A stretch of DNA of 48,060 nt from Chthonomonadales bacterium. GTDB taxonomy: Bacteria; Armatimonadota; Chthonomonadetes; Chthonomonadales; CAJBBX01. The DNA is taken from assembly GCA_012517255.1 (NCBI GenBank), contig JAAYVH010000090.1:1-48060 (forward strand), written 5' to 3'. Of the stretch, positions 1 to 48,060 are shown in pieces. Numbering within the stretch: position 1 is the first letter of the stretch; each line of letters begins with the position of its first letter. A program made the position numbers and the translations under genes. The notes beneath the pieces were generated by a model that worked only from the letters and a program-made list of their open reading frames with translations, was not told the origin of the DNA and did not search any database.

Positions 1-12
1 GCAGGGTCACGA

Positions 13-445
13 CCGGCTGGTACGCCCTTGTCACCGACGCGTCCGAGGGCGTCACGGTTGTCCTGGCGATCTTGCGGGACATGGGCGAACCAACCGCGCG
101 CAGCCGCGGTCCTCTTGGCGATGGTTCCGCTCGGCGGTTGATTCGGCCCTACGGGGCTCCGGATCGCGCGCAGCATGACGCACTGCATGGCGTCACGTCA
201 TCGCGAGTTCGGACGCGGCGTGGCCGCGGTGGGTGTTTCAGAAAGCGTAGAGAGCTTTCTTAGGAGTTCGGACGCGGCGTGGCCGCGGTGGGTGTACGAG
301 AAAGAGTGGAGAGCTTTCTTAGGAGCGCAGCGAAGCGATCCCGAACGGTCGACGCCGATGGGCAGATAGGCGTCGCCATACGGGACGAGCCAATGCCTTC
401 GGGATTGCGTCGCTCCGCTCGCAATGACGGGTGGGCGTCGCGAGA
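13..445. repeat. Composite dispersed hairpin repeat, copy A (left end cut by window)
   Basis: This stretch shares long blocks with 22840-23160. It begins with the right arm of a stem-loop at 13-28, whose left arm lies outside the window. A second stem-loop has arms at 83-97 and about 134-149. A 59-bp block starting GAGTTCGGACGCGGCG is present twice in tandem (205-263 and 264-322) and carries the small inverted repeat AGAAAGC/GCTTTCT. A third stem-loop has 21-nt arms at 323-343 and 400-420 that match at about 18 of 21 positions. There is no convincing gene in it. Open frames run through it only because it is GC-rich, including an artificial N-terminal extension of glyS. It is probably a non-autonomous, REP- or MITE-like element. 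Confidence 0.75.
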
Positions 446-465
446 GGCGGCTGCGAAACGCGCCG

Positions 466-495
466 TTGACACGTCTCTGCGGGCGCGGCTATCAT
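466..495 (+). promoter_or_regulatory. sigma70-like promoter of glyS
   Basis: A perfect -35 box TTGACA (466-471) is followed after 18 nt by the -10 box TATCAT (490-495). Transcription would start near 502, leaving a leader of about 77 nt before the glyS start at 579. It lies just after repeat copy A, so the repeat ends where the promoter begins. Confidence 0.65.
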
Positions 496-578
496 ACCGG
501 CACCGTGGCAGCGCGGTTCATCCGGTTCCCCGAGCTGCCGCACTCCCGATCATCACCACGGCGGAAGGATACGCGTTC

Positions 579-2744
579 ATGCCCAACCTCGTCCTCGAAA
601 TAGGTTCGGAGGAGATGCCCGCCGTCGCTCTCCCCGGCGCCATCGAGCAACTGCGAGCGACTGTCCCGGCGCGGCTCCAGGAAGCGCGCCTGCCTGCGGC
701 TTCGATCGCGGTCATGGGCACCCCGCGTCGGCTCGTAGTCATGGCACACGGGCTGCCCGAGCGACAGCCGGACCTCGAACGCGAGGCGCGCGGGCCGGCA
801 TGGAAGGTCGCGTTCGATGCAGACGGCAAGCCGACCGGCGCTGCCATGGGTTTCGCGCGCAAGCAGGGCGTGCCCGTTGAGGCGCTGACGAAGGTCGAGA
901 CGCCTCAAGGCGACTATGTCGTGGCGCGGGTGACAGACGTGGGCAAGCCGGCAGCACAGGCGCTTGGTCCATACCTGCTCGAGTGCATCCGAGCGCTGAC
1001 CTTCCCCAAGGTGATGCGATGGGGCGAGAACGCCACCCGCTACGTCCGTCCCGTGCGATGGATTCTCTGCCTCCTCGATGATCAGGTGGTGCCGCTGGAG
1101 TTTGCGGGCGTGACTTCGGGACGCGTGACCCGCGGGCATCGCTATCTCGGCGGGTCACTGGAGATCGAGCACGCTGATGCCTACCTGGAGGCAGTGCGTG
1201 CCGCGTGGGTGATGGCCGATCCTGACGAGCGGCGCGGCGCCATCATCGAGCAAGGCGACCGACTGGCCGGATCGGTGGGCGGCAAGGTGCCGTGGGATGA
1301 GGATCTCCTCGACGAGAACGTGCATCTGGTGGAGTGGCCCACGTGTCTGATGGGCAGTTTTGCCGAGCGGTTCCTCGAACTTCCCCGGCCCGTGCTGGTC
1401 ACCGCCATGAAGAAGCACCAGCGGTTCTTCCCTGTCGAAGGCCCTGACGGCAATCTGCTGCCCCATTTCATATCGGTGCGCAACGGCGGCAGCGAGCATC
1501 TCGACAACGTGCGCGCCGGCAATGAGGCGGTGCTCAAGGCCCGCTTCGAGGATGCGCGCCACTTCTTCGCCCACGACCGCGAGGTGCCTCTCGATCGGAT
1601 GGCCGAGAAGCTCGATAGGCTCGTGTTTCAGGAGAAGCTGGGCACCATGGCTGACAAGGCGAAGCGCCTCGAGCGGCTCGTCCGGCCGCTCGCAGAAGCC
1701 CACGGCCTGTCTCCCGAGGAGATGGCCCTTGCCGTTCGCGCCGCGCGCCTGTGCAAGGCCGACCTGACCAGCGAGATGGTCATCGAGCTGCCCTCGCTCC
1801 AGGGCATCATGGGACGGGAGTACGCCTTGATGCAGGGCGAGCCGCCGGCAGTTGCCGATGCGATTGCCGAGCACTACCGGCCGCGGTCGGCGTCGGACAG
1901 CCTGCCGACGACGCGTCTGGGAAAGCTCCTTGCGGTCGCGGATCGCATGGATACGCTTGTCGGCTATGCGGGTCTGGGCATCACGCCCACGGGCTCTCAG
2001 GATCCGTTCGGGCTGCGGCGGGCCGCCACCGGCATCGTGCAGATACTCGCCGAAGAAGACGATGTTCCGTCGCTGGGCGCCATGCAGGTCCAGGCTGCCG
2101 AAGGCTATCGGGAGGTCCTCGGCCTCGACTTCCCGCTCGATCCCCTGTGCAACGCGTTGCAGACTCTGTTCCATCAGCGACTGTCGGCGTATCTCGACGA
2201 ACGGGGCGTCCGATATGATCTCATTGACGCGGCGCTCTATGGCGGCATGGCCTATGGCACCGTTGTGCGCTCCGTTGTCATGCGGGCCTCAACGCTCCAG
2301 CAGATCGCCGAGGATCCGCGCTTTGTGCCGACGGTGCAGGCCGCTGCGCGTGTCGCCAATATCCTCGGAGGCGCCGATCCCGCTCCGGTGCCAGGCAAGG
2401 AAGGCATCCATGGCGAACGAGAGCGTGCGGTGGAGCGGGCCATCGCGCTGCTGGATCACGCGGCGCGCCAGGTTGACACCGCGCGGTTCCAGGACGAAGC
2501 CGAGGCGATGCTGTTTGAAGTCGCCTCGCTGACCGCACCCGATATTGGCCGCGCTGCGGCCGCATTCGACTTCCGGGCGGTCTACGAGGCGCTGCAGGGC
2601 GTCAATGAGCCCGTGAATCGGTTCTTCGATGCCGTGCTTGTCATGACCGACGATCTGGCGGTGCGCAAGAACCGCCTTGCGCTCCTCGGTTATGTGGACG
2701 CTCTCTACAAGAGCCTGGCAGACTTCAGGAAAATCGTGGTGTGA
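579..2744 (+). CDS. glyS: Glycyl-tRNA synthetase beta subunit
   Basis: This is the beta chain of the bacterial alpha2-beta2 glycyl-tRNA synthetase, which charges tRNA-Gly in the cytoplasm. The N-terminus (LVLEIGSEEMPA) and the blocks KVMRWGE, RPVRWI and TAMKKHQRFFP are characteristic of GlyS. The C-terminal part resembles the anticodon-binding region shared with ArgRS and ends FFDAVLVMTDD...RLALLGYV. At 721 residues it is close to the usual 690-720. The frame is open upstream to 279, but that part only translates the repeat. The ATG at 579 has AAGGA about 9 nt upstream and starts exactly at the family N-terminus. The alpha subunit glyQ is not in the window. The next gene starts 15 bp downstream, so the two are probably co-transcribed. 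Confidence 0.97.
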   Translation: MPNLVLEIGSEEMPAVALPGAIEQLRATVPARLQEARLPAASIAVMGTPRRLVVMAHGLPERQPDLEREARGPAWKVAFDADGKPTGAAMGFARKQGVPVEALTKVETPQGDYVVARVTDVGKPAAQALGPYLLECIRALTFPKVMRWGENATRYVRPVRWILCLLDDQVVPLEFAGVTSGRVTRGHRYLGGSLEIEHADAYLEAVRAAWVMADPDERRGAIIEQGDRLAGSVGGKVPWDEDLLDENVHLVEWPTCLMGSFAERFLELPRPVLVTAMKKHQRFFPVEGPDGNLLPHFISVRNGGSEHLDNVRAGNEAVLKARFEDARHFFAHDREVPLDRMAEKLDRLVFQEKLGTMADKAKRLERLVRPLAEAHGLSPEEMALAVRAARLCKADLTSEMVIELPSLQGIMGREYALMQGEPPAVADAIAEHYRPRSASDSLPTTRLGKLLAVADRMDTLVGYAGLGITPTGSQDPFGLRRAATGIVQILAEEDDVPSLGAMQVQAAEGYREVLGLDFPLDPLCNALQTLFHQRLSAYLDERGVRYDLIDAALYGGMAYGTVVRSVVMRASTLQQIAEDPRFVPTVQAAARVANILGGADPAPVPGKEGIHGERERAVERAIALLDHAARQVDTARFQDEAEAMLFEVASLTAPDIGRAAAAFDFRAVYEALQGVNEPVNRFFDAVLVMTDDLAVRKNRLALLGYVDALYKSLADFRKIVV

Positions 2745-2758
2745 GGGAGAGGTTGGGC

Positions 2759-3628
2759 ATGGATACGATGGTCGGCACGGACAACGGCGGAACCCTGAAG
2801 CTCTCTCTGCCCGTCGTCTGCGTCACAGGACGCAATCTCCCCGAAGCCTGGGAGGCGGCTCTCCTGAAGACATGGGAGATCGGCGCCCAGATCGCCACCC
2901 AGTACGACGCGCCCGGCGATCCGCCCAGTCGCGATGCCCTGGCGGTCATAGCCGTCGAGGACGCCTTCGCCGAGCCCCGCATCCATCGAGGGCTGCCGGG
3001 CGGCATCGAGGAGCTGGAAGCCTATCGGCAGGAGGTCGTGGACGGCATTCACGATCACTGGGTTGACCCTGCGGCCGGCAAGTGGGAGTACACCTACCAC
3101 GACCGGCTCGTCAACTACGCCACTCCGGGCGGTCACGCGGTGAACCAGCTCGATCAGGTCGTGGACGCCCTGGCCGAGGCTGCGCACACGCGCCGCGCCC
3201 AGGCCATCATATGGAAGCCGTGGGAAGATGCCGGCATCGTGGACCCGCCTTGCCTCCAGCGCATGTGGTTCCGCGTGTTTGCCGACCGGCTCGTGCTCAA
3301 TGTCCACATGCGCTCCAACGACGCGTTCAAGGCGGCCTTCATGAACATGTACGCCTTCACCGATATCCAGCGCGTCGTCGCCGAGCGGCTATCAGCGCGC
3401 ATCGGCCAGGCCATCCGTCCCGGCCAGTACACCCACATTGCCGATAGCTTCCACATCTACGGCTCCTACTTCGAGGAGTTCAAGTCGTTCCTCGAGCTGG
3501 TGAACAATCGAAGCTTCGAGCGCCGCACCTACAGGACCGAGGACGTCGCCGAGCTCATCGAGGCGGCCAGGGAAGCCATCCGCAGGAGCATCGAAGCCGA
3601 GCGCACGGAGGGCCGCAAAGGGCTGTGA
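2759..3628 (+). CDS. thyA: Thymidylate synthase family protein (divergent)
   Basis: The likely role is methylation of dUMP to dTMP with methylene-tetrahydrofolate. Family landmarks appear in order: a catalytic Cys in PPC (C165), the phosphate-binding RSND (185-188), an Asn in FMNMYAF (N196) and DSFHIY (229-234), which matches the usual GDAHIY block. The His that normally follows the catalytic Cys in PCH is Leu here. The first 130 residues align poorly with E. coli ThyA, so it belongs to a divergent clade. Substrate (dUMP or another pyrimidine nucleotide) is inferred. A GTG at 2741 overlaps the glyS stop, but the ATG at 2759 has GGGAGAGG 6-7 nt upstream and is preferred, giving 289 residues. 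It is most likely co-transcribed with glyS. Confidence 0.82.
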   Translation: MDTMVGTDNGGTLKLSLPVVCVTGRNLPEAWEAALLKTWEIGAQIATQYDAPGDPPSRDALAVIAVEDAFAEPRIHRGLPGGIEELEAYRQEVVDGIHDHWVDPAAGKWEYTYHDRLVNYATPGGHAVNQLDQVVDALAEAAHTRRAQAIIWKPWEDAGIVDPPCLQRMWFRVFADRLVLNVHMRSNDAFKAAFMNMYAFTDIQRVVAERLSARIGQAIRPGQYTHIADSFHIYGSYFEEFKSFLELVNNRSFERRTYRTEDVAELIEAAREAIRRSIEAERTEGRKGL

Positions 3629-3802
3629 CGGCCGCCCGAACGCGCTAACGCCTCTGCAGCAGGCAGTTCTGTCGGACGAACCGAGCGGCCGCACGGCTCC
3701 GACGGATGGCGGGCGGCGCCGATGCCGATCACCTCGATGTCGTCACCGGAGTGGAGTCAGCGCTCCGACTGGTGGCGGACCGGCGAAAGCCGCGCCATGT
3801 AT

Positions 3803-3831
3803 TTGACACGTGCGACGAGTCCTGCTACACT
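3803..3831 (+). promoter_or_regulatory. Near-consensus sigma70-like promoter of the PEP-CTERM gene
   Basis: TTGACA (3803-3808), a 17-nt spacer and TACACT (3826-3831) give an almost ideal housekeeping promoter. The leader would be about 50 nt to the ATG at 3889. Confidence 0.75.
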
Positions 3832-3888
3832 GGCAACAAGCTGCGCGGGTTCGCGCAGCATCTCGGACGGACCAGGAAAGGACGACCC

Positions 3889-4557
3889 ATGCGCCGTTTC
3901 GCTTTCGCCGTACTTCCGGTTTTCGCACTCGCCCTGGCAACCGCTCGTGCGCCGGGCCAGCTGTACGAGCAGCCGCTGGTATATGGTGGCACATTGTATG
4001 CCACGCAGAATGATACAGGCGGCGGATATGGTCAGCTTGCGCAGCTCTGGGACAACTTCCAGCTCGGGTCGAGCGCCTCTATTGGCTCGGTGACCTGGTA
4101 CGGCGGCTACTGGAACGGCGCCCCGGGGCCGATCTCGCAGTTCTCGCTGAGCTTTTGGAGCGACATAGGTGGTCTGCCGGGTGTGCCTTTGGCGACCTAT
4201 ACGATCGCGGGCAATGCGAACGAGACGTGGGTGGGACCGTACACCTACCAGTCCTACCTCTACAGTGCGAACCTGTCCTCACCGTTCCAGGCTACAGCAG
4301 GGACCCAGTACTGGCTATCCCTCGTCCCTGACATCGCCTATCCACCGCAATGGGGTTGGGCTCAGGGCACCGGAGGCGACGGATCGGCCTACCAGTACTT
4401 CATATACGGAGGACCGTACGGCTTTGTCGATGGTGATCTCGCCTTCGCGCTATATGGGAGCGAACCATCCGAAGTTCCAGAAGCTTCGAGCATGGCGGCT
4501 CTGGTTTCCTTCATGGGGCTGGGACTGGCCGGGCTTCGCAGACTTCGCAAGAGCTAG
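3889..4557 (+). CDS. Secreted PEP-CTERM sorting domain protein
   Basis: The 222-residue protein has a signal peptide (MRRFAFAVLPVFALALATA) and a Gly/Tyr/Trp-rich beta-type body without Cys. It ends in a PEP-CTERM tripartite tail: VPEAS, a hydrophobic helix (about 205-217) and a basic end RRLRKS. Such tails are recognised by exosortase and tether the protein during export to the surface or extracellular matrix. No exosortase gene is in the window. The start is the ATG at 3889 with AGGAAAGGA upstream; the frame is open back to 3706 but that stretch is not signal-like and spans the promoter. The body, with SLSFWSD and TQYWLSLVPD, looks like a lectin or jelly-roll fold, but I do not recognise a specific family. 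It is monocistronic. Confidence 0.88.
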   Translation: MRRFAFAVLPVFALALATARAPGQLYEQPLVYGGTLYATQNDTGGGYGQLAQLWDNFQLGSSASIGSVTWYGGYWNGAPGPISQFSLSFWSDIGGLPGVPLATYTIAGNANETWVGPYTYQSYLYSANLSSPFQATAGTQYWLSLVPDIAYPPQWGWAQGTGGDGSAYQYFIYGGPYGFVDGDLAFALYGSEPSEVPEASSMAALVSFMGLGLAGLRRLRKS

Positions 4558-4577
4558 CTGCCAACCGGCTGGTTAGT

Positions 4578-4635
4578 GAGGGGCTGACCTCGGACTTGCT
4601 GTAGTCGCTAGACAAGACAGCCCGAGGAGCCCCTC
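4578..4635. terminator. Long-armed inverted repeat after the PEP-CTERM gene
   Basis: GAGGGGCT (4578-4585) pairs with AGCCCCTC (4628-4635), and the inner CTCGG/CCGAG extends the stem with a small bulge. There is no U-tract, so intrinsic termination is only a possibility. Confidence 0.4.
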
Positions 4636-4982
4636 GATCATTGGTGGTCATCGGTTCCGAGCGGTCGCGGTGGGACAGCCCGGCGCATGCGCGGCTACCT
4701 GCGCATGGCCGGCGTGCGCGTGCTCCACATGAACGCGACGAAGTGGGATTCGGCGGAAGCCATCCGCGCCTACACGGTCTTCGCCGAGGAGATACCGGAG
4801 CTGGAAGGCATCGTCATGGTGCAGTATGCGCCGTACACCGCGGGCGGCGGCAAGGTCCTCTGGGTCAAGCGGCACAAGCCCAGATTGCCGAGGCCGAAGA
4901 ACACATCAAGCGCGGTCACTACCGGGAAGCCCTCGATGCCGGCAAGCGTGCGGCGACAATCGTGACGACGTACCGACGCTGA
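4612..4982 (+). pseudogene. Truncated, frameshifted remnant resembling a GxGYxYP-type protein C-terminus
   Basis: The frame starting after TAG at 4609-4611 reads a protein-like stretch (GVRVLHMNATKW, IPELEGIVMVQYAPY, KVLWVKR) up to about 4875. There it loses sense. The frame one register away then reads a natural-looking amphipathic tail (AQIAEAEEHIKRG, then YREALDAGKRAA) ending at TGA 4982. This is what a single-base indel near 4870-4880 would leave. No signal peptide or N-terminal domain precedes it, so the gene is also 5'-truncated. The VLHMN and YAPY patterns resemble the end of GxGYxYP putative glycosidase-like proteins. That assignment is from memory and weak. The following 64 bp to the next stop codon carry nothing I can name. 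Confidence 0.5.
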
Positions 4983-5046
4983 CTCCAGACGATCTACGGA
5001 TCGAGCTATGCACGAGCGAGCGGCCGGCGGCCGACCGCGTCGCCGC

Positions 5047-6573
5047 CTACCGCTTGATACGGCTCAGCACGGCCCGGTACTTGGGCGTGTCGTCGCGATA
5101 GTGCTCCAGCAATCCCCATGAACCCCACTTGCTGAACGAACCGACCGATGAGAATATACAGCAGAGGTCGCCGCCGCCGACTTCGTTCCACGCGTCGATG
5201 TAGCGCTGATAGAGCTTCCCCATGCGCTCCGAGCGGTTGGCCGAGGTCAGCGCTCGTGTCAACGCCTCATTGTTCTCGGCTCCGCCGATACCGACGGCAT
5301 GCTGGCCTGCCTCATAGCAGATGAGCCTCACCCTGTACTTGTCGGCCACTTGCTTACAATCGCGCATCCATGCCGTGCATTCGGGCAGCGACCTGGTCTC
5401 CATGTGGTCCATGACCTGATCCACCGACCATCCCGCGACGGTTGCGGCGTTCGGCACGGTGTCTGGCCCCACGTTCAGACTGCAGTACGGAGCGATGGCC
5501 AGGGCATCGCAGCTTTTATAGGTGTCTTCGAAGGCGAGGTCCTGTTCAGCCCACCATGGCACCGCCGCCTGCGCCCCCAGCACGCGGACGAGCCGCTGCC
5601 CGCTGCCGAACGCTTCCTGCCATATGCGCCAGATCTGCTGGGAACGGCGCGCATAGTAGCGATGGGCCGCCTCCCACGGCTTCGACTCGTCGGCAAGCTT
5701 CAGCCGAATGCCCTCTTTGGCGTAGTCGTGGTGCTGTTTGAACCCACCGTTCCAGACCTCGTTCGAGAGCTCCACATAGACCTTCAGCTTGGGATCGAGC
5801 GTCCGCTTCACGAGCTCGGCGAAGCGCCGCACGTAGTCATCGGTGGCCAGATGGGGCATGCAAAACCAGGCGTCGGCCTTCAGACGGTTGCAGAGGTCCA
5901 CCATCGTTTCGATCGGCACGCCCTTCTCAGTCGAATTGCAGTGGGACGGCGCAGGGCGGTCGGACCATTCGCGGATCGCAGACCCGTTCGTCAGCATCCA
6001 GTCCATGAACCGAATGGCTTCGAACCCCTTCCAGCGCTCGAGGAACCACGGCGTGAAGGGCTCGCTCTTGTACGTTGCTTCACATCCCGGCAGCAGTACG
6101 CGAATGTTGCGCACCGGATCGGCGGGATCGGTCTCCATGAGCCGCAAGAAGATCGCGCCCTTCGGCGGATCGGGCTCGAACACGATGCGCCCAGGAGTGC
6201 GCGAAACTTCGCGCTTGATATTGCCGAACTCGATGCGCCCCTTGCCATCGTAGAGGCACACGTACTCACCCGACGGATAATGACCGCCCTCGATGGTGCA
6301 CAGCAGCGTCTCGGCGTAGCACTCCGGCTCGAGCCGCTTGATCCATCCGTTGGCGTCACGCTCGAGCCTGGGCCCCTGCCCCCATCCTGCGCCCTTTCGC
6401 TGACTGACCCACTCACGCGAGAGTCGGAACACATCGGTGAAGGGGAGTTCGGTATTCCAGTCTGCCGGACCCGCCAGGTTCATGCCGAGACGTGCCTGCC
6501 GGGCCGCCGACGGCGTCTGACAGCCGCTCATGAGTAACGCGAGGCAGGCCAGCCCCGCCTGCAAACAGGTCAT
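5047..6573 (-). CDS. Secreted lipoprotein, putative cellulose-binding/glycosidase-like protein
   Basis: The 508-residue product starts with a lipoprotein signal (LACLALLMSGC), so Cys18 should be lipidated. The mature N-terminus (LGMNLAGPADWNTELPF) and blocks RFMDWMLTNGS, VYVELSNEVWNG and LICYEAGQHA resemble a family often labelled cellulose-binding protein in marine and soil bacteria. The ELSNEVWN segment has the Asn-Glu pair typical of clan GH-A acid/base sites, and CYEAG could carry the nucleophile. A glycosidase role is therefore plausible but not shown. The ATG at 6573 has AAGGAGG 6 nt upstream. The frame extends to 7377, but that part is the shadow of the transporter gene. Its promoter region overlaps the start region of the divergent transporter gene (69-bp gap). 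Confidence 0.8.
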   Translation of the reverse strand: MTCLQAGLACLALLMSGCQTPSAARQARLGMNLAGPADWNTELPFTDVFRLSREWVSQRKGAGWGQGPRLERDANGWIKRLEPECYAETLLCTIEGGHYPSGEYVCLYDGKGRIEFGNIKREVSRTPGRIVFEPDPPKGAIFLRLMETDPADPVRNIRVLLPGCEATYKSEPFTPWFLERWKGFEAIRFMDWMLTNGSAIREWSDRPAPSHCNSTEKGVPIETMVDLCNRLKADAWFCMPHLATDDYVRRFAELVKRTLDPKLKVYVELSNEVWNGGFKQHHDYAKEGIRLKLADESKPWEAAHRYYARRSQQIWRIWQEAFGSGQRLVRVLGAQAAVPWWAEQDLAFEDTYKSCDALAIAPYCSLNVGPDTVPNAATVAGWSVDQVMDHMETRSLPECTAWMRDCKQVADKYRVRLICYEAGQHAVGIGGAENNEALTRALTSANRSERMGKLYQRYIDAWNEVGGGDLCCIFSSVGSFSKWGSWGLLEHYRDDTPKYRAVLSRIKR

Positions 6574-6642
6574 GGGGACCTCCTTTTCATCGTATGCCGT
6601 TCTGTGCTTCCTTCGGGACGACCAGGGCGCAATCCTGCCACA

Positions 6643-7617
6643 ATGTTCGCCATGACGCATGACCTCGGCCCGTCCGGCATCATTCCCGGCATCCTCGCCG
6701 TGCTGCTCTGGTGCTTCACCGGCGTCTGCTTTGCGGCGGGCTCCAGGCTCATGGGTCCCATGCCCTACACGACCGCGATCTGCGTGGTGGGCCTGATGAC
6801 CGGTGTGGCGGTTCAGGGTTTGCACCGCAGGCCGATCGGTGACCTGTTCCGCATAGAGCCCCGGGTCTGGATGGCCGGCTTCTTCGGCGTGTCTGTCTAC
6901 ACCGTGGTATTGATACTGGCTGTCGGGATCGCCGACGACAGCGACGTGGCGCAGGTCGTGCTGGTCAACTACCTCTGGCCGCTCATGATCATTCTCATTG
7001 GCGCCCTGTTCCCCACACCCGCCGATCGTCAGCCGGGTGGTTCGGGCCGCATGCTTGCGCTTGCAGGAGCGTTGGGTTTCACTGGCGTAGCTATGGCGCG
7101 TGGACCGGAATCGTTGCTCCGCCCGCCCCATCATCTGATCGCTCACGGCCTGGCCTTCGTCGCCGCCATGCTGTGGGCGGCCTACTCGGTGCTCCTGCGC
7201 CGCTGGAGGGTGCCCGAAGCCCGCAACGGATCCACGGCGCAATGGGCATGCTGTGCCGTCCTGGCAGCGCTCGTTGGGTGGATCCGCGGCGAGTGGTCGG
7301 CGATGCCGGCTCTCGGCTGGTCGGCGGCCGGGTGGGCGCTCTTCTGCGGCATTGGTCCCGTGGGGCTGGCCTATCACTGGTGGGAGATCGGCATCAAGCG
7401 CGGTCCCGTGCAGTCCATTGCCGTGCTCAGCTTCTTCATACCGATCGGTTCGGCGGCTCTGATGGGAGCCCTGTTTCGCGAAGCGCTCAGCCCCTATCTG
7501 ATCCCTGGCGCGACGCTCATCGCCATTGCATCAGCGATCGTGCAGCGCACGACGTTGACACCGACCGTTCGGACCGAGCCGGCTGATGGGTCGAACCATG
7601 AGGAGAGACACCCATGA
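6643..7617 (+). CDS. EamA/DMT-family exporter, YddG-like
   Basis: This inner-membrane protein of about 324 residues has around ten hydrophobic helices in two EamA repeats, as in drug/metabolite transporters. The segment VLVNYLWPLMIIL closely resembles the NYLWP helix of the aromatic amino-acid exporter YddG, so export of amino acids or related metabolites is the best guess. The start is uncertain: GTG 6604, ATG 6643 and ATG 6652 are all in frame and none has a strong ribosome site. 6643 is chosen because helix 1 follows about 14 residues later. Its TGA overlaps the ATG of the next gene (ATGA at 7614-7617), so the two are translationally coupled. Confidence 0.85.
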   Translation: MFAMTHDLGPSGIIPGILAVLLWCFTGVCFAAGSRLMGPMPYTTAICVVGLMTGVAVQGLHRRPIGDLFRIEPRVWMAGFFGVSVYTVVLILAVGIADDSDVAQVVLVNYLWPLMIILIGALFPTPADRQPGGSGRMLALAGALGFTGVAMARGPESLLRPPHHLIAHGLAFVAAMLWAAYSVLLRRWRVPEARNGSTAQWACCAVLAALVGWIRGEWSAMPALGWSAAGWALFCGIGPVGLAYHWWEIGIKRGPVQSIAVLSFFIPIGSAALMGALFREALSPYLIPGATLIAIASAIVQRTTLTPTVRTEPADGSNHEERHP

Positions 7618-8588
7618 CCTCGCGCGAACGCTTTCGCCTGACGATGTCGTATGGCAGGCCCGACCGCCCGCCTCTGTTTGAGGAGGGACTGCGCGACGAC
7701 GTCATGGAGCGCTGGCGGGCGCAGGGCCTGGCCAGTGAGGATGAGCTCCGAGCGATGGTAACCTTCGATCGGCGCGAGCGCATCACGCTGGATACGTCTC
7801 CGAAGCCTGCCCTGACCGCTCCCATGCCCTGCGACGCCGATATGTCGGAGCTCCGAAGGCGCTTCAATGCGTCCGCTCCGGGGCGACTGCCAGAGGAATG
7901 GGGCCAGTGCATCGAGCAATGGCGGACCCGGGATACCGTGCTCGAGCTGTTTGTCCACTCGGGGTTCTTCCTGACTCAGGGCGCCGACATCTGGGATCGC
8001 GTGCATCGCATCCTCCTGATGAGCCATGACGCCCCCGACCGGGTGCTAGGCGTGATGGAAGCCGTCGGGGCCTGCGCCACTGAGCTGGTCCGCCGCGTCC
8101 TGGCAGACGTCGAGGTCGACATGGCCATCTTCTCGGAACCTATCAGCGGTCCTGATCGCCCGTTGCTAGGACCCCGCATGTACGAGCGGCTCGTTCTGTC
8201 AACCTACCGGCCCATCGTGGCGGAACTCCACCGGGGCGGCTGTGCGGCCATCGTGTTCCAGACCTATGCCAACACCCGGGCTCTGCTCCCGAGCGTTGTC
8301 GAAGCTGGTTTCAACTGCCTGTGGGCGGTGGAGAGCGGCGAGGGCGCCATGGACTACGCCGAGATCCGTCGCGAGTTCGGGCGCGACCTCCGGCTCATCG
8401 GAGGCATTGACCTCGACCTGCTGCGCACCGACCCGCCGACAATCCGCCAGGCGATGCGACGCATTGTGCCGCCGCTGCTGGCCGACGGGGGCTATGTCCC
8501 GCTTGCCGATGGGCGTGTGCGTTCCGACGTGCACCTGGCCAACTACCTGTGCTATCGGGAAGAGCTCATGCGTCTGACCGCCGCGTAG
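7614..8588 (+). CDS. Uroporphyrinogen decarboxylase (UroD/HemE) superfamily protein
   Basis: The 324-residue protein has the superfamily N-terminus (SRERFRLTMSYGRPDRPP), a central FSEPISGPD segment, and a C-terminal barrel part LIGGIDLDLLR...GGYVPLADGRV. This pattern is common in the UroD-like branch that includes methyltransferase MtaA/CmuA relatives and many functionally unassigned proteins of glycan-degrading bacteria. It is less like true HemE, which has a different N-terminal substrate loop. Corrinoid or methyl-transfer chemistry is therefore possible but unproven. It starts inside the stop codon of the exporter gene. A CTCGCCGGCGAG palindrome lies at 8611-8622 between this gene and the convergent DUF5131 gene. 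Confidence 0.85.
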   Translation: MTSRERFRLTMSYGRPDRPPLFEEGLRDDVMERWRAQGLASEDELRAMVTFDRRERITLDTSPKPALTAPMPCDADMSELRRRFNASAPGRLPEEWGQCIEQWRTRDTVLELFVHSGFFLTQGADIWDRVHRILLMSHDAPDRVLGVMEAVGACATELVRRVLADVEVDMAIFSEPISGPDRPLLGPRMYERLVLSTYRPIVAELHRGGCAAIVFQTYANTRALLPSVVEAGFNCLWAVESGEGAMDYAEIRREFGRDLRLIGGIDLDLLRTDPPTIRQAMRRIVPPLLADGGYVPLADGRVRSDVHLANYLCYREELMRLTAA

Positions 8589-8637
8589 GCGAGTGATGCT
8601 AAGGCCGTGCCTCGCCGGCGAGCGCGGGGATCGGTGT

Positions 8638-9372
8638 CTACGCTGAGGCTCCCATTGGCCTGGGAACAAGCGTCGGGAACTCGTCCCAGGTCCGTCCCTC
8701 CAGGACACGTCCTGTCCGGCCCTTGCGCGTACCGCCCCATTGCTTGAAGAAGAACGGTACGTGCTGCGCCGAACACGCGTCGCGCAATGCGAGCACCCAT
8801 TCCTTGCGCATCGGCCTGGCCTTCGGGCCGGATTCCCCGCCAACGATCACCCAGTGGATTCCGCTCAGGTCCGGCGCAACGATGGGACCGAGCAATGGCT
8901 CGAACGAGATGAACTTGACACGCGCTGGAGTCTCGCGGAGCAGGCTGATCCGAGCGATGACTGCGGGGTGCTCCACGGTAACGCCCATCCATATGTGCTC
9001 GGGCCACGGCAGTGCAGCCGCAACTTGAGCCAAGCGCTCTGGCCGCTTCGTGAGGATCTGGTACTGGTGATGGTCGGCTTCAACCATCGTGTCGAAGACG
9101 CGCGCGATGAAATCGAGCGGCACGTCTTCGTGGAACAGATCCGACATGGAGTTCACGAAGATGCGTTGGGGTCGGCGCCACCTTCGAGGCAAGTCCACCG
9201 CGTCTTCATGAAGAGTCACATGGAAGCCGTTGCGATAGCGGGGATGACCCATGGCCTGAAGCCTGCGAGCCATGCGTTCGGCGTAGCAGTTCTTGCACCC
9301 GGCGCTGATCTTCGTGCAGCCGGTGACCGGATTCCAGGTCGCATCGGTCCATTCGATGAGGGAGCTAGCCAT
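8638..9372 (-). CDS. Three-Cys-motif protein, DUF5131 / phage Gp37-Gp68 family
   Basis: The 244-residue protein begins [17 protein letters not shown] and carries Cys19, Cys26 and Cys29 (C-x6-C-x2-C) followed by YAERMA. This is the hallmark of the Gp37/Gp68-DUF5131 family. Further family blocks are [43 protein letters not shown] and VIVGGESG. The cysteines could bind a metal or an Fe-S cluster; the fold is thought to be related to spore photoproduct lyase-like radical SAM proteins, but that is inference here. It is the established genomic partner of TcmP, which lies directly upstream and overlaps it by 8 bp (9365-9372). The start at 9372 is chosen because the family N-terminus begins there and GGGGA lies upstream; the open frame to 9681 is TcmP shadow. 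Confidence 0.92.
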
Positions 9373-10246
9373 GCCTGTGCTTCCCCGCAATGTCGCCGGC
9401 GATCTTGACGGCCAGTTCTCCCCCTTTCTTATTTGTCGCAGCGAAGCAGAGCATGAAGAGGCACGCGCCCTTGCTATTGTACAGGAGGTACGGCGTCTTG
9501 AGTACGAACTTGAAGGGACCACTAAGGCGCTCAAGCATATACTCCGCCAGCCGGCCCGGACTCGCCAGACGCTCGACGTTCTCTTCCGGGCCGAACAGTG
9601 TGTTATGGCTTTGATGCATGTAGACACGATCGTACCACTCGTGGGACCCAAAGAACCGATCCAGTCTTCGAACCCATGCACTTGGCGGCGGCTCGTGCGG
9701 CAGAAGTCTCATGAGCGCTCCGATAGGCACCAGAAGCCACAGGTCCAGGCCCTTGGCTTCGGAGAGAACCTCAATGGTGTTCCACTCCACCTGCATCGCA
9801 TAGGGATCAAGGAAAACCACGGCCCGGTCGAACGGACTGAGGGTCTTTACCCAGCGCGGAAGAACCTCGTTGGCATCACCGAGATGGACGGTCGCTTTCA
9901 GGTCGCTGAACCGCTCGCGAATCAACTGCTTCAGTTCCTCGAGAGCTGTGCGATCGGAGTCCACGAACACGTACCTATCGAAGGGCAGAGAAATGCTCAT
10001 CGCGCGATAGGCACTGCCCCTGTAGAACTCGGTGATCTCGCCATCGTCTTGACCATCGAAAAGACCAGGCTCGCCTGCAGACGTGGCGATCTGTCGGAGG
10101 CCAGGCCCAGCGAATGCGTCCACATACGTCGTCGTAAACCGCCGGGCTTTCTCGTTGCCCCGCATGATAGTCATGTAGGCCTCTAGATACCTCTCTACTA
10201 TTTCCAGCTTGTCCTCGGTCCAGGGACCTCCAAAGGCACGAGCCAT
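9365..10246 (-). CDS. tcmP: Three-Cys-motif partner protein TcmP
   Basis: The 293-residue protein starts with the TcmP signature ([19 protein letters not shown]). It shows a methyltransferase-like Rossmann layout: VDAFAGPG (42-49) as the SAM-binding loop, VFVDSD (93-98), GDAN (123-126) and FLDPYAM (145-151), the position of the DPPY-type catalytic loop. A nucleic-acid or protein methyltransferase role is inferred; the family is defined by its pairing with the three-Cys-motif protein that follows. The gene pair travels together in scattered bacteria, often in accessory DNA. Base composition looks somewhat less GC-rich than the flanking genes, which would fit lateral acquisition. GGAGA lies just upstream of the ATG. 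Confidence 0.92.
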
Positions 10247-10324
10247 CGTTCTCCAGTCTCCGCGAGCCGTCCGTCCTCACCGAACACTCGGCGACACGAC
10301 GATGAAACGGAAATGGCCTTGCCC

Positions 10325-11245
10325 CTATCCCCCTTTCTTCTTCGACTCCAGGGCCTTCCAGGTCTGGTCCACGACCTCGTCTATCTGCTGCTCGCTCTCG
10401 AAGCCGACGACCATCAGGTCAATGACGCCGCTGTCGAGGCTGAACTTCACGGATTCGTAGGCGCGGTCGAGCTTGTCCGGGCCTTTGGCCATACGGCCCT
10501 CGGCGAGAACCTTCATGCCGATGACGCCCTTGCCGGCGTCCTTCATCTTCTTGAGCACCTCGCGCACCCGTGGCGGGGAGTTTTCTGCGCTCTCGCCAGG
10601 CGGTACGTCCATGATCCGCCCCCATGGGTTGTAGCGCGCCAGGTCCACATCCACCCAGGGCTCAGCCGCGGCGGTTTCGAGGGCTCCGAAGTGATGGCAG
10701 GAGACCCCATGCGCTCGGATGATCTTCTTCTTCTTGAGCTCCTCCATCACGTCCATGGCGCCGCGCAGGACTACGTTCCAGTCGGCCTGCATCATACAAT
10801 GGAGCAGAACGATGTCAATGTAGTCGGTCTGGAACTCGTTGAGAAACCGCTCTATGTCAGCCCGAACGCCCTCAGGGGTGCGGCTGTTCGTCTTGGTCTG
10901 TATCACCACGCTCTTACGCGGTATTCCGATGGATTTCAGGGCTCTGCCCATGTACGGGTTGGAGCCGTACTGGTCGGCGCAGTCGAGGAAGGTGATGCCC
11001 CGATCGTAGGCGTGCTGCACCAAGGCGGTGAATCGATCCTGCCCCAGGCGAGTTTGGTTGGACTGCTTGCCTCCGCCGACGGTACCGGTGCCGATGCCAA
11101 TCAGCGAGGCTCGCAGACCGGTCTTGCCCAGGCGCACCTGCGGTAGCTTTTTGGTTGACTGGGCCGCTGCATCTGCGGTCCCGGCAAGGGCCAGCGCGCC
11201 AGCGGCCGCGGCGGCGTCACGCACGAACTCGCGTCGGTTGATCAT
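10325..11245 (-). CDS. Tat-exported aldo/keto reductase
   Basis: This 306-residue NADPH-dependent reductase of the AKR superfamily has the complete catalytic tetrad: D88 and Y93 in FLDCADQYG, K118 in VVIQTKT and H149 in IVLLHC. The N-terminus NRREFVRDAAAAAGALALAG has the twin arginines and hydrophobic stretch of a Tat signal, so the folded enzyme with cofactor is probably exported. The natural substrate is unknown; in this setting an oxidised sugar is plausible. It lies 50 bp after the sialidase-like gene on the same strand and is likely the last gene of that cluster. The small tail is Lys-rich (ALESKKKGG). Confidence 0.92.
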   Translation of the reverse strand: MINRREFVRDAAAAAGALALAGTADAAAQSTKKLPQVRLGKTGLRASLIGIGTGTVGGGKQSNQTRLGQDRFTALVQHAYDRGITFLDCADQYGSNPYMGRALKSIGIPRKSVVIQTKTNSRTPEGVRADIERFLNEFQTDYIDIVLLHCMMQADWNVVLRGAMDVMEELKKKKIIRAHGVSCHHFGALETAAAEPWVDVDLARYNPWGRIMDVPPGESAENSPPRVREVLKKMKDAGKGVIGMKVLAEGRMAKGPDKLDRAYESVKFSLDSGVIDLMVVGFESEQQIDEVVDQTWKALESKKKGG

Positions 11246-11295
11246 GGTATATGCTCCTTAACGATCCGTAGGGGGATGGATGGCACATCGGTACG

Positions 11296-12417
11296 CTATG
11301 GAAGAGCGCGGTCGGCAAAGCGGACGGCGATCGCTTGCTCGACGCCCGGCAGTTCCGTCGTTCCCACGGAGTAGTATAGACACACGATGGTTCCGTCGCG
11401 CAGTCGAACTCCGCTCGGATAGCCGCAGTCGCCGTTCTGCGAGGTCCAGGCCACGAGATGCCGCCCAGCGTAGTCCCACGTGCGCCCGCCATCCTTGCTC
11501 GTGATGGCCATGACACCGAGTGGCGCATGGCGTCTGCCGGTGAGCATCAGCACCCGCTTGCCGGACAGATGGACGAGATCGGCAGGATGCTCGGGCCATG
11601 CGCGATCGGGACCACCGGTCACGGGCGCTGGCGGCGACCACGTTCGCCCGCCATCCGCGGACTCGCAGACGTCCAGTTGCCCCTTGCCGGTCCGCATGGC
11701 TGCCAGAATCCGCCCGTCGGGCATCGGCAGCAGGGCTGTCTCGTTGTGATCTGCCGCAGAGACGAGGCTGAAGTCGCCCCAGGTCTCGCCGTTGTCTCTG
11801 GAGCGCAAGATGCCGACCAGATCACCGCGCGAGCCAGCCGGGGGCTTGCCGGGACCGTCATACGCAGGATCGGCTTCCCCGTAGACCGACATGAGCGATG
11901 TGCCATCCTTGAGCGTGACGATCCGTCCGTACGGAGAACCGACTCTGCCAATGGGACCGGCGTTGAGAGGACGCCTGCCGAACCACGTCTTTCCGCCATC
12001 CTTCGATGTGACGTAATACAGGGCGAAGCTGCCCGTGTTCGGGTTCCATGAGCCGTCGGCATTGTAGGCGGAGCACTCGGCATAGGCCACGACAATGGTG
12101 CCATTGCGCATCTGGCCTACAGCCGGGTTGCGGTCATCCCACGGGCCATCAACGAGAACCGTGGGCTCCGACCAGGTCTTGCCCCCATCCTTCGACTCGA
12201 TCCAGTCGAGGCGCCCGGCTTTGCCGAGGTGCGGCGCTCCCCCGCGCACAACAGCCGCCAGTCGTCCGTCTTTGAGCTGTATGAGAACCGGGAAGTAACC
12301 GCCGCCACGCACGGCAATGGTGCGCGTTGCAGTGTCGAGTCTGGGCAACGCGGTCTCATCCGGTGCTGCCGTTGTCATTGTCATTGCTCCCGCGAGTGCG
12401 ATCATCAGAACTCTCAT
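11296..12417 (-). CDS. Secreted sialidase-like BNR/Asp-box repeat protein
   Basis: The 373-residue protein has a signal peptide (RVLMIALAGAMTMTTA) and five Asp boxes (two SKDGGKTW, SRDNGETW, SADGGRTW, SKDGGRTW). These mark the blades of a six-bladed sialidase-type propeller. PHLGKAGRLDWIES and WDDRNPAVGQ match the substrate-side strands of the exo-sialidase-like family. The classical FRIP motif is replaced by GYFPVLIQLKDGR, so true sialic acid cleavage is not assured; many such proteins act on other glycans or only bind them. Its ATG overlaps the stop of the GH110-like gene (ATGA), so both are made from one message and probably act on the same glycan. Confidence 0.88.
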   Translation of the reverse strand: MRVLMIALAGAMTMTTAAPDETALPRLDTATRTIAVRGGGYFPVLIQLKDGRLAAVVRGGAPHLGKAGRLDWIESKDGGKTWSEPTVLVDGPWDDRNPAVGQMRNGTIVVAYAECSAYNADGSWNPNTGSFALYYVTSKDGGKTWFGRRPLNAGPIGRVGSPYGRIVTLKDGTSLMSVYGEADPAYDGPGKPPAGSRGDLVGILRSRDNGETWGDFSLVSAADHNETALLPMPDGRILAAMRTGKGQLDVCESADGGRTWSPPAPVTGGPDRAWPEHPADLVHLSGKRVLMLTGRRHAPLGVMAITSKDGGRTWDYAGRHLVAWTSQNGDCGYPSGVRLRDGTIVCLYYSVGTTELPGVEQAIAVRFADRALP

Positions 12418-14114
12418 GGCGTCATCCGTACGTCTTTCTTGAAGCCCGCCCCCTGGCGGTCCTCAGGCACATGGTTGCCTTGCAGCCGAACGTTGCCGCA
12501 GTTGATGATCCGGACGCCGTAGGCGGCCTCATCGCGGCCTGGATTTCTGCACACATTCCTCAGCGTGTTGCCCTCGATGGTCAACCCCTCGACGCCTGCG
12601 GCGAGTATGCCGCCGCCGTCTGCGCCCTCGATGGTGTTGTTCCGCAACACGGTGTTGCGGTGCACGCCCGGTTTCGGCGGATAGGCGAAGTCCTTTAGCC
12701 ACGCCATGGCCATCAGCGAGGCGTCTCCCGATGCTGCCCCGTAGTTGCAGTCTATGAAGCGGCTATTCCGCACGATCACGTCCCGGGTGCCGATGCTCTC
12801 AAAGAAGTGGACCACTTCGGTGAGCACGAGGACGCCCGGGCCGGTGCAACGGTCGAAGGTGCAGCCCTCGATGATGGCATCGCGCGTCTGGCAGAGCACG
12901 CCGCGCGCCCTGTTCAGCCGCACCGTGCAGTTGCTCATGCGCAGCTTCGGCGTTCTGCTCGCGTTGCCGAGCACATCCCCCTCTCGAAGCTCAGCAGGCA
13001 GCGGCTCCGCGAACTCCACCCGATGGGTGATACGATCGTCCTCCAGCACGGCGCTCCGGACAGTCGCATGACCGTAGGCGATGAGGTCGTCGGTGTGGAA
13101 TGTCTCCATCACGTCGCCGGGGTCGGGCAGGTCTGCCATCTTCAGGTTGTGCTGGGCGAGCACGGTCCGTTCGTCGAGCCGCTTCTGAACCGTCAGATAG
13201 AGGCCCGACTTGACATTGGCCCCATCGTCGCCCATCCCCTCGAAAACGCAGTTTCGCAGGGTCACCGTACCCTTGCAGCCCATGAAGTGGGTAGCGTCAG
13301 CGGTGGCCGACATGGGATGGCGTGTGCCCGGGCGCGGAATAACCCGGAGCCCCTCGATCGTGACGTCACGCGAATGCACGGCGATGAGCCCCATGCCGGG
13401 CACGGAGTGCATGGTCACATTTCGGGTCCTCACGTTCGAGCACCGGTGGAAGCTGACGCCGTTGTAGCCGTAGACCTGGTGGCGCAGGACAACCAGGACG
13501 CCCGGTTTAACCGCGATGGGCCATTTCAGGCGCAGACGGAGCACCTGCGGCCTTATCAGCTCCGTGAGCTCGACCCCGTTGTACACATCCAGTCCGCGGC
13601 GGAGCGGCGTGCGTGTCGCGGGGTCGTACTCCATGAACGCACCGACAGGCTCTCCGCCTTTGACGGGATACTCGGGTTCAACCTCCACATCGAAGCTGCG
13701 CTCCGTCGCAGCGATGACTCGCCCGACGGAAAACGGCGCGGGCGCCCACTCCAGCGTTACGTTGCGGAGCGTGATATTGGTGCACCGATGGAAGGTCAGG
13801 CCCTGGGCGAGCCCGTGGAACCGGAACTCCGATCCGCCCCCGTCTATCTCGATAGCATCGAGCCCGTCCAGCGCCATCATGGCACCGGGGCTGGCCGGGT
13901 TCGATCCGGCATGGAACTCGTAGCGCCCTTTCGGGAAGACGAGGCGGCCGCCTTTGAGCTTGCCAATCTCCTCTATGGCCCGCGCGACAGCTGCAGTGTC
14001 ATCCTTGCCATCGTTGGGACGAGCGCCGAAGGCTCGCACATCGAGGACACGGCTCGGGCCACTGGAGGCCGCGGTCGCCACCAGCATCGCCATCAGGGGC
14101 ATGAGAGCCAGCAT
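12414..14114 (-). CDS. Secreted right-handed beta-helix protein, GH110-like (alpha-1,3-galactosidase-like)
   Basis: The 566-residue protein has a signal peptide (MLALMPLMAMLVATAASSG), a pectate-lyase-like start (VLDVRAFGARPNDGKDDTAA) and many parallel beta-helix turns (for example ITLRNVTLEW, VIVRNSRFIDC, LTIEGNTLRNV). The block DATHFMGCKGTVTLRNC followed by EGMGDDGANV closely resembles the active-site region of GH110 exo-alpha-1,3-galactosidases, where the paired acids are catalytic. A blood-group-type alpha-galactoside substrate is therefore a reasonable hypothesis. GGGAGG precedes the ATG by 6 nt. It is the first gene of an apparent minus-strand operon with the sialidase-like protein and the aldo/keto reductase, and is divergent from pfkA across 148 bp. 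Confidence 0.85.
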   Translation of the reverse strand: MLALMPLMAMLVATAASSGPSRVLDVRAFGARPNDGKDDTAAVARAIEEIGKLKGGRLVFPKGRYEFHAGSNPASPGAMMALDGLDAIEIDGGGSEFRFHGLAQGLTFHRCTNITLRNVTLEWAPAPFSVGRVIAATERSFDVEVEPEYPVKGGEPVGAFMEYDPATRTPLRRGLDVYNGVELTELIRPQVLRLRLKWPIAVKPGVLVVLRHQVYGYNGVSFHRCSNVRTRNVTMHSVPGMGLIAVHSRDVTIEGLRVIPRPGTRHPMSATADATHFMGCKGTVTLRNCVFEGMGDDGANVKSGLYLTVQKRLDERTVLAQHNLKMADLPDPGDVMETFHTDDLIAYGHATVRSAVLEDDRITHRVEFAEPLPAELREGDVLGNASRTPKLRMSNCTVRLNRARGVLCQTRDAIIEGCTFDRCTGPGVLVLTEVVHFFESIGTRDVIVRNSRFIDCNYGAASGDASLMAMAWLKDFAYPPKPGVHRNTVLRNNTIEGADGGGILAAGVEGLTIEGNTLRNVCRNPGRDEAAYGVRIINCGNVRLQGNHVPEDRQGAGFKKDVRMTP

Positions 14115-14262
14115 GGGAAGCCTCCCGATCGAGCCGCCAATGTTCGCGCAGGCGTAGGAGTACCGAACGACGGGTTAGGTATCATGCTAGAGAAGTTCCA
14201 CGTCGTCTGCAGGCTGTCCTTCTCGGGCCTGCACCCGATCCATGGGCGACGAAGGAGTTGTC

Positions 14263-15339
14263 ATGGCTCAGCGCTCCAAACCGAAGACTATCGGCGTTCT
14301 CACTTCTGGCGGCGACTGTCCGGGACTCAATGCCGCCATCCGCGGCGTTGCCAAGGCCGCGATCAGCACCTACGGCATGGAGGTGTTCGGCTTTCTCGAC
14401 GGGTTTACGGGCCTCGTGGAGAACCGGTTCATGCGTCTCTCCGACCACGAGCTTTCCGGACTGTTGACGCTGGGCGGCACGATCCTCGGCACAAGCCGGC
14501 ACAAGCCGCAGCGCATGCCCGGTCCTGACGGAGCCCCGCGCGACATGACGGGCGCCGCCATCGAGACGTACCGGCGGTTGAACCTGGACTGCCTCGTCTG
14601 TATCGGCGGAGGCGGCACCGCCAAGGTCGCCATGCACCTGAAGAAGAACGGGCTCCATGTGGTGACGCTGCCGAAGACCATAGACAACGACGTTGCCGAG
14701 ACCGATGTGACGTTCGGCTTCGACTCGGCCATGTCCATCGCAACAGAGGCGCTCGACCGCCTGCACACGACGGCATCCAGCCATCAGCGGATCATTCTGG
14801 TCGACATGATGGGCCACAACACGGGCTGGCTAGCCCTTGGGGCGAGCCTGTCGGGCGGCGCCGACGTATGCCTCATTCCAGAGATCCCCTACCAGCTCGA
14901 CCGCGTCGTAGAGGCCGTTGCCCGCCGCAGGGAGAAGGGGCGCCGATTCAGCCTCGTGGCCGTCGCCGAGGGGGCCACGCCGGCTGGCGACGAGAGCGGC
15001 AGGAAGTCCGATGAGGCGCTCGATCAGACGGGCGTCACCAGCGCCCGCCTCGCGGGCGTACTCGAGAAGGCGCTGGGCATGGAGAGTCGCGTCACGACGC
15101 TCGGTCATGTCCAGCGAGGAGGCATTCCGTCTCCCACCGACCGCCTCCTGGCGACCCAACTGGGCGTGAAAGCCGCAAGCCTCATTGCCGACGGCGCGTT
15201 CGGCGTCATGATCGCCATACGGGGCGAGGAGCTTGTGCCCGTTCCCCTGGAGCAGGTCGCCGGCAAGAAGCGCACTGTACCGCTCGACCATCCGTGGATC
15301 CAGACCGCCCGCCTGATTGGACTCTCGCTGGGCGATTGA
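14263..15339 (+). CDS. pfkA: 6-phosphofructokinase
   Basis: The enzyme phosphorylates fructose-6-phosphate, the committed step of glycolysis, in the cytoplasm. The 358 residues include [18 protein letters not shown] (11-28), IGGGGT (114-119), PKTIDND (137-143) and MGHNTGWLA. The Lys of PKTIDND is the signature seen in PPi-dependent enzymes and in some long ATP-dependent clades. The site that is GGDG in E. coli PfkA and GGDD in PPi-PFK is GGGG here, so the phosphoryl donor cannot be read off. An ATG at 14242 is in frame, but the ATG at 14263 has GAAGGAG 5 nt upstream. A strong hairpin at 15368-15398 follows. Confidence 0.95.
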
Positions 15340-15367
15340 TCGGACCCACCCGACCGGTCGGACTCGT

Positions 15368-15398
15368 GCCAGGGGCCGCCTGCATGGCGGCCCCTGGC
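15368..15398. terminator. Bidirectional terminator hairpin between pfkA and the MFS gene
   Basis: A perfect 13-bp stem, GCCAGGGGCCGCC (15368-15380) and its complement (15386-15398), closes a TGCAT loop. It sits between two converging genes. No long U-tract follows on either side. Confidence 0.75.
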
Positions 15399-15471
15399 GA
15401 TTCATCAGGTCGGCGGGCTGCTTGCTTCTGAGGACGAGGCCTCAGCGGCAAGCAGCGGACCTCCGCACGGA

Positions 15472-17022
15472 TCAGCTTTCGGTGAGTAACACCGGCTTAT
15501 AGCCGCCCTTCGACTTGAAGTAGCCCATCAGCAACAGATAGGCAACGAGCATGATGGCGGGGAAGATGGCGACGGCCTTCAGCGCCTCTTTCTTGCCCTC
15601 GTCGCTCAGCTTCTTGACCTCATCCTTGTCGGCCTGATTGGGAAGAGCCTCCACCTTCGCCGGGTCCACAGCCTCGTACTGGCCGAAGACCCATTGCTTC
15701 TGGTCGGCAACCTGCTGATGGATGGCGGCATTCTCGGCCTTCAGTTTGCCGTTCACGGACGTGTCCTGGATGTAGCCCAGGAAGACCGCCCCGACGGTCC
15801 CAACGGCCAGCATGCCAATGCCGCTGACGCCGTTGATCGTTAGCGCGCCGCCCCTCGGGAACTGCTCGGAGACGACACCCAGCATGGCCGGCCAGAAGAA
15901 GGTCTTGCCGACGCCATAGATGGTCGCAGCGACGAGAATGGCCGCTCCGACTGCCGAGGACAGGAAGAACAGCCCGATCATGGCCAGCGCCGCGGCGATG
16001 GAGAGCAACCCGAGCGGCGAGAGGCGATGGACGATGCTGCCGGCCAGGAACCGAAGGATCATCATGATCAGCGAGGTGTAGACCAGGATCCAGCCAGCCT
16101 GAACGCCCAGCTTCTCCATCTCGGGCCCCATGAGGTCGGTGACCCACGTATCGGTGCCGAGCTCGGTGGTGGCGAGCGGCATCATGATCAGCACGAGGAT
16201 GATGAACAGCCCGCGTCCCGGCGCGAAGCCCGTCGCGACGCCGAATGCCAGAGTGGCCACGATTATGAGCGTCCATGTCACCGCTTCAGGGAAGCTGAAC
16301 ACGCGCCCGATCTCTTTGAAGACCAGGAATGACACGATCAGGGCGCTGATGACGCCGAACTCGCGGAGCATGTCGCGGTACGAGACGCCGGCGGCGACGC
16401 GCTCATGGATCGGGAACTTGCGGCCCAGCATGAACACGCCGTAGACGATGGTCGGGATGAGGATCAGGCCGATCTTCACCTTCCAGCTTGCGTCGCCCAG
16501 ACCGATGTTCAGGATGCCTCCAAGCACCAGACCTCCTGGCCAACCTGCGTGCAGGATGCTGAGCCACTTCACCTTCTCGCGCGGGAACAGCGTCGCTACC
16601 ACCGGGTTGATGACAGCCTCGACGGTGCCGGCTGCCAGAGCGCCAAGCAGCGAGCCAAAGTAGAAGGCCATGTAGACCGACTGCGCGCTGCCCATGGTGG
16701 GCGCCATGATCGTGACAACCGCAAACAGAACATGGCAGATAAACGCAAAGGCCATGGCGGTGCCGTAGCCGATCCGGTCCACTACGAGGCTGAACAGGAT
16801 GATGCTGATGGAGAAGGGCCACAGTCCGACGCCGAGGATCTGACCTTTCTGTGTCTCAGTCCAGCCGAACTCTGTGCCCCAGGTACCGATCAGCATGGAA
16901 CGGGTGACAAAACAGAACGATGTGGCGACCAACGCCGCGAAGCACGCCCAGAAGAGCAGCTTGCGCTGACCCTCGGGCAACTCACCAACGGCGCTCGCCG
17001 CAGCGGTGCTGCCTTCACTCAT
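15472..17022 (-). CDS. MFS transporter, sugar-type
   Basis: The 516-residue inner-membrane protein has about 12 helices in two halves. Motifs include FVTRSMLIGTWG in helix 1, VEAVINPVVATLFPREKVKWL between helices 4 and 5 and LHAGWPGGLVLGG, a pattern of FucP/NanT-like sugar permeases in Planctomycetota-type genomes. The N-P-x-x-A-x-L-F-P segment is characteristic. An unusual hydrophilic insertion of about 70 residues (KLKAENAAIHQQ, then EAVDPAKVEALPN and KKLSDEGKKEAL) precedes the last helix and looks alpha-helical; its role is unknown. The clan GH-A-like secreted protein lies 160 bp upstream on the same strand, so uptake of the released sugar is the likely link. Confidence 0.88.
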   Translation of the reverse strand: MSEGSTAAASAVGELPEGQRKLLFWACFAALVATSFCFVTRSMLIGTWGTEFGWTETQKGQILGVGLWPFSISIILFSLVVDRIGYGTAMAFAFICHVLFAVVTIMAPTMGSAQSVYMAFYFGSLLGALAAGTVEAVINPVVATLFPREKVKWLSILHAGWPGGLVLGGILNIGLGDASWKVKIGLILIPTIVYGVFMLGRKFPIHERVAAGVSYRDMLREFGVISALIVSFLVFKEIGRVFSFPEAVTWTLIIVATLAFGVATGFAPGRGLFIILVLIMMPLATTELGTDTWVTDLMGPEMEKLGVQAGWILVYTSLIMMILRFLAGSIVHRLSPLGLLSIAAALAMIGLFFLSSAVGAAILVAATIYGVGKTFFWPAMLGVVSEQFPRGGALTINGVSGIGMLAVGTVGAVFLGYIQDTSVNGKLKAENAAIHQQVADQKQWVFGQYEAVDPAKVEALPNQADKDEVKKLSDEGKKEALKAVAIFPAIMLVAYLLLMGYFKSKGGYKPVLLTES

Positions 17023-17182
17023 ATGCGTCTTTGCCTCCTCTCACCCTCTTTGGAAGTGAGTGTGTTCTCGCCGGTAGCGCGCGTCGGCCCCGGCGACTGC
17101 AAACGACCAACCCGCTATTGGCCGCATGCCTGCAGGATTCCTTCCTGTGTTCCTGGCAATCTTGCGAACGCTCGACGCCTTT

Positions 17183-19318
17183 TCAGGGAGCGATCTCGAC
17201 CGGCGTGTCGGCACGCGTCACAAACCGGCGCCCAAGCAACGCGCCGGGGATGCCGTCGGTATCGCAGGCAATGGCGATCCCGTCCGGCTCGACGAGCAAC
17301 TCCCACGTACCCCCGATCAGATCCAGGCTCAGCCATGGCTTGCCGTCGCGACGGATGGCTAGCCCCCCCGCGAATCGCTTGCCGCCCGTGATAACCGGCG
17401 CGCGTCCGGTGGCTGCGATACGGAATCGGCCCGGCGCTGACCCCTTCATGGCCTCAAACCGCTGACCGGTGTTATCGGCGCGCGTCACCATGATCGCATG
17501 CCAGCGTCGCGACGTCCGCAGCGGTTGACCGTCGAGTGACTGAACCATGAGCGCGCCGATCGGCGAACGCGTGGTCAGTTCCCATGAATGGCCTCCGTCC
17601 TTCAGGATCCACGGCTTGCCCGCGAACTCGCCCACGATCGCCTTGAGGCGCGGAGCGTTGACCGTCAGAACTCCATCCTGCACGTGGCGAGCGATCTGGC
17701 CCGTTGAGGACACGAGCGGCGAACCCTTCGTACCCCGTGGTCGCGTGGCTCCATGACCCAGTCGTGAGGTGATGCGCTCTTGCCAGGCTGCCTCCACGCG
17801 CTCACCGATCATGGCCGGCCAACGGAAGACCTCCTGCGGCGCATAGTCCAGCGTGACTGTGCGCTCACCCGGGCGGACATCGCCGCGCCGAAAGGCCAGC
17901 CCGCAGGCCCCAAACAGCGCCCAGACGGTGGGGTCCGCTTCGTGGGCGAAATCCGCGAGCGCGGGCTGGCCGGATGCTGGAGGAACCGTGCGATATCCGA
18001 AGAGCAACAGGCCGTCCAGGTCCTGCAGCGAAGCGTAGGCCAGCACTTCCGGAGCCGCGACGGCCCGATAGCGATTCGGCCATGGCTGCGCCCATTCCCG
18101 GATCACGACGGGCTTCGCGCCCCACCGCAACGCTCCCATGTACGGCGCGCTCTGGAACGCCGAGCGGGCTCTGAGGGGGTTCGTGTCGCTGAAGTGAAGG
18201 CTTCCAACCCACTCCTTGCCCGCGAACGTTGGGTGATCGTGGAAGTAGTTGCCGGCCGTGAAATCGAGCGGCGACCACGACATCGCATCGGCAAGAAGAT
18301 GGCTGGACGTAACGCCTGTGACAGGAACCCTCAGCCCGATCGAGCGCAGATAGGCCCGCATATTCGAGAAGTAGCTCCGCTGCAGATCGGAGAGGAAGCG
18401 CACGTAATCGGTCCTCTTGCCCGATCCGCTCACCGCCTCCTGCAGCCGCGGCAATCGCGCCGTTCCCGATGCGGGATCCTCGTCTGCAGCGAGGCTCGCG
18501 CCCCATGCTGCGGCGAGCCGAGTGCGTGAGGGGTAGCGGCCGCGCAACCACCGGTTCCATCGCGCCGCAAGATCGGCGGCATACGAATGGAGCGGGTGCC
18601 CGGGACGGCTCTGCGCGCCGCTGAGCCTGTCGGTCGCGTCCGATCGAAGGAAGAACCCGCTCTCGTTGCATATCTCGACGACGGCCAGCGCAGGATCATC
18701 CACGTAGCGGACGCCCGTGAAGACGTTCCTGCGTGTCAGCAACTGGCGCGCGAAGTCCTTCTGAAGGCGTATGAGGGTTGCATCGAACATAGCGTAGGGT
18801 CGGGCGCCCGGGCCAAGGGCGCCGCCTGAGGGCACCCCGTCCGCTTCGCTGAACTCGCGCAGGTCGAGCAGGTCGAGATAGTAGTAGATGCCCCGTTCGC
18901 GCAGCAAGGCTGTCCAGCGGTCGAGCGTTTGGAGCCGCTCGAGCGCCATAGTTGGAGAACCACGTTCGAAGAGTCCGCCAGGGGCGTCTATGGCTTCGAA
19001 CCGGACGAGATTCACGCCGGAGTGCGCCAGCGTCTCCACCGCGCGGACAATCGCCGCATCCTCCACGAACACACTCTTGCGGCTGATATTGACGCCCCAG
19101 AACCGCGCGCGTGCGCCGGAGGGCCAGACGAACCGCCCGCGCGAGTCCACGGTCAGAAAGCCATGTCTCCCGGCTGGAGGGTCCAGCAAGAAGGCGTAGT
19201 CCACCAATGACGAGGACGGCGAAAACTCCGTATTGATAGCGATACGCGCCGACGCGCAGACCGTCCATAGAGTCATGATCAGGGCGAGGATCGGCACTGG
19301 CGGTCGTCGGACTGACAT
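17183..19318 (-). CDS. Large secreted clan GH-A-like glycoside hydrolase
   Basis: The 711-residue protein has a short signal peptide (PILALIMTLWTVCASA). Its (beta/alpha)8-type half has the usual landmarks: ARFWGVNIS (71-79), LAHSGVNLVRFEAID, VVEICNES with N218-E219 as the acid/base pair and KPVVIREWAQPWPNRYR with E408 as candidate nucleophile. Similar proteins are annotated as cellulase-family (GH5-like) enzymes, but the exact family is not certain. The C-terminal 250 residues are beta-rich, with WELTTRSPIGALMVQSLDG and a final sandwich-like region, perhaps a carbohydrate-binding module. Start 19318 is preceded by GCGGAGA; the frame upstream to 19468 has no signal-peptide character. It likely forms an operon with the MFS gene. 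Confidence 0.85.
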   Translation of the reverse strand: MSVRRPPVPILALIMTLWTVCASARIAINTEFSPSSSLVDYAFLLDPPAGRHGFLTVDSRGRFVWPSGARARFWGVNISRKSVFVEDAAIVRAVETLAHSGVNLVRFEAIDAPGGLFERGSPTMALERLQTLDRWTALLRERGIYYYLDLLDLREFSEADGVPSGGALGPGARPYAMFDATLIRLQKDFARQLLTRRNVFTGVRYVDDPALAVVEICNESGFFLRSDATDRLSGAQSRPGHPLHSYAADLAARWNRWLRGRYPSRTRLAAAWGASLAADEDPASGTARLPRLQEAVSGSGKRTDYVRFLSDLQRSYFSNMRAYLRSIGLRVPVTGVTSSHLLADAMSWSPLDFTAGNYFHDHPTFAGKEWVGSLHFSDTNPLRARSAFQSAPYMGALRWGAKPVVIREWAQPWPNRYRAVAAPEVLAYASLQDLDGLLLFGYRTVPPASGQPALADFAHEADPTVWALFGACGLAFRRGDVRPGERTVTLDYAPQEVFRWPAMIGERVEAAWQERITSRLGHGATRPRGTKGSPLVSSTGQIARHVQDGVLTVNAPRLKAIVGEFAGKPWILKDGGHSWELTTRSPIGALMVQSLDGQPLRTSRRWHAIMVTRADNTGQRFEAMKGSAPGRFRIAATGRAPVITGGKRFAGGLAIRRDGKPWLSLDLIGGTWELLVEPDGIAIACDTDGIPGALLGRRFVTRADTPVEIAP

Positions 19319-19401
19319 GGCGCGTCTCCGCTGATTATGACCCCAATACGCCAGCCTGTGCTCCGCCGTACACGGCACAGGCGCTCGGAAAGGATGTGAC
19401 A

Positions 19402-19947
19402 ATGCGAACAGTGGTCCCGACTCTCGTGCTGCTTGCCCTCGTGGCCATGCCGCCGTTGGCAGGCGCACAGAAGACCAGGCAGACCGGTGCCGCCCGTGCG
19501 ACTGCTGGCGTCAAACCGCCAAGTGCTGCGAACCGCTTTGTGACTGTCGTCGAGTTTCAGCGAGCCAAGAGACCCGCCAACGCCAACGTCAGTGTGGAAG
19601 GTTACATCGTGCTGACAGAGAAAGCAGGGCGTCAGACGGCTCGATTGAGCCTTGTCGACTCGACGGACAAGGTGCTCAATGCTCAGGATGCCACCAAGAC
19701 AGCTCGGACCGGCGCCCCCTGCACGGTCGCGGTCGGCGCCAGGCAGCATCCGGGGTGGGTTCTGACAGCCAAGGGTCTGAACCGATTGACCATGTACGCT
19801 CAGACCGGCAGGCTCTGTGCCCCCGTAAACGACTCACCGCCCAAGGTCCGGATCCAGGGCAATGTGGGCGCTGACAAGAGGAGCATCGCGAAGGTTACCA
19901 AGATCGAGTACCACGACGACTTCGGCGAGTGGCGCGAGCTCAAGTAG
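19402..19947 (+). CDS. Exported protein of unknown function
   Basis: I do not recognise this 181-residue protein. It has a clear signal peptide (RTVVPTLVLLALVAMPPLAGAQ), then a basic Ala/Thr linker. A beta-rich body follows (FVTVVEFQRAKRP, NVSVEGYIVLTE, ARLSLVDSTDKVL) whose pattern recalls an OB-fold or a small secreted binding domain. Two cysteines (in GAPCTV and GRLCAPV) could form a disulfide in the periplasm. A GTG at 19396 is in frame, but the ATG at 19402 has GGAAAGGA about 7 nt upstream. It is divergent from the GH-A-like gene and is followed by tandem repeats, so it is probably a single-gene unit. Confidence 0.8.
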   Translation: MRTVVPTLVLLALVAMPPLAGAQKTRQTGAARATAGVKPPSAANRFVTVVEFQRAKRPANANVSVEGYIVLTEKAGRQTARLSLVDSTDKVLNAQDATKTARTGAPCTVAVGARQHPGWVLTAKGLNRLTMYAQTGRLCAPVNDSPPKVRIQGNVGADKRSIAKVTKIEYHDDFGEWRELK

Positions 19948-19976
19948 CGGGCGTACGGGTTTGCTCGCTGTGACGT

Positions 19977-20130
19977 GGTCGTCGTCGTTCCGGGGGCTTG
20001 CGCCGCTCGGCTATCATCCATCGTCGCTACGCGACGATTCCGGGTGATGGGGGTCGTCGTCGTTCCGGGGGCTTGCGCCGCCCGGCTATCATCCATCGTC
20101 GCTACGCGACGACGATTCCGGGTGACGGGG
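19977..20130. repeat. Two tandem copies of a 75-78 bp hairpin repeat
   Basis: Unit 1 (19977-20051) and unit 2 (20052-20129) are nearly identical; unit 2 has one C/T and one A/C change and an extra GAC. Each contains two stem-loops. The first is CCGGG-GGC-TTGC-GCC-CCCGG-like. The second is ATCGTCGC-TAC-GCGACGAT (20020-20038 in unit 1), whose right arm is expanded in unit 2. It lies between an exported-protein gene and the promoter of the PPIase gene. There are no spacers, so it is not CRISPR. It is probably a REP-like element duplicated in place. Confidence 0.8.
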
Positions 20131-20145
20131 GGCGCAACGCACGGT

Positions 20146-20175
20146 TTGACGGTCTGTTTCGGCAAGTGTTATACT
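20146..20175 (+). promoter_or_regulatory. sigma70-like promoter of the PPIase-mazG operon
   Basis: TTGACG (20146-20151), an 18-nt spacer and TATACT (20170-20175) precede the TTG start at 20252, giving a leader of about 70 nt. Confidence 0.65.
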
Positions 20176-20251
20176 GCCGACCGTGCATGATGCCAAGCGG
20201 GAGCCCGGTTGCGCGCGTTGCGCCGCGGCGCCCCATCGAGGAGAGAACACG

Positions 20252-21310
20252 TTGAAACGCCTAGCGCTGAGCGCACTGGCCTCCGTCGCATTTGTGGCGG
20301 CCATGGCGGGTTGCAACAAGCCGAAAGTGATCGCCAGAGTCAACAACGAAACGATCACCGAAGAAGAGTTCTATGATCGCCTGAAACAGGTTGACGCGGC
20401 TGAACTGGGCCAGTCGGCCCAGATGCGCGGTCCTGCGCTAGCAGGCGAGTTCGCGCTGCAGGCGCTGGTGACCGAGAAGGTAGTTCTTCAGCTGGCGGCT
20501 CAGAAGGGGGCGACCCCGAAGGACGCCGAGATCGCTGCCTATATGGCGTTTGCCAAGCGATTTCCGAATGCCCTCGGCCCCAGCGCGCAGAACCCGTTCC
20601 GGTCTGAAGCGGCCGCGCGGCGTGATGCCCGTCTGCAGGTTGCGATCCGCAACCTGACCGCCAAGCCCCTGAACATCACAGACGCTGAACTGCAGGACGA
20701 GTACAACAAGGCCAAAGAGCAACTGGTGGAGCCGCGCCAGTACAAGCTCAGGCTCATTGAGGTCGCCACAGAGGCGAAGGCCAAGGAAGCCCTGGCCCAA
20801 CTGGCCAAAGGGATCTCCTTCGAGACCGTCGCCCTGACGCAGTCTGAGGACCCCGTGGCCAAGGCTCGCAGCGGCGACATCGGCTACCTTCCGGAGCCCG
20901 CCATTCCAGCGCCGTTGCTGGCGGCCATCAAGAGCCTCAAGCCCGGCGAGTATACCAAGCAGGCAGTCCGAGTCGAGGCGCCGCCACCACAGGCTCCCGG
21001 TCAGCCGCGAGGCTTGGCCCACTGGATGGTTGCTCAACTGGTCGAGATCAAGGAGCCGCGCCAGATACCGCTCGAGGAAGTGAAATACGGCATCGAGAAC
21101 TCGGTGATCAATCGCAGGGACCCCGGCGCCGGCCAGCGCGTCTCCGGTCTGCTTCGCGACTTCATGAAGACCGCGAAGATCGAGGTTACCCTGAAGGGCT
21201 ATGAGGACCTGCCCAAGAAGCTGCAGGAGAGCGCGCAGGCACCCGTCGGTGCGCCGGGGCCGGCTGTGGCTCCGCCTCCAGGTCAGGGCGGCGGGTCTGC
21301 TCCGAGGTGA
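20252..21310 (+). CDS. SurA/PrsA-like peptidyl-prolyl isomerase lipoprotein
   Basis: The 352-residue protein starts at TTG with GAGGAGAG upstream and encodes a lipoprotein signal (ALASVAFVAAMAGC). It continues with the chaperone N-terminus VIARVNNETITEEEFYDRL and a parvulin-type core (QYKLRLIEVATEAKAKEALAQL, SGDIGYLPEPAIPAPLLAAI, LKPGEYTKQ). Such proteins assist folding of exported proteins at the membrane. The C-terminal tail is Pro/Gly/Gln-rich and disordered (APPPGQGGGSAPR). A longer frame from 20183 overlaps the promoter and lacks a signal, so it is rejected. Its TGA overlaps the GTG of mazG. Confidence 0.88.
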   Translation: MKRLALSALASVAFVAAMAGCNKPKVIARVNNETITEEEFYDRLKQVDAAELGQSAQMRGPALAGEFALQALVTEKVVLQLAAQKGATPKDAEIAAYMAFAKRFPNALGPSAQNPFRSEAAARRDARLQVAIRNLTAKPLNITDAELQDEYNKAKEQLVEPRQYKLRLIEVATEAKAKEALAQLAKGISFETVALTQSEDPVAKARSGDIGYLPEPAIPAPLLAAIKSLKPGEYTKQAVRVEAPPPQAPGQPRGLAHWMVAQLVEIKEPRQIPLEEVKYGIENSVINRRDPGAGQRVSGLLRDFMKTAKIEVTLKGYEDLPKKLQESAQAPVGAPGPAVAPPPGQGGGSAPR

Positions 21311-22782
21311 TTCGGATCGTTGGCCTTGGGCCCAGCGTGCCCGAGGCGATGTCGGTGGCCGCGCGCGACGCCCTGCGTGCGGCCACTTGTCTCATACTGC
21401 GCACCGAACGGCACCCTTCTGTCGCGTTCCTGCGTGATGAGGGCGTGCCGTACACCCCATGCGATGACCTCTACGAGACGCTGCCCGATTTCGACGCCGT
21501 CTACTCGGCCATCGTCGAACGGGTGCTGCAGGCAGCATCCAGCGGCGACGTGACCTACGCCGTGCCGGGCCACCCTTGTCTGGCCGAAGACACTGTCAGG
21601 CGGCTCGTCGGAGCGGCGCGCGACCACGACCACGAGCTGGTTATCGTGGGTTCAGAGAGTTTCGTCGAGCCGACGCTTGCAGCGGCTCGTCTGATCGGTC
21701 CCGAGCCCCTGCTTCTTGTGGATGCTCTGACCCTCAGCGGCGTGGCCATACCGGCGGCATGCACCAACCACCTGGCGACCACTGATGCCGCCATGCTCAT
21801 CTACCAGGTGCATGATGCTGCTGCGGCGGCGGCGGTGAAGCTAGCGCTTCTTGAGACGCGCCCCGATGACCACGAGATCCTCGTGATTCGCGCGGCGGGC
21901 GTGCCGGGACACGAGGCCGTCGAAGCGATGCCGCTTCATCTGCTGGATCGGGCCCGCACTGATCATCTGACCTCGGTCTACGTGCCCCCACTGCCGCCGG
22001 AGCGACGGACCCGCACCTTCCCCGATCTGGTCGAGGTGATGGCCAGGCTGCGTGGCGAAGGAGGATGCCCGTGGGACCGGGAGCAGGATCACCGCACGCT
22101 CCGCAAGTGGCTGATTGAGGAATGCTACGAGGCCATCGAAGCCATTGACAACGACGACCTCGGCGGGCTGTGCGAGGAGCTTGGTGACGTGCTGCTGCAG
22201 ATAGTCTTCCACGCTCAAGTGGCCACCGAGGAGGGCGCGTTCACCATAGCCGACGTGATCGGCGAGATCGTGACCAAACTCGTCCGCCGTCACCCGCACG
22301 TCTTCGGGGACGGCAATGCCGACAACCCGGAAGCCGTGGTGCGCAACTGGGAGGCCATCAAGAAGGCCGAAAAAGGCGATCGCGAGGCCGAGTCAGCCCT
22401 CGACGGCGTCCCTATAGCGCTGCCCGCTCTGACCCGCGCCAACGAGATCAGCGCCAAAGCTGCCAGGGTCGGCTTCGACTGGCCCGATGCCCTGTCGGTC
22501 CTCGACAAGATCGCCGAGGAGACCGCGGAGGTACGTCACGCGCTGGCAACGGGCGACAGGACCCATGTCGCCCACGAGATCGGCGATCTGCTCTTCGCCA
22601 TCGTCAACCTCGCACGTTGGGCCGGCGTGGACACCGAGGAAGCCCTGCGTGACATGCTGCGCAGATTCGCCCGCAGGTTTCGCGACGTCGAGGCGCAGGC
22701 CGCAGCCATGGGTCGGCCGCTCGGCGACATGACCATCGGCGAGATGGACGAACTCTGGGAACGGGCCAAGTCCGTCGAGTAG
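21307..22782 (+). CDS. mazG: MazG family nucleotide pyrophosphohydrolase with N-terminal tetrapyrrole-methylase-like domain (YabN type)
   Basis: The 491-residue two-domain protein matches the length of B. subtilis YabN. Residues 1-215 resemble the tetrapyrrole methylase fold (IRIVGLGPS, YAVPGHPCLAE, ELVIVGSESFVEP, SVYVPPL); the third Gly of the GxGPG loop is Ser here, so methylation may be lost. From about 245 the MazG domains follow: GCPWDREQDHRTLRKWLIEE, the metal-binding ExxE/ExxD set in EECYEA and EELGDVLLQIVFH, and a second repeat (EETAEV, HEIGDLLFAIVN). It hydrolyses nucleoside triphosphates to monophosphates, cleansing the pool or tuning stress responses. The GTG start overlaps the preceding stop (GTGA). 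Confidence 0.94.
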   Translation: MIRIVGLGPSVPEAMSVAARDALRAATCLILRTERHPSVAFLRDEGVPYTPCDDLYETLPDFDAVYSAIVERVLQAASSGDVTYAVPGHPCLAEDTVRRLVGAARDHDHELVIVGSESFVEPTLAAARLIGPEPLLLVDALTLSGVAIPAACTNHLATTDAAMLIYQVHDAAAAAAVKLALLETRPDDHEILVIRAAGVPGHEAVEAMPLHLLDRARTDHLTSVYVPPLPPERRTRTFPDLVEVMARLRGEGGCPWDREQDHRTLRKWLIEECYEAIEAIDNDDLGGLCEELGDVLLQIVFHAQVATEEGAFTIADVIGEIVTKLVRRHPHVFGDGNADNPEAVVRNWEAIKKAEKGDREAESALDGVPIALPALTRANEISAKAARVGFDWPDALSVLDKIAEETAEVRHALATGDRTHVAHEIGDLLFAIVNLARWAGVDTEEALRDMLRRFARRFRDVEAQAAAMGRPLGDMTIGEMDELWERAKSVE

Positions 22783-22839
22783 TCTCGCGGCGCTCGCCCG
22801 CCCTCGTCATCGCGACCGAACGACGCGTGCGGGTTTTGT

Positions 22840-23160
22840 AGGGGCGTATCAGCCGGACGATCAGGGCAGCGAATACGCGCTGAGAGGTGACAGCCGGCTG
22901 GTACGCCCTTATCGCTATCTGACGTGCGTTGTCCGGTGGATGGGCGAACCAACCGCGCGCAGCTCCGTTCCTGTTCGTGGCGGTTCCGCTCGGCGGTTCA
23001 TTCGCCCCTACGGGCCGTCGCATAGCGCTGCCCATAATGCACCACCACCCGCCACATCATCACGAGTTCGGACGCGGCGTGGCCGCGGTGGGTGTTTCAG
23101 AAAGCGTAGAGAGCTTTCTTAGGAGCGCAGCGAAGCAATGACGCGTGGGCGTCGCGCAGA
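22840..23160. repeat. Composite dispersed hairpin repeat, copy B
   Basis: Hairpin 1 has arms 22840-22856 and 22894-22909 (AGGGGCGTATCAGCCGG type). Hairpin 2 has arms 22942-22956 and 22993-23007 and pairs at 13 of 15 positions. One copy of the GAGTTCGGACGCGGCG block begins at 23064 and keeps the AGAAAGC/GCTTTCT inverted repeat. Compared with copy A, the third hairpin is missing: the left arm start (GAGCGCAGCGAAGC) is fused directly to AATGACG, the flank that follows the hairpin in copy A. No gene is visible in 22783-23197. Confidence 0.78.
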
Positions 23161-23197
23161 GCGCATGATGAACCGGCGAGCAGCCGATTTGCGCGGT

Positions 23198-25156
23198 CTA
23201 GTGGAAGATCAGATATGCCGGCACGTTGCCATAGACCCCGATCAGCGACCAGACGGCTCCGGCCGTATAGTCTCCCAGCGTAAGGCCTAGGAAGAACGGC
23301 AGCGCCCGGCGGTACATTCTCAGTCCGCCATAGCGCAGGATGACGAACTTGCATAGCCACGCCACAAAGAACGGAAACCAGAGCCAGATAAGCCCCGGCC
23401 CGATGCAGTACCCCAGAGGGTGAAACGGGAAGCCTGCGAACCGCGTTCGGAGCCATGCCAGCATCACCGTGAAGATCGACGCGAAGCCTATGGCCCCCCA
23501 CCGCCCCGGTTCGGAACGGAAGCCCGACGTGACAGCCGTGTTCAGCCAGTCGAACGTCTCGACGCCGGTCCACGTGGCAAATCCGACGCACTTGGCTGTC
23601 GCACCGTCGCGATAGAAGATGTGCAGGCAGGCCCACATGCCGCACACCGTCGAGAGCGCCAGCGCGGCCATGAGCGGCCAAACGAGACTGCGCAGACGCA
23701 TGCCATGCTCCTGGGCCAGCTTGAACATCTCCAGCTGACTCGGCATGATGTGGCTCCGGTTGAGCCGCCAGTACCAGTGGCTCACGGCGGCGGTGGCCAG
23801 CGTCGCCGGCCCGATCATGCGCGAGTCAAAGAGCCGGCACAGCCGCATGGGTTCGAGGTCCCACACCGTGTGCTGGCCACCCGCCTCAGCTCGCGCACGG
23901 GTGATGCTCATGGAGAGCAGCAAGTAGGTGAACAGCACCACCAGGACCCACAGGAGGTTCATGCCTGCCGCATACCAGAACACGCAGAAGACGATGCTGC
24001 CAACCAGCAGCCCCCAGACGGCCACGCGATAGGACATCGGCTCGTCGGCCTCGGACGGATCGGGCTTCCGCAGCGCGGCGCGACCGACCGCGGCCAGATG
24101 TCCGCGCAGCGTGTAGAGCAGCGCGATGCCGAAGGCATACCAGGCGCCGATCCCTTGCTCGCTCTGATAGGGGAAGTCGGGCACGTTGCCATAGCCGAGC
24201 ATGTATCCAATCACCGCCTGTGCCTTGATGAACAGATAGAAGAACCAGCATGAGAACGAGACATCGAGCGGCACCAGAAAGGCGAGACCGATGGCGAACG
24301 GATACATCGTCAGGAAGAGCGGCGCGGTTCGATCGAGGGGAGGCCCTGGAAAGGTCAGCGGCATACGCCTCACCTGAAAGTGGGGCAGACTCGGATACCA
24401 CTCCTGCAATCCGTTGAGGATGTCCAGTCCCGCGGCGAATGCGAAGCCGATCCAGAGCGCGCGCGAGTTCAGCGTGATCCCTTTGCCCGGCTCCTCGGTA
24501 AGCGCCAGCGGCAGGCGAACGATGGGGAACGACAGCCGGGTCTGATCTACCCATGCTTTGCGGAGGATCACGTTGAGGCAGAGCATGCTCCAGCCAATGG
24601 CGAGGATGAAGATCGTCCACAGAGCCAGGGGCCGCGCCCACATGATCAGGATGTCGGTGCGGTACAGCGAGGCGTTCCCCTTGAACGCTCCTGCGATCAG
24701 GTCCCTGTCCCAAACGAACAGCCACTTTGGGAGATGCTGGTAGATCGTGTTTTCCCAGTTGTTGGCCGGCGTGGCGAACCACCGTGGCCATCCCATGGTA
24801 GACATGAGATTGATGAGGAAATCGTGGGTCGCGACGGTGCACGAGATCACCAGCAGGGCATAGATCGTGACCATCTCGCCGCCGCTGAGCACCAGGCGAG
24901 GCCAGCGGCGCCGCAGCGTCGCATTCAGGAGGGCAAGCGCGAACAGGTAGAAGATGGGGGTGACAAACAGGGGGTTCAGCGTGAGGATCAGGTACCAGCG
25001 CAGCTCGGCGGCGATCACCCAGTAGACATTGAACGGGATCAGCGCGAGGCCGATGAGCAGAGCGCGAGGCGTGACTCCACGGATGCGCGGCCCATCGTGC
25101 GCTGGCGACGGAGCCTCGACGCCGCCATGGTGCAGGGGAGAAGAGCCAGGCTCCAT
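23198..25156 (-). CDS. Large integral membrane protein, DUF6785/DUF6784-like
   Basis: The 652-residue protein has about 14 predicted helices and resembles the DUF6785/DUF6784 proteins that are abundant in Armatimonadota and Planctomycetota genomes. Recognisable segments are TPRALLIGLALIPFNVYW near the N-terminus, LSGGEMVTIYALLVISC, VDQTRLSFPIVRLPLALTE, GYGNVPDFPYQSEQGIGAWY and ITRARAEAGGQHTV. The overall layout recalls oligopeptide-transporter-like carriers, but no substrate is known. A GTG at 25159 directly precedes the ATG at 25156; no strong ribosome site decides between them. It follows the HAD phosphatase gene by about 57 bp on the same strand and could be co-transcribed. Confidence 0.82.
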   Translation of the reverse strand: MEPGSSPLHHGGVEAPSPAHDGPRIRGVTPRALLIGLALIPFNVYWVIAAELRWYLILTLNPLFVTPIFYLFALALLNATLRRRWPRLVLSGGEMVTIYALLVISCTVATHDFLINLMSTMGWPRWFATPANNWENTIYQHLPKWLFVWDRDLIAGAFKGNASLYRTDILIMWARPLALWTIFILAIGWSMLCLNVILRKAWVDQTRLSFPIVRLPLALTEEPGKGITLNSRALWIGFAFAAGLDILNGLQEWYPSLPHFQVRRMPLTFPGPPLDRTAPLFLTMYPFAIGLAFLVPLDVSFSCWFFYLFIKAQAVIGYMLGYGNVPDFPYQSEQGIGAWYAFGIALLYTLRGHLAAVGRAALRKPDPSEADEPMSYRVAVWGLLVGSIVFCVFWYAAGMNLLWVLVVLFTYLLLSMSITRARAEAGGQHTVWDLEPMRLCRLFDSRMIGPATLATAAVSHWYWRLNRSHIMPSQLEMFKLAQEHGMRLRSLVWPLMAALALSTVCGMWACLHIFYRDGATAKCVGFATWTGVETFDWLNTAVTSGFRSEPGRWGAIGFASIFTVMLAWLRTRFAGFPFHPLGYCIGPGLIWLWFPFFVAWLCKFVILRYGGLRMYRRALPFFLGLTLGDYTAGAVWSLIGVYGNVPAYLIFH

Positions 25157-25216
25157 CACCGGACCGCCTTCATGCGCGGGGCTTCTGCATGTCGCACCGG
25201 GTTCAGACGGGCACGC

Positions 25217-25870
25217 TCATGCGTCGAGCATGCGAGCGAGAGTCCCCGGCGTGACGTGCGTCAGGTCGGGCGCCACCATGTCGGCTTCCTGCAGCTTGTC
25301 GGCGGGATGGGTCGTGGCAACGGCCAGACACCGCATGCCGGCCGCCTTCGCCGCCTGCACGCCCACTACAGCGTCTTCGATTACCACGCATCGGCTCGGA
25401 TCCACGCCGAGCTTCTGTGCCGCCTTGAGGAAGACCTCCGGGTGCGGCTTGCCGTGCGTAACATCATCGGAACAGACGATCTGCTCGAAGCACTCGCGGA
25501 TACCCAGCGCGTCCAGTACGACGCGGATGTTGGACATCGGAGTCGAGGAACCGAGGGCGACGCGAAAGCCCGCATCAACGACCGCCCGAACCAGATCGGT
25601 TGATCCCGGCAACGGCTGCATTTTCCCGGCGGCTAGCTCGCGGTAGACGGCTTCCTTGCGCTCCGATAGCTCGGCGATCTCATCCTCCGAGAGGTCCCGA
25701 TGGAGAAGCAGCGGGAGTATCTGGCGGTTCGGCATGCCGAACGTGCGCCAGAACAGCTCATCGGTCATTTCGAAGCCCCGCTCCTTGCCCACCACGCGCC
25801 AGCTCTCGCGATGGAACAACGAGGAGTCCACCAACACGCCGTCGAGATCGAAGATCACAGCCCGCTCCAA
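25217..25870 (-). CDS. HAD-superfamily sugar phosphatase / beta-phosphoglucomutase-like
   Basis: The 217-residue cytoplasmic protein has the four HAD motifs: nucleophile loop VIFDLDGVLVDS (D8 and D10), ALGSST as motif II, K in THGKPHPEVFLKAA as motif III and VVIEDAVVGVQAAKAAG as motif IV. The alpha-helical cap after motif I is of the C1 type seen in beta-phosphoglucomutases and 2-deoxyglucose-6-phosphatases. The substrate is probably a sugar phosphate. The start is TTG at 25870, with AAGGAGG 9 nt upstream; no ATG fits in frame. It is divergent from the GHL6-like gene across 201 bp and probably leads an operon with the DUF6785-like gene. Confidence 0.93.
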   Translation of the reverse strand: MERAVIFDLDGVLVDSSLFHRESWRVVGKERGFEMTDELFWRTFGMPNRQILPLLLHRDLSEDEIAELSERKEAVYRELAAGKMQPLPGSTDLVRAVVDAGFRVALGSSTPMSNIRVVLDALGIRECFEQIVCSDDVTHGKPHPEVFLKAAQKLGVDPSRCVVIEDAVVGVQAAKAAGMRCLAVATTHPADKLQEADMVAPDLTHVTPGTLARMLDA

Positions 25871-26071
25871 AGCATCCGTCCTCCTTGCGGCCTACATTGT
25901 GGCACGGGAACGACTGCCGCACGGCATGACTGAGGGGGAAGCGCTCGCCCTGAAGTATCGGTCATGTCTTCGCGGGATCGCGCCGAGGCGCTCCTTCAGC
26001 GGATGCAGGACCATTGCCGCCCGCTGGCGAAGCAGGATCGTATCTCACATTCCCTGCAAGGACATGATCCG

Positions 26072-28090
26072 ATGTCGCTCCGCTTTCGTCAGATCCATCT
26101 GGATTTCCACACCGGCCCGGAAGTGCCCGATGTCGGCGCCGACTTCGACCCCGAGGAGTTCGCCGCTACGCTCGAAGCCGCCCACGTGAACAGCGTGACG
26201 TGCTTTGCGCGCTGTCACCACGGGTTCATCTACTACCAGTCGGCCGCGCATCCCGAGCGGGTGCATCCGCACCTCGTCCGACGCGATCTCCTCGTCGAGC
26301 AGATCGAGGCGTGTCATCACCGGGGCATCCGTGTGCCCATATACACGACCGTGGAGTGGGATGAGTACACTGCCGATCGGCATCGGGATTGGCTGCTCAT
26401 TGACGAGAACGGCTGCGAGTTCGGCACCAAACCCCTCGAAGCGGGTTTCTACCGCTTCCTCGATGTCCTGCATCCCGGCTACCTCGCCTTCCTGAAAGAC
26501 CATGTGGCCGATATCTTCCGCACGGTTCCCGTGGACGGTCTCTTCTTCGATATCTGCATACCGAGACCGTCGCTGGCTCTCCACTGGATCGAGGCCATGG
26601 ATGCTGCGGGCGTGGACCCGGAGAACCCGCAAGCACGCATGGCGTTCGCGCGTCGCGTTATGGACGAGTTCATGCTGGACATGAGCGCCTTCGTCCGGTC
26701 GCAGCCCGGTTGGACTCCCGAGTGCACGATCTTCTACAACTCGGGCCATGTCGGGCCGCGTCACCGATCGAGCATGGATGCGTTCACCCACTACGAGCTG
26801 GAGTCGCTCCCGTCAGGAGGATGGGGGTATCTCCATTTCCCCCTCACCCAGCGGTACGTGCGGGGTCTCGGCAAGCCGACGCTCGGCATGACGGGCAAGT
26901 TCCACACTTCGTGGGGCGACTTCCACTCCTACAAGAATCCGGCGGCGCTGGAGTTCGAGACGCGGCACATGATCGCCCTTGGGGCGCATTGCTCCATCGG
27001 CGACCAACTGCATCCGCGCGGTAAGCTGGAGCCGGCCACCTACGAGCTCATAGGGCGCGCCTACGAAGAGATCGAGGCGAGGGAGCCCTGGTGCGAAGGC
27101 GCCGTGCCCATATCCGAGATCGGAGTCCTCACTCCCGAGGAGTTCGCGCTCCGTCGCCAGTCCCCCGAGGCATGGGAGCAGCGGCTGCCTGAGGCTGCCA
27201 TGGGAGCGCTGCGGATGCTTCAGGAGATGCACGCCCAGTTCGACATCATCTCCTCCGATCGCGACTTCAGCGCCTATCGGCTGCTCATCCTGCCCGACTG
27301 CATCCCGCTGGACGGCGACATCTCGGCGAAGCTCGCCTCCTATGTCGAGAGGGGCGGCGCGGTGATTCTGAGCGCAGAGTCACTCCTGGACGGCATCGGA
27401 AACCCGACGACGCTGCCGTGGCTCCCTGCATATGACACAGGGCCGGCGCCCTTCGAGCCTGACTTCGTGGCGCCTGGGCCGGAGTTGCGTGCCGCAGCAA
27501 GCCCCGAACTCCGCGAGACGGCCTACGTCATGTATCGCCGCGGACGGCTCCTTGCGCCGGCATCCGGCTCAACAGCGCTCGCACAGGTCCACAAGCCCTA
27601 CTTCAACAGGCACTGGCGTCACTTCTGCTCCCATCGGCATACGCCGAGCTCCGGCGAGGTCGCGTATCCCGCCGTGGTCCGCCTGGGCAGGGTCATCTGC
27701 TTCGCACACCCCGTGTTCACCACCTACCAGGAGATGGCCCCGCTATGGTGCCGCAGCATGCTCTCCGGAGCCGTGCGCCTGCTTCTGCCCGATCCGGTCG
27801 CCGAGGTCGGCGGGCCATCATCGCTGATCGCGTCGCTGACCGAGCAGCCTTCGCTCCGCCGGAAGGTGCTGCATCTGCTCCACTATGTGCCCGAGCGACG
27901 CGGACAGGCATTCGATGTGGTCGAGGACGTGCTGCCGGTGTACGATGTCGCGTGCAGTGTGAATGCGCCGGGCACGTCCGAGGTGCGGCTGGTCCCCGAC
28001 GGGCAGCCTCTCTCCTTTGCACTGGAAGGAGGGCGGGTGCGGTTCACCGTGCCCGTCGTGCGCGGTCACGCCATGGTTGAGCTTCGATAG
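26072..28090 (+). CDS. GHL6-type putative glycoside hydrolase with beta-galactosidase trimerisation-like domain
   Basis: The 672-residue protein begins with a barrel half: RFRQIHLDFHTGPEVPDVGADFDPEEFA, VNSVTCFARCHHGFIYY, GIRVPIYTTVEWDEY, DGLFFDICIPRP, ALGAHCSIGDQLHPRG. This matches hypothetical glycosyl hydrolase 6 proteins, relatives of GH29/GH42-like enzymes. A Rossmann-like middle domain follows (FSAYRLLILPDCIPLD, LASYVERGGAVILSAE), typical of the GH42 trimerisation domain. No signal peptide is seen, so it may act in the cytoplasm on imported oligosaccharides. Catalytic residues cannot be named with certainty. The ATG at 26072 has AAGGA 9 nt upstream; the frame upstream to 25964 is not conserved in character. 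Confidence 0.83.
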   Translation: MSLRFRQIHLDFHTGPEVPDVGADFDPEEFAATLEAAHVNSVTCFARCHHGFIYYQSAAHPERVHPHLVRRDLLVEQIEACHHRGIRVPIYTTVEWDEYTADRHRDWLLIDENGCEFGTKPLEAGFYRFLDVLHPGYLAFLKDHVADIFRTVPVDGLFFDICIPRPSLALHWIEAMDAAGVDPENPQARMAFARRVMDEFMLDMSAFVRSQPGWTPECTIFYNSGHVGPRHRSSMDAFTHYELESLPSGGWGYLHFPLTQRYVRGLGKPTLGMTGKFHTSWGDFHSYKNPAALEFETRHMIALGAHCSIGDQLHPRGKLEPATYELIGRAYEEIEAREPWCEGAVPISEIGVLTPEEFALRRQSPEAWEQRLPEAAMGALRMLQEMHAQFDIISSDRDFSAYRLLILPDCIPLDGDISAKLASYVERGGAVILSAESLLDGIGNPTTLPWLPAYDTGPAPFEPDFVAPGPELRAAASPELRETAYVMYRRGRLLAPASGSTALAQVHKPYFNRHWRHFCSHRHTPSSGEVAYPAVVRLGRVICFAHPVFTTYQEMAPLWCRSMLSGAVRLLLPDPVAEVGGPSSLIASLTEQPSLRRKVLHLLHYVPERRGQAFDVVEDVLPVYDVACSVNAPGTSEVRLVPDGQPLSFALEGGRVRFTVPVVRGHAMVELR

Positions 28091-28502
28091 CGCACGAGAG
28101 AGCGCGCCAGCCAACGACATCGCGGCCGAAGGCCGTGTAGCCGCTGGTTCACCCCGCGTGTGTGGCGGGGAGGTTCATGCGCCGCGCAAACGGGCGGCTC
28201 CACGCTGCGCGTCTGCGGCCCGATCTGCAGAACACCGGATCGCACCGTCATGGCGAATCCGGCACAGCGATCCATGGCTCAGATTCGCGGCGAACGCCTG
28301 CTCACGTGTGGCTGAGATGCCGTTAGCCAGGCGACCATGGAGCCTGGCATAGCTTCGCCCGCACCGGTACGGCCTCGGCGATCCTCCAGGCTGGCGGGCC
28401 TTTTCAGGTAGCATGAGCGCATGTTGCCAGGAGCCACTGGAGATCGAAGCGACCGACAGAGCCGACGGACAGCCCAGCGTCCGTCGGAGGCCATCGCCTA
28501 GC
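28091..28502. other. Intergenic stretch without a recognised gene
   Basis: About 410 bp separate the GHL6-like and symporter genes. A small hairpin CCCCGC-(7 nt)-GCGGGG lies at 28152-28170 and could end the upstream transcript. An in-frame ATG at 28413 would lengthen the symporter by 30 non-hydrophobic residues. I see no promoter of good quality and no match to the other repeats of the window. Confidence 0.5.
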
Positions 28503-29735
28503 ATGTCGCCGCTGGCGTGGTGGCACCGGACGCCGCTCTACCTGCGCATCCTTGGCGCGTTCGGGCTCGGGCTGGCGCTCGGCCTGGCGCTGGGCCCCAA
28601 GGCCGCTCCTCTCGAGATACCCGCGAAGCTGATCCTGCGCCTGCTGGGCGCGCTTGCGCCTCCCCTCGTCCTCATCGCCGTGATCCACGCGCTCATGCAG
28701 GCCGAGATCAAAGGGCGCATGGGCGCCCGCATGGTCTTTCTGCTCATCCTCAACACTCTGGTTGCCATCACAATCGGCCTGATCGTAGCCAACGTGGTAG
28801 GCCCCGGGCGGCATGCGCATCTGGCCGAGCCGCACGACGCATCGGCCACCGGTCCGAAGGCCAACACCTGGACAGCCATCCTCGATAACGTCCCGACGAG
28901 CGTGGTCAAGCCGCTGGTGGACAATCAGGTGATCGGCGTCATCTTCGTGGCGGTCGCCTTCGGCCTGGCACTCAGGCGTGTGCGCGAGGAGCAGATGCGC
29001 GACGGCAAGACCGGATACCGCGGGCTCGAGCAGGCTGTGGAAGCTGCGTTTCGGTGCCTTGTGATCGTTTTGCACTGGGTTGTGGACATTATTCCCATCG
29101 GGGTGCTCTGCATCGTGGCGAGCATCGTCGGCGCCAAAGGCCTGGCGCCGTTCATCTCCCTGGCGTGGTTCGTGCTTTCGGTGATGGCGGCGCTCTGCCT
29201 TCAGGCGACCTACTACCTGCTGCGTGTGCGGCTGGGATCGTGGGTCAGCCCGCTCCATCTTCTCCGCGGCACCCGCGACGCTCTCGCCATGGCGTTCTCG
29301 ACCGCCAGTTCGACCGCAACCATGCCGGTCACCTACACATGTCTGCGCGAGAACGTCGGTCTGAGGGAGCAGTCGGCCAGCATGGGGGCGCTCGTTGGAG
29401 CCAACTTCAACAACGACGGAACCGCGCTCTATGAGGCCATGTCGGCCCTGTTCGTGGCTCAGATGCTCGGCATGGACATGAGCCTGCAACATCAGATCGT
29501 CATCGTGCTGACCTCGGTGGTTGCCTCGGTGGGAGCTGCCGGCATTCCCGAAGCCGGCCTGGTCACCATGACGCTGGTCTTCACGGCCGTCGGTTTGCCG
29601 ACACAGTACATTGCGGTGCTGCTAACCGTGGACTGGTTCCTCGATCGTTGCCGCACGGCGATCAACGTCATGGGAGATCTCAACGTGAGCTGCCTGCTCG
29701 ACGGCAAACAGCCGGAGACACAGACCGCAACCTGA
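28503..29735 (+). CDS. Dicarboxylate/amino acid:cation symporter (DAACS family)
   Basis: This is a 410-residue inner-membrane carrier of the GltPh/DctA family that imports C4-dicarboxylates or acidic amino acids with sodium or protons. The re-entrant loop motif reads AFSTASSTATMPVT, close to the usual serine-rich loop; the second hairpin reads SVGAAGIPEAG, and DWFLDRCRTAINVMGD is the typical helix 8 end. The conserved NMDGT of helix 7 is NNDGT here, so the methionine that helps line a sodium site in GltPh is replaced. The start at 28503 follows CGGAGG by 12 nt, which is long; 28413 is an alternative. The GH51 gene follows after 66 bp. Confidence 0.92.
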   Translation: MSPLAWWHRTPLYLRILGAFGLGLALGLALGPKAAPLEIPAKLILRLLGALAPPLVLIAVIHALMQAEIKGRMGARMVFLLILNTLVAITIGLIVANVVGPGRHAHLAEPHDASATGPKANTWTAILDNVPTSVVKPLVDNQVIGVIFVAVAFGLALRRVREEQMRDGKTGYRGLEQAVEAAFRCLVIVLHWVVDIIPIGVLCIVASIVGAKGLAPFISLAWFVLSVMAALCLQATYYLLRVRLGSWVSPLHLLRGTRDALAMAFSTASSTATMPVTYTCLRENVGLREQSASMGALVGANFNNDGTALYEAMSALFVAQMLGMDMSLQHQIVIVLTSVVASVGAAGIPEAGLVTMTLVFTAVGLPTQYIAVLLTVDWFLDRCRTAINVMGDLNVSCLLDGKQPETQTAT

Positions 29736-29801
29736 CAGAACGGGCAGTTGCGTCCATAATGTCAGTGTCCTCAACGTCCGCACCAAAGGAGCGCACCTGC
29801 C

Positions 29802-31790
29802 ATGTTCATTCTGGGAGCCGATGCGGCCGATGCCATGCCGCCTCAGACTGCGCCGACCGCCGTGGTCTATCGGCGAACAGCCGATGAAGTGACGCGCGTG
29901 ACCGTCGGCCGAGCCGGTCGCGATGCTCAGCGTGTGGACCAGCGCATCTTCAGCAACTTCCTCGAGCATCTCGGCGGTTCCATCTACGAGGCGTTGTGGG
30001 CGAATGTTATCTACAACCCGCAGTTTGAGCCCGAGCGTGATGGTCAGCTTGCCCGCTGGCGGATGGAAGGCTCGGAATGGATCGGAGACGGACTGGAGGG
30101 ACGCGCCATTCGTATGCCCGAAGGCGCGTCGGTGTCTCAGACCGTCTATCTTCCGACGCATCGGCAGCTTCGGTACAGGGGCAGCGTGTGGACGCGGTCG
30201 TATGGCAGCAAGCTGGCCATGGTCGAGGTGGGCCTGTTCCATACGGGCGAGTCGGCGCCGGTCTGCTCGGCGCGGGTCCGCGTTGAGGGAACGAGTTGGG
30301 AGCCTCGCCGATTCGAGATGCGCGTCCCTGAAGACGCCGTGCAGCGCGGGGAGGGCCTGGAACTGCGCATTCGCTCGGTATCCGGCGAGGCGGATGTTGA
30401 CATGGCGGAGATGTTTCCGGCAGACGCGCGCGACGGCCTCGATCCCGATGTGGTAACCATCGCTCGCAGCCTTCGCATGCGGCTCCTCCGCTGGCCGGGC
30501 GGCAACTTCGTGAGCGGCTACCGGTGGCGCAGCGGCATCGGCCCGCGCGACTATCGGCCAACGGTACCCAACCCGGCATGGGGCGGCCTCGAAACGCACC
30601 ATTTCGGCACGGACGAGTTCATGGAGTTCTGCCGCCGTGTCGGCGCCGCACCGCACATCTGCGTCAATGCGGGAGACGGCACCCCGGACGAGGCGGCCGC
30701 TTGGGTCCAGTACTGCAATGGCTCGGTGGATACGCCGATGGGAGCGCTCCGCGCTGCCAACGGTCATCCGAAGCCCTACAACGTACGCGTATGGGAGATT
30801 GGCAACGAGCTCTACGGATCCTGGCAGATCGGCCACACCGACGCTGCCGGGAACGCGCGGAGGTTCGTGGAGTTCCGCAAAGCCATGCTGGCGGCGGATC
30901 CGACCATAGAGATCATCGCCACAGGCAAGGGCGACCAGTTCGTCGGGGATGGCATGGCCTTCGATCGCGACTGGAATGCTGCTGTGCTCGATGCCGCCCG
31001 TGCGGACGGCGCTCCGCCACAGTATCTGTCGCTGCATCCGCTGCTGCCGTTGCCGTCCGGTCTCGGCGCGTCTCATTCCTACGATGAAGTCTATCTGAGC
31101 GCCATGGCGCATCCCCATTGGTGGTCCGAGGCGTTTGTCGCCGATCTCCGGAAACTGCTGACCTCTCACGGCGGCGATCCCAGACCGCGCGCTGCCGTTA
31201 CGGAATGGGGCATTATCTTTGGCGGGCAGGGCTGGCTCGACTATGCGAATCACGATTCGCAGTCGGGGGCAGTGTATGCGGCTCTGTTTCTCAACGCCAT
31301 GCTGCGATCGGCGGATACCGTGGCAATCGGGAATGCCACGGCCTTGATGCACGGCGGTTGCATTCGGAAACGCCATGGAATCGTGTATGTCATGCCCATG
31401 ATTCACGCCAAACGCCTGTACGGTCAGGCTCGGCTGGAGAAACTGGCGCCCGTAACGGTTACGGGTCTCGGCTATGACGTACCTCAGCGCGGCCTCATGC
31501 CCGAGGTTCGCGACGTACCGTGGGTGGATGTCGTCGCGGCCGAGGGGGGCGGCTCCGTGACCGTCTGCGCCGTAAACAGGGATCCGAAGAACGCACGACG
31601 GGTGGAGATCACAGCGCCGCGCAAAGTCTCATCTGTCGCCGCAGAAACCCTTGCCGCCGGACCTCGCGAGACCAACTCGGCGGAACAGCCGGATCGCGTC
31701 AGTACGCGCCGATTGGACGTCCTTTCGGAGGGCAACGTGATCATAGGCGAGTTGCCTCCGTGCTCCGTTTCCATCATTGCGCTTCGCTGA
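29802..31790 (+). CDS. Alpha-L-arabinofuranosidase, GH51-like
   Basis: The 662-residue enzyme would remove terminal arabinofuranose from plant arabinans or arabinoxylans. FSNFLEHLGGSIYEALWANVIYN is the characteristic N-terminal barrel strand, RWPGGNFVSGYRW a central one, WEIGNELYG holds the acid/base E336 and AVTEWG the nucleophile E468. A CBM4-like insertion lies at about 80-205, and the C-terminal beta-sandwich at about 540-662, as in two-domain GH51 enzymes. No classical signal peptide is seen (MFILGADAADAMPPQ), so it probably acts in the cytoplasm unless the start is wrong. AAGGAG lies 8 nt before the ATG. It may be co-transcribed with the symporter. Confidence 0.92.
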   Translation: MFILGADAADAMPPQTAPTAVVYRRTADEVTRVTVGRAGRDAQRVDQRIFSNFLEHLGGSIYEALWANVIYNPQFEPERDGQLARWRMEGSEWIGDGLEGRAIRMPEGASVSQTVYLPTHRQLRYRGSVWTRSYGSKLAMVEVGLFHTGESAPVCSARVRVEGTSWEPRRFEMRVPEDAVQRGEGLELRIRSVSGEADVDMAEMFPADARDGLDPDVVTIARSLRMRLLRWPGGNFVSGYRWRSGIGPRDYRPTVPNPAWGGLETHHFGTDEFMEFCRRVGAAPHICVNAGDGTPDEAAAWVQYCNGSVDTPMGALRAANGHPKPYNVRVWEIGNELYGSWQIGHTDAAGNARRFVEFRKAMLAADPTIEIIATGKGDQFVGDGMAFDRDWNAAVLDAARADGAPPQYLSLHPLLPLPSGLGASHSYDEVYLSAMAHPHWWSEAFVADLRKLLTSHGGDPRPRAAVTEWGIIFGGQGWLDYANHDSQSGAVYAALFLNAMLRSADTVAIGNATALMHGGCIRKRHGIVYVMPMIHAKRLYGQARLEKLAPVTVTGLGYDVPQRGLMPEVRDVPWVDVVAAEGGGSVTVCAVNRDPKNARRVEITAPRKVSSVAAETLAAGPRETNSAEQPDRVSTRRLDVLSEGNVIIGELPPCSVSIIALR

Positions 31791-31812
31791 TTTCGCTCCT
31801 GCGCGATATACT
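31783..31812 (+). promoter_or_regulatory. Possible promoter of the small H-NS-like gene
   Basis: TATACT (31807-31812) is a good -10 box; the -35 position holds TTCGCT (31783-31788) with an 18-nt gap, a weak match overlapping the end of the GH51 gene. The small gene thus appears to have its own promoter. Confidence 0.4.
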
Positions 31813-31865
31813 GCCTGCATATGCGGTATTCTCTGGGTGTTTAGACCCAAGGAGGTGTCCGCAAG

Positions 31866-32201
31866 ATGACCGATTCAGAAGGCATCACTGAAACTCCGCA
31901 GCGAATGCGCCGCATTAGCATCACGGTGGAAATCGAAATCCCCGAGAGCGAGTTCGCAGATTTGGCCGAGGAGGCATTGGCCACGGGCAGAGATCTGCGT
32001 CAACTGGTTGCAGCGCGCTACGGATCGATGCGCCGCTCCCGCACCGTCCGGTCCGCATCCTCGACCGAGCCGAAGATCAACGTTAGCGACTACAAGCACC
32101 TGTACAATCAGGCCCCTGCCGGTCAGCAGCCCTATCGCGGATCGGGCAGGCCGCCCAAGTGGCTTCTCGATCGCATCAAGCAGGAAATGGGGGTCGCCTG
32201 A
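31866..32201 (+). CDS. Small basic protein with H-NS-like / AT-hook-like C-terminus
   Basis: The 111-residue protein is preceded by an almost perfect Shine-Dalgarno (AAGGAGGTG, 31850-31858), suggesting strong expression. Residues 1-50 form a probable amphipathic segment (ISITVEIEIPESEFADLAEEALATG), then a Ser/Arg-rich linker (SMRRSRTVRSAS). The tail Y90-R-G-S-G-R-P-P-K-W-L100 strongly resembles the GRGRxPxWL loop by which H-NS-type proteins enter the minor groove; GRPPK also recalls an AT-hook. An oligomerising N-terminus plus such a loop is the H-NS plan, so a nucleoid or silencing role is proposed. It has no close family match that I can name and no operon partner. It converges with the antiporter gene across only 12 bp. 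Confidence 0.75.
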   Translation: MTDSEGITETPQRMRRISITVEIEIPESEFADLAEEALATGRDLRQLVAARYGSMRRSRTVRSASSTEPKINVSDYKHLYNQAPAGQQPYRGSGRPPKWLLDRIKQEMGVA

Positions 32202-32216
32202 GGGGCGCTGCCCTCA
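32199..32216. terminator. Compact inverted repeat containing both stop codons
   Basis: TGAGGG and CCCTCA form a 6-bp stem. The left TGA is the stop of the H-NS-like gene and the right TCA is the stop of the antiporter gene read on the minus strand. It may serve as a shared terminator, but there is no U-tract. Confidence 0.35.
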
Positions 32217-33917
32217 CGTGTACGAGGCCGTCTCGGCGGGCGCCAGCCGTCCCAGGGCGGCCTCGAGCATAGCCAGACCCGCCAGGTCCTCGGCAAACAC
32301 CGCCCGATCGGCCCCTGCTTCGATCACATGATCCCGGTCCTCGGCGCGATGGACGCGGGCCACGATACCCACGTGGTCGTTTCGGGATCGGATGCACCGA
32401 ACGGCCACTTCCGTCGTGGGCGCCTCAGGCAGGGCCACGATGACCACCTCGACGCACTCGGTCACGGCCCTGGCGAGCACCACGTCCGACGAGGCGTCGC
32501 CGTAGAAGACCGGTATCCCCTTCTCTCTCGCCTCGTGCACCGCTACCGTATCGTATTCCACCACGGTGTGCTCGATGCCCCGGCGCAGCAGGCCGTCTGA
32601 GACGATGCGGCCAATGCGCCCATAACCGAGCACCACCGCCCGAGCGTCCTCGCAGCCCTGCGCCATATCGCGGATATGGGTTTCGGCAGCGCGCGAAAGG
32701 GGCCCACGGATGGGCTTAATACGCCGAAGCAGGCGGTAGGCCGGGTCGCCCAACCTGAAGAGGAACGGGGTGGCCAGAATCGTGATGCCAGCCGACGCCA
32801 GGATGGTCGTGGAGACCTCTGCGCCGATGATGCCGCGTGACACGCCGATACCCGCCAGCACGAACGAGAACTCGCCGATCTGCGCCAGACCGAATCCGAC
32901 CTTCAGAGATGTGCGCGAGTGTCGTCCCGAGAGATAGACTGCTGCCGCAGCGATCACGGGCTTGCCGATCGCTATGGCGGCCACCACGACGAGCACGGCC
33001 CAGATGTGGCCGGAGATGAAGCCCGGATCCAGGAGCATGCCGATGGACACGAAGAAGACCGACGCAAATACGTCGCGCATGGGCCGCACCTGCGTCAGCA
33101 CCTCGTCGGCATAGTCGGAACCGGCAACGACAAGGCCTGCAAGGAACGCGCCCAGCGCAAGCTCCACGCCCGCAGTCTTTGCGACGAGCGCCGTGCCCAG
33201 ACAGATGGTCACGACGCTGAGGATGAACAGCTCCCTCGATCGCAAGCGCGTGATGCGGGCCAGGACCCACGGCACGATCCGCGAGGCCAGCAGCAAGGTC
33301 CCGACTACAAACGCAACGGCACGGAGCATCGCCGAGCCGAGCGATGCCAGGCCTTCGGCGCCGCGCACGCTGGTGCCCAGCATGGGCAACAGCACCGCCA
33401 TGGCGACCACCGCCAGATCCTGCACGACCAGAATGCCGAGCATGACCAGTCCGTGCGCCGTCCCGAGCTCGCCGCGCTCTTCGAGCACGCGCACCATGAC
33501 GGCGGTCGAGGAGAGCGCGATGGCGCACCCGAGGAAGATCCCCGACGGCAGGCTCCATCCGAGCATGCGGGCCACACCCATTCCCAGCAGAATGGTGCCG
33601 CCGATCTGGATGAGGCCGCCCATGATGGCGGCCTTGCGCACCTCGGCCAGCTCCCGCAGCGAGAACTGCAGGCCAACGCTGAACATCAGCAGCACCACGC
33701 CGAAGTTGGCGACAGTGGTCACCGAGGCGGCGTCCGCCACGATGCCCGGAGTATGGGGGCCGATGATGATGCCGGCAACGAGAAAACCCACCATCACCGG
33801 CGCCCGCACCGCTCGTGCGAGCGAGCCTCCGGCCATCCCGGCGGTCAGCACAATGGCGAGCTGTATGAGCAACGTATGGGGATTCATGGCCAGTAGAGTA
33901 CCGCCACGGAGACCCAT
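32214..33917 (-). CDS. CPA2 family monovalent cation:proton antiporter, KefB-like, with TrkA-N domain
   Basis: The 567-residue membrane protein has about 12-13 helices (VGFLVAGIIIGPHTPG, GVVLLMFSVGLQFSL, IALSSTAVMVRVLEERGE, LGAFLAGLVVAG, VFASVFFVSIGMLLDP). These are the signature segments of KefB/KefC-type K+/H+ antiporters. A cytoplasmic Rossmann domain follows from about 425 (VVLGYGRIGR with the GxGxxG nucleotide loop), binding NAD(H) or glutathione-like ligands as a gate. It probably controls K+ or Na+ efflux and pH. The ATG at 33917 has GGAGG 6 nt upstream; a second ATG at 33887 has only weak GGCGG. It is separated from the SBBP gene by 106 bp with a small hairpin (GCCCG-CTA-CGGGC, 34000-34012). 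Confidence 0.93.
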   Translation of the reverse strand: MGLRGGTLLAMNPHTLLIQLAIVLTAGMAGGSLARAVRAPVMVGFLVAGIIIGPHTPGIVADAASVTTVANFGVVLLMFSVGLQFSLRELAEVRKAAIMGGLIQIGGTILLGMGVARMLGWSLPSGIFLGCAIALSSTAVMVRVLEERGELGTAHGLVMLGILVVQDLAVVAMAVLLPMLGTSVRGAEGLASLGSAMLRAVAFVVGTLLLASRIVPWVLARITRLRSRELFILSVVTICLGTALVAKTAGVELALGAFLAGLVVAGSDYADEVLTQVRPMRDVFASVFFVSIGMLLDPGFISGHIWAVLVVVAAIAIGKPVIAAAAVYLSGRHSRTSLKVGFGLAQIGEFSFVLAGIGVSRGIIGAEVSTTILASAGITILATPFLFRLGDPAYRLLRRIKPIRGPLSRAAETHIRDMAQGCEDARAVVLGYGRIGRIVSDGLLRRGIEHTVVEYDTVAVHEAREKGIPVFYGDASSDVVLARAVTECVEVVIVALPEAPTTEVAVRCIRSRNDHVGIVARVHRAEDRDHVIEAGADRAVFAEDLAGLAMLEAALGRLAPAETASYT

Positions 33918-34023
33918 ATGCCGCCTCCACGGCTCCTGAAGGCAGGTTCGATCACGCGGCGCTCGTCAGACGCTGCCGCCCCGGCCTGGTCCGCCGTGCG
34001 CCCGCTACGGGCCAGACTGCCGA

Positions 34024-37000
34024 TCAGTAGATGCGCACGATGGCCTCGCCGTAGCCCGCATCCACCCACGCATCGCCGCCGAACTCGCACCGGAGCGTAT
34101 GATCGCCAGGCGGCTCCACGGTGGTGTAGTTGTAGCGGGCAATGCCGGCATCGGATCCGCCAAGGGTGACGACGTCAGCGATCCAGGTGCCATCCAGCCG
34201 GAACGTGACGGTCTTGCCCACCTGCTTCTGATAGTCGGCCAGCCGCCGGAAGTAGGCATAGAGCCTCGCCACGCCTCCCTGCGGCACGGTCCGGGGCATG
34301 ACCCAGATGTATGGGATCGCCTTGTAGACGGTCAGCGTGTTGGCGCCCGACGAGGGCAAGTAGCCGCCGTCGCCGGCCCATTCGGCCAGGATCGTGCGGG
34401 TTCCCGCGCCTGCGCCATCGGCGATGGTGTATCCGACTTGCGCCAGTCCCGTGCTCCGCGTCACATCGGAAGCAATGAATGTGCCGTCCAGCTTGAAGGT
34501 GACCGTCTTGCCGACCACCGGGGTGTTATCGAGGCGGTAGAGCCACGCCTTGAACACGCGATAGGCCGTGATCCGGCCGTCACGGTTCACCCCGAACGTC
34601 TTGGTTGCATGGGTCTGCGCCGTCAAGGTCGCGGTGGCTGAGCTGGGCTCGTAGAGGGCATCGCCGGCGAACTCCGTGGTGATGGTTCGTGTGGCAGGGC
34701 CGTTCACGACCGTCCACAGGAGACTGCTGTCGCCGCCGGCGTTCGTCACCGCGGTCCCGACCGATGTGCCGTCTATGCGGAACGTGATGGCCTTTCCTTC
34801 GAGGAGCGCATTGTCGGATGTCCGCTTCAGGTCATATTGCCGCAGGTACACATATTCGGTGATAGTCCCGATGCGGTCAACGGTGTACTGGGTGGTCGGG
34901 GTCCGTGATTCAACGGTGAGTCTGACGGCGAACCCCTCCCCGTTGCCATTCGCAGATGGGTCGAACGCTCCGGCGGTTGTCGGGAATCCGTCGGACCAGG
35001 TATTGCCTGCCACGGCAATGGACGCGCCCGAGGCGGCAATGGCGAGACCGGTATCCGAGCCGTCGCCGCCAAGCAAGCTGCTGAACGCCAGAGTCGTGCC
35101 GTCCGGCGCCATCACGGTTACGAACGCGTCGAGATCGCCTGAGGTGAGCGCGGCGTCGAACGCATCGGGTGTGAGCGGAAAGTCCGTCGAGAAGGTGTAG
35201 CCGGTCACGGCCGCTCGATCGCCTGCGTTGAGAGCCAATCCCGTGATCGAGTCCCACGAGCTGCCGCCGAGGAGCGTGCTGTAGGACAGGCTCGCGCCGT
35301 TGGATGCCAACCGGACGATGAAACCGTCGCCTCCGCCCTGAAGCGACGTCTGGAAGGCCCCCGCTGTGGCGGGGAAGTTCGACGACCGCGTCTCGCCTCC
35401 GACGTAGAGCATGCCCGCAGCGCCGATGGCCACGCCATAGCCTGCGTCTGCGTCCGATCCGCCGATGAAGGTGCTGAACACGAGGGCGGTGGCATCAGAG
35501 GCGAGCTTCACGGCAAAGGCGTCGGATGGACCTCCTGCATACGCCGTCGCGTACGCCCCCGAACTCGTCGGGAAGCCGGTCGAGCTTGTCAGCCCTGTGA
35601 CTGCCGGTGCGCCAGAAGCATCCACCGCAATCGCCATCACATAGTCATCGCTGGCGCCGCCAAGGAACGTGCTGCAGACGAGGGTCGAGCCGTCGGCAGA
35701 CAGCTTCGCAACAACGGCATCCGAGGACCCTCCCGCGAACGATGTGCTGAAGGCGCCGAGCGTGGTTGGCCAGTCCGCCGACTGCGTGTAGCCGCCCAAC
35801 CAGACGTTGCCAGGAGTGTCCACTGCAACGGCATAGATGCAATCCCACGCCGTCCCGCCCAGGTACGTCCCGAACACGAGCGACGAGCCGTCGGGCGAGA
35901 GCTTCGCGACGAACGCGTCGCCATCAAGTCCGTTCTGGGCGGGCTGATAGGCGCCAGGGGTCGTCGGAAAGTTCCCGGAGACCGTCTCGCCGGCGATGAC
36001 AGCGTGGCCGGAGCCATCTACAGCGATCGTGTGGCAATGGTCCCAGTCTGAGCCGCCCATGTACGTGCCGTAGACGAGAGCGCTGCCCGACGGGTCAAGC
36101 TTCAGGACGAAGGCGTCGAGATCGCCGTTTGCGCTGGTGTCGAATGCGCCGGCAGTGGTGGGGAAATCGGCGCCGTACGTGTGACCCGTGACGTAGACCG
36201 CTCCCGACGCGTCGACGGCGACACCCTTCGAGCCGTCGTCGTCGGTACCGCCGAGGTAGGTCGAGAACTCCAGGACCGGATCCACCACCAGCGGCCTGGA
36301 CGCGTCGTACTTCGCGAGGCGCAAGGCTACGTCAGGCGAGGGGCGAGAGGCAAGAGGCGAGAGAAGGCGGTAGTCGCAGGCGACCTGCACGCGCTTGCCG
36401 CCGATGGTCTGGTAGGCGTAGGGGCGTCTCATGCGCACGTCGCCCGCCGGAGTGGTCAGGATAAGGTCGCCACCGGCAACCCGCACCTTCTCCGCGCCTT
36501 CGAGGGCGAGCCGGATGCGCGACGCGTCGGCGCCGGGATGGAGGATGAAGTCGTATTCGAGGGCTGAGAGCTGAGAGCTCAGAGCTGAGAGCGAACGACG
36601 CCCCTCATCCTGGCCCTCTCCCCGCAAGCGGGGCGAGGGGATGTTGGTCGCTCCTCTTGCCTCTTGCCCCTTGCCTCTGGCCTCCTGGCTCTTGGCTCTT
36701 GGCTCTCGGCTGTAATAGACGACATCAATCCCCGGATACACGCCGGCAAGCTTCGCCCTCGCATACGTGGGAACGTTGGTGCGCCACTTCTTCGGGTCGT
36801 TGCCGATGAAGTAGTTGACGATGCCCTGCTGCTTCTCGAGGCCCGATGCGAGAGCCTTACCGTTGGCCGCTACGAGCTTCATGCGGAGGACGGCTGAGGG
36901 CTGAGGGCTGAGAGCTGAAAGCGAACGACGCCCCTCGCCCTGACCCTCTCCCCGCCAGAAGGTTGAGGGGACCGTGGCGGCGCCGGCTGTCTGCTGAACC

Positions 37001-37257
37001 TTGCCTCTGGCCTCTGGCCTCTGGCCTCTTGCTCCGACAGGCAGGACCATCACAGCCTCGTTCCCGGTGATGAACACTGTGGCGCCGCCAGTGCGGGTCA
37101 CAAACTGCACGCGGCTATCGTAGCGGCCGGTGTTCTGCTCGAATGTGAGCGGCAGGCGCTGCTCAACGCGCCGCAGCGATTGCGCTCCCGCTCCCGTGCT
37201 CAGCCCTGCGGCGCATACCGCCATCGCCAGCGACACGATCGTTCGTTGCCTTTGCAT
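34024..37257 (-). CDS. Secreted SBBP-repeat propeller protein with DUF7948 domain and three Ig-like domains, carrying repeat insertions
   Basis: The 1077-residue exported protein has a signal peptide ending AGLSTGAGAQS and then a DUF7948-type domain (to about 300). It is recognised by LEKQQGIVNYFIGNDPKKWRTN split by YARAKLAGVYPGIDVVYY, LEYDFILHPGAD and PLVVDPVLEFSTYLGG. Seven SBBP blades follow, each with STYLGG-like and FPTTAGAF-like motifs, suggesting a seven-bladed propeller. Three Ig-like repeats end the chain (for example VTFKLDGTFIASDV and VTFRLDGTWIADVV). Function is unknown; such proteins are surface adhesins or enzyme scaffolds. Two in-frame insertions of about 48-49 residues and a short third one sit in DUF7948 loops (see repeats at 36333, 36559, 36890). 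The ATG at 37257 has GGAGGT 10 nt upstream. Confidence 0.9.
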   Translation of the reverse strand: MQRQRTIVSLAMAVCAAGLSTGAGAQSLRRVEQRLPLTFEQNTGRYDSRVQFVTRTGGATVFITGNEAVMVLPVGARGQRPEARGKVQQTAGAATVPSTFWRGEGQGEGRRSLSALSPQPSAVLRMKLVAANGKALASGLEKQQGIVNYFIGNDPKKWRTNVPTYARAKLAGVYPGIDVVYYSREPRAKSQEARGKGQEARGATNIPSPRLRGEGQDEGRRSLSALSSQLSALEYDFILHPGADASRIRLALEGAEKVRVAGGDLILTTPAGDVRMRRPYAYQTIGGKRVQVACDYRLLSPLASRPSPDVALRLAKYDASRPLVVDPVLEFSTYLGGTDDDGSKGVAVDASGAVYVTGHTYGADFPTTAGAFDTSANGDLDAFVLKLDPSGSALVYGTYMGGSDWDHCHTIAVDGSGHAVIAGETVSGNFPTTPGAYQPAQNGLDGDAFVAKLSPDGSSLVFGTYLGGTAWDCIYAVAVDTPGNVWLGGYTQSADWPTTLGAFSTSFAGGSSDAVVAKLSADGSTLVCSTFLGGASDDYVMAIAVDASGAPAVTGLTSSTGFPTSSGAYATAYAGGPSDAFAVKLASDATALVFSTFIGGSDADAGYGVAIGAAGMLYVGGETRSSNFPATAGAFQTSLQGGGDGFIVRLASNGASLSYSTLLGGSSWDSITGLALNAGDRAAVTGYTFSTDFPLTPDAFDAALTSGDLDAFVTVMAPDGTTLAFSSLLGGDGSDTGLAIAASGASIAVAGNTWSDGFPTTAGAFDPSANGNGEGFAVRLTVESRTPTTQYTVDRIGTITEYVYLRQYDLKRTSDNALLEGKAITFRIDGTSVGTAVTNAGGDSSLLWTVVNGPATRTITTEFAGDALYEPSSATATLTAQTHATKTFGVNRDGRITAYRVFKAWLYRLDNTPVVGKTVTFKLDGTFIASDVTRSTGLAQVGYTIADGAGAGTRTILAEWAGDGGYLPSSGANTLTVYKAIPYIWVMPRTVPQGGVARLYAYFRRLADYQKQVGKTVTFRLDGTWIADVVTLGGSDAGIARYNYTTVEPPGDHTLRCEFGGDAWVDAGYGEAIVRIY
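36333..36371. repeat. Short heptamer array inside the SBBP gene (third insertion)
   Basis: GGCGAGG-GGCGAGA-GGCAAGA-GGCGAGA repeats with a 7-nt period. On the coding strand it is read as LLSPLASRPSP between ACDYR and DVALRLAKYD of the DUF7948 domain, a position where relatives have a short turn. Confidence 0.75.
36559..36714. repeat. Heptamer-hairpin-heptamer element inside the SBBP gene (second insertion)
   Basis: A left array of GAGCTGA-type heptamers (about five units, 36562-36595) and a right array of CCTCTTG/GCTCTTG heptamers (about eight units, 36653-36712) flank a hairpin with arms 36614-36625 and 36628-36639 (CCCTCTCCCCGC/GCGGGGCGAGGG). It is about 155 bp, and the reading frame passes through it, giving a 49-residue insert between VVYYS and LEYDF. 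Confidence 0.85.
36890..37038. repeat. Heptamer-hairpin-heptamer element inside the SBBP gene (first insertion)
   Basis: A left array of GGGCTGA/GAGCTGA heptamers, a CGAACGACGCCCCTCGCC-type core shared with the second element, a degenerate hairpin (CTCTCCCCGCC...GGTTGAGGGG) and a right array of CCTCTGG heptamers. It is about 149 bp and is read in the same frame as the second element, giving 48 residues between VMVLPV and LRMKLVAANG. Confidence 0.85.
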
Positions 37258-37313
37258 CCGTCCACCTACCTCCTGCACGCGATGTCGTTGGGGCCCGTTG
37301 ATGACAGCGCGAG

Positions 37314-39338
37314 CTACTTTGTCGAGCGTTGCCACAGCGAGTATACGTCAGGTTGCCCCGATGCGCCAGAGCCTCCGCCTCGGCTGGCCCATGCGTCCAA
37401 CCCATCGGCAAGCCTCTGCACGGCTTCGACATAACTCATGTCGGCAGCGCGCCGTGATGCTTCGGGAAGCTCGGGCAGTCTGCCAGCCTTCCTAAGCGCC
37501 AGTCGCTCGAGGACGGCCTCACGATAGCGCAGAATGAGCGCGGCATGGGAGCCTGCATAGGTCTCGTGGAGACCCGCATGCCTCAAGGCGTCATAGAACC
37601 GCGCGACCCGATCTATGGCTGCCGCGGCCTTTCCTGCCAGCGCTTCATCGCCGGCAAGCTCGCGCAGCGCCGCGGCAATGTCCGCGTCGGTCCGCCTCAG
37701 ATCGTGCGGCGGCGCCAGGCCCCGGACGGCCCGTCTCGGCCGACCTGACCCGAGCAGGATCGAGACCTGCGCAGAGGCCGGCAACGCGTCATAGCGCAGC
37801 GCCACGGTCTCGCCGTCATGGTCACCGCCGGGCTTGCCGTTGATCAGGACCGAACGCACCGGTCCTTCTCCGCTGATGTCGAGATAGATGCGCTTCGAGC
37901 CCCACAGGACCGGAAACCGCTGCTCGAGGCAACTGATGCCGGGAGGGATGTGGGGAACGAGCGTCAGCGTATCTGCCTTGTAGAGATACTCGAACAGGCC
38001 GCGCAACATGCCCAGAGGCGCGCCCCATGTGTCGTAGCAGCAGTTGATGGGGTGTTGCGGCTGATAGACGGCGTTACCGAACTCGACGAGCGGGTTATCG
38101 GTGCGAAACATGCGAGCGAACTTCAGGATGTGCTCCATGGCTCGCCGCGCGGCGGCGTAGCCCCCCATGCGGAAGTCCGCGAGGATCATGCGCGCTTCGC
38201 AGGTAGTCCAGTGGCCGCCGTTGACCCATGTTCCGAACTGCCAGAGGCCCGTCGGCTCGGTGTACATGTCGTCGAGCGACGGGTAGTTCGTGATGACGAC
38301 GCCATGAGGTCGCAGGCCCGCTATCCGGGCCATCTTCGCGTAGATTCGCCGGGCCTGTTCGTCGGCTACCACTCGAAGGGCTACGGCGTCATGGTTGCAG
38401 ACCGCCTCGAAGTAGCCGTGCTTCGGCTCGCCGTACACGCCGTGGCGCACGCCGTCGGGATCGAGCGACTTGATCAGATAGCCTTCCTCGGTCGTGACCC
38501 TCGCCAGACCCAACCTGGCTCGACGACTGCGTTCGGCATAGCGTCCGGCCTCAACGGGCCTCCCGGCAAGCTTCTCGAGCTCGGCAAGACGGTCCAGCGC
38601 GGCTATGTAGGTCACCGACAGACCGGTGAGATAGCCCATGCCGTAGGTTCCGTCGGCTCTTCGGTGGCCGGCGTAGCTCGGCGCCAGGAGGTTGCCCGCC
38701 GGACCGGCGAGAAAGAGCTCATTCTCAGGATCGCGGCGGCTCGCCACAAACTCGGCGCAGCGCTCGAGCATGGGCAGATAGCGCCGGATCGCCGTCTCGT
38801 CGCGCGACATGAGCAGGAGTTCCGCCTGCATCACGATCCCCGCTGCGGTGAACTCCACGCCCCAGTCATGGATGGCGATGTTGCCATCGCCCTGCTTGTA
38901 GACGACCCAGCCGGGCGCCGCCGCGTCGCACAGGCACCCGTCCGGCGCAACCCAATCGTGGGCTCCCTTGCGCTTGCCATTGCCCATCTGATCAAACCAG
39001 AGGTCCTGGGCGTTCTGAAGGAACGTGCGGTAGGGCTCGGTGAAGAAGGGCAGCCCGCAGTAGGTGGGTCCGTAGCTGTTCTGGATCCACCATGCGCCCC
39101 AGGTCGGGCCTTCGACGAAGCCGTTCCATGCCGGCGAGTAGAGCATGGAGAGGTTCTGGAGCTCGCCGTTGGGCCAGACCATGCGATAACAGGTGTTCAG
39201 CAGGTCAAGAAACTCCATGTCTCCCTCTCCGGCCACGTATCTGTTCGGCTGTGGCCGGCGCGCATCAAGGGTTCCGACAGCGGTGGCCGCGCCAACCGCT
39301 CCCACGAGCAGCTCTCTCCTGTTCAGGCGGGTATCCAT
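37314..39338 (-). CDS. Tat-exported six-hairpin (MGH1-like/GH63-GH78 clan) glycosidase
   Basis: The 674-residue protein opens with a Tat signal (NRRELLVGAVGAATAVG). The body is an (alpha/alpha)6 barrel: SPAWNGFVEGPTWGAWWIQNSY, GVEFTAAGIVMQAELLL, YGMGYLTGLSVTYIAALDRL, LWQFGTWVNGGHWTTCEARM and INCCYDTWGAPLG. A short beta domain follows (KRIYLDISGEGPVRSVLINGKPGG). This architecture is shared by GH63, GH78 rhamnosidase-like and MGH1-like enzymes; the exact family and sugar are not certain. A C-terminal helical stretch of about 120 residues (DADIAAALRELAG to YSLWQRS) is unusual and may be an interaction domain. GGAGGGG precedes the start at 39338. The SBBP gene follows 56 bp downstream on the same strand, so a two-gene operon is likely. 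Confidence 0.83.
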   Translation of the reverse strand: MDTRLNRRELLVGAVGAATAVGTLDARRPQPNRYVAGEGDMEFLDLLNTCYRMVWPNGELQNLSMLYSPAWNGFVEGPTWGAWWIQNSYGPTYCGLPFFTEPYRTFLQNAQDLWFDQMGNGKRKGAHDWVAPDGCLCDAAAPGWVVYKQGDGNIAIHDWGVEFTAAGIVMQAELLLMSRDETAIRRYLPMLERCAEFVASRRDPENELFLAGPAGNLLAPSYAGHRRADGTYGMGYLTGLSVTYIAALDRLAELEKLAGRPVEAGRYAERSRRARLGLARVTTEEGYLIKSLDPDGVRHGVYGEPKHGYFEAVCNHDAVALRVVADEQARRIYAKMARIAGLRPHGVVITNYPSLDDMYTEPTGLWQFGTWVNGGHWTTCEARMILADFRMGGYAAARRAMEHILKFARMFRTDNPLVEFGNAVYQPQHPINCCYDTWGAPLGMLRGLFEYLYKADTLTLVPHIPPGISCLEQRFPVLWGSKRIYLDISGEGPVRSVLINGKPGGDHDGETVALRYDALPASAQVSILLGSGRPRRAVRGLAPPHDLRRTDADIAAALRELAGDEALAGKAAAAIDRVARFYDALRHAGLHETYAGSHAALILRYREAVLERLALRKAGRLPELPEASRRAADMSYVEAVQRLADGLDAWASRGGGSGASGQPDVYSLWQRSTK

Positions 39339-39557
39339 GGAAGTCCCCTCCCGGCGCTCATAGGCTCTATCCATGCCATGTCATGCATGACTGCCTGCGG
39401 CGCCAGCAGTCAGTTTCCGCGTTCTCCGGAAGCTTCCCTGCATGCTGGGGTCCTGTGTGGTGCCGCCGCAACGGCCGCCGGGCATTACGCGTCGTCGCCC
39501 TGCGTAAGTACCAACGGATCGGTCGCGCGCGGCTGACTACTGCGAGAGGAGATGTCC

Positions 39558-40025
39558 ATGAAATCAGGGCTGGGTTTGATCGCGTTCCTGCTCATCGTAC
39601 TGGCCGCGGCAGCGGTCGGGGCGCGGTACATGCCGGGCGAATGGTATGCGTCGTTGCGCAAGCCGCCGTTCAACCCGCCGAACTGGATCTTCGGGCCCGT
39701 GTGGACGGCGCTGTATCTCGGCATGGCCGTGGCGGCGTGGTTGGTTTGGCGCGAGGGAGGTCTACGCGTCCAGGCGCTGCCGCTGGCGCTGTTCGGGGCT
39801 CAGCTCATCCTGAATGCGGCGTGGTCATTCCTGTTCTTCGGCCTGCGCAGGCCCGACCTGGCGCTCGTGAACATTGTGTGTCTCGGGGCGCTGATCGCGG
39901 CCACAGCGGTCGCTTTCCGTCCAGTGAGCACGGCCGCGTTCGTGCTCATGCTGCCCTATCTCGCGTGGGTTTCGTTCGCGACGGTTCTCAATGCGTCGCT
40001 CTGGTGGCTCAATCGGGCAGCGTGA
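39558..40025 (+). CDS. tspO: TspO/MBR family tryptophan-rich sensory protein
   Basis: The 155-residue five-helix membrane protein has the family markers: PFNPPNWIFGPVWTALYLGMA, QLILNAAWSFLFFGLRRPDLAL and LPYLAWVSFATVLNASLWWLN. TspO binds porphyrins and tryptophan-derived ligands and affects tetrapyrrole or stress handling in bacteria. Length and motifs are canonical. Of two in-frame ATGs the second (39558) is preferred, with GAGAGGAG 7 nt upstream. It is the only plus-strand gene between large minus-strand blocks and is followed directly by a terminator-like hairpin, so it is monocistronic. Confidence 0.96.
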   Translation: MKSGLGLIAFLLIVLAAAAVGARYMPGEWYASLRKPPFNPPNWIFGPVWTALYLGMAVAAWLVWREGGLRVQALPLALFGAQLILNAAWSFLFFGLRRPDLALVNIVCLGALIAATAVAFRPVSTAAFVLMLPYLAWVSFATVLNASLWWLNRAA

Positions 40026-40028
40026 AGA

Positions 40029-40058
40029 GGCCCGCCGACCGCAAGCTGGCGGCGGGCC
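40029..40058. terminator. Terminator-like hairpin after tspO
   Basis: GGCCCGCCG (40029-40037) pairs perfectly with CGGCGGGCC (40050-40058) around a 12-nt loop. It starts 4 nt after the tspO stop and serves the gap between converging genes. Confidence 0.6.
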
Positions 40059-40083
40059 GAACGCAGCTGGTCAGGGGGACAAC

Positions 40084-40482
40084 CTAGCGGCCGCGGAAGA
40101 CCGTCACACGAACGGTAGTCGTCCCAGCGAACGGAATGCCGTCCTTGGTGACGCCCGTCAGCGTCATCACAGCGCTCGGCGGCGCTACGTTCGCTTCAAT
40201 GGCAGCTTCCGGAAACTTCGCCACGAGATCGCCGCAATCGTCAGCAAAGCATGCGACAGCGGCGACGCCGTTCATGGTAACCGTGCCGGTGTCCACCCGT
40301 GCAAACGGGATGTCCACATGAGCGGTCACGCGTCCGCCCTGATCCACTCCAAGCTGAAGCGTCGCGGGCGCGACCTGCAGCCCCACATCAAGGGAGCTGG
40401 CAACAACCGCGACCGCAACGCCTGACAGGAGCGCCAGGACGCCAAGCACGGCCAAACCTCGACGTACGCTTGGGCTCATCAT
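40084..40482 (-). CDS. Small membrane-anchored/exported protein of unknown function
   Basis: This 132-residue protein is not recognised. It has an N-terminal signal anchor (GLAVLGVLALLSGVAVAVVA) followed by a single beta-rich domain (LQLGVDQGGRVTAHVDIPF, DTGTVTMNGV, SAVMTLTGVTKDG, TTTVRVTVFRG) that looks like an Ig-type sandwich. Two cysteines (ACFADDC) lie five residues apart and may form a disulfide. The start at 40482 has AAGGA 11 nt upstream; the next ATG is in tandem. It lies 122 bp downstream of the histidine kinase gene and on the same strand, so it could be its periplasmic partner, but nothing else supports that. Confidence 0.72.
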   Translation of the reverse strand: MMSPSVRRGLAVLGVLALLSGVAVAVVASSLDVGLQVAPATLQLGVDQGGRVTAHVDIPFARVDTGTVTMNGVAAVACFADDCGDLVAKFPEAAIEANVAPPSAVMTLTGVTKDGIPFAGTTTVRVTVFRGR

Positions 40483-40604
40483 TCGTGAATCCGTCCTTTC
40501 TTGCCCTTCGCCTGGCCTCTCCGCGCTGTCCTCGAGGACTCGTATGAAAGGCATACCTGGAGGACCACATCGCGCAGCATAGGTTCCCGCCAACCGAAGA
40601 TATT

Positions 40605-42116
40605 TCAGCGGCGCTCGGGCAGGGAGAACCAGAAGCAGGCTCCCTTTCCCGGGCCGTCTGATTCGGCCCACACTCGTCCGCCTTGCGCCTCAACGATCCG
40701 GCGGACTCCTGCGAGGCCCAGACCGGCGCCAGGCAGCGACGGATGGGTGCGCTCGAACGGCAGGAACAGGCGCTCACGCGCGTCCGGCGCGAAGCCCATT
40801 CCGTTGTCGCGCACATAGATGCCAAGCTCCGACGTCCGTGAGACGCCATGCGGCGCCTCGATCATGCGCCAACCGATCTCGACGCGCGGGCGCTCCTGGT
40901 CGCCCATGTACTTGGCCGCGTTCTCGATCAAGTTCTGAAGCACGCGCACCAGCTCGCGGCGGCGCCCCCAGACCATGACGGGACCGCCCACCACCTCAAC
41001 TGAGACGCCCCGGTCGGCGACAATAGATCCGAGCGTCTCCAACGCCTCTCGAACCAGCTCATCCAGCGGCGAGGCCGATACCGGTTCATCGCTTCTGCCG
41101 AGACGCCAGTAGTCAATGAGGTCGTCGAGTAACCGCAGCATCCGGTTGGCCGAGTCTCTGATGAGCCCGAGGTCCTTCAGCAGCTCCGACGCTTCCGGCG
41201 ACGCCGCATCCTCCTCGATCAGCCTCACGAAGCCGGTGATCGTGACCAGCGGGCTGCGCATGTCATGCGAGAGGGCTCTGACAAGCGCCTCGATCTCCCT
41301 GTCGCGCGCCGCAAGCTGCGTCTCGACCTGTCGCCGCTTGGTGAGGTCACGAAACGACCAGACGCGCCCGACGTTTGCGCCCTCCCGCAGCATAGGCGCC
41401 GAGTAGCGCTCGAGCACGCGTCCGTCTCTGAACACAATCGTATCCATGCTCGTCTCTGGACTATCGTAGAGGTCCCGCACCTTCTCCAGAAAGGCCTGCG
41501 GCTCCTCGAGCTGATCGAGGACGTAGCTGAGCAGGGCGTTATCATCACCGAGCTCAATGAGCTCATCCGGAATGCGCCAGAGCTTCTGGAACTGCCGGTT
41601 GCATCGAATCACGCGACCGTCTCGGCCAACCGCCAGGATGCCGTCGGCGATGGACGCCAGGATGGCCTCGAGCTCGGCCTCCTCGCGGCGTCGGGCGGCT
41701 TCGAGCTCCTTCTGTGCCGTGATATCTACGATGTGCGTCAGAAAGCAGAGAGGTCGACCCTGATCGTCGCGGTGAACTCGCGTCTGAACGAGGGCCCAGA
41801 CGGTATCCCCGTCCTTGCGGATGTAGCGTTTCTCGAACCGATAGATTCTGCAAGCGCCCGTAAGGAGCGCCTCGACGCACTGCATGCTCGCCGCCACATC
41901 GTCCGGGTGCGTTACGTCAGAGAAGACCCTGCCTTCGAGTTCTCGGGGCTCGTAGCCCAGCATGTGCGCGAAGGCTTCGTTGATGCGGGCCATGCGCCCA
42001 TCGGGCAGCGTGAGCGACTTGCCTATGGGGGATTCGGCGAAGAACAGCCGGAAGACGTCGTCTTCGTCGAGGCCCAGACCGGCAAAGGATGCATCGTCCC
42101 GAAGTCCAGCTACCAT
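40605..42116 (-). CDS. PAS-domain sensor histidine kinase, cytoplasmic
   Basis: The 503-residue kinase has no transmembrane segment, so it senses from the cytoplasm. PAS 1 (about 25-135, with RINEAFAHMLGY and TVWALVQTRVHRD) and PAS 2 (about 148-260, with DGRVIRCNRQFQKLW) are followed by a dimerisation domain. Its H-box is ALSHDMRSPLVTITG (H284). The ATPase domain shows NLIENAAKYM (N-box), DNGMGF and GAGLGLAGV, so all catalytic boxes are intact. Autophosphorylation on H284 and transfer to a response regulator is expected, but no regulator gene is adjacent. The GH123-like gene ends 27 bp upstream on the same strand; co-transcription is possible. GGAGGG lies 8-9 nt before the ATG. Confidence 0.94.
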   Translation of the reverse strand: MVAGLRDDASFAGLGLDEDDVFRLFFAESPIGKSLTLPDGRMARINEAFAHMLGYEPRELEGRVFSDVTHPDDVAASMQCVEALLTGACRIYRFEKRYIRKDGDTVWALVQTRVHRDDQGRPLCFLTHIVDITAQKELEAARRREEAELEAILASIADGILAVGRDGRVIRCNRQFQKLWRIPDELIELGDDNALLSYVLDQLEEPQAFLEKVRDLYDSPETSMDTIVFRDGRVLERYSAPMLREGANVGRVWSFRDLTKRRQVETQLAARDREIEALVRALSHDMRSPLVTITGFVRLIEEDAASPEASELLKDLGLIRDSANRMLRLLDDLIDYWRLGRSDEPVSASPLDELVREALETLGSIVADRGVSVEVVGGPVMVWGRRRELVRVLQNLIENAAKYMGDQERPRVEIGWRMIEAPHGVSRTSELGIYVRDNGMGFAPDARERLFLPFERTHPSLPGAGLGLAGVRRIVEAQGGRVWAESDGPGKGACFWFSLPERR

Positions 42117-42143
42117 TGCAGATGCCCTCCTTCGAAGACACGC

Positions 42144-45100
42144 TCAGCGAGCGGATCGCTGCATTGCTTCGATGACTTGGCCGACAGCGAGCTTTGCGCT
42201 CAGCACCCGATCAGGATCGGGCAAGATGCGCGTGGAGTACCGGCCGATCTCGCACGGCGACGTGACCAGCGACTCCGCCGAGCGAAGCGCTCGCTCGCCG
42301 GCTGATGTGTCCTTGCCTGCGCGCTTGCCGTCGTCCACAAGACGACGGAGCAGGTTGAGATACTCCCAGTCCTCGACTCCCTCGCGTGCCTGCTCGAGCC
42401 GAACGGATGTGACGAACCGATCCGGTCGGCTCGGAATCGGCGGATAGGCGAGGAAGCCGTCGCCGTTGGGATACCGCACGAACACCTTGTCCTGGCCCGG
42501 GCCGAAATCATGGGGCAGGAATCCGTGCCAGCCGTAGCGGTGCGGGTCGTAGGTTAGCCAGTCGATGCCCCAGAACTCGTAGGCCTCTGCGCCGTACTTG
42601 AAGGTGTAGTGGGGCAACAGTCGCTCGATGGCCGCGTACGGCGTGTCGGTGCACATCTGGCCGTCGGTGGTCCACCATATTCTGGCTCCGCCCTCGCGGA
42701 TCGCCCGCATCCGGTCAACGGAGACGATGCCGTAATGGCCGATGCCCCAGACATCGAGCTTCCCGTCCCATTCCGGCTGATGATGCCACGTGCTGGAGTA
42801 GATCGGGATGGCCGGGTCCACTTCGTGGATCATGTCGCAGAGCGCTTTCATCTGCGCCGTAATGCCCGGCATGTGGTCATGGGGCTCGTCGGAGATGTAC
42901 AGCACCACCCGATCGGCCCATCCCTTCGCCTTCATGTGGTCCCAGTAGAGCTTCAGGCATGCCTGGTAGGCGCGCTTGAACTCCGGTCTGAGCTTGCTCC
43001 TGTCCACGCCCTCGTAGGGGTATTCGCCCTCGTAGGGCTTCTGACCGAACTTGTCGCCGGGCAAATGACCCCAGCCGAAGACATAGAAATGCCACGGCGT
43101 ATATGCATGCGGGAACTTCATCTCGCCAAAGTAGATGGCCGCGGCGCGATCAAACTCCGTGAAGTCCGCGCGAGCCACCCCATCGCTGTAGGTGAAGCTC
43201 GGCTCGGGTTTGATGGTATCGGGGCACACCCTGCGGCGGGCCATGAAGCGCCAGAACTCCTCACGCGATTCGGACTCCGATTTGCCCGGAAGTCTCCATA
43301 CTGCGCCCGACTGGCGGCAGTCGTAGATGGCCCTGAAGCGCGTCGCGTCGGGCAGATCGAAGCCCAGCACGCGGACGCTGAACGGCAACGAGGCGATCGT
43401 CTGCTTCCTGGCAGAACGGTCTGAGGCAACCAGTCGGACGGCGCCCCGATACGTGCCCGCCTGCGATCCCTTCGGTACATGCACGGTAACCCAGACAGGC
43501 TGCGTGACGCCCGCTTTCAGGTCGAACTCGGCATGGGGCAGGATGGGATCGGGCCACCATCCGGCCCAGCCATCCGAGCCCGCTGCCCCGTTCGGTTGCT
43601 TGCGGCGATGGCTCGGCGTGGTGTCGCTGTAGTAGTTGGTCGGCGCATCAACAGGCACATAGCCGACGAGCCCGACCTCCACATCGGTGAGGGACTTTCC
43701 TGCCGCGGAGCGGGGCCTGTCTACGATCACGCGAACGTTCCGAATGTCTCGCCCGGAACGGACGGCGATCTGCAGCGGCTCATACTCGTTGCCGGCACAT
43801 ACGAGAGCGGCAGATGACGCGCCCGCCGACGCCGGCAGATCCTCGCGAAAGACCTTCACGATGGGATTGACCGCCCAGACTCGAACCGAGGGGCCGCCCG
43901 ACGGCGACCTTGACTGCAGGGCGAGCGCCTCGGCGGAGGACACCTCGATCAGCAGGACTCCGTCGTGCCAGACGGAGCCCGTGGCCAGCATCGTCAGATG
44001 CATCTGGAAGATACGGCAGTCTTCCGGCGTCCGAAATGCGCCCGCCAGGAGCGTCCATCCCGTGGTACCTGATATGGCTGGGCCGGCCCCGACCATGCCG
44101 CCCTGTCGGACGAGGTCTCCTCTCTCGGTCCGCAGATGGGCGTGAAGCTGCACGCCGCCCTCAATGTCCCGGCACCGCAACCACGCCGCAAACAGATAGG
44201 TTCGCCCCGGTTCGACGCGTACATCCTGGCGCCACCCGGTCCAGGCCGGTTTGGAAGTCGCCGGGACGTTCATGCGCGCGCAGCGGCGCCCGAACAGCCC
44301 CTCGTCCGCCAGACCCATCACAGTACCGGCGGGACGTTCGCCCTCGGTCCCGCCAACCCACGCATCGGGCATGGCCTCGCCCATCTCGAAACCGGGGTTC
44401 CGGGCCAGGTTGCGCGGACTGGCGGCAAGAGCGGCGTAGTCGGCCAGACTGACGGTCACTGCGCTCTTGTTCATGCCGCCGGGCACGGCCGGATTGGGCG
44501 CGTATTGCACCGGCGCTTTCACTATCGCTGCGGAGGCCGACGCAGCGGCGCCACGTTCCTGCGGGTACGCATAGAGGGTCGTGACGGACCGAGGGGCGAC
44601 CTGCGCCTCGAAGAGCAGGTTCGATCCCAACCGATAGGAGCGGAGCTCCTTGCCCCCCGAACGAACGACGATGCGCGGATCGCGCATGCGTGCCTGAAGC
44701 CTGCGCAACACCGCCGACACCTCCATGCTCACGAAGCCGCTCGCTGGACGGTCGCCGAAGTTGACGATCCGGATGGGTGTGCGATAGACCGCAGCCCCTG
44801 ATCCCCGAGAAGCCGCAGGCCAAGGGTCCTTTGAGCCCGACTCCGTCAGACGCAGGCGTTCGGGCGGACCGATCCGGACCGCGTACGCCTCGCCCTCGTC
44901 GAGCCGTTCGAGAGCCACATCATCGAACCAGGCGACGCCCGTGCCGCGCAGTACGGTGCCGAGGCTGACCCGATCCGCCCCGGCGGGAGCCGTGAACTCC
45001 AGCGCAACCTGCTTCCAGTCATAGGTGCCGTCGCCCGCCCCCAGCATCGGAGCCTGCATCATCGTGTTTGCCGCGTTGCCGATGTGCAGATACCAGCCCG

Positions 45101-45770
45101 CATACCCGACGACCCCTTCCGCCTTCACCCAGGCCGTGACGCGATAGCGTCCCCCCGGCGACAGGCGAATTCCGGTCTGGCGCGTGGAGATCCACGACGG
45201 TTCAGCGCCCTCGCGCACCCAGAGTTTCAGCGATCGCGAGCCGGTCCGGGATGCTTCGTCGGTCCACGAAGCTATGTGCGAGGGATCTGCCGGATCATGC
45301 ACCCATCCAGTCGGCGCGTCGCCGTTGCCGTCCTCGACCGACCCGTTGCGGAGCTCACTCGCGGCTTCGAGCCAGTCCGGCGGCATCCACGCGAGCGGAT
45401 TGTCGAAGTACACGAAGCAGGTCATCGTCTGGCCCGCCTCGCAGTCCACCGGGATGGTCAGCGTGCCGCCTGTCGCCGCGCGACACGAGCGCACGGGCTT
45501 GCCATTGGCATCGGAGACGTCGAAGAGGAGCTCCTCGCCGCGATCGTTGCAGACGCGCAGGGACTTCACCTCTGCGTTGACGATCGGCAGACCGTCGGGC
45601 GCGGGGCCGATGCGCACCGGTACCGGTGATGCCGCCATGGGTTGCGCGCTCGTGTTTTCGACGGTGACGGCGACGCGCTGTCGCCAGAGTCCGCCATTGC
45701 CGAGACTCAGGGGGTGATGCCACGGCGTCGGGGCTAGCGCAGATAACGCCAGGATGGCGAAGGCTATCAT
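42144..45770 (-). CDS. Giant secreted GH123/DUF4091-like hydrolase with carbohydrate-binding domains
   Basis: The 1208-residue protein has a signal peptide (IAFAILALSALAPTPW). Two repeated carbohydrate-binding modules of the CBM4_9 type lie at about 135-290 and 440-600 (RNGSVEDGNGDAPTGWV and RNPGFEMGEAMPDAWV are equivalent starts). The C-terminal catalytic part resembles GH123/DUF4091: YDCRQSG, HAYTPWHFYVFGWGH, VLYISDEPHDHMPG and GVEDWEYLNLL. D961-E962 are the paired acids that in GH123 N-acetylgalactosaminidases orient the substrate N-acetyl group and act as acid/base. An N-acetylgalactosaminide substrate is a hypothesis. It is the largest gene of the window, with 190 bp to phoA upstream and the histidine kinase downstream. 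Confidence 0.87.
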   Translation of the reverse strand: MIAFAILALSALAPTPWHHPLSLGNGGLWRQRVAVTVENTSAQPMAASPVPVRIGPAPDGLPIVNAEVKSLRVCNDRGEELLFDVSDANGKPVRSCRAATGGTLTIPVDCEAGQTMTCFVYFDNPLAWMPPDWLEAASELRNGSVEDGNGDAPTGWVHDPADPSHIASWTDEASRTGSRSLKLWVREGAEPSWISTRQTGIRLSPGGRYRVTAWVKAEGVVGYAGWYLHIGNAANTMMQAPMLGAGDGTYDWKQVALEFTAPAGADRVSLGTVLRGTGVAWFDDVALERLDEGEAYAVRIGPPERLRLTESGSKDPWPAASRGSGAAVYRTPIRIVNFGDRPASGFVSMEVSAVLRRLQARMRDPRIVVRSGGKELRSYRLGSNLLFEAQVAPRSVTTLYAYPQERGAAASASAAIVKAPVQYAPNPAVPGGMNKSAVTVSLADYAALAASPRNLARNPGFEMGEAMPDAWVGGTEGERPAGTVMGLADEGLFGRRCARMNVPATSKPAWTGWRQDVRVEPGRTYLFAAWLRCRDIEGGVQLHAHLRTERGDLVRQGGMVGAGPAISGTTGWTLLAGAFRTPEDCRIFQMHLTMLATGSVWHDGVLLIEVSSAEALALQSRSPSGGPSVRVWAVNPIVKVFREDLPASAGASSAALVCAGNEYEPLQIAVRSGRDIRNVRVIVDRPRSAAGKSLTDVEVGLVGYVPVDAPTNYYSDTTPSHRRKQPNGAAGSDGWAGWWPDPILPHAEFDLKAGVTQPVWVTVHVPKGSQAGTYRGAVRLVASDRSARKQTIASLPFSVRVLGFDLPDATRFRAIYDCRQSGAVWRLPGKSESESREEFWRFMARRRVCPDTIKPEPSFTYSDGVARADFTEFDRAAAIYFGEMKFPHAYTPWHFYVFGWGHLPGDKFGQKPYEGEYPYEGVDRSKLRPEFKRAYQACLKLYWDHMKAKGWADRVVLYISDEPHDHMPGITAQMKALCDMIHEVDPAIPIYSSTWHHQPEWDGKLDVWGIGHYGIVSVDRMRAIREGGARIWWTTDGQMCTDTPYAAIERLLPHYTFKYGAEAYEFWGIDWLTYDPHRYGWHGFLPHDFGPGQDKVFVRYPNGDGFLAYPPIPSRPDRFVTSVRLEQAREGVEDWEYLNLLRRLVDDGKRAGKDTSAGERALRSAESLVTSPCEIGRYSTRILPDPDRVLSAKLAVGQVIEAMQRSAR

Positions 45771-45960
45771 GATGAACGACCTCTCGATGGTGCGCGGTGT
45801 ACTCTGATTCGCCGCGGAGACGGCAGAATCCTGCCGATCTCCGCAGGCGCGAGCCAGATTGCGCCCTCATCGTCGGGCGTGCATCACGACAGCCTTTCGC
45901 CAAACAGCCCGGCCAAACAGGCGCGATGGGGTACGCCTGGCAGTCTGCGTTCTCGCCGCG

Positions 45961-47340
45961 CTACCGGCGCGCGACCTCCACGAGGAACCGGCCCAGATCG
46001 GCGTTGTCGAGATACCGTCCTCGGCGCAGGTCTTTCTTCGTCGCAAGGGCCATCAGTTGGCTCGCCCCCGCTCCGCGGGCGAACAGCGGGATCAGGCTGT
46101 TCGTGTGGCCGGTGGAGTTGTACTGCATGCCGGGAAGGTTGCCCGGGCCGGTGTCGCGGATCTCGTTCCAGACCGGCTTGCCGTCCACGACGCCCGAGCC
46201 GGGACCCCACAGATAGCCGGTCTCGTGATCGCCGGTCACCACTACCAGCGTCTCTTTCCACGAGCTGTTGGCCTCGACCCACCGGGAGACTGCTTCAACC
46301 GCGGCATCGAAATCTTGCTGCTCCTCGATGACCCTGTCCCTCTGATTGCCATGGCTCGCCCAATCTACGGCGCCCCCCTCGACCATGAGGAAGAAGCCCT
46401 TGGGGTTCGACGACAGGACATTGATGGCTCCGAGCGACATATCGGCCAGCGTCGGCAGATCGTTCCTGGGACGACCGGCAGCGCGCCCCTGTTGGGCCGT
46501 GCTGTTCACCTGGAGAACGCCGCACACACGCTTGGGGGCCCTCCAGTAGCGCAGGGCCATGAAGTCGGACTTCGTTTCGACAAACGTCCACGGATCAGGC
46601 TTGCCGTCCCCATCCGCATCGGCGCCCTCGAGCTTGCCTGACTTGAGCTCGGCCCACAGTTCGTCGCCGCCCACGTATTGCGCGGATTTCTGGGCAGGCT
46701 CATGGTTATCGTCGAACTCCGGGTGGCCCGCACCCATGATCACGTCGAGGCGGCTCTCCTTGAGCATGGACCTGGCGATTTCGGCGTAGCTCCCGCGCCC
46801 CAGCGAATGCGTCGCAAAGCCTGCCGGAGTGGCGTGGCTCAATGGCACGGTCGTAATGACGCCAGCCGACTTGCCCGCCTTCTTGGCCGACTCGGTTGCG
46901 AGCTCGACGGGATTGCCCAGCATGTCCATGCCGATGGCGCTGTTGTAGGTCTTGATGCCTGACGCCATCGTCGTGGCCGCTGCGGCAGAGTCCGTGGCCT
47001 TCTGTTTGGCGTAATCGAACGAGCTCCAGAACAGCGTCGTGTCGTAGGAGCCCTTCTGATCCTCCGCAGGCAATCCGGGCTTGCTGGACGTTGAGCCGGG
47101 ATAGGTGCTCATGTAGGCCTGCGCCCACGTTGCCCGATCATAGACGGCTGGCGCGCCTCTGTGGTAGCGCGCCGCGGTGATCGTGTTCCGGCTCCAGCCG
47201 TCTGCGATCATCACGATGACATTCTTCGGATTGGCAGCGCGCGACTGCGCCGATGCAGGCAGCCCCACCCCGGTCGCCGCCACGGCAACTACGAATGCAG
47301 AGAACGAACGCACGAGCGTCGTCCCCATGTACTTGCTCAC
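45961..47340 (-). CDS. phoA: Alkaline phosphatase (PhoA family)
   Basis: This 459-residue secreted phosphomonoesterase uses two Zn and one Mg. Motifs are intact: VIVMIADGWSRN (metal-binding D47), the nucleophile S118 in ATDSAAAATTMASG, FLMVEGGAVDWASHGN, VVTGDHETGYLW and STGHTN. The signal peptide is SFSAFVVAVAATGVGLPASA. The ATG at 47328 has no near ribosome site, whereas the in-frame GTG at 47340 has GGAGGT 5 nt upstream, so GTG is chosen; both give the same mature protein. It acts in the periplasm or outside the cell to release phosphate. No Pho-box was identified, but an inverted repeat lies upstream at 47446-47483. Confidence 0.94.
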   Translation of the reverse strand: MSKYMGTTLVRSFSAFVVAVAATGVGLPASAQSRAANPKNVIVMIADGWSRNTITAARYHRGAPAVYDRATWAQAYMSTYPGSTSSKPGLPAEDQKGSYDTTLFWSSFDYAKQKATDSAAAATTMASGIKTYNSAIGMDMLGNPVELATESAKKAGKSAGVITTVPLSHATPAGFATHSLGRGSYAEIARSMLKESRLDVIMGAGHPEFDDNHEPAQKSAQYVGGDELWAELKSGKLEGADADGDGKPDPWTFVETKSDFMALRYWRAPKRVCGVLQVNSTAQQGRAAGRPRNDLPTLADMSLGAINVLSSNPKGFFLMVEGGAVDWASHGNQRDRVIEEQQDFDAAVEAVSRWVEANSSWKETLVVVTGDHETGYLWGPGSGVVDGKPVWNEIRDTGPGNLPGMQYNSTGHTNSLIPLFARGAGASQLMALATKKDLRRGRYLDNADLGRFLVEVARR

Positions 47341-47445
47341 TCGGTACCTCCATGCAGTGGGCCGTCCGGGATACGTGCTCACCTCCCTGGGCGGCGAGTC
47401 CTGGTGACATGATACCGCTCGCTGCATTAAGGCAGTGTGAACAGA

Positions 47446-47483
47446 GCGCCTGCCCCTCGCAGGATGTGGAGAGGGGCAGGCGC
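47446..47483. other. 13-bp perfect inverted repeat upstream of phoA
   Basis: GCGCCTGCCCCTC (47446-47458) pairs with GAGGGGCAGGCGC (47471-47483) around a 12-nt loop. It lies about 105 bp upstream of the phoA start. It could be a terminator for transcription from the right or a protein-binding site. There is no U-tract. Confidence 0.55.
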
Positions 47484-47918
47484 CTCGACCAGGCGAGATC
47501 GCTCTAGCTGTCGTTTCCCTATACGCCGGGGGAGCTTATGGAGCTCGACCTGCTTGCGGCGCTTGTCTTGACATTGCGCTGCATCTCGATGTACACGCAT
47601 GACCGAGGGACTCTGTCGGCTGTCCTGTCTGACGACTTTAGCATAACCAGGGTCAGCCCATCGCTCCGCCGCCTGTCGATCCAACGCAGCCGGCTTCCAG
47701 AGATATGGTATAGGTGGAGGAGATCAAGAGAACCGTTGAGAACTCCTTTCTTGTCGCGAAGTGATGCGCGTTCATTGGAGAGAGACTGAAGGGCATGACC
47801 GCCGCCTGTGGAGCTCCGCGCCTCATGAAGAGAGTGCGAGCGATGGTTGCCGTTGCCCGTTGGCGGTCTGAGTGAACGTGGTTATGCGGAAACGTCCTTG
47901 CGCTGACGCAGACGATGC

Positions 47919-47937
47919 GTTGAACTGTTCGTTCAAC
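47919..47937 (+). promoter_or_regulatory. Palindromic operator-like site upstream of the His-rich gene
   Basis: GTTGAAC-TGTTC-GTTCAAC is a perfect 7-bp dyad with a 5-nt centre. It ends 3 nt before the Shine-Dalgarno of the next gene (47941-47947), a typical place for a repressor operator; the TGAAC/GTTCA half-sites resemble those of TetR-type repressors. It could also fold as a hairpin in the mRNA and shield the ribosome site. Confidence 0.5.
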
Positions 47938-47955
47938 CGTGGAGGAGCGGACGCC

Positions 47956-48060
47956 ATGCCGGACAGAGAGACAGAGCACAAGAACGAGCACGGACCTGCG
48001 CATCATCAAGCAGGCCACCATCATCACCGTTCGACACGAAGCATTGCGGGCCTACTGGGC
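47956..48060 (+). CDS. 5' end of a His-rich protein (runs off the window)
   Basis: Only 35 codons are visible. GGAGGAG (47941-47947) lies 8 nt before the ATG, a strong ribosome site. The N-terminus is His-rich: H9, H13, H17, H18 and the run HHHH at 22-25. It then reads RSTRSIAGLLG with no hydrophobic helix yet. Such N-terminal His clusters are seen in Zn, Ni, Co or Cu transporters and metallochaperones, but the family cannot be told. The palindrome directly upstream suggests regulation. It is short and truncated, so identity stays open. Confidence 0.55.
   Translation, partial: MPDRETEHKNEHGPAHHQAGHHHHRSTRSIAGLLG

Follow-up and report, generated by a model that had tools for sequence, protein, structure and literature searches.

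Heptamer arrays and a hairpin within the reading frame of a DUF7948 gene in a Chthonomonadales bacterium

Several described families of short repeats come close to the sequences analysed here. The heptamer TAACTGA forms direct repeats in Beggiatoaceae, cyanobacteria and Bacteroidetes (MacGregor 2015, PMC4679880); these are dispersed and mostly intergenic, some overlap the upstream stop codon, others run through ORFs, and then only in the orientation that lacks stops, and orthologous sets differ by 7-nt steps. This one fixed heptamer occurs in the BOGUAY genome in sets of 2 to 6, mostly just upstream of start codons. The G-rich heptamers of Xanthomonas and Nostoc (PMC4692102) are fixed G-tract units with quadruplex potential that lie near or overlap stop codons and keep homologous places, with wide variation in length and sequence; in Xanthomonas, 7 to 11% of them are intragenic. 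Among palindromes, Rickettsia palindromic elements (RPEs, reviewed in PMC10969869) are repeats of about 150 bp, in families of many similar copies, found in frame in unrelated genes. REPs of the GTAG and CGTC super-families (Di Nocera 2013, PMC3733652) are short GC-rich intergenic palindromes beside gene 3' ends. Some genes contain two of them, some REPs form clusters that encode 43 to 82 aa, and some supply the stop codon. Finally, Borg tandem repeats (PMC9879509) situated in ORFs have unit lengths divisible by three and yield disordered segments.

We report on a gene of a Chthonomonadales bacterium, lying in a stretch of 48,060 nt (the window), in which heptamer arrays and a hairpin are read as part of a surface-type protein. 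Our reading, which we consider probable, is that repeat DNA of two kinds came together in permissive loops of the protein, where it is now translated.

Anatomy and reading frame of the inserts

Pfam recognizes DUF7948 (2.8e-54), SBBP and Big_3_5 in the 1103-aa ORF of the host gene, and TRF finds five period-7 arrays in its DUF7948 part (Table 1). No period-7 array scoring above 40 occurs in 1.9 Mb of shuffled window sequence (40 first-order Markov shuffles). The two long inserts, of about 150 bp each, have the same order of heptamers, hairpin core and heptamers; they are 78% identical, ungapped, over 143 nt, and GAACGACGCCCCTC is exactly common to both. An example of the peptides they encode is GQEARGATNIPSPR; for the insert peptide, nothing was found in the literature. 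An earlier note on this DNA, made from the letters alone, had described three in-frame inserts in an SBBP protein gene, and this anatomy is borne out by the arrays, the identity, the single open ORF and the Pfam domains. The window holds further tandem repeats at 19970-20131 (75 bp, between predicted genes) and 205-325 (59 bp).

Table 1. Positions of the host gene and of the parts of its inserts in the window
Feature	Position	Strand	Remarks
Host gene, DUF7948 + SBBP beta-propeller repeats + Big_3_5	34024..37335	-	1103 aa; start codon uncertain, 37335 or 37236
Five period-7 arrays (TRF)	36334-36363, 36559-36592, 36653-36706, 36892-36918, 37003-37029		scores 46-66
Site 3, short heptamer array	36333..36370	-	AGGCGAG/AGGCAAG on +; between ACDYR and VALRL
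Site 2, long insert	36559-36716
Site 2 element, heptamers GAGAGCT on +	36559..36592	-	coding strand TCTCAGC, the stop-free orientation
Site 2 hairpin core	36590..36652	-	CCCCTC-CCTG-CCCTCTCCCC-GCAAGC-GGGG.GAGGGGA; stem ~36614-36640; translated IPSPRLRGEGQDEG
Site 2 element, heptamers CCTCTTG on +	36653..36716	-	coding strand purine-rich; translated EARGKGQEARG
Site 1, long insert	36889-37036
Site 1 element, heptamers GGCTGAG on +	36889..36922	-
Site 1 core, decayed hairpin	36923..36972	-	translated STFWRGEGQGEG
Site 1 element, heptamers GCCTCTG on +	37003..37036	-

Of the two central hairpins noted earlier, that of site 2 is well formed (DNA fold -11.3 kcal/mol, z -1.6), but that of site 1 has decayed (-6.4, z -0.3). 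The corresponding core of the ortholog in a sister species of the same genus folds at -13.6 (z -2.9).

All three inserts lie within a single open frame, which the earlier note had taken, together with the loop placement, as a hint of selection or of a mobile unit that tolerates coding sequence. The frame is indeed common to all, but because 7 mod 3 = 1, successive heptamers run through every codon phase, and an array gives the same cyclic heptapeptide in whichever frame it is read; the sharing of the frame is therefore nearly automatic and carries little information. The core alone encodes a peptide that depends on the frame; in the site 2 element, five of the six frames through it are open. 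The two cores would share their frame as a matter of course if either was copied from the other. GAGCTGA arrays contain TGA on one strand and no stop on the other, so that they can persist in genes only as TCTCAGC, the orientation found here; MacGregor made the same frame and stop argument for TAACTGA (PMC4679880). Heptamers being frame-neutral, the entry of arrays on their stop-free strand would be limited only by total length modulo three and by stop codons.

Loops of the DUF7948 domain in relatives

The turn LVYYG/LEYDF, where site 2 lies, measures 49 aa here and 54 aa in the sister species, against 4 to 10 aa in 28 relatives from the phylum. Site 1 is a naturally variable linker (49 aa here, 4 to 33 aa in relatives), and site 3, at 12 aa against 4 to 21 aa, differs little. 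AlphaFold2, given the domain with 26 sequences, assigns both long inserts a pLDDT of about 45 to 55 and the flanking strands 85 to 98; the two long inserts are thus predicted to be disordered loops between strands. The placement in loops claimed earlier is supported by alignment and structure prediction for these two, whereas at site 3 the excess over relatives is slight. No fold relative of DUF7948 was found in the PDB at E<=0.001. In one genus of the same family, DUF7948 paralogs have expanded greatly: the genomes G028, G029 and G030 each have 37 to 54 matches to the domain.

The inserts could be ordinary low-complexity linkers of DUF7948, selected as peptides, with only an incidental heptamer look. 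The variation of site 1 among relatives would agree with this, and the earlier note had held that unrelated sequence of equal length in relatives would speak against a mobile repeat; this is partly what site 1 shows. At site 2, on the other hand, all 28 relatives outside the genus have a short turn, the same heptamers lie between genes, and the period of 7 goes far beyond shuffles, which makes such an origin very improbable.

The ortholog in the sister genome (G034:C185) carries the same composite at site 2, in frame, with a 5' array of equal length and one indel of 5 codons (15 nt). Its site 3 holds a different heptamer, CCACTCA, and its site 1, located at the contig start, a different sequence. 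Between the two species, dN is 0.20 and dS 0.46 in the site 2 insert (dN/dS about 0.43, on few sites), compared with 0.15 and 0.61 (dN/dS 0.25) in the rest of the domain. The insert thus appears to be orthologous, kept in frame and, as far as few sites can tell, under more relaxed selection. Selection after insertion, as the earlier note had proposed, fits with this placement and with a site 2 that is long in both species of the genus and short in the 28 other relatives.

Conservation between the two species also bears on the quality of the data. The window genome is a draft MAG of 327 contigs, and repeats can mis-assemble; yet an independent bin of the genus has the orthologous insert in frame, and all array-bearing ORFs stay open, so that an artefact of assembly or binning is extremely unlikely.

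A role of the arrays as switches (phase variation by 7-base slippage) or as RNA structures was also considered. As 7 is not a multiple of three, a change of one unit would shift the frame, and repeat domains like those of this protein are typical of exported ones. The units are degenerate, however, the single indel at site 2 is of 15 nt beside a 5' array of constant length, and such arrays are also found in metabolic enzymes and in spacers. Moreover, the fold of the whole element is not better than that of shuffles (z -0.39) and Rfam gives no match. We regard such a function as improbable.

Returning to repeat DNA that entered permissive loops, the common ancestor of both species would have gained heptamers and hairpin in the turn of site 2. 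Site 1 would be a related copy in a naturally variable loop, probably copied within the gene, and a short array would have been gained at site 3. The gapped identity of the site 1 and site 2 elements (74%) equals that of the site 2 element and its counterpart in the sister species (74%), which suggests that this copying dates from about the time of the species split, if not from before it. Array units would then turn over by slippage or homogenisation, and their effect on the protein would be close to neutral. A heptamer-derived peptide, LRTQHSALRTQHPTV, is also present at site 1 of DUF7948 in L096 of G003, which belongs to another family of the phylum; uptake of heptamers by this loop thus happened more than once.

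Heptamers and hairpins elsewhere in the genus

A blastn search of the window genome with the 155-bp element gives 76 matches, nearly all to its heptamer parts. Similar arrays are present at about 25 further loci examined in this genome, mostly intergenic and often touching a stop codon. In an unbiased 653-kb sample of it, five period-7 arrays scoring at least 46 lie at four loci, which would scale to a few dozen arrays in the genome. TRF units include GAGCTGA, GCCTCTC, GCCTTCA and GAAGGGT. The tabulation of genic and intergenic copies suggested earlier comes out mostly intergenic: of 51 array loci in both species, counted apart from the window gene and its ortholog and partly picked by similarity to the window element, 12 are inside predicted genes, though about 84% of the DNA is coding. 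This census is based on the 653-kb sample and targeted loci from two draft MAGs of the genus, with a codon-usage gene caller.

Among co-directional intergenic arrays, 12 of 25 are no more than 3 nt away from the stop codon of the upstream gene (1.6 expected). Several start exactly at the stop (L113:1457, L118:4289, L120:2250, L115:1625, L114:1723, L250:2577, L256:203 and others), which is then made of a T and the first two bases of the array, giving TGA or TAG. A bias toward stop codons is on record for the Xanthomonas and Nostoc heptamers (PMC4692102), for TAACTGA (PMC4679880) and for REPs (PMC3733652). Orthologous spacers (L113/L253 and L118/L248) have arrays in the same place in both species; in L113:1380-2120 and L253:1985-2680, the places are the same and the units differ (GCRAGAG versus GCTGAGA). 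The stop upstream of this last pair differs with the array: the last codon is followed in both species by T and the array, giving GTG TAG/GC in one and GTG TGA/GG in the other. Such a junction relates to a more speculative reading, to which we give a small chance: a process of the genus might actively overwrite DNA with heptamers up to the last base protected by selection, leaving frame-neutral heptapeptides in the loops of genes, with the hairpin as seed or partner. At L123 (7305-7500 and 9272-9548), each unit of an 81-bp repeat inside predicted ORFs contains heptamer pieces, a pattern like that expected if a coding repeat had multiplied together with an array.

The earlier note had described repeated invasion of one domain; in-frame arrays are not limited to it, being also found in a GH2 enzyme, an FGGY kinase, a RidA-like protein and further proteins that have no Pfam match. 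Where the FGGY kinase has an array here, the sister and three further relatives show a short turn of the usual kind. The RidA-like gene has a 186-bp array here, and its sister ortholog is devoid of heptamers. In GH2, heptamers here correspond, at the same point, to a different GC-rich repeat-like insert in the sister (L263, G034:C274). These comparisons suggest that tolerant loops collect different repeats in different lineages. Hairpins behave similarly in a GH88-like gene, where one is in frame in the sister (L202:12305) and absent from the ortholog here (L184).

The hairpin core has a distribution of its own. No copy was found elsewhere in the window genome, outside the two inserts of the one gene. 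In the sister genome, the same arms as here, CCCTCACCCTGACCCTCTCCC and GGGAGAGGGGA, form a palindrome of about 72 bp, with constant spacing, in at least 12 mostly intergenic copies, mostly without heptamers; the loop of the window hairpin is shorter than in this dispersed family. The core pattern is present in 26 of 291 genomes of the phylum, a few of which have many copies. Across 84,980 species, the GACG-core pattern occurs in four stretches of three genomes (Hyphomicrobiales, Mycoplana and Chloroflexi), and no arrays are visible beside the core in these four. A core lies beside period-7 arrays in the sister genome (L248 clearly, L243 weakly), in G058 (L053, L076) and in G136 (L060). At the same score, 4 of about 37 core loci are near arrays, against 3 of 400 control chunks: co-location of hairpin and heptamers is above chance but modest, and some mechanistic link is conceivable. 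The order purine-heptamer, centre, pyrimidine-heptamer recurs at L118, L112 (FGGY) and L130.

Could the whole heptamer-hairpin-heptamer block move as a single element, of MITE or RPE-like type, that entered the gene on two or three occasions? Such was the class proposed in the earlier note. Compatible with it would be the gene's two blocks, alike in order and of high ungapped identity, the presence of this block in the sister ortholog as well, and the hairpin with heptamers at the sister's intergenic L248. However, no further complete block exists in the window genome, arrays and hairpins are mostly found apart, and array units, lengths and phases vary among loci. By the criteria applied to MITEs, no constant composite ends were seen, and empty-site comparisons, in which flanks have diverged, reveal no clear target duplication (none obvious by eye at the FGGY site). 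A genome search without other copies, which the earlier note had named as evidence against a mobile repeat, is what we obtained for the core, though not for the heptamers. We therefore consider a single mobile unit unlikely, and the composite as a dispersed unit was dropped as leading view, its core being confined to one gene and hairpins and heptamers mostly separate.

The distributions fit better with repeat DNA received by permissive loops. The genus would have two independent circulating repeats: period-7 arrays, with related purine/pyrimidine units such as GCTGAGA, GCRAGAG and GAAGGGT, and, in the sister, the REP-like palindrome. Both would reside mostly between genes, surviving in coding DNA only as an open, in-frame, disordered stretch at a tolerant turn.

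Comparison with described systems

These data do not establish composite mobile elements as a class of their own; the locus is a clear case, and a fresh example, of a known process by which intergenic repeats become protein loops, with no new kind of element. It illustrates a route from non-coding repeats to protein: on its open strand, a 7-base array may enter any frame, give the same peptide and supply a ready-made disordered loop. The sister species offers occupied and empty sites in enzymes (FGGY, GH2, RidA, GH88-like), by which gain, homogenisation and effect are testable. For annotation, peptides such as LSALSSQLSA, EARGEGQEARG and PSPRLRGEGQGEG are to be read as translated repeat DNA, which may cause false similarity among unrelated proteins.

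With exact 7-nt tandem units at many loci, mostly intergenic near gene ends, the arrays have the features of dispersed heptamers (STRR or long SSR); their TRF units do not match TAACTGA or GGGAATC, the two published units compared. They resemble TAACTGA repeats (PMC4679880) in their dispersal, overlap with upstream stops, stop-free reading through ORFs and differences between orthologous sets. In contrast to these, several degenerate units are found here; the arrays are longer, lie for the most part at the 3' ends of genes and, inside proteins, fall within domains rather than at protein ends. Retention of place with variable length and sequence, near or over stops, is shared with the Xanthomonas and Nostoc heptamers (PMC4692102), which are fixed G-tract units. 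Among coding repeats, those of Borgs (PMC9879509) likewise yield disordered segments; there the units are multiples of three, whereas here 7 is tolerated, all frames being equivalent.

REP/RAYT membership of the sister hairpins was rejected, tag and transposase not being found in the sister: GTAG is directly 5' of the first arm in 1 of 12 copies, CGTC or GACG in none of 12, and the Y1 transposase that accompanies the GTAG type (PF01797) is absent from the sister genome (it has four matches in G000). In size and place these hairpins resemble REPs (PMC3733652), and, as a short GC-rich palindrome, they reach many copies in the sister, the window genome having only two. Set beside RPEs by description (PMC10969869), the window gene has an in-frame palindromic insert of similar length in coding sequence, but with two core copies in one gene and heptamer flanks. 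What is new relative to these systems is the presence of both repeat kinds in one insert, its ancestral retention, and the replacement of array units between species.
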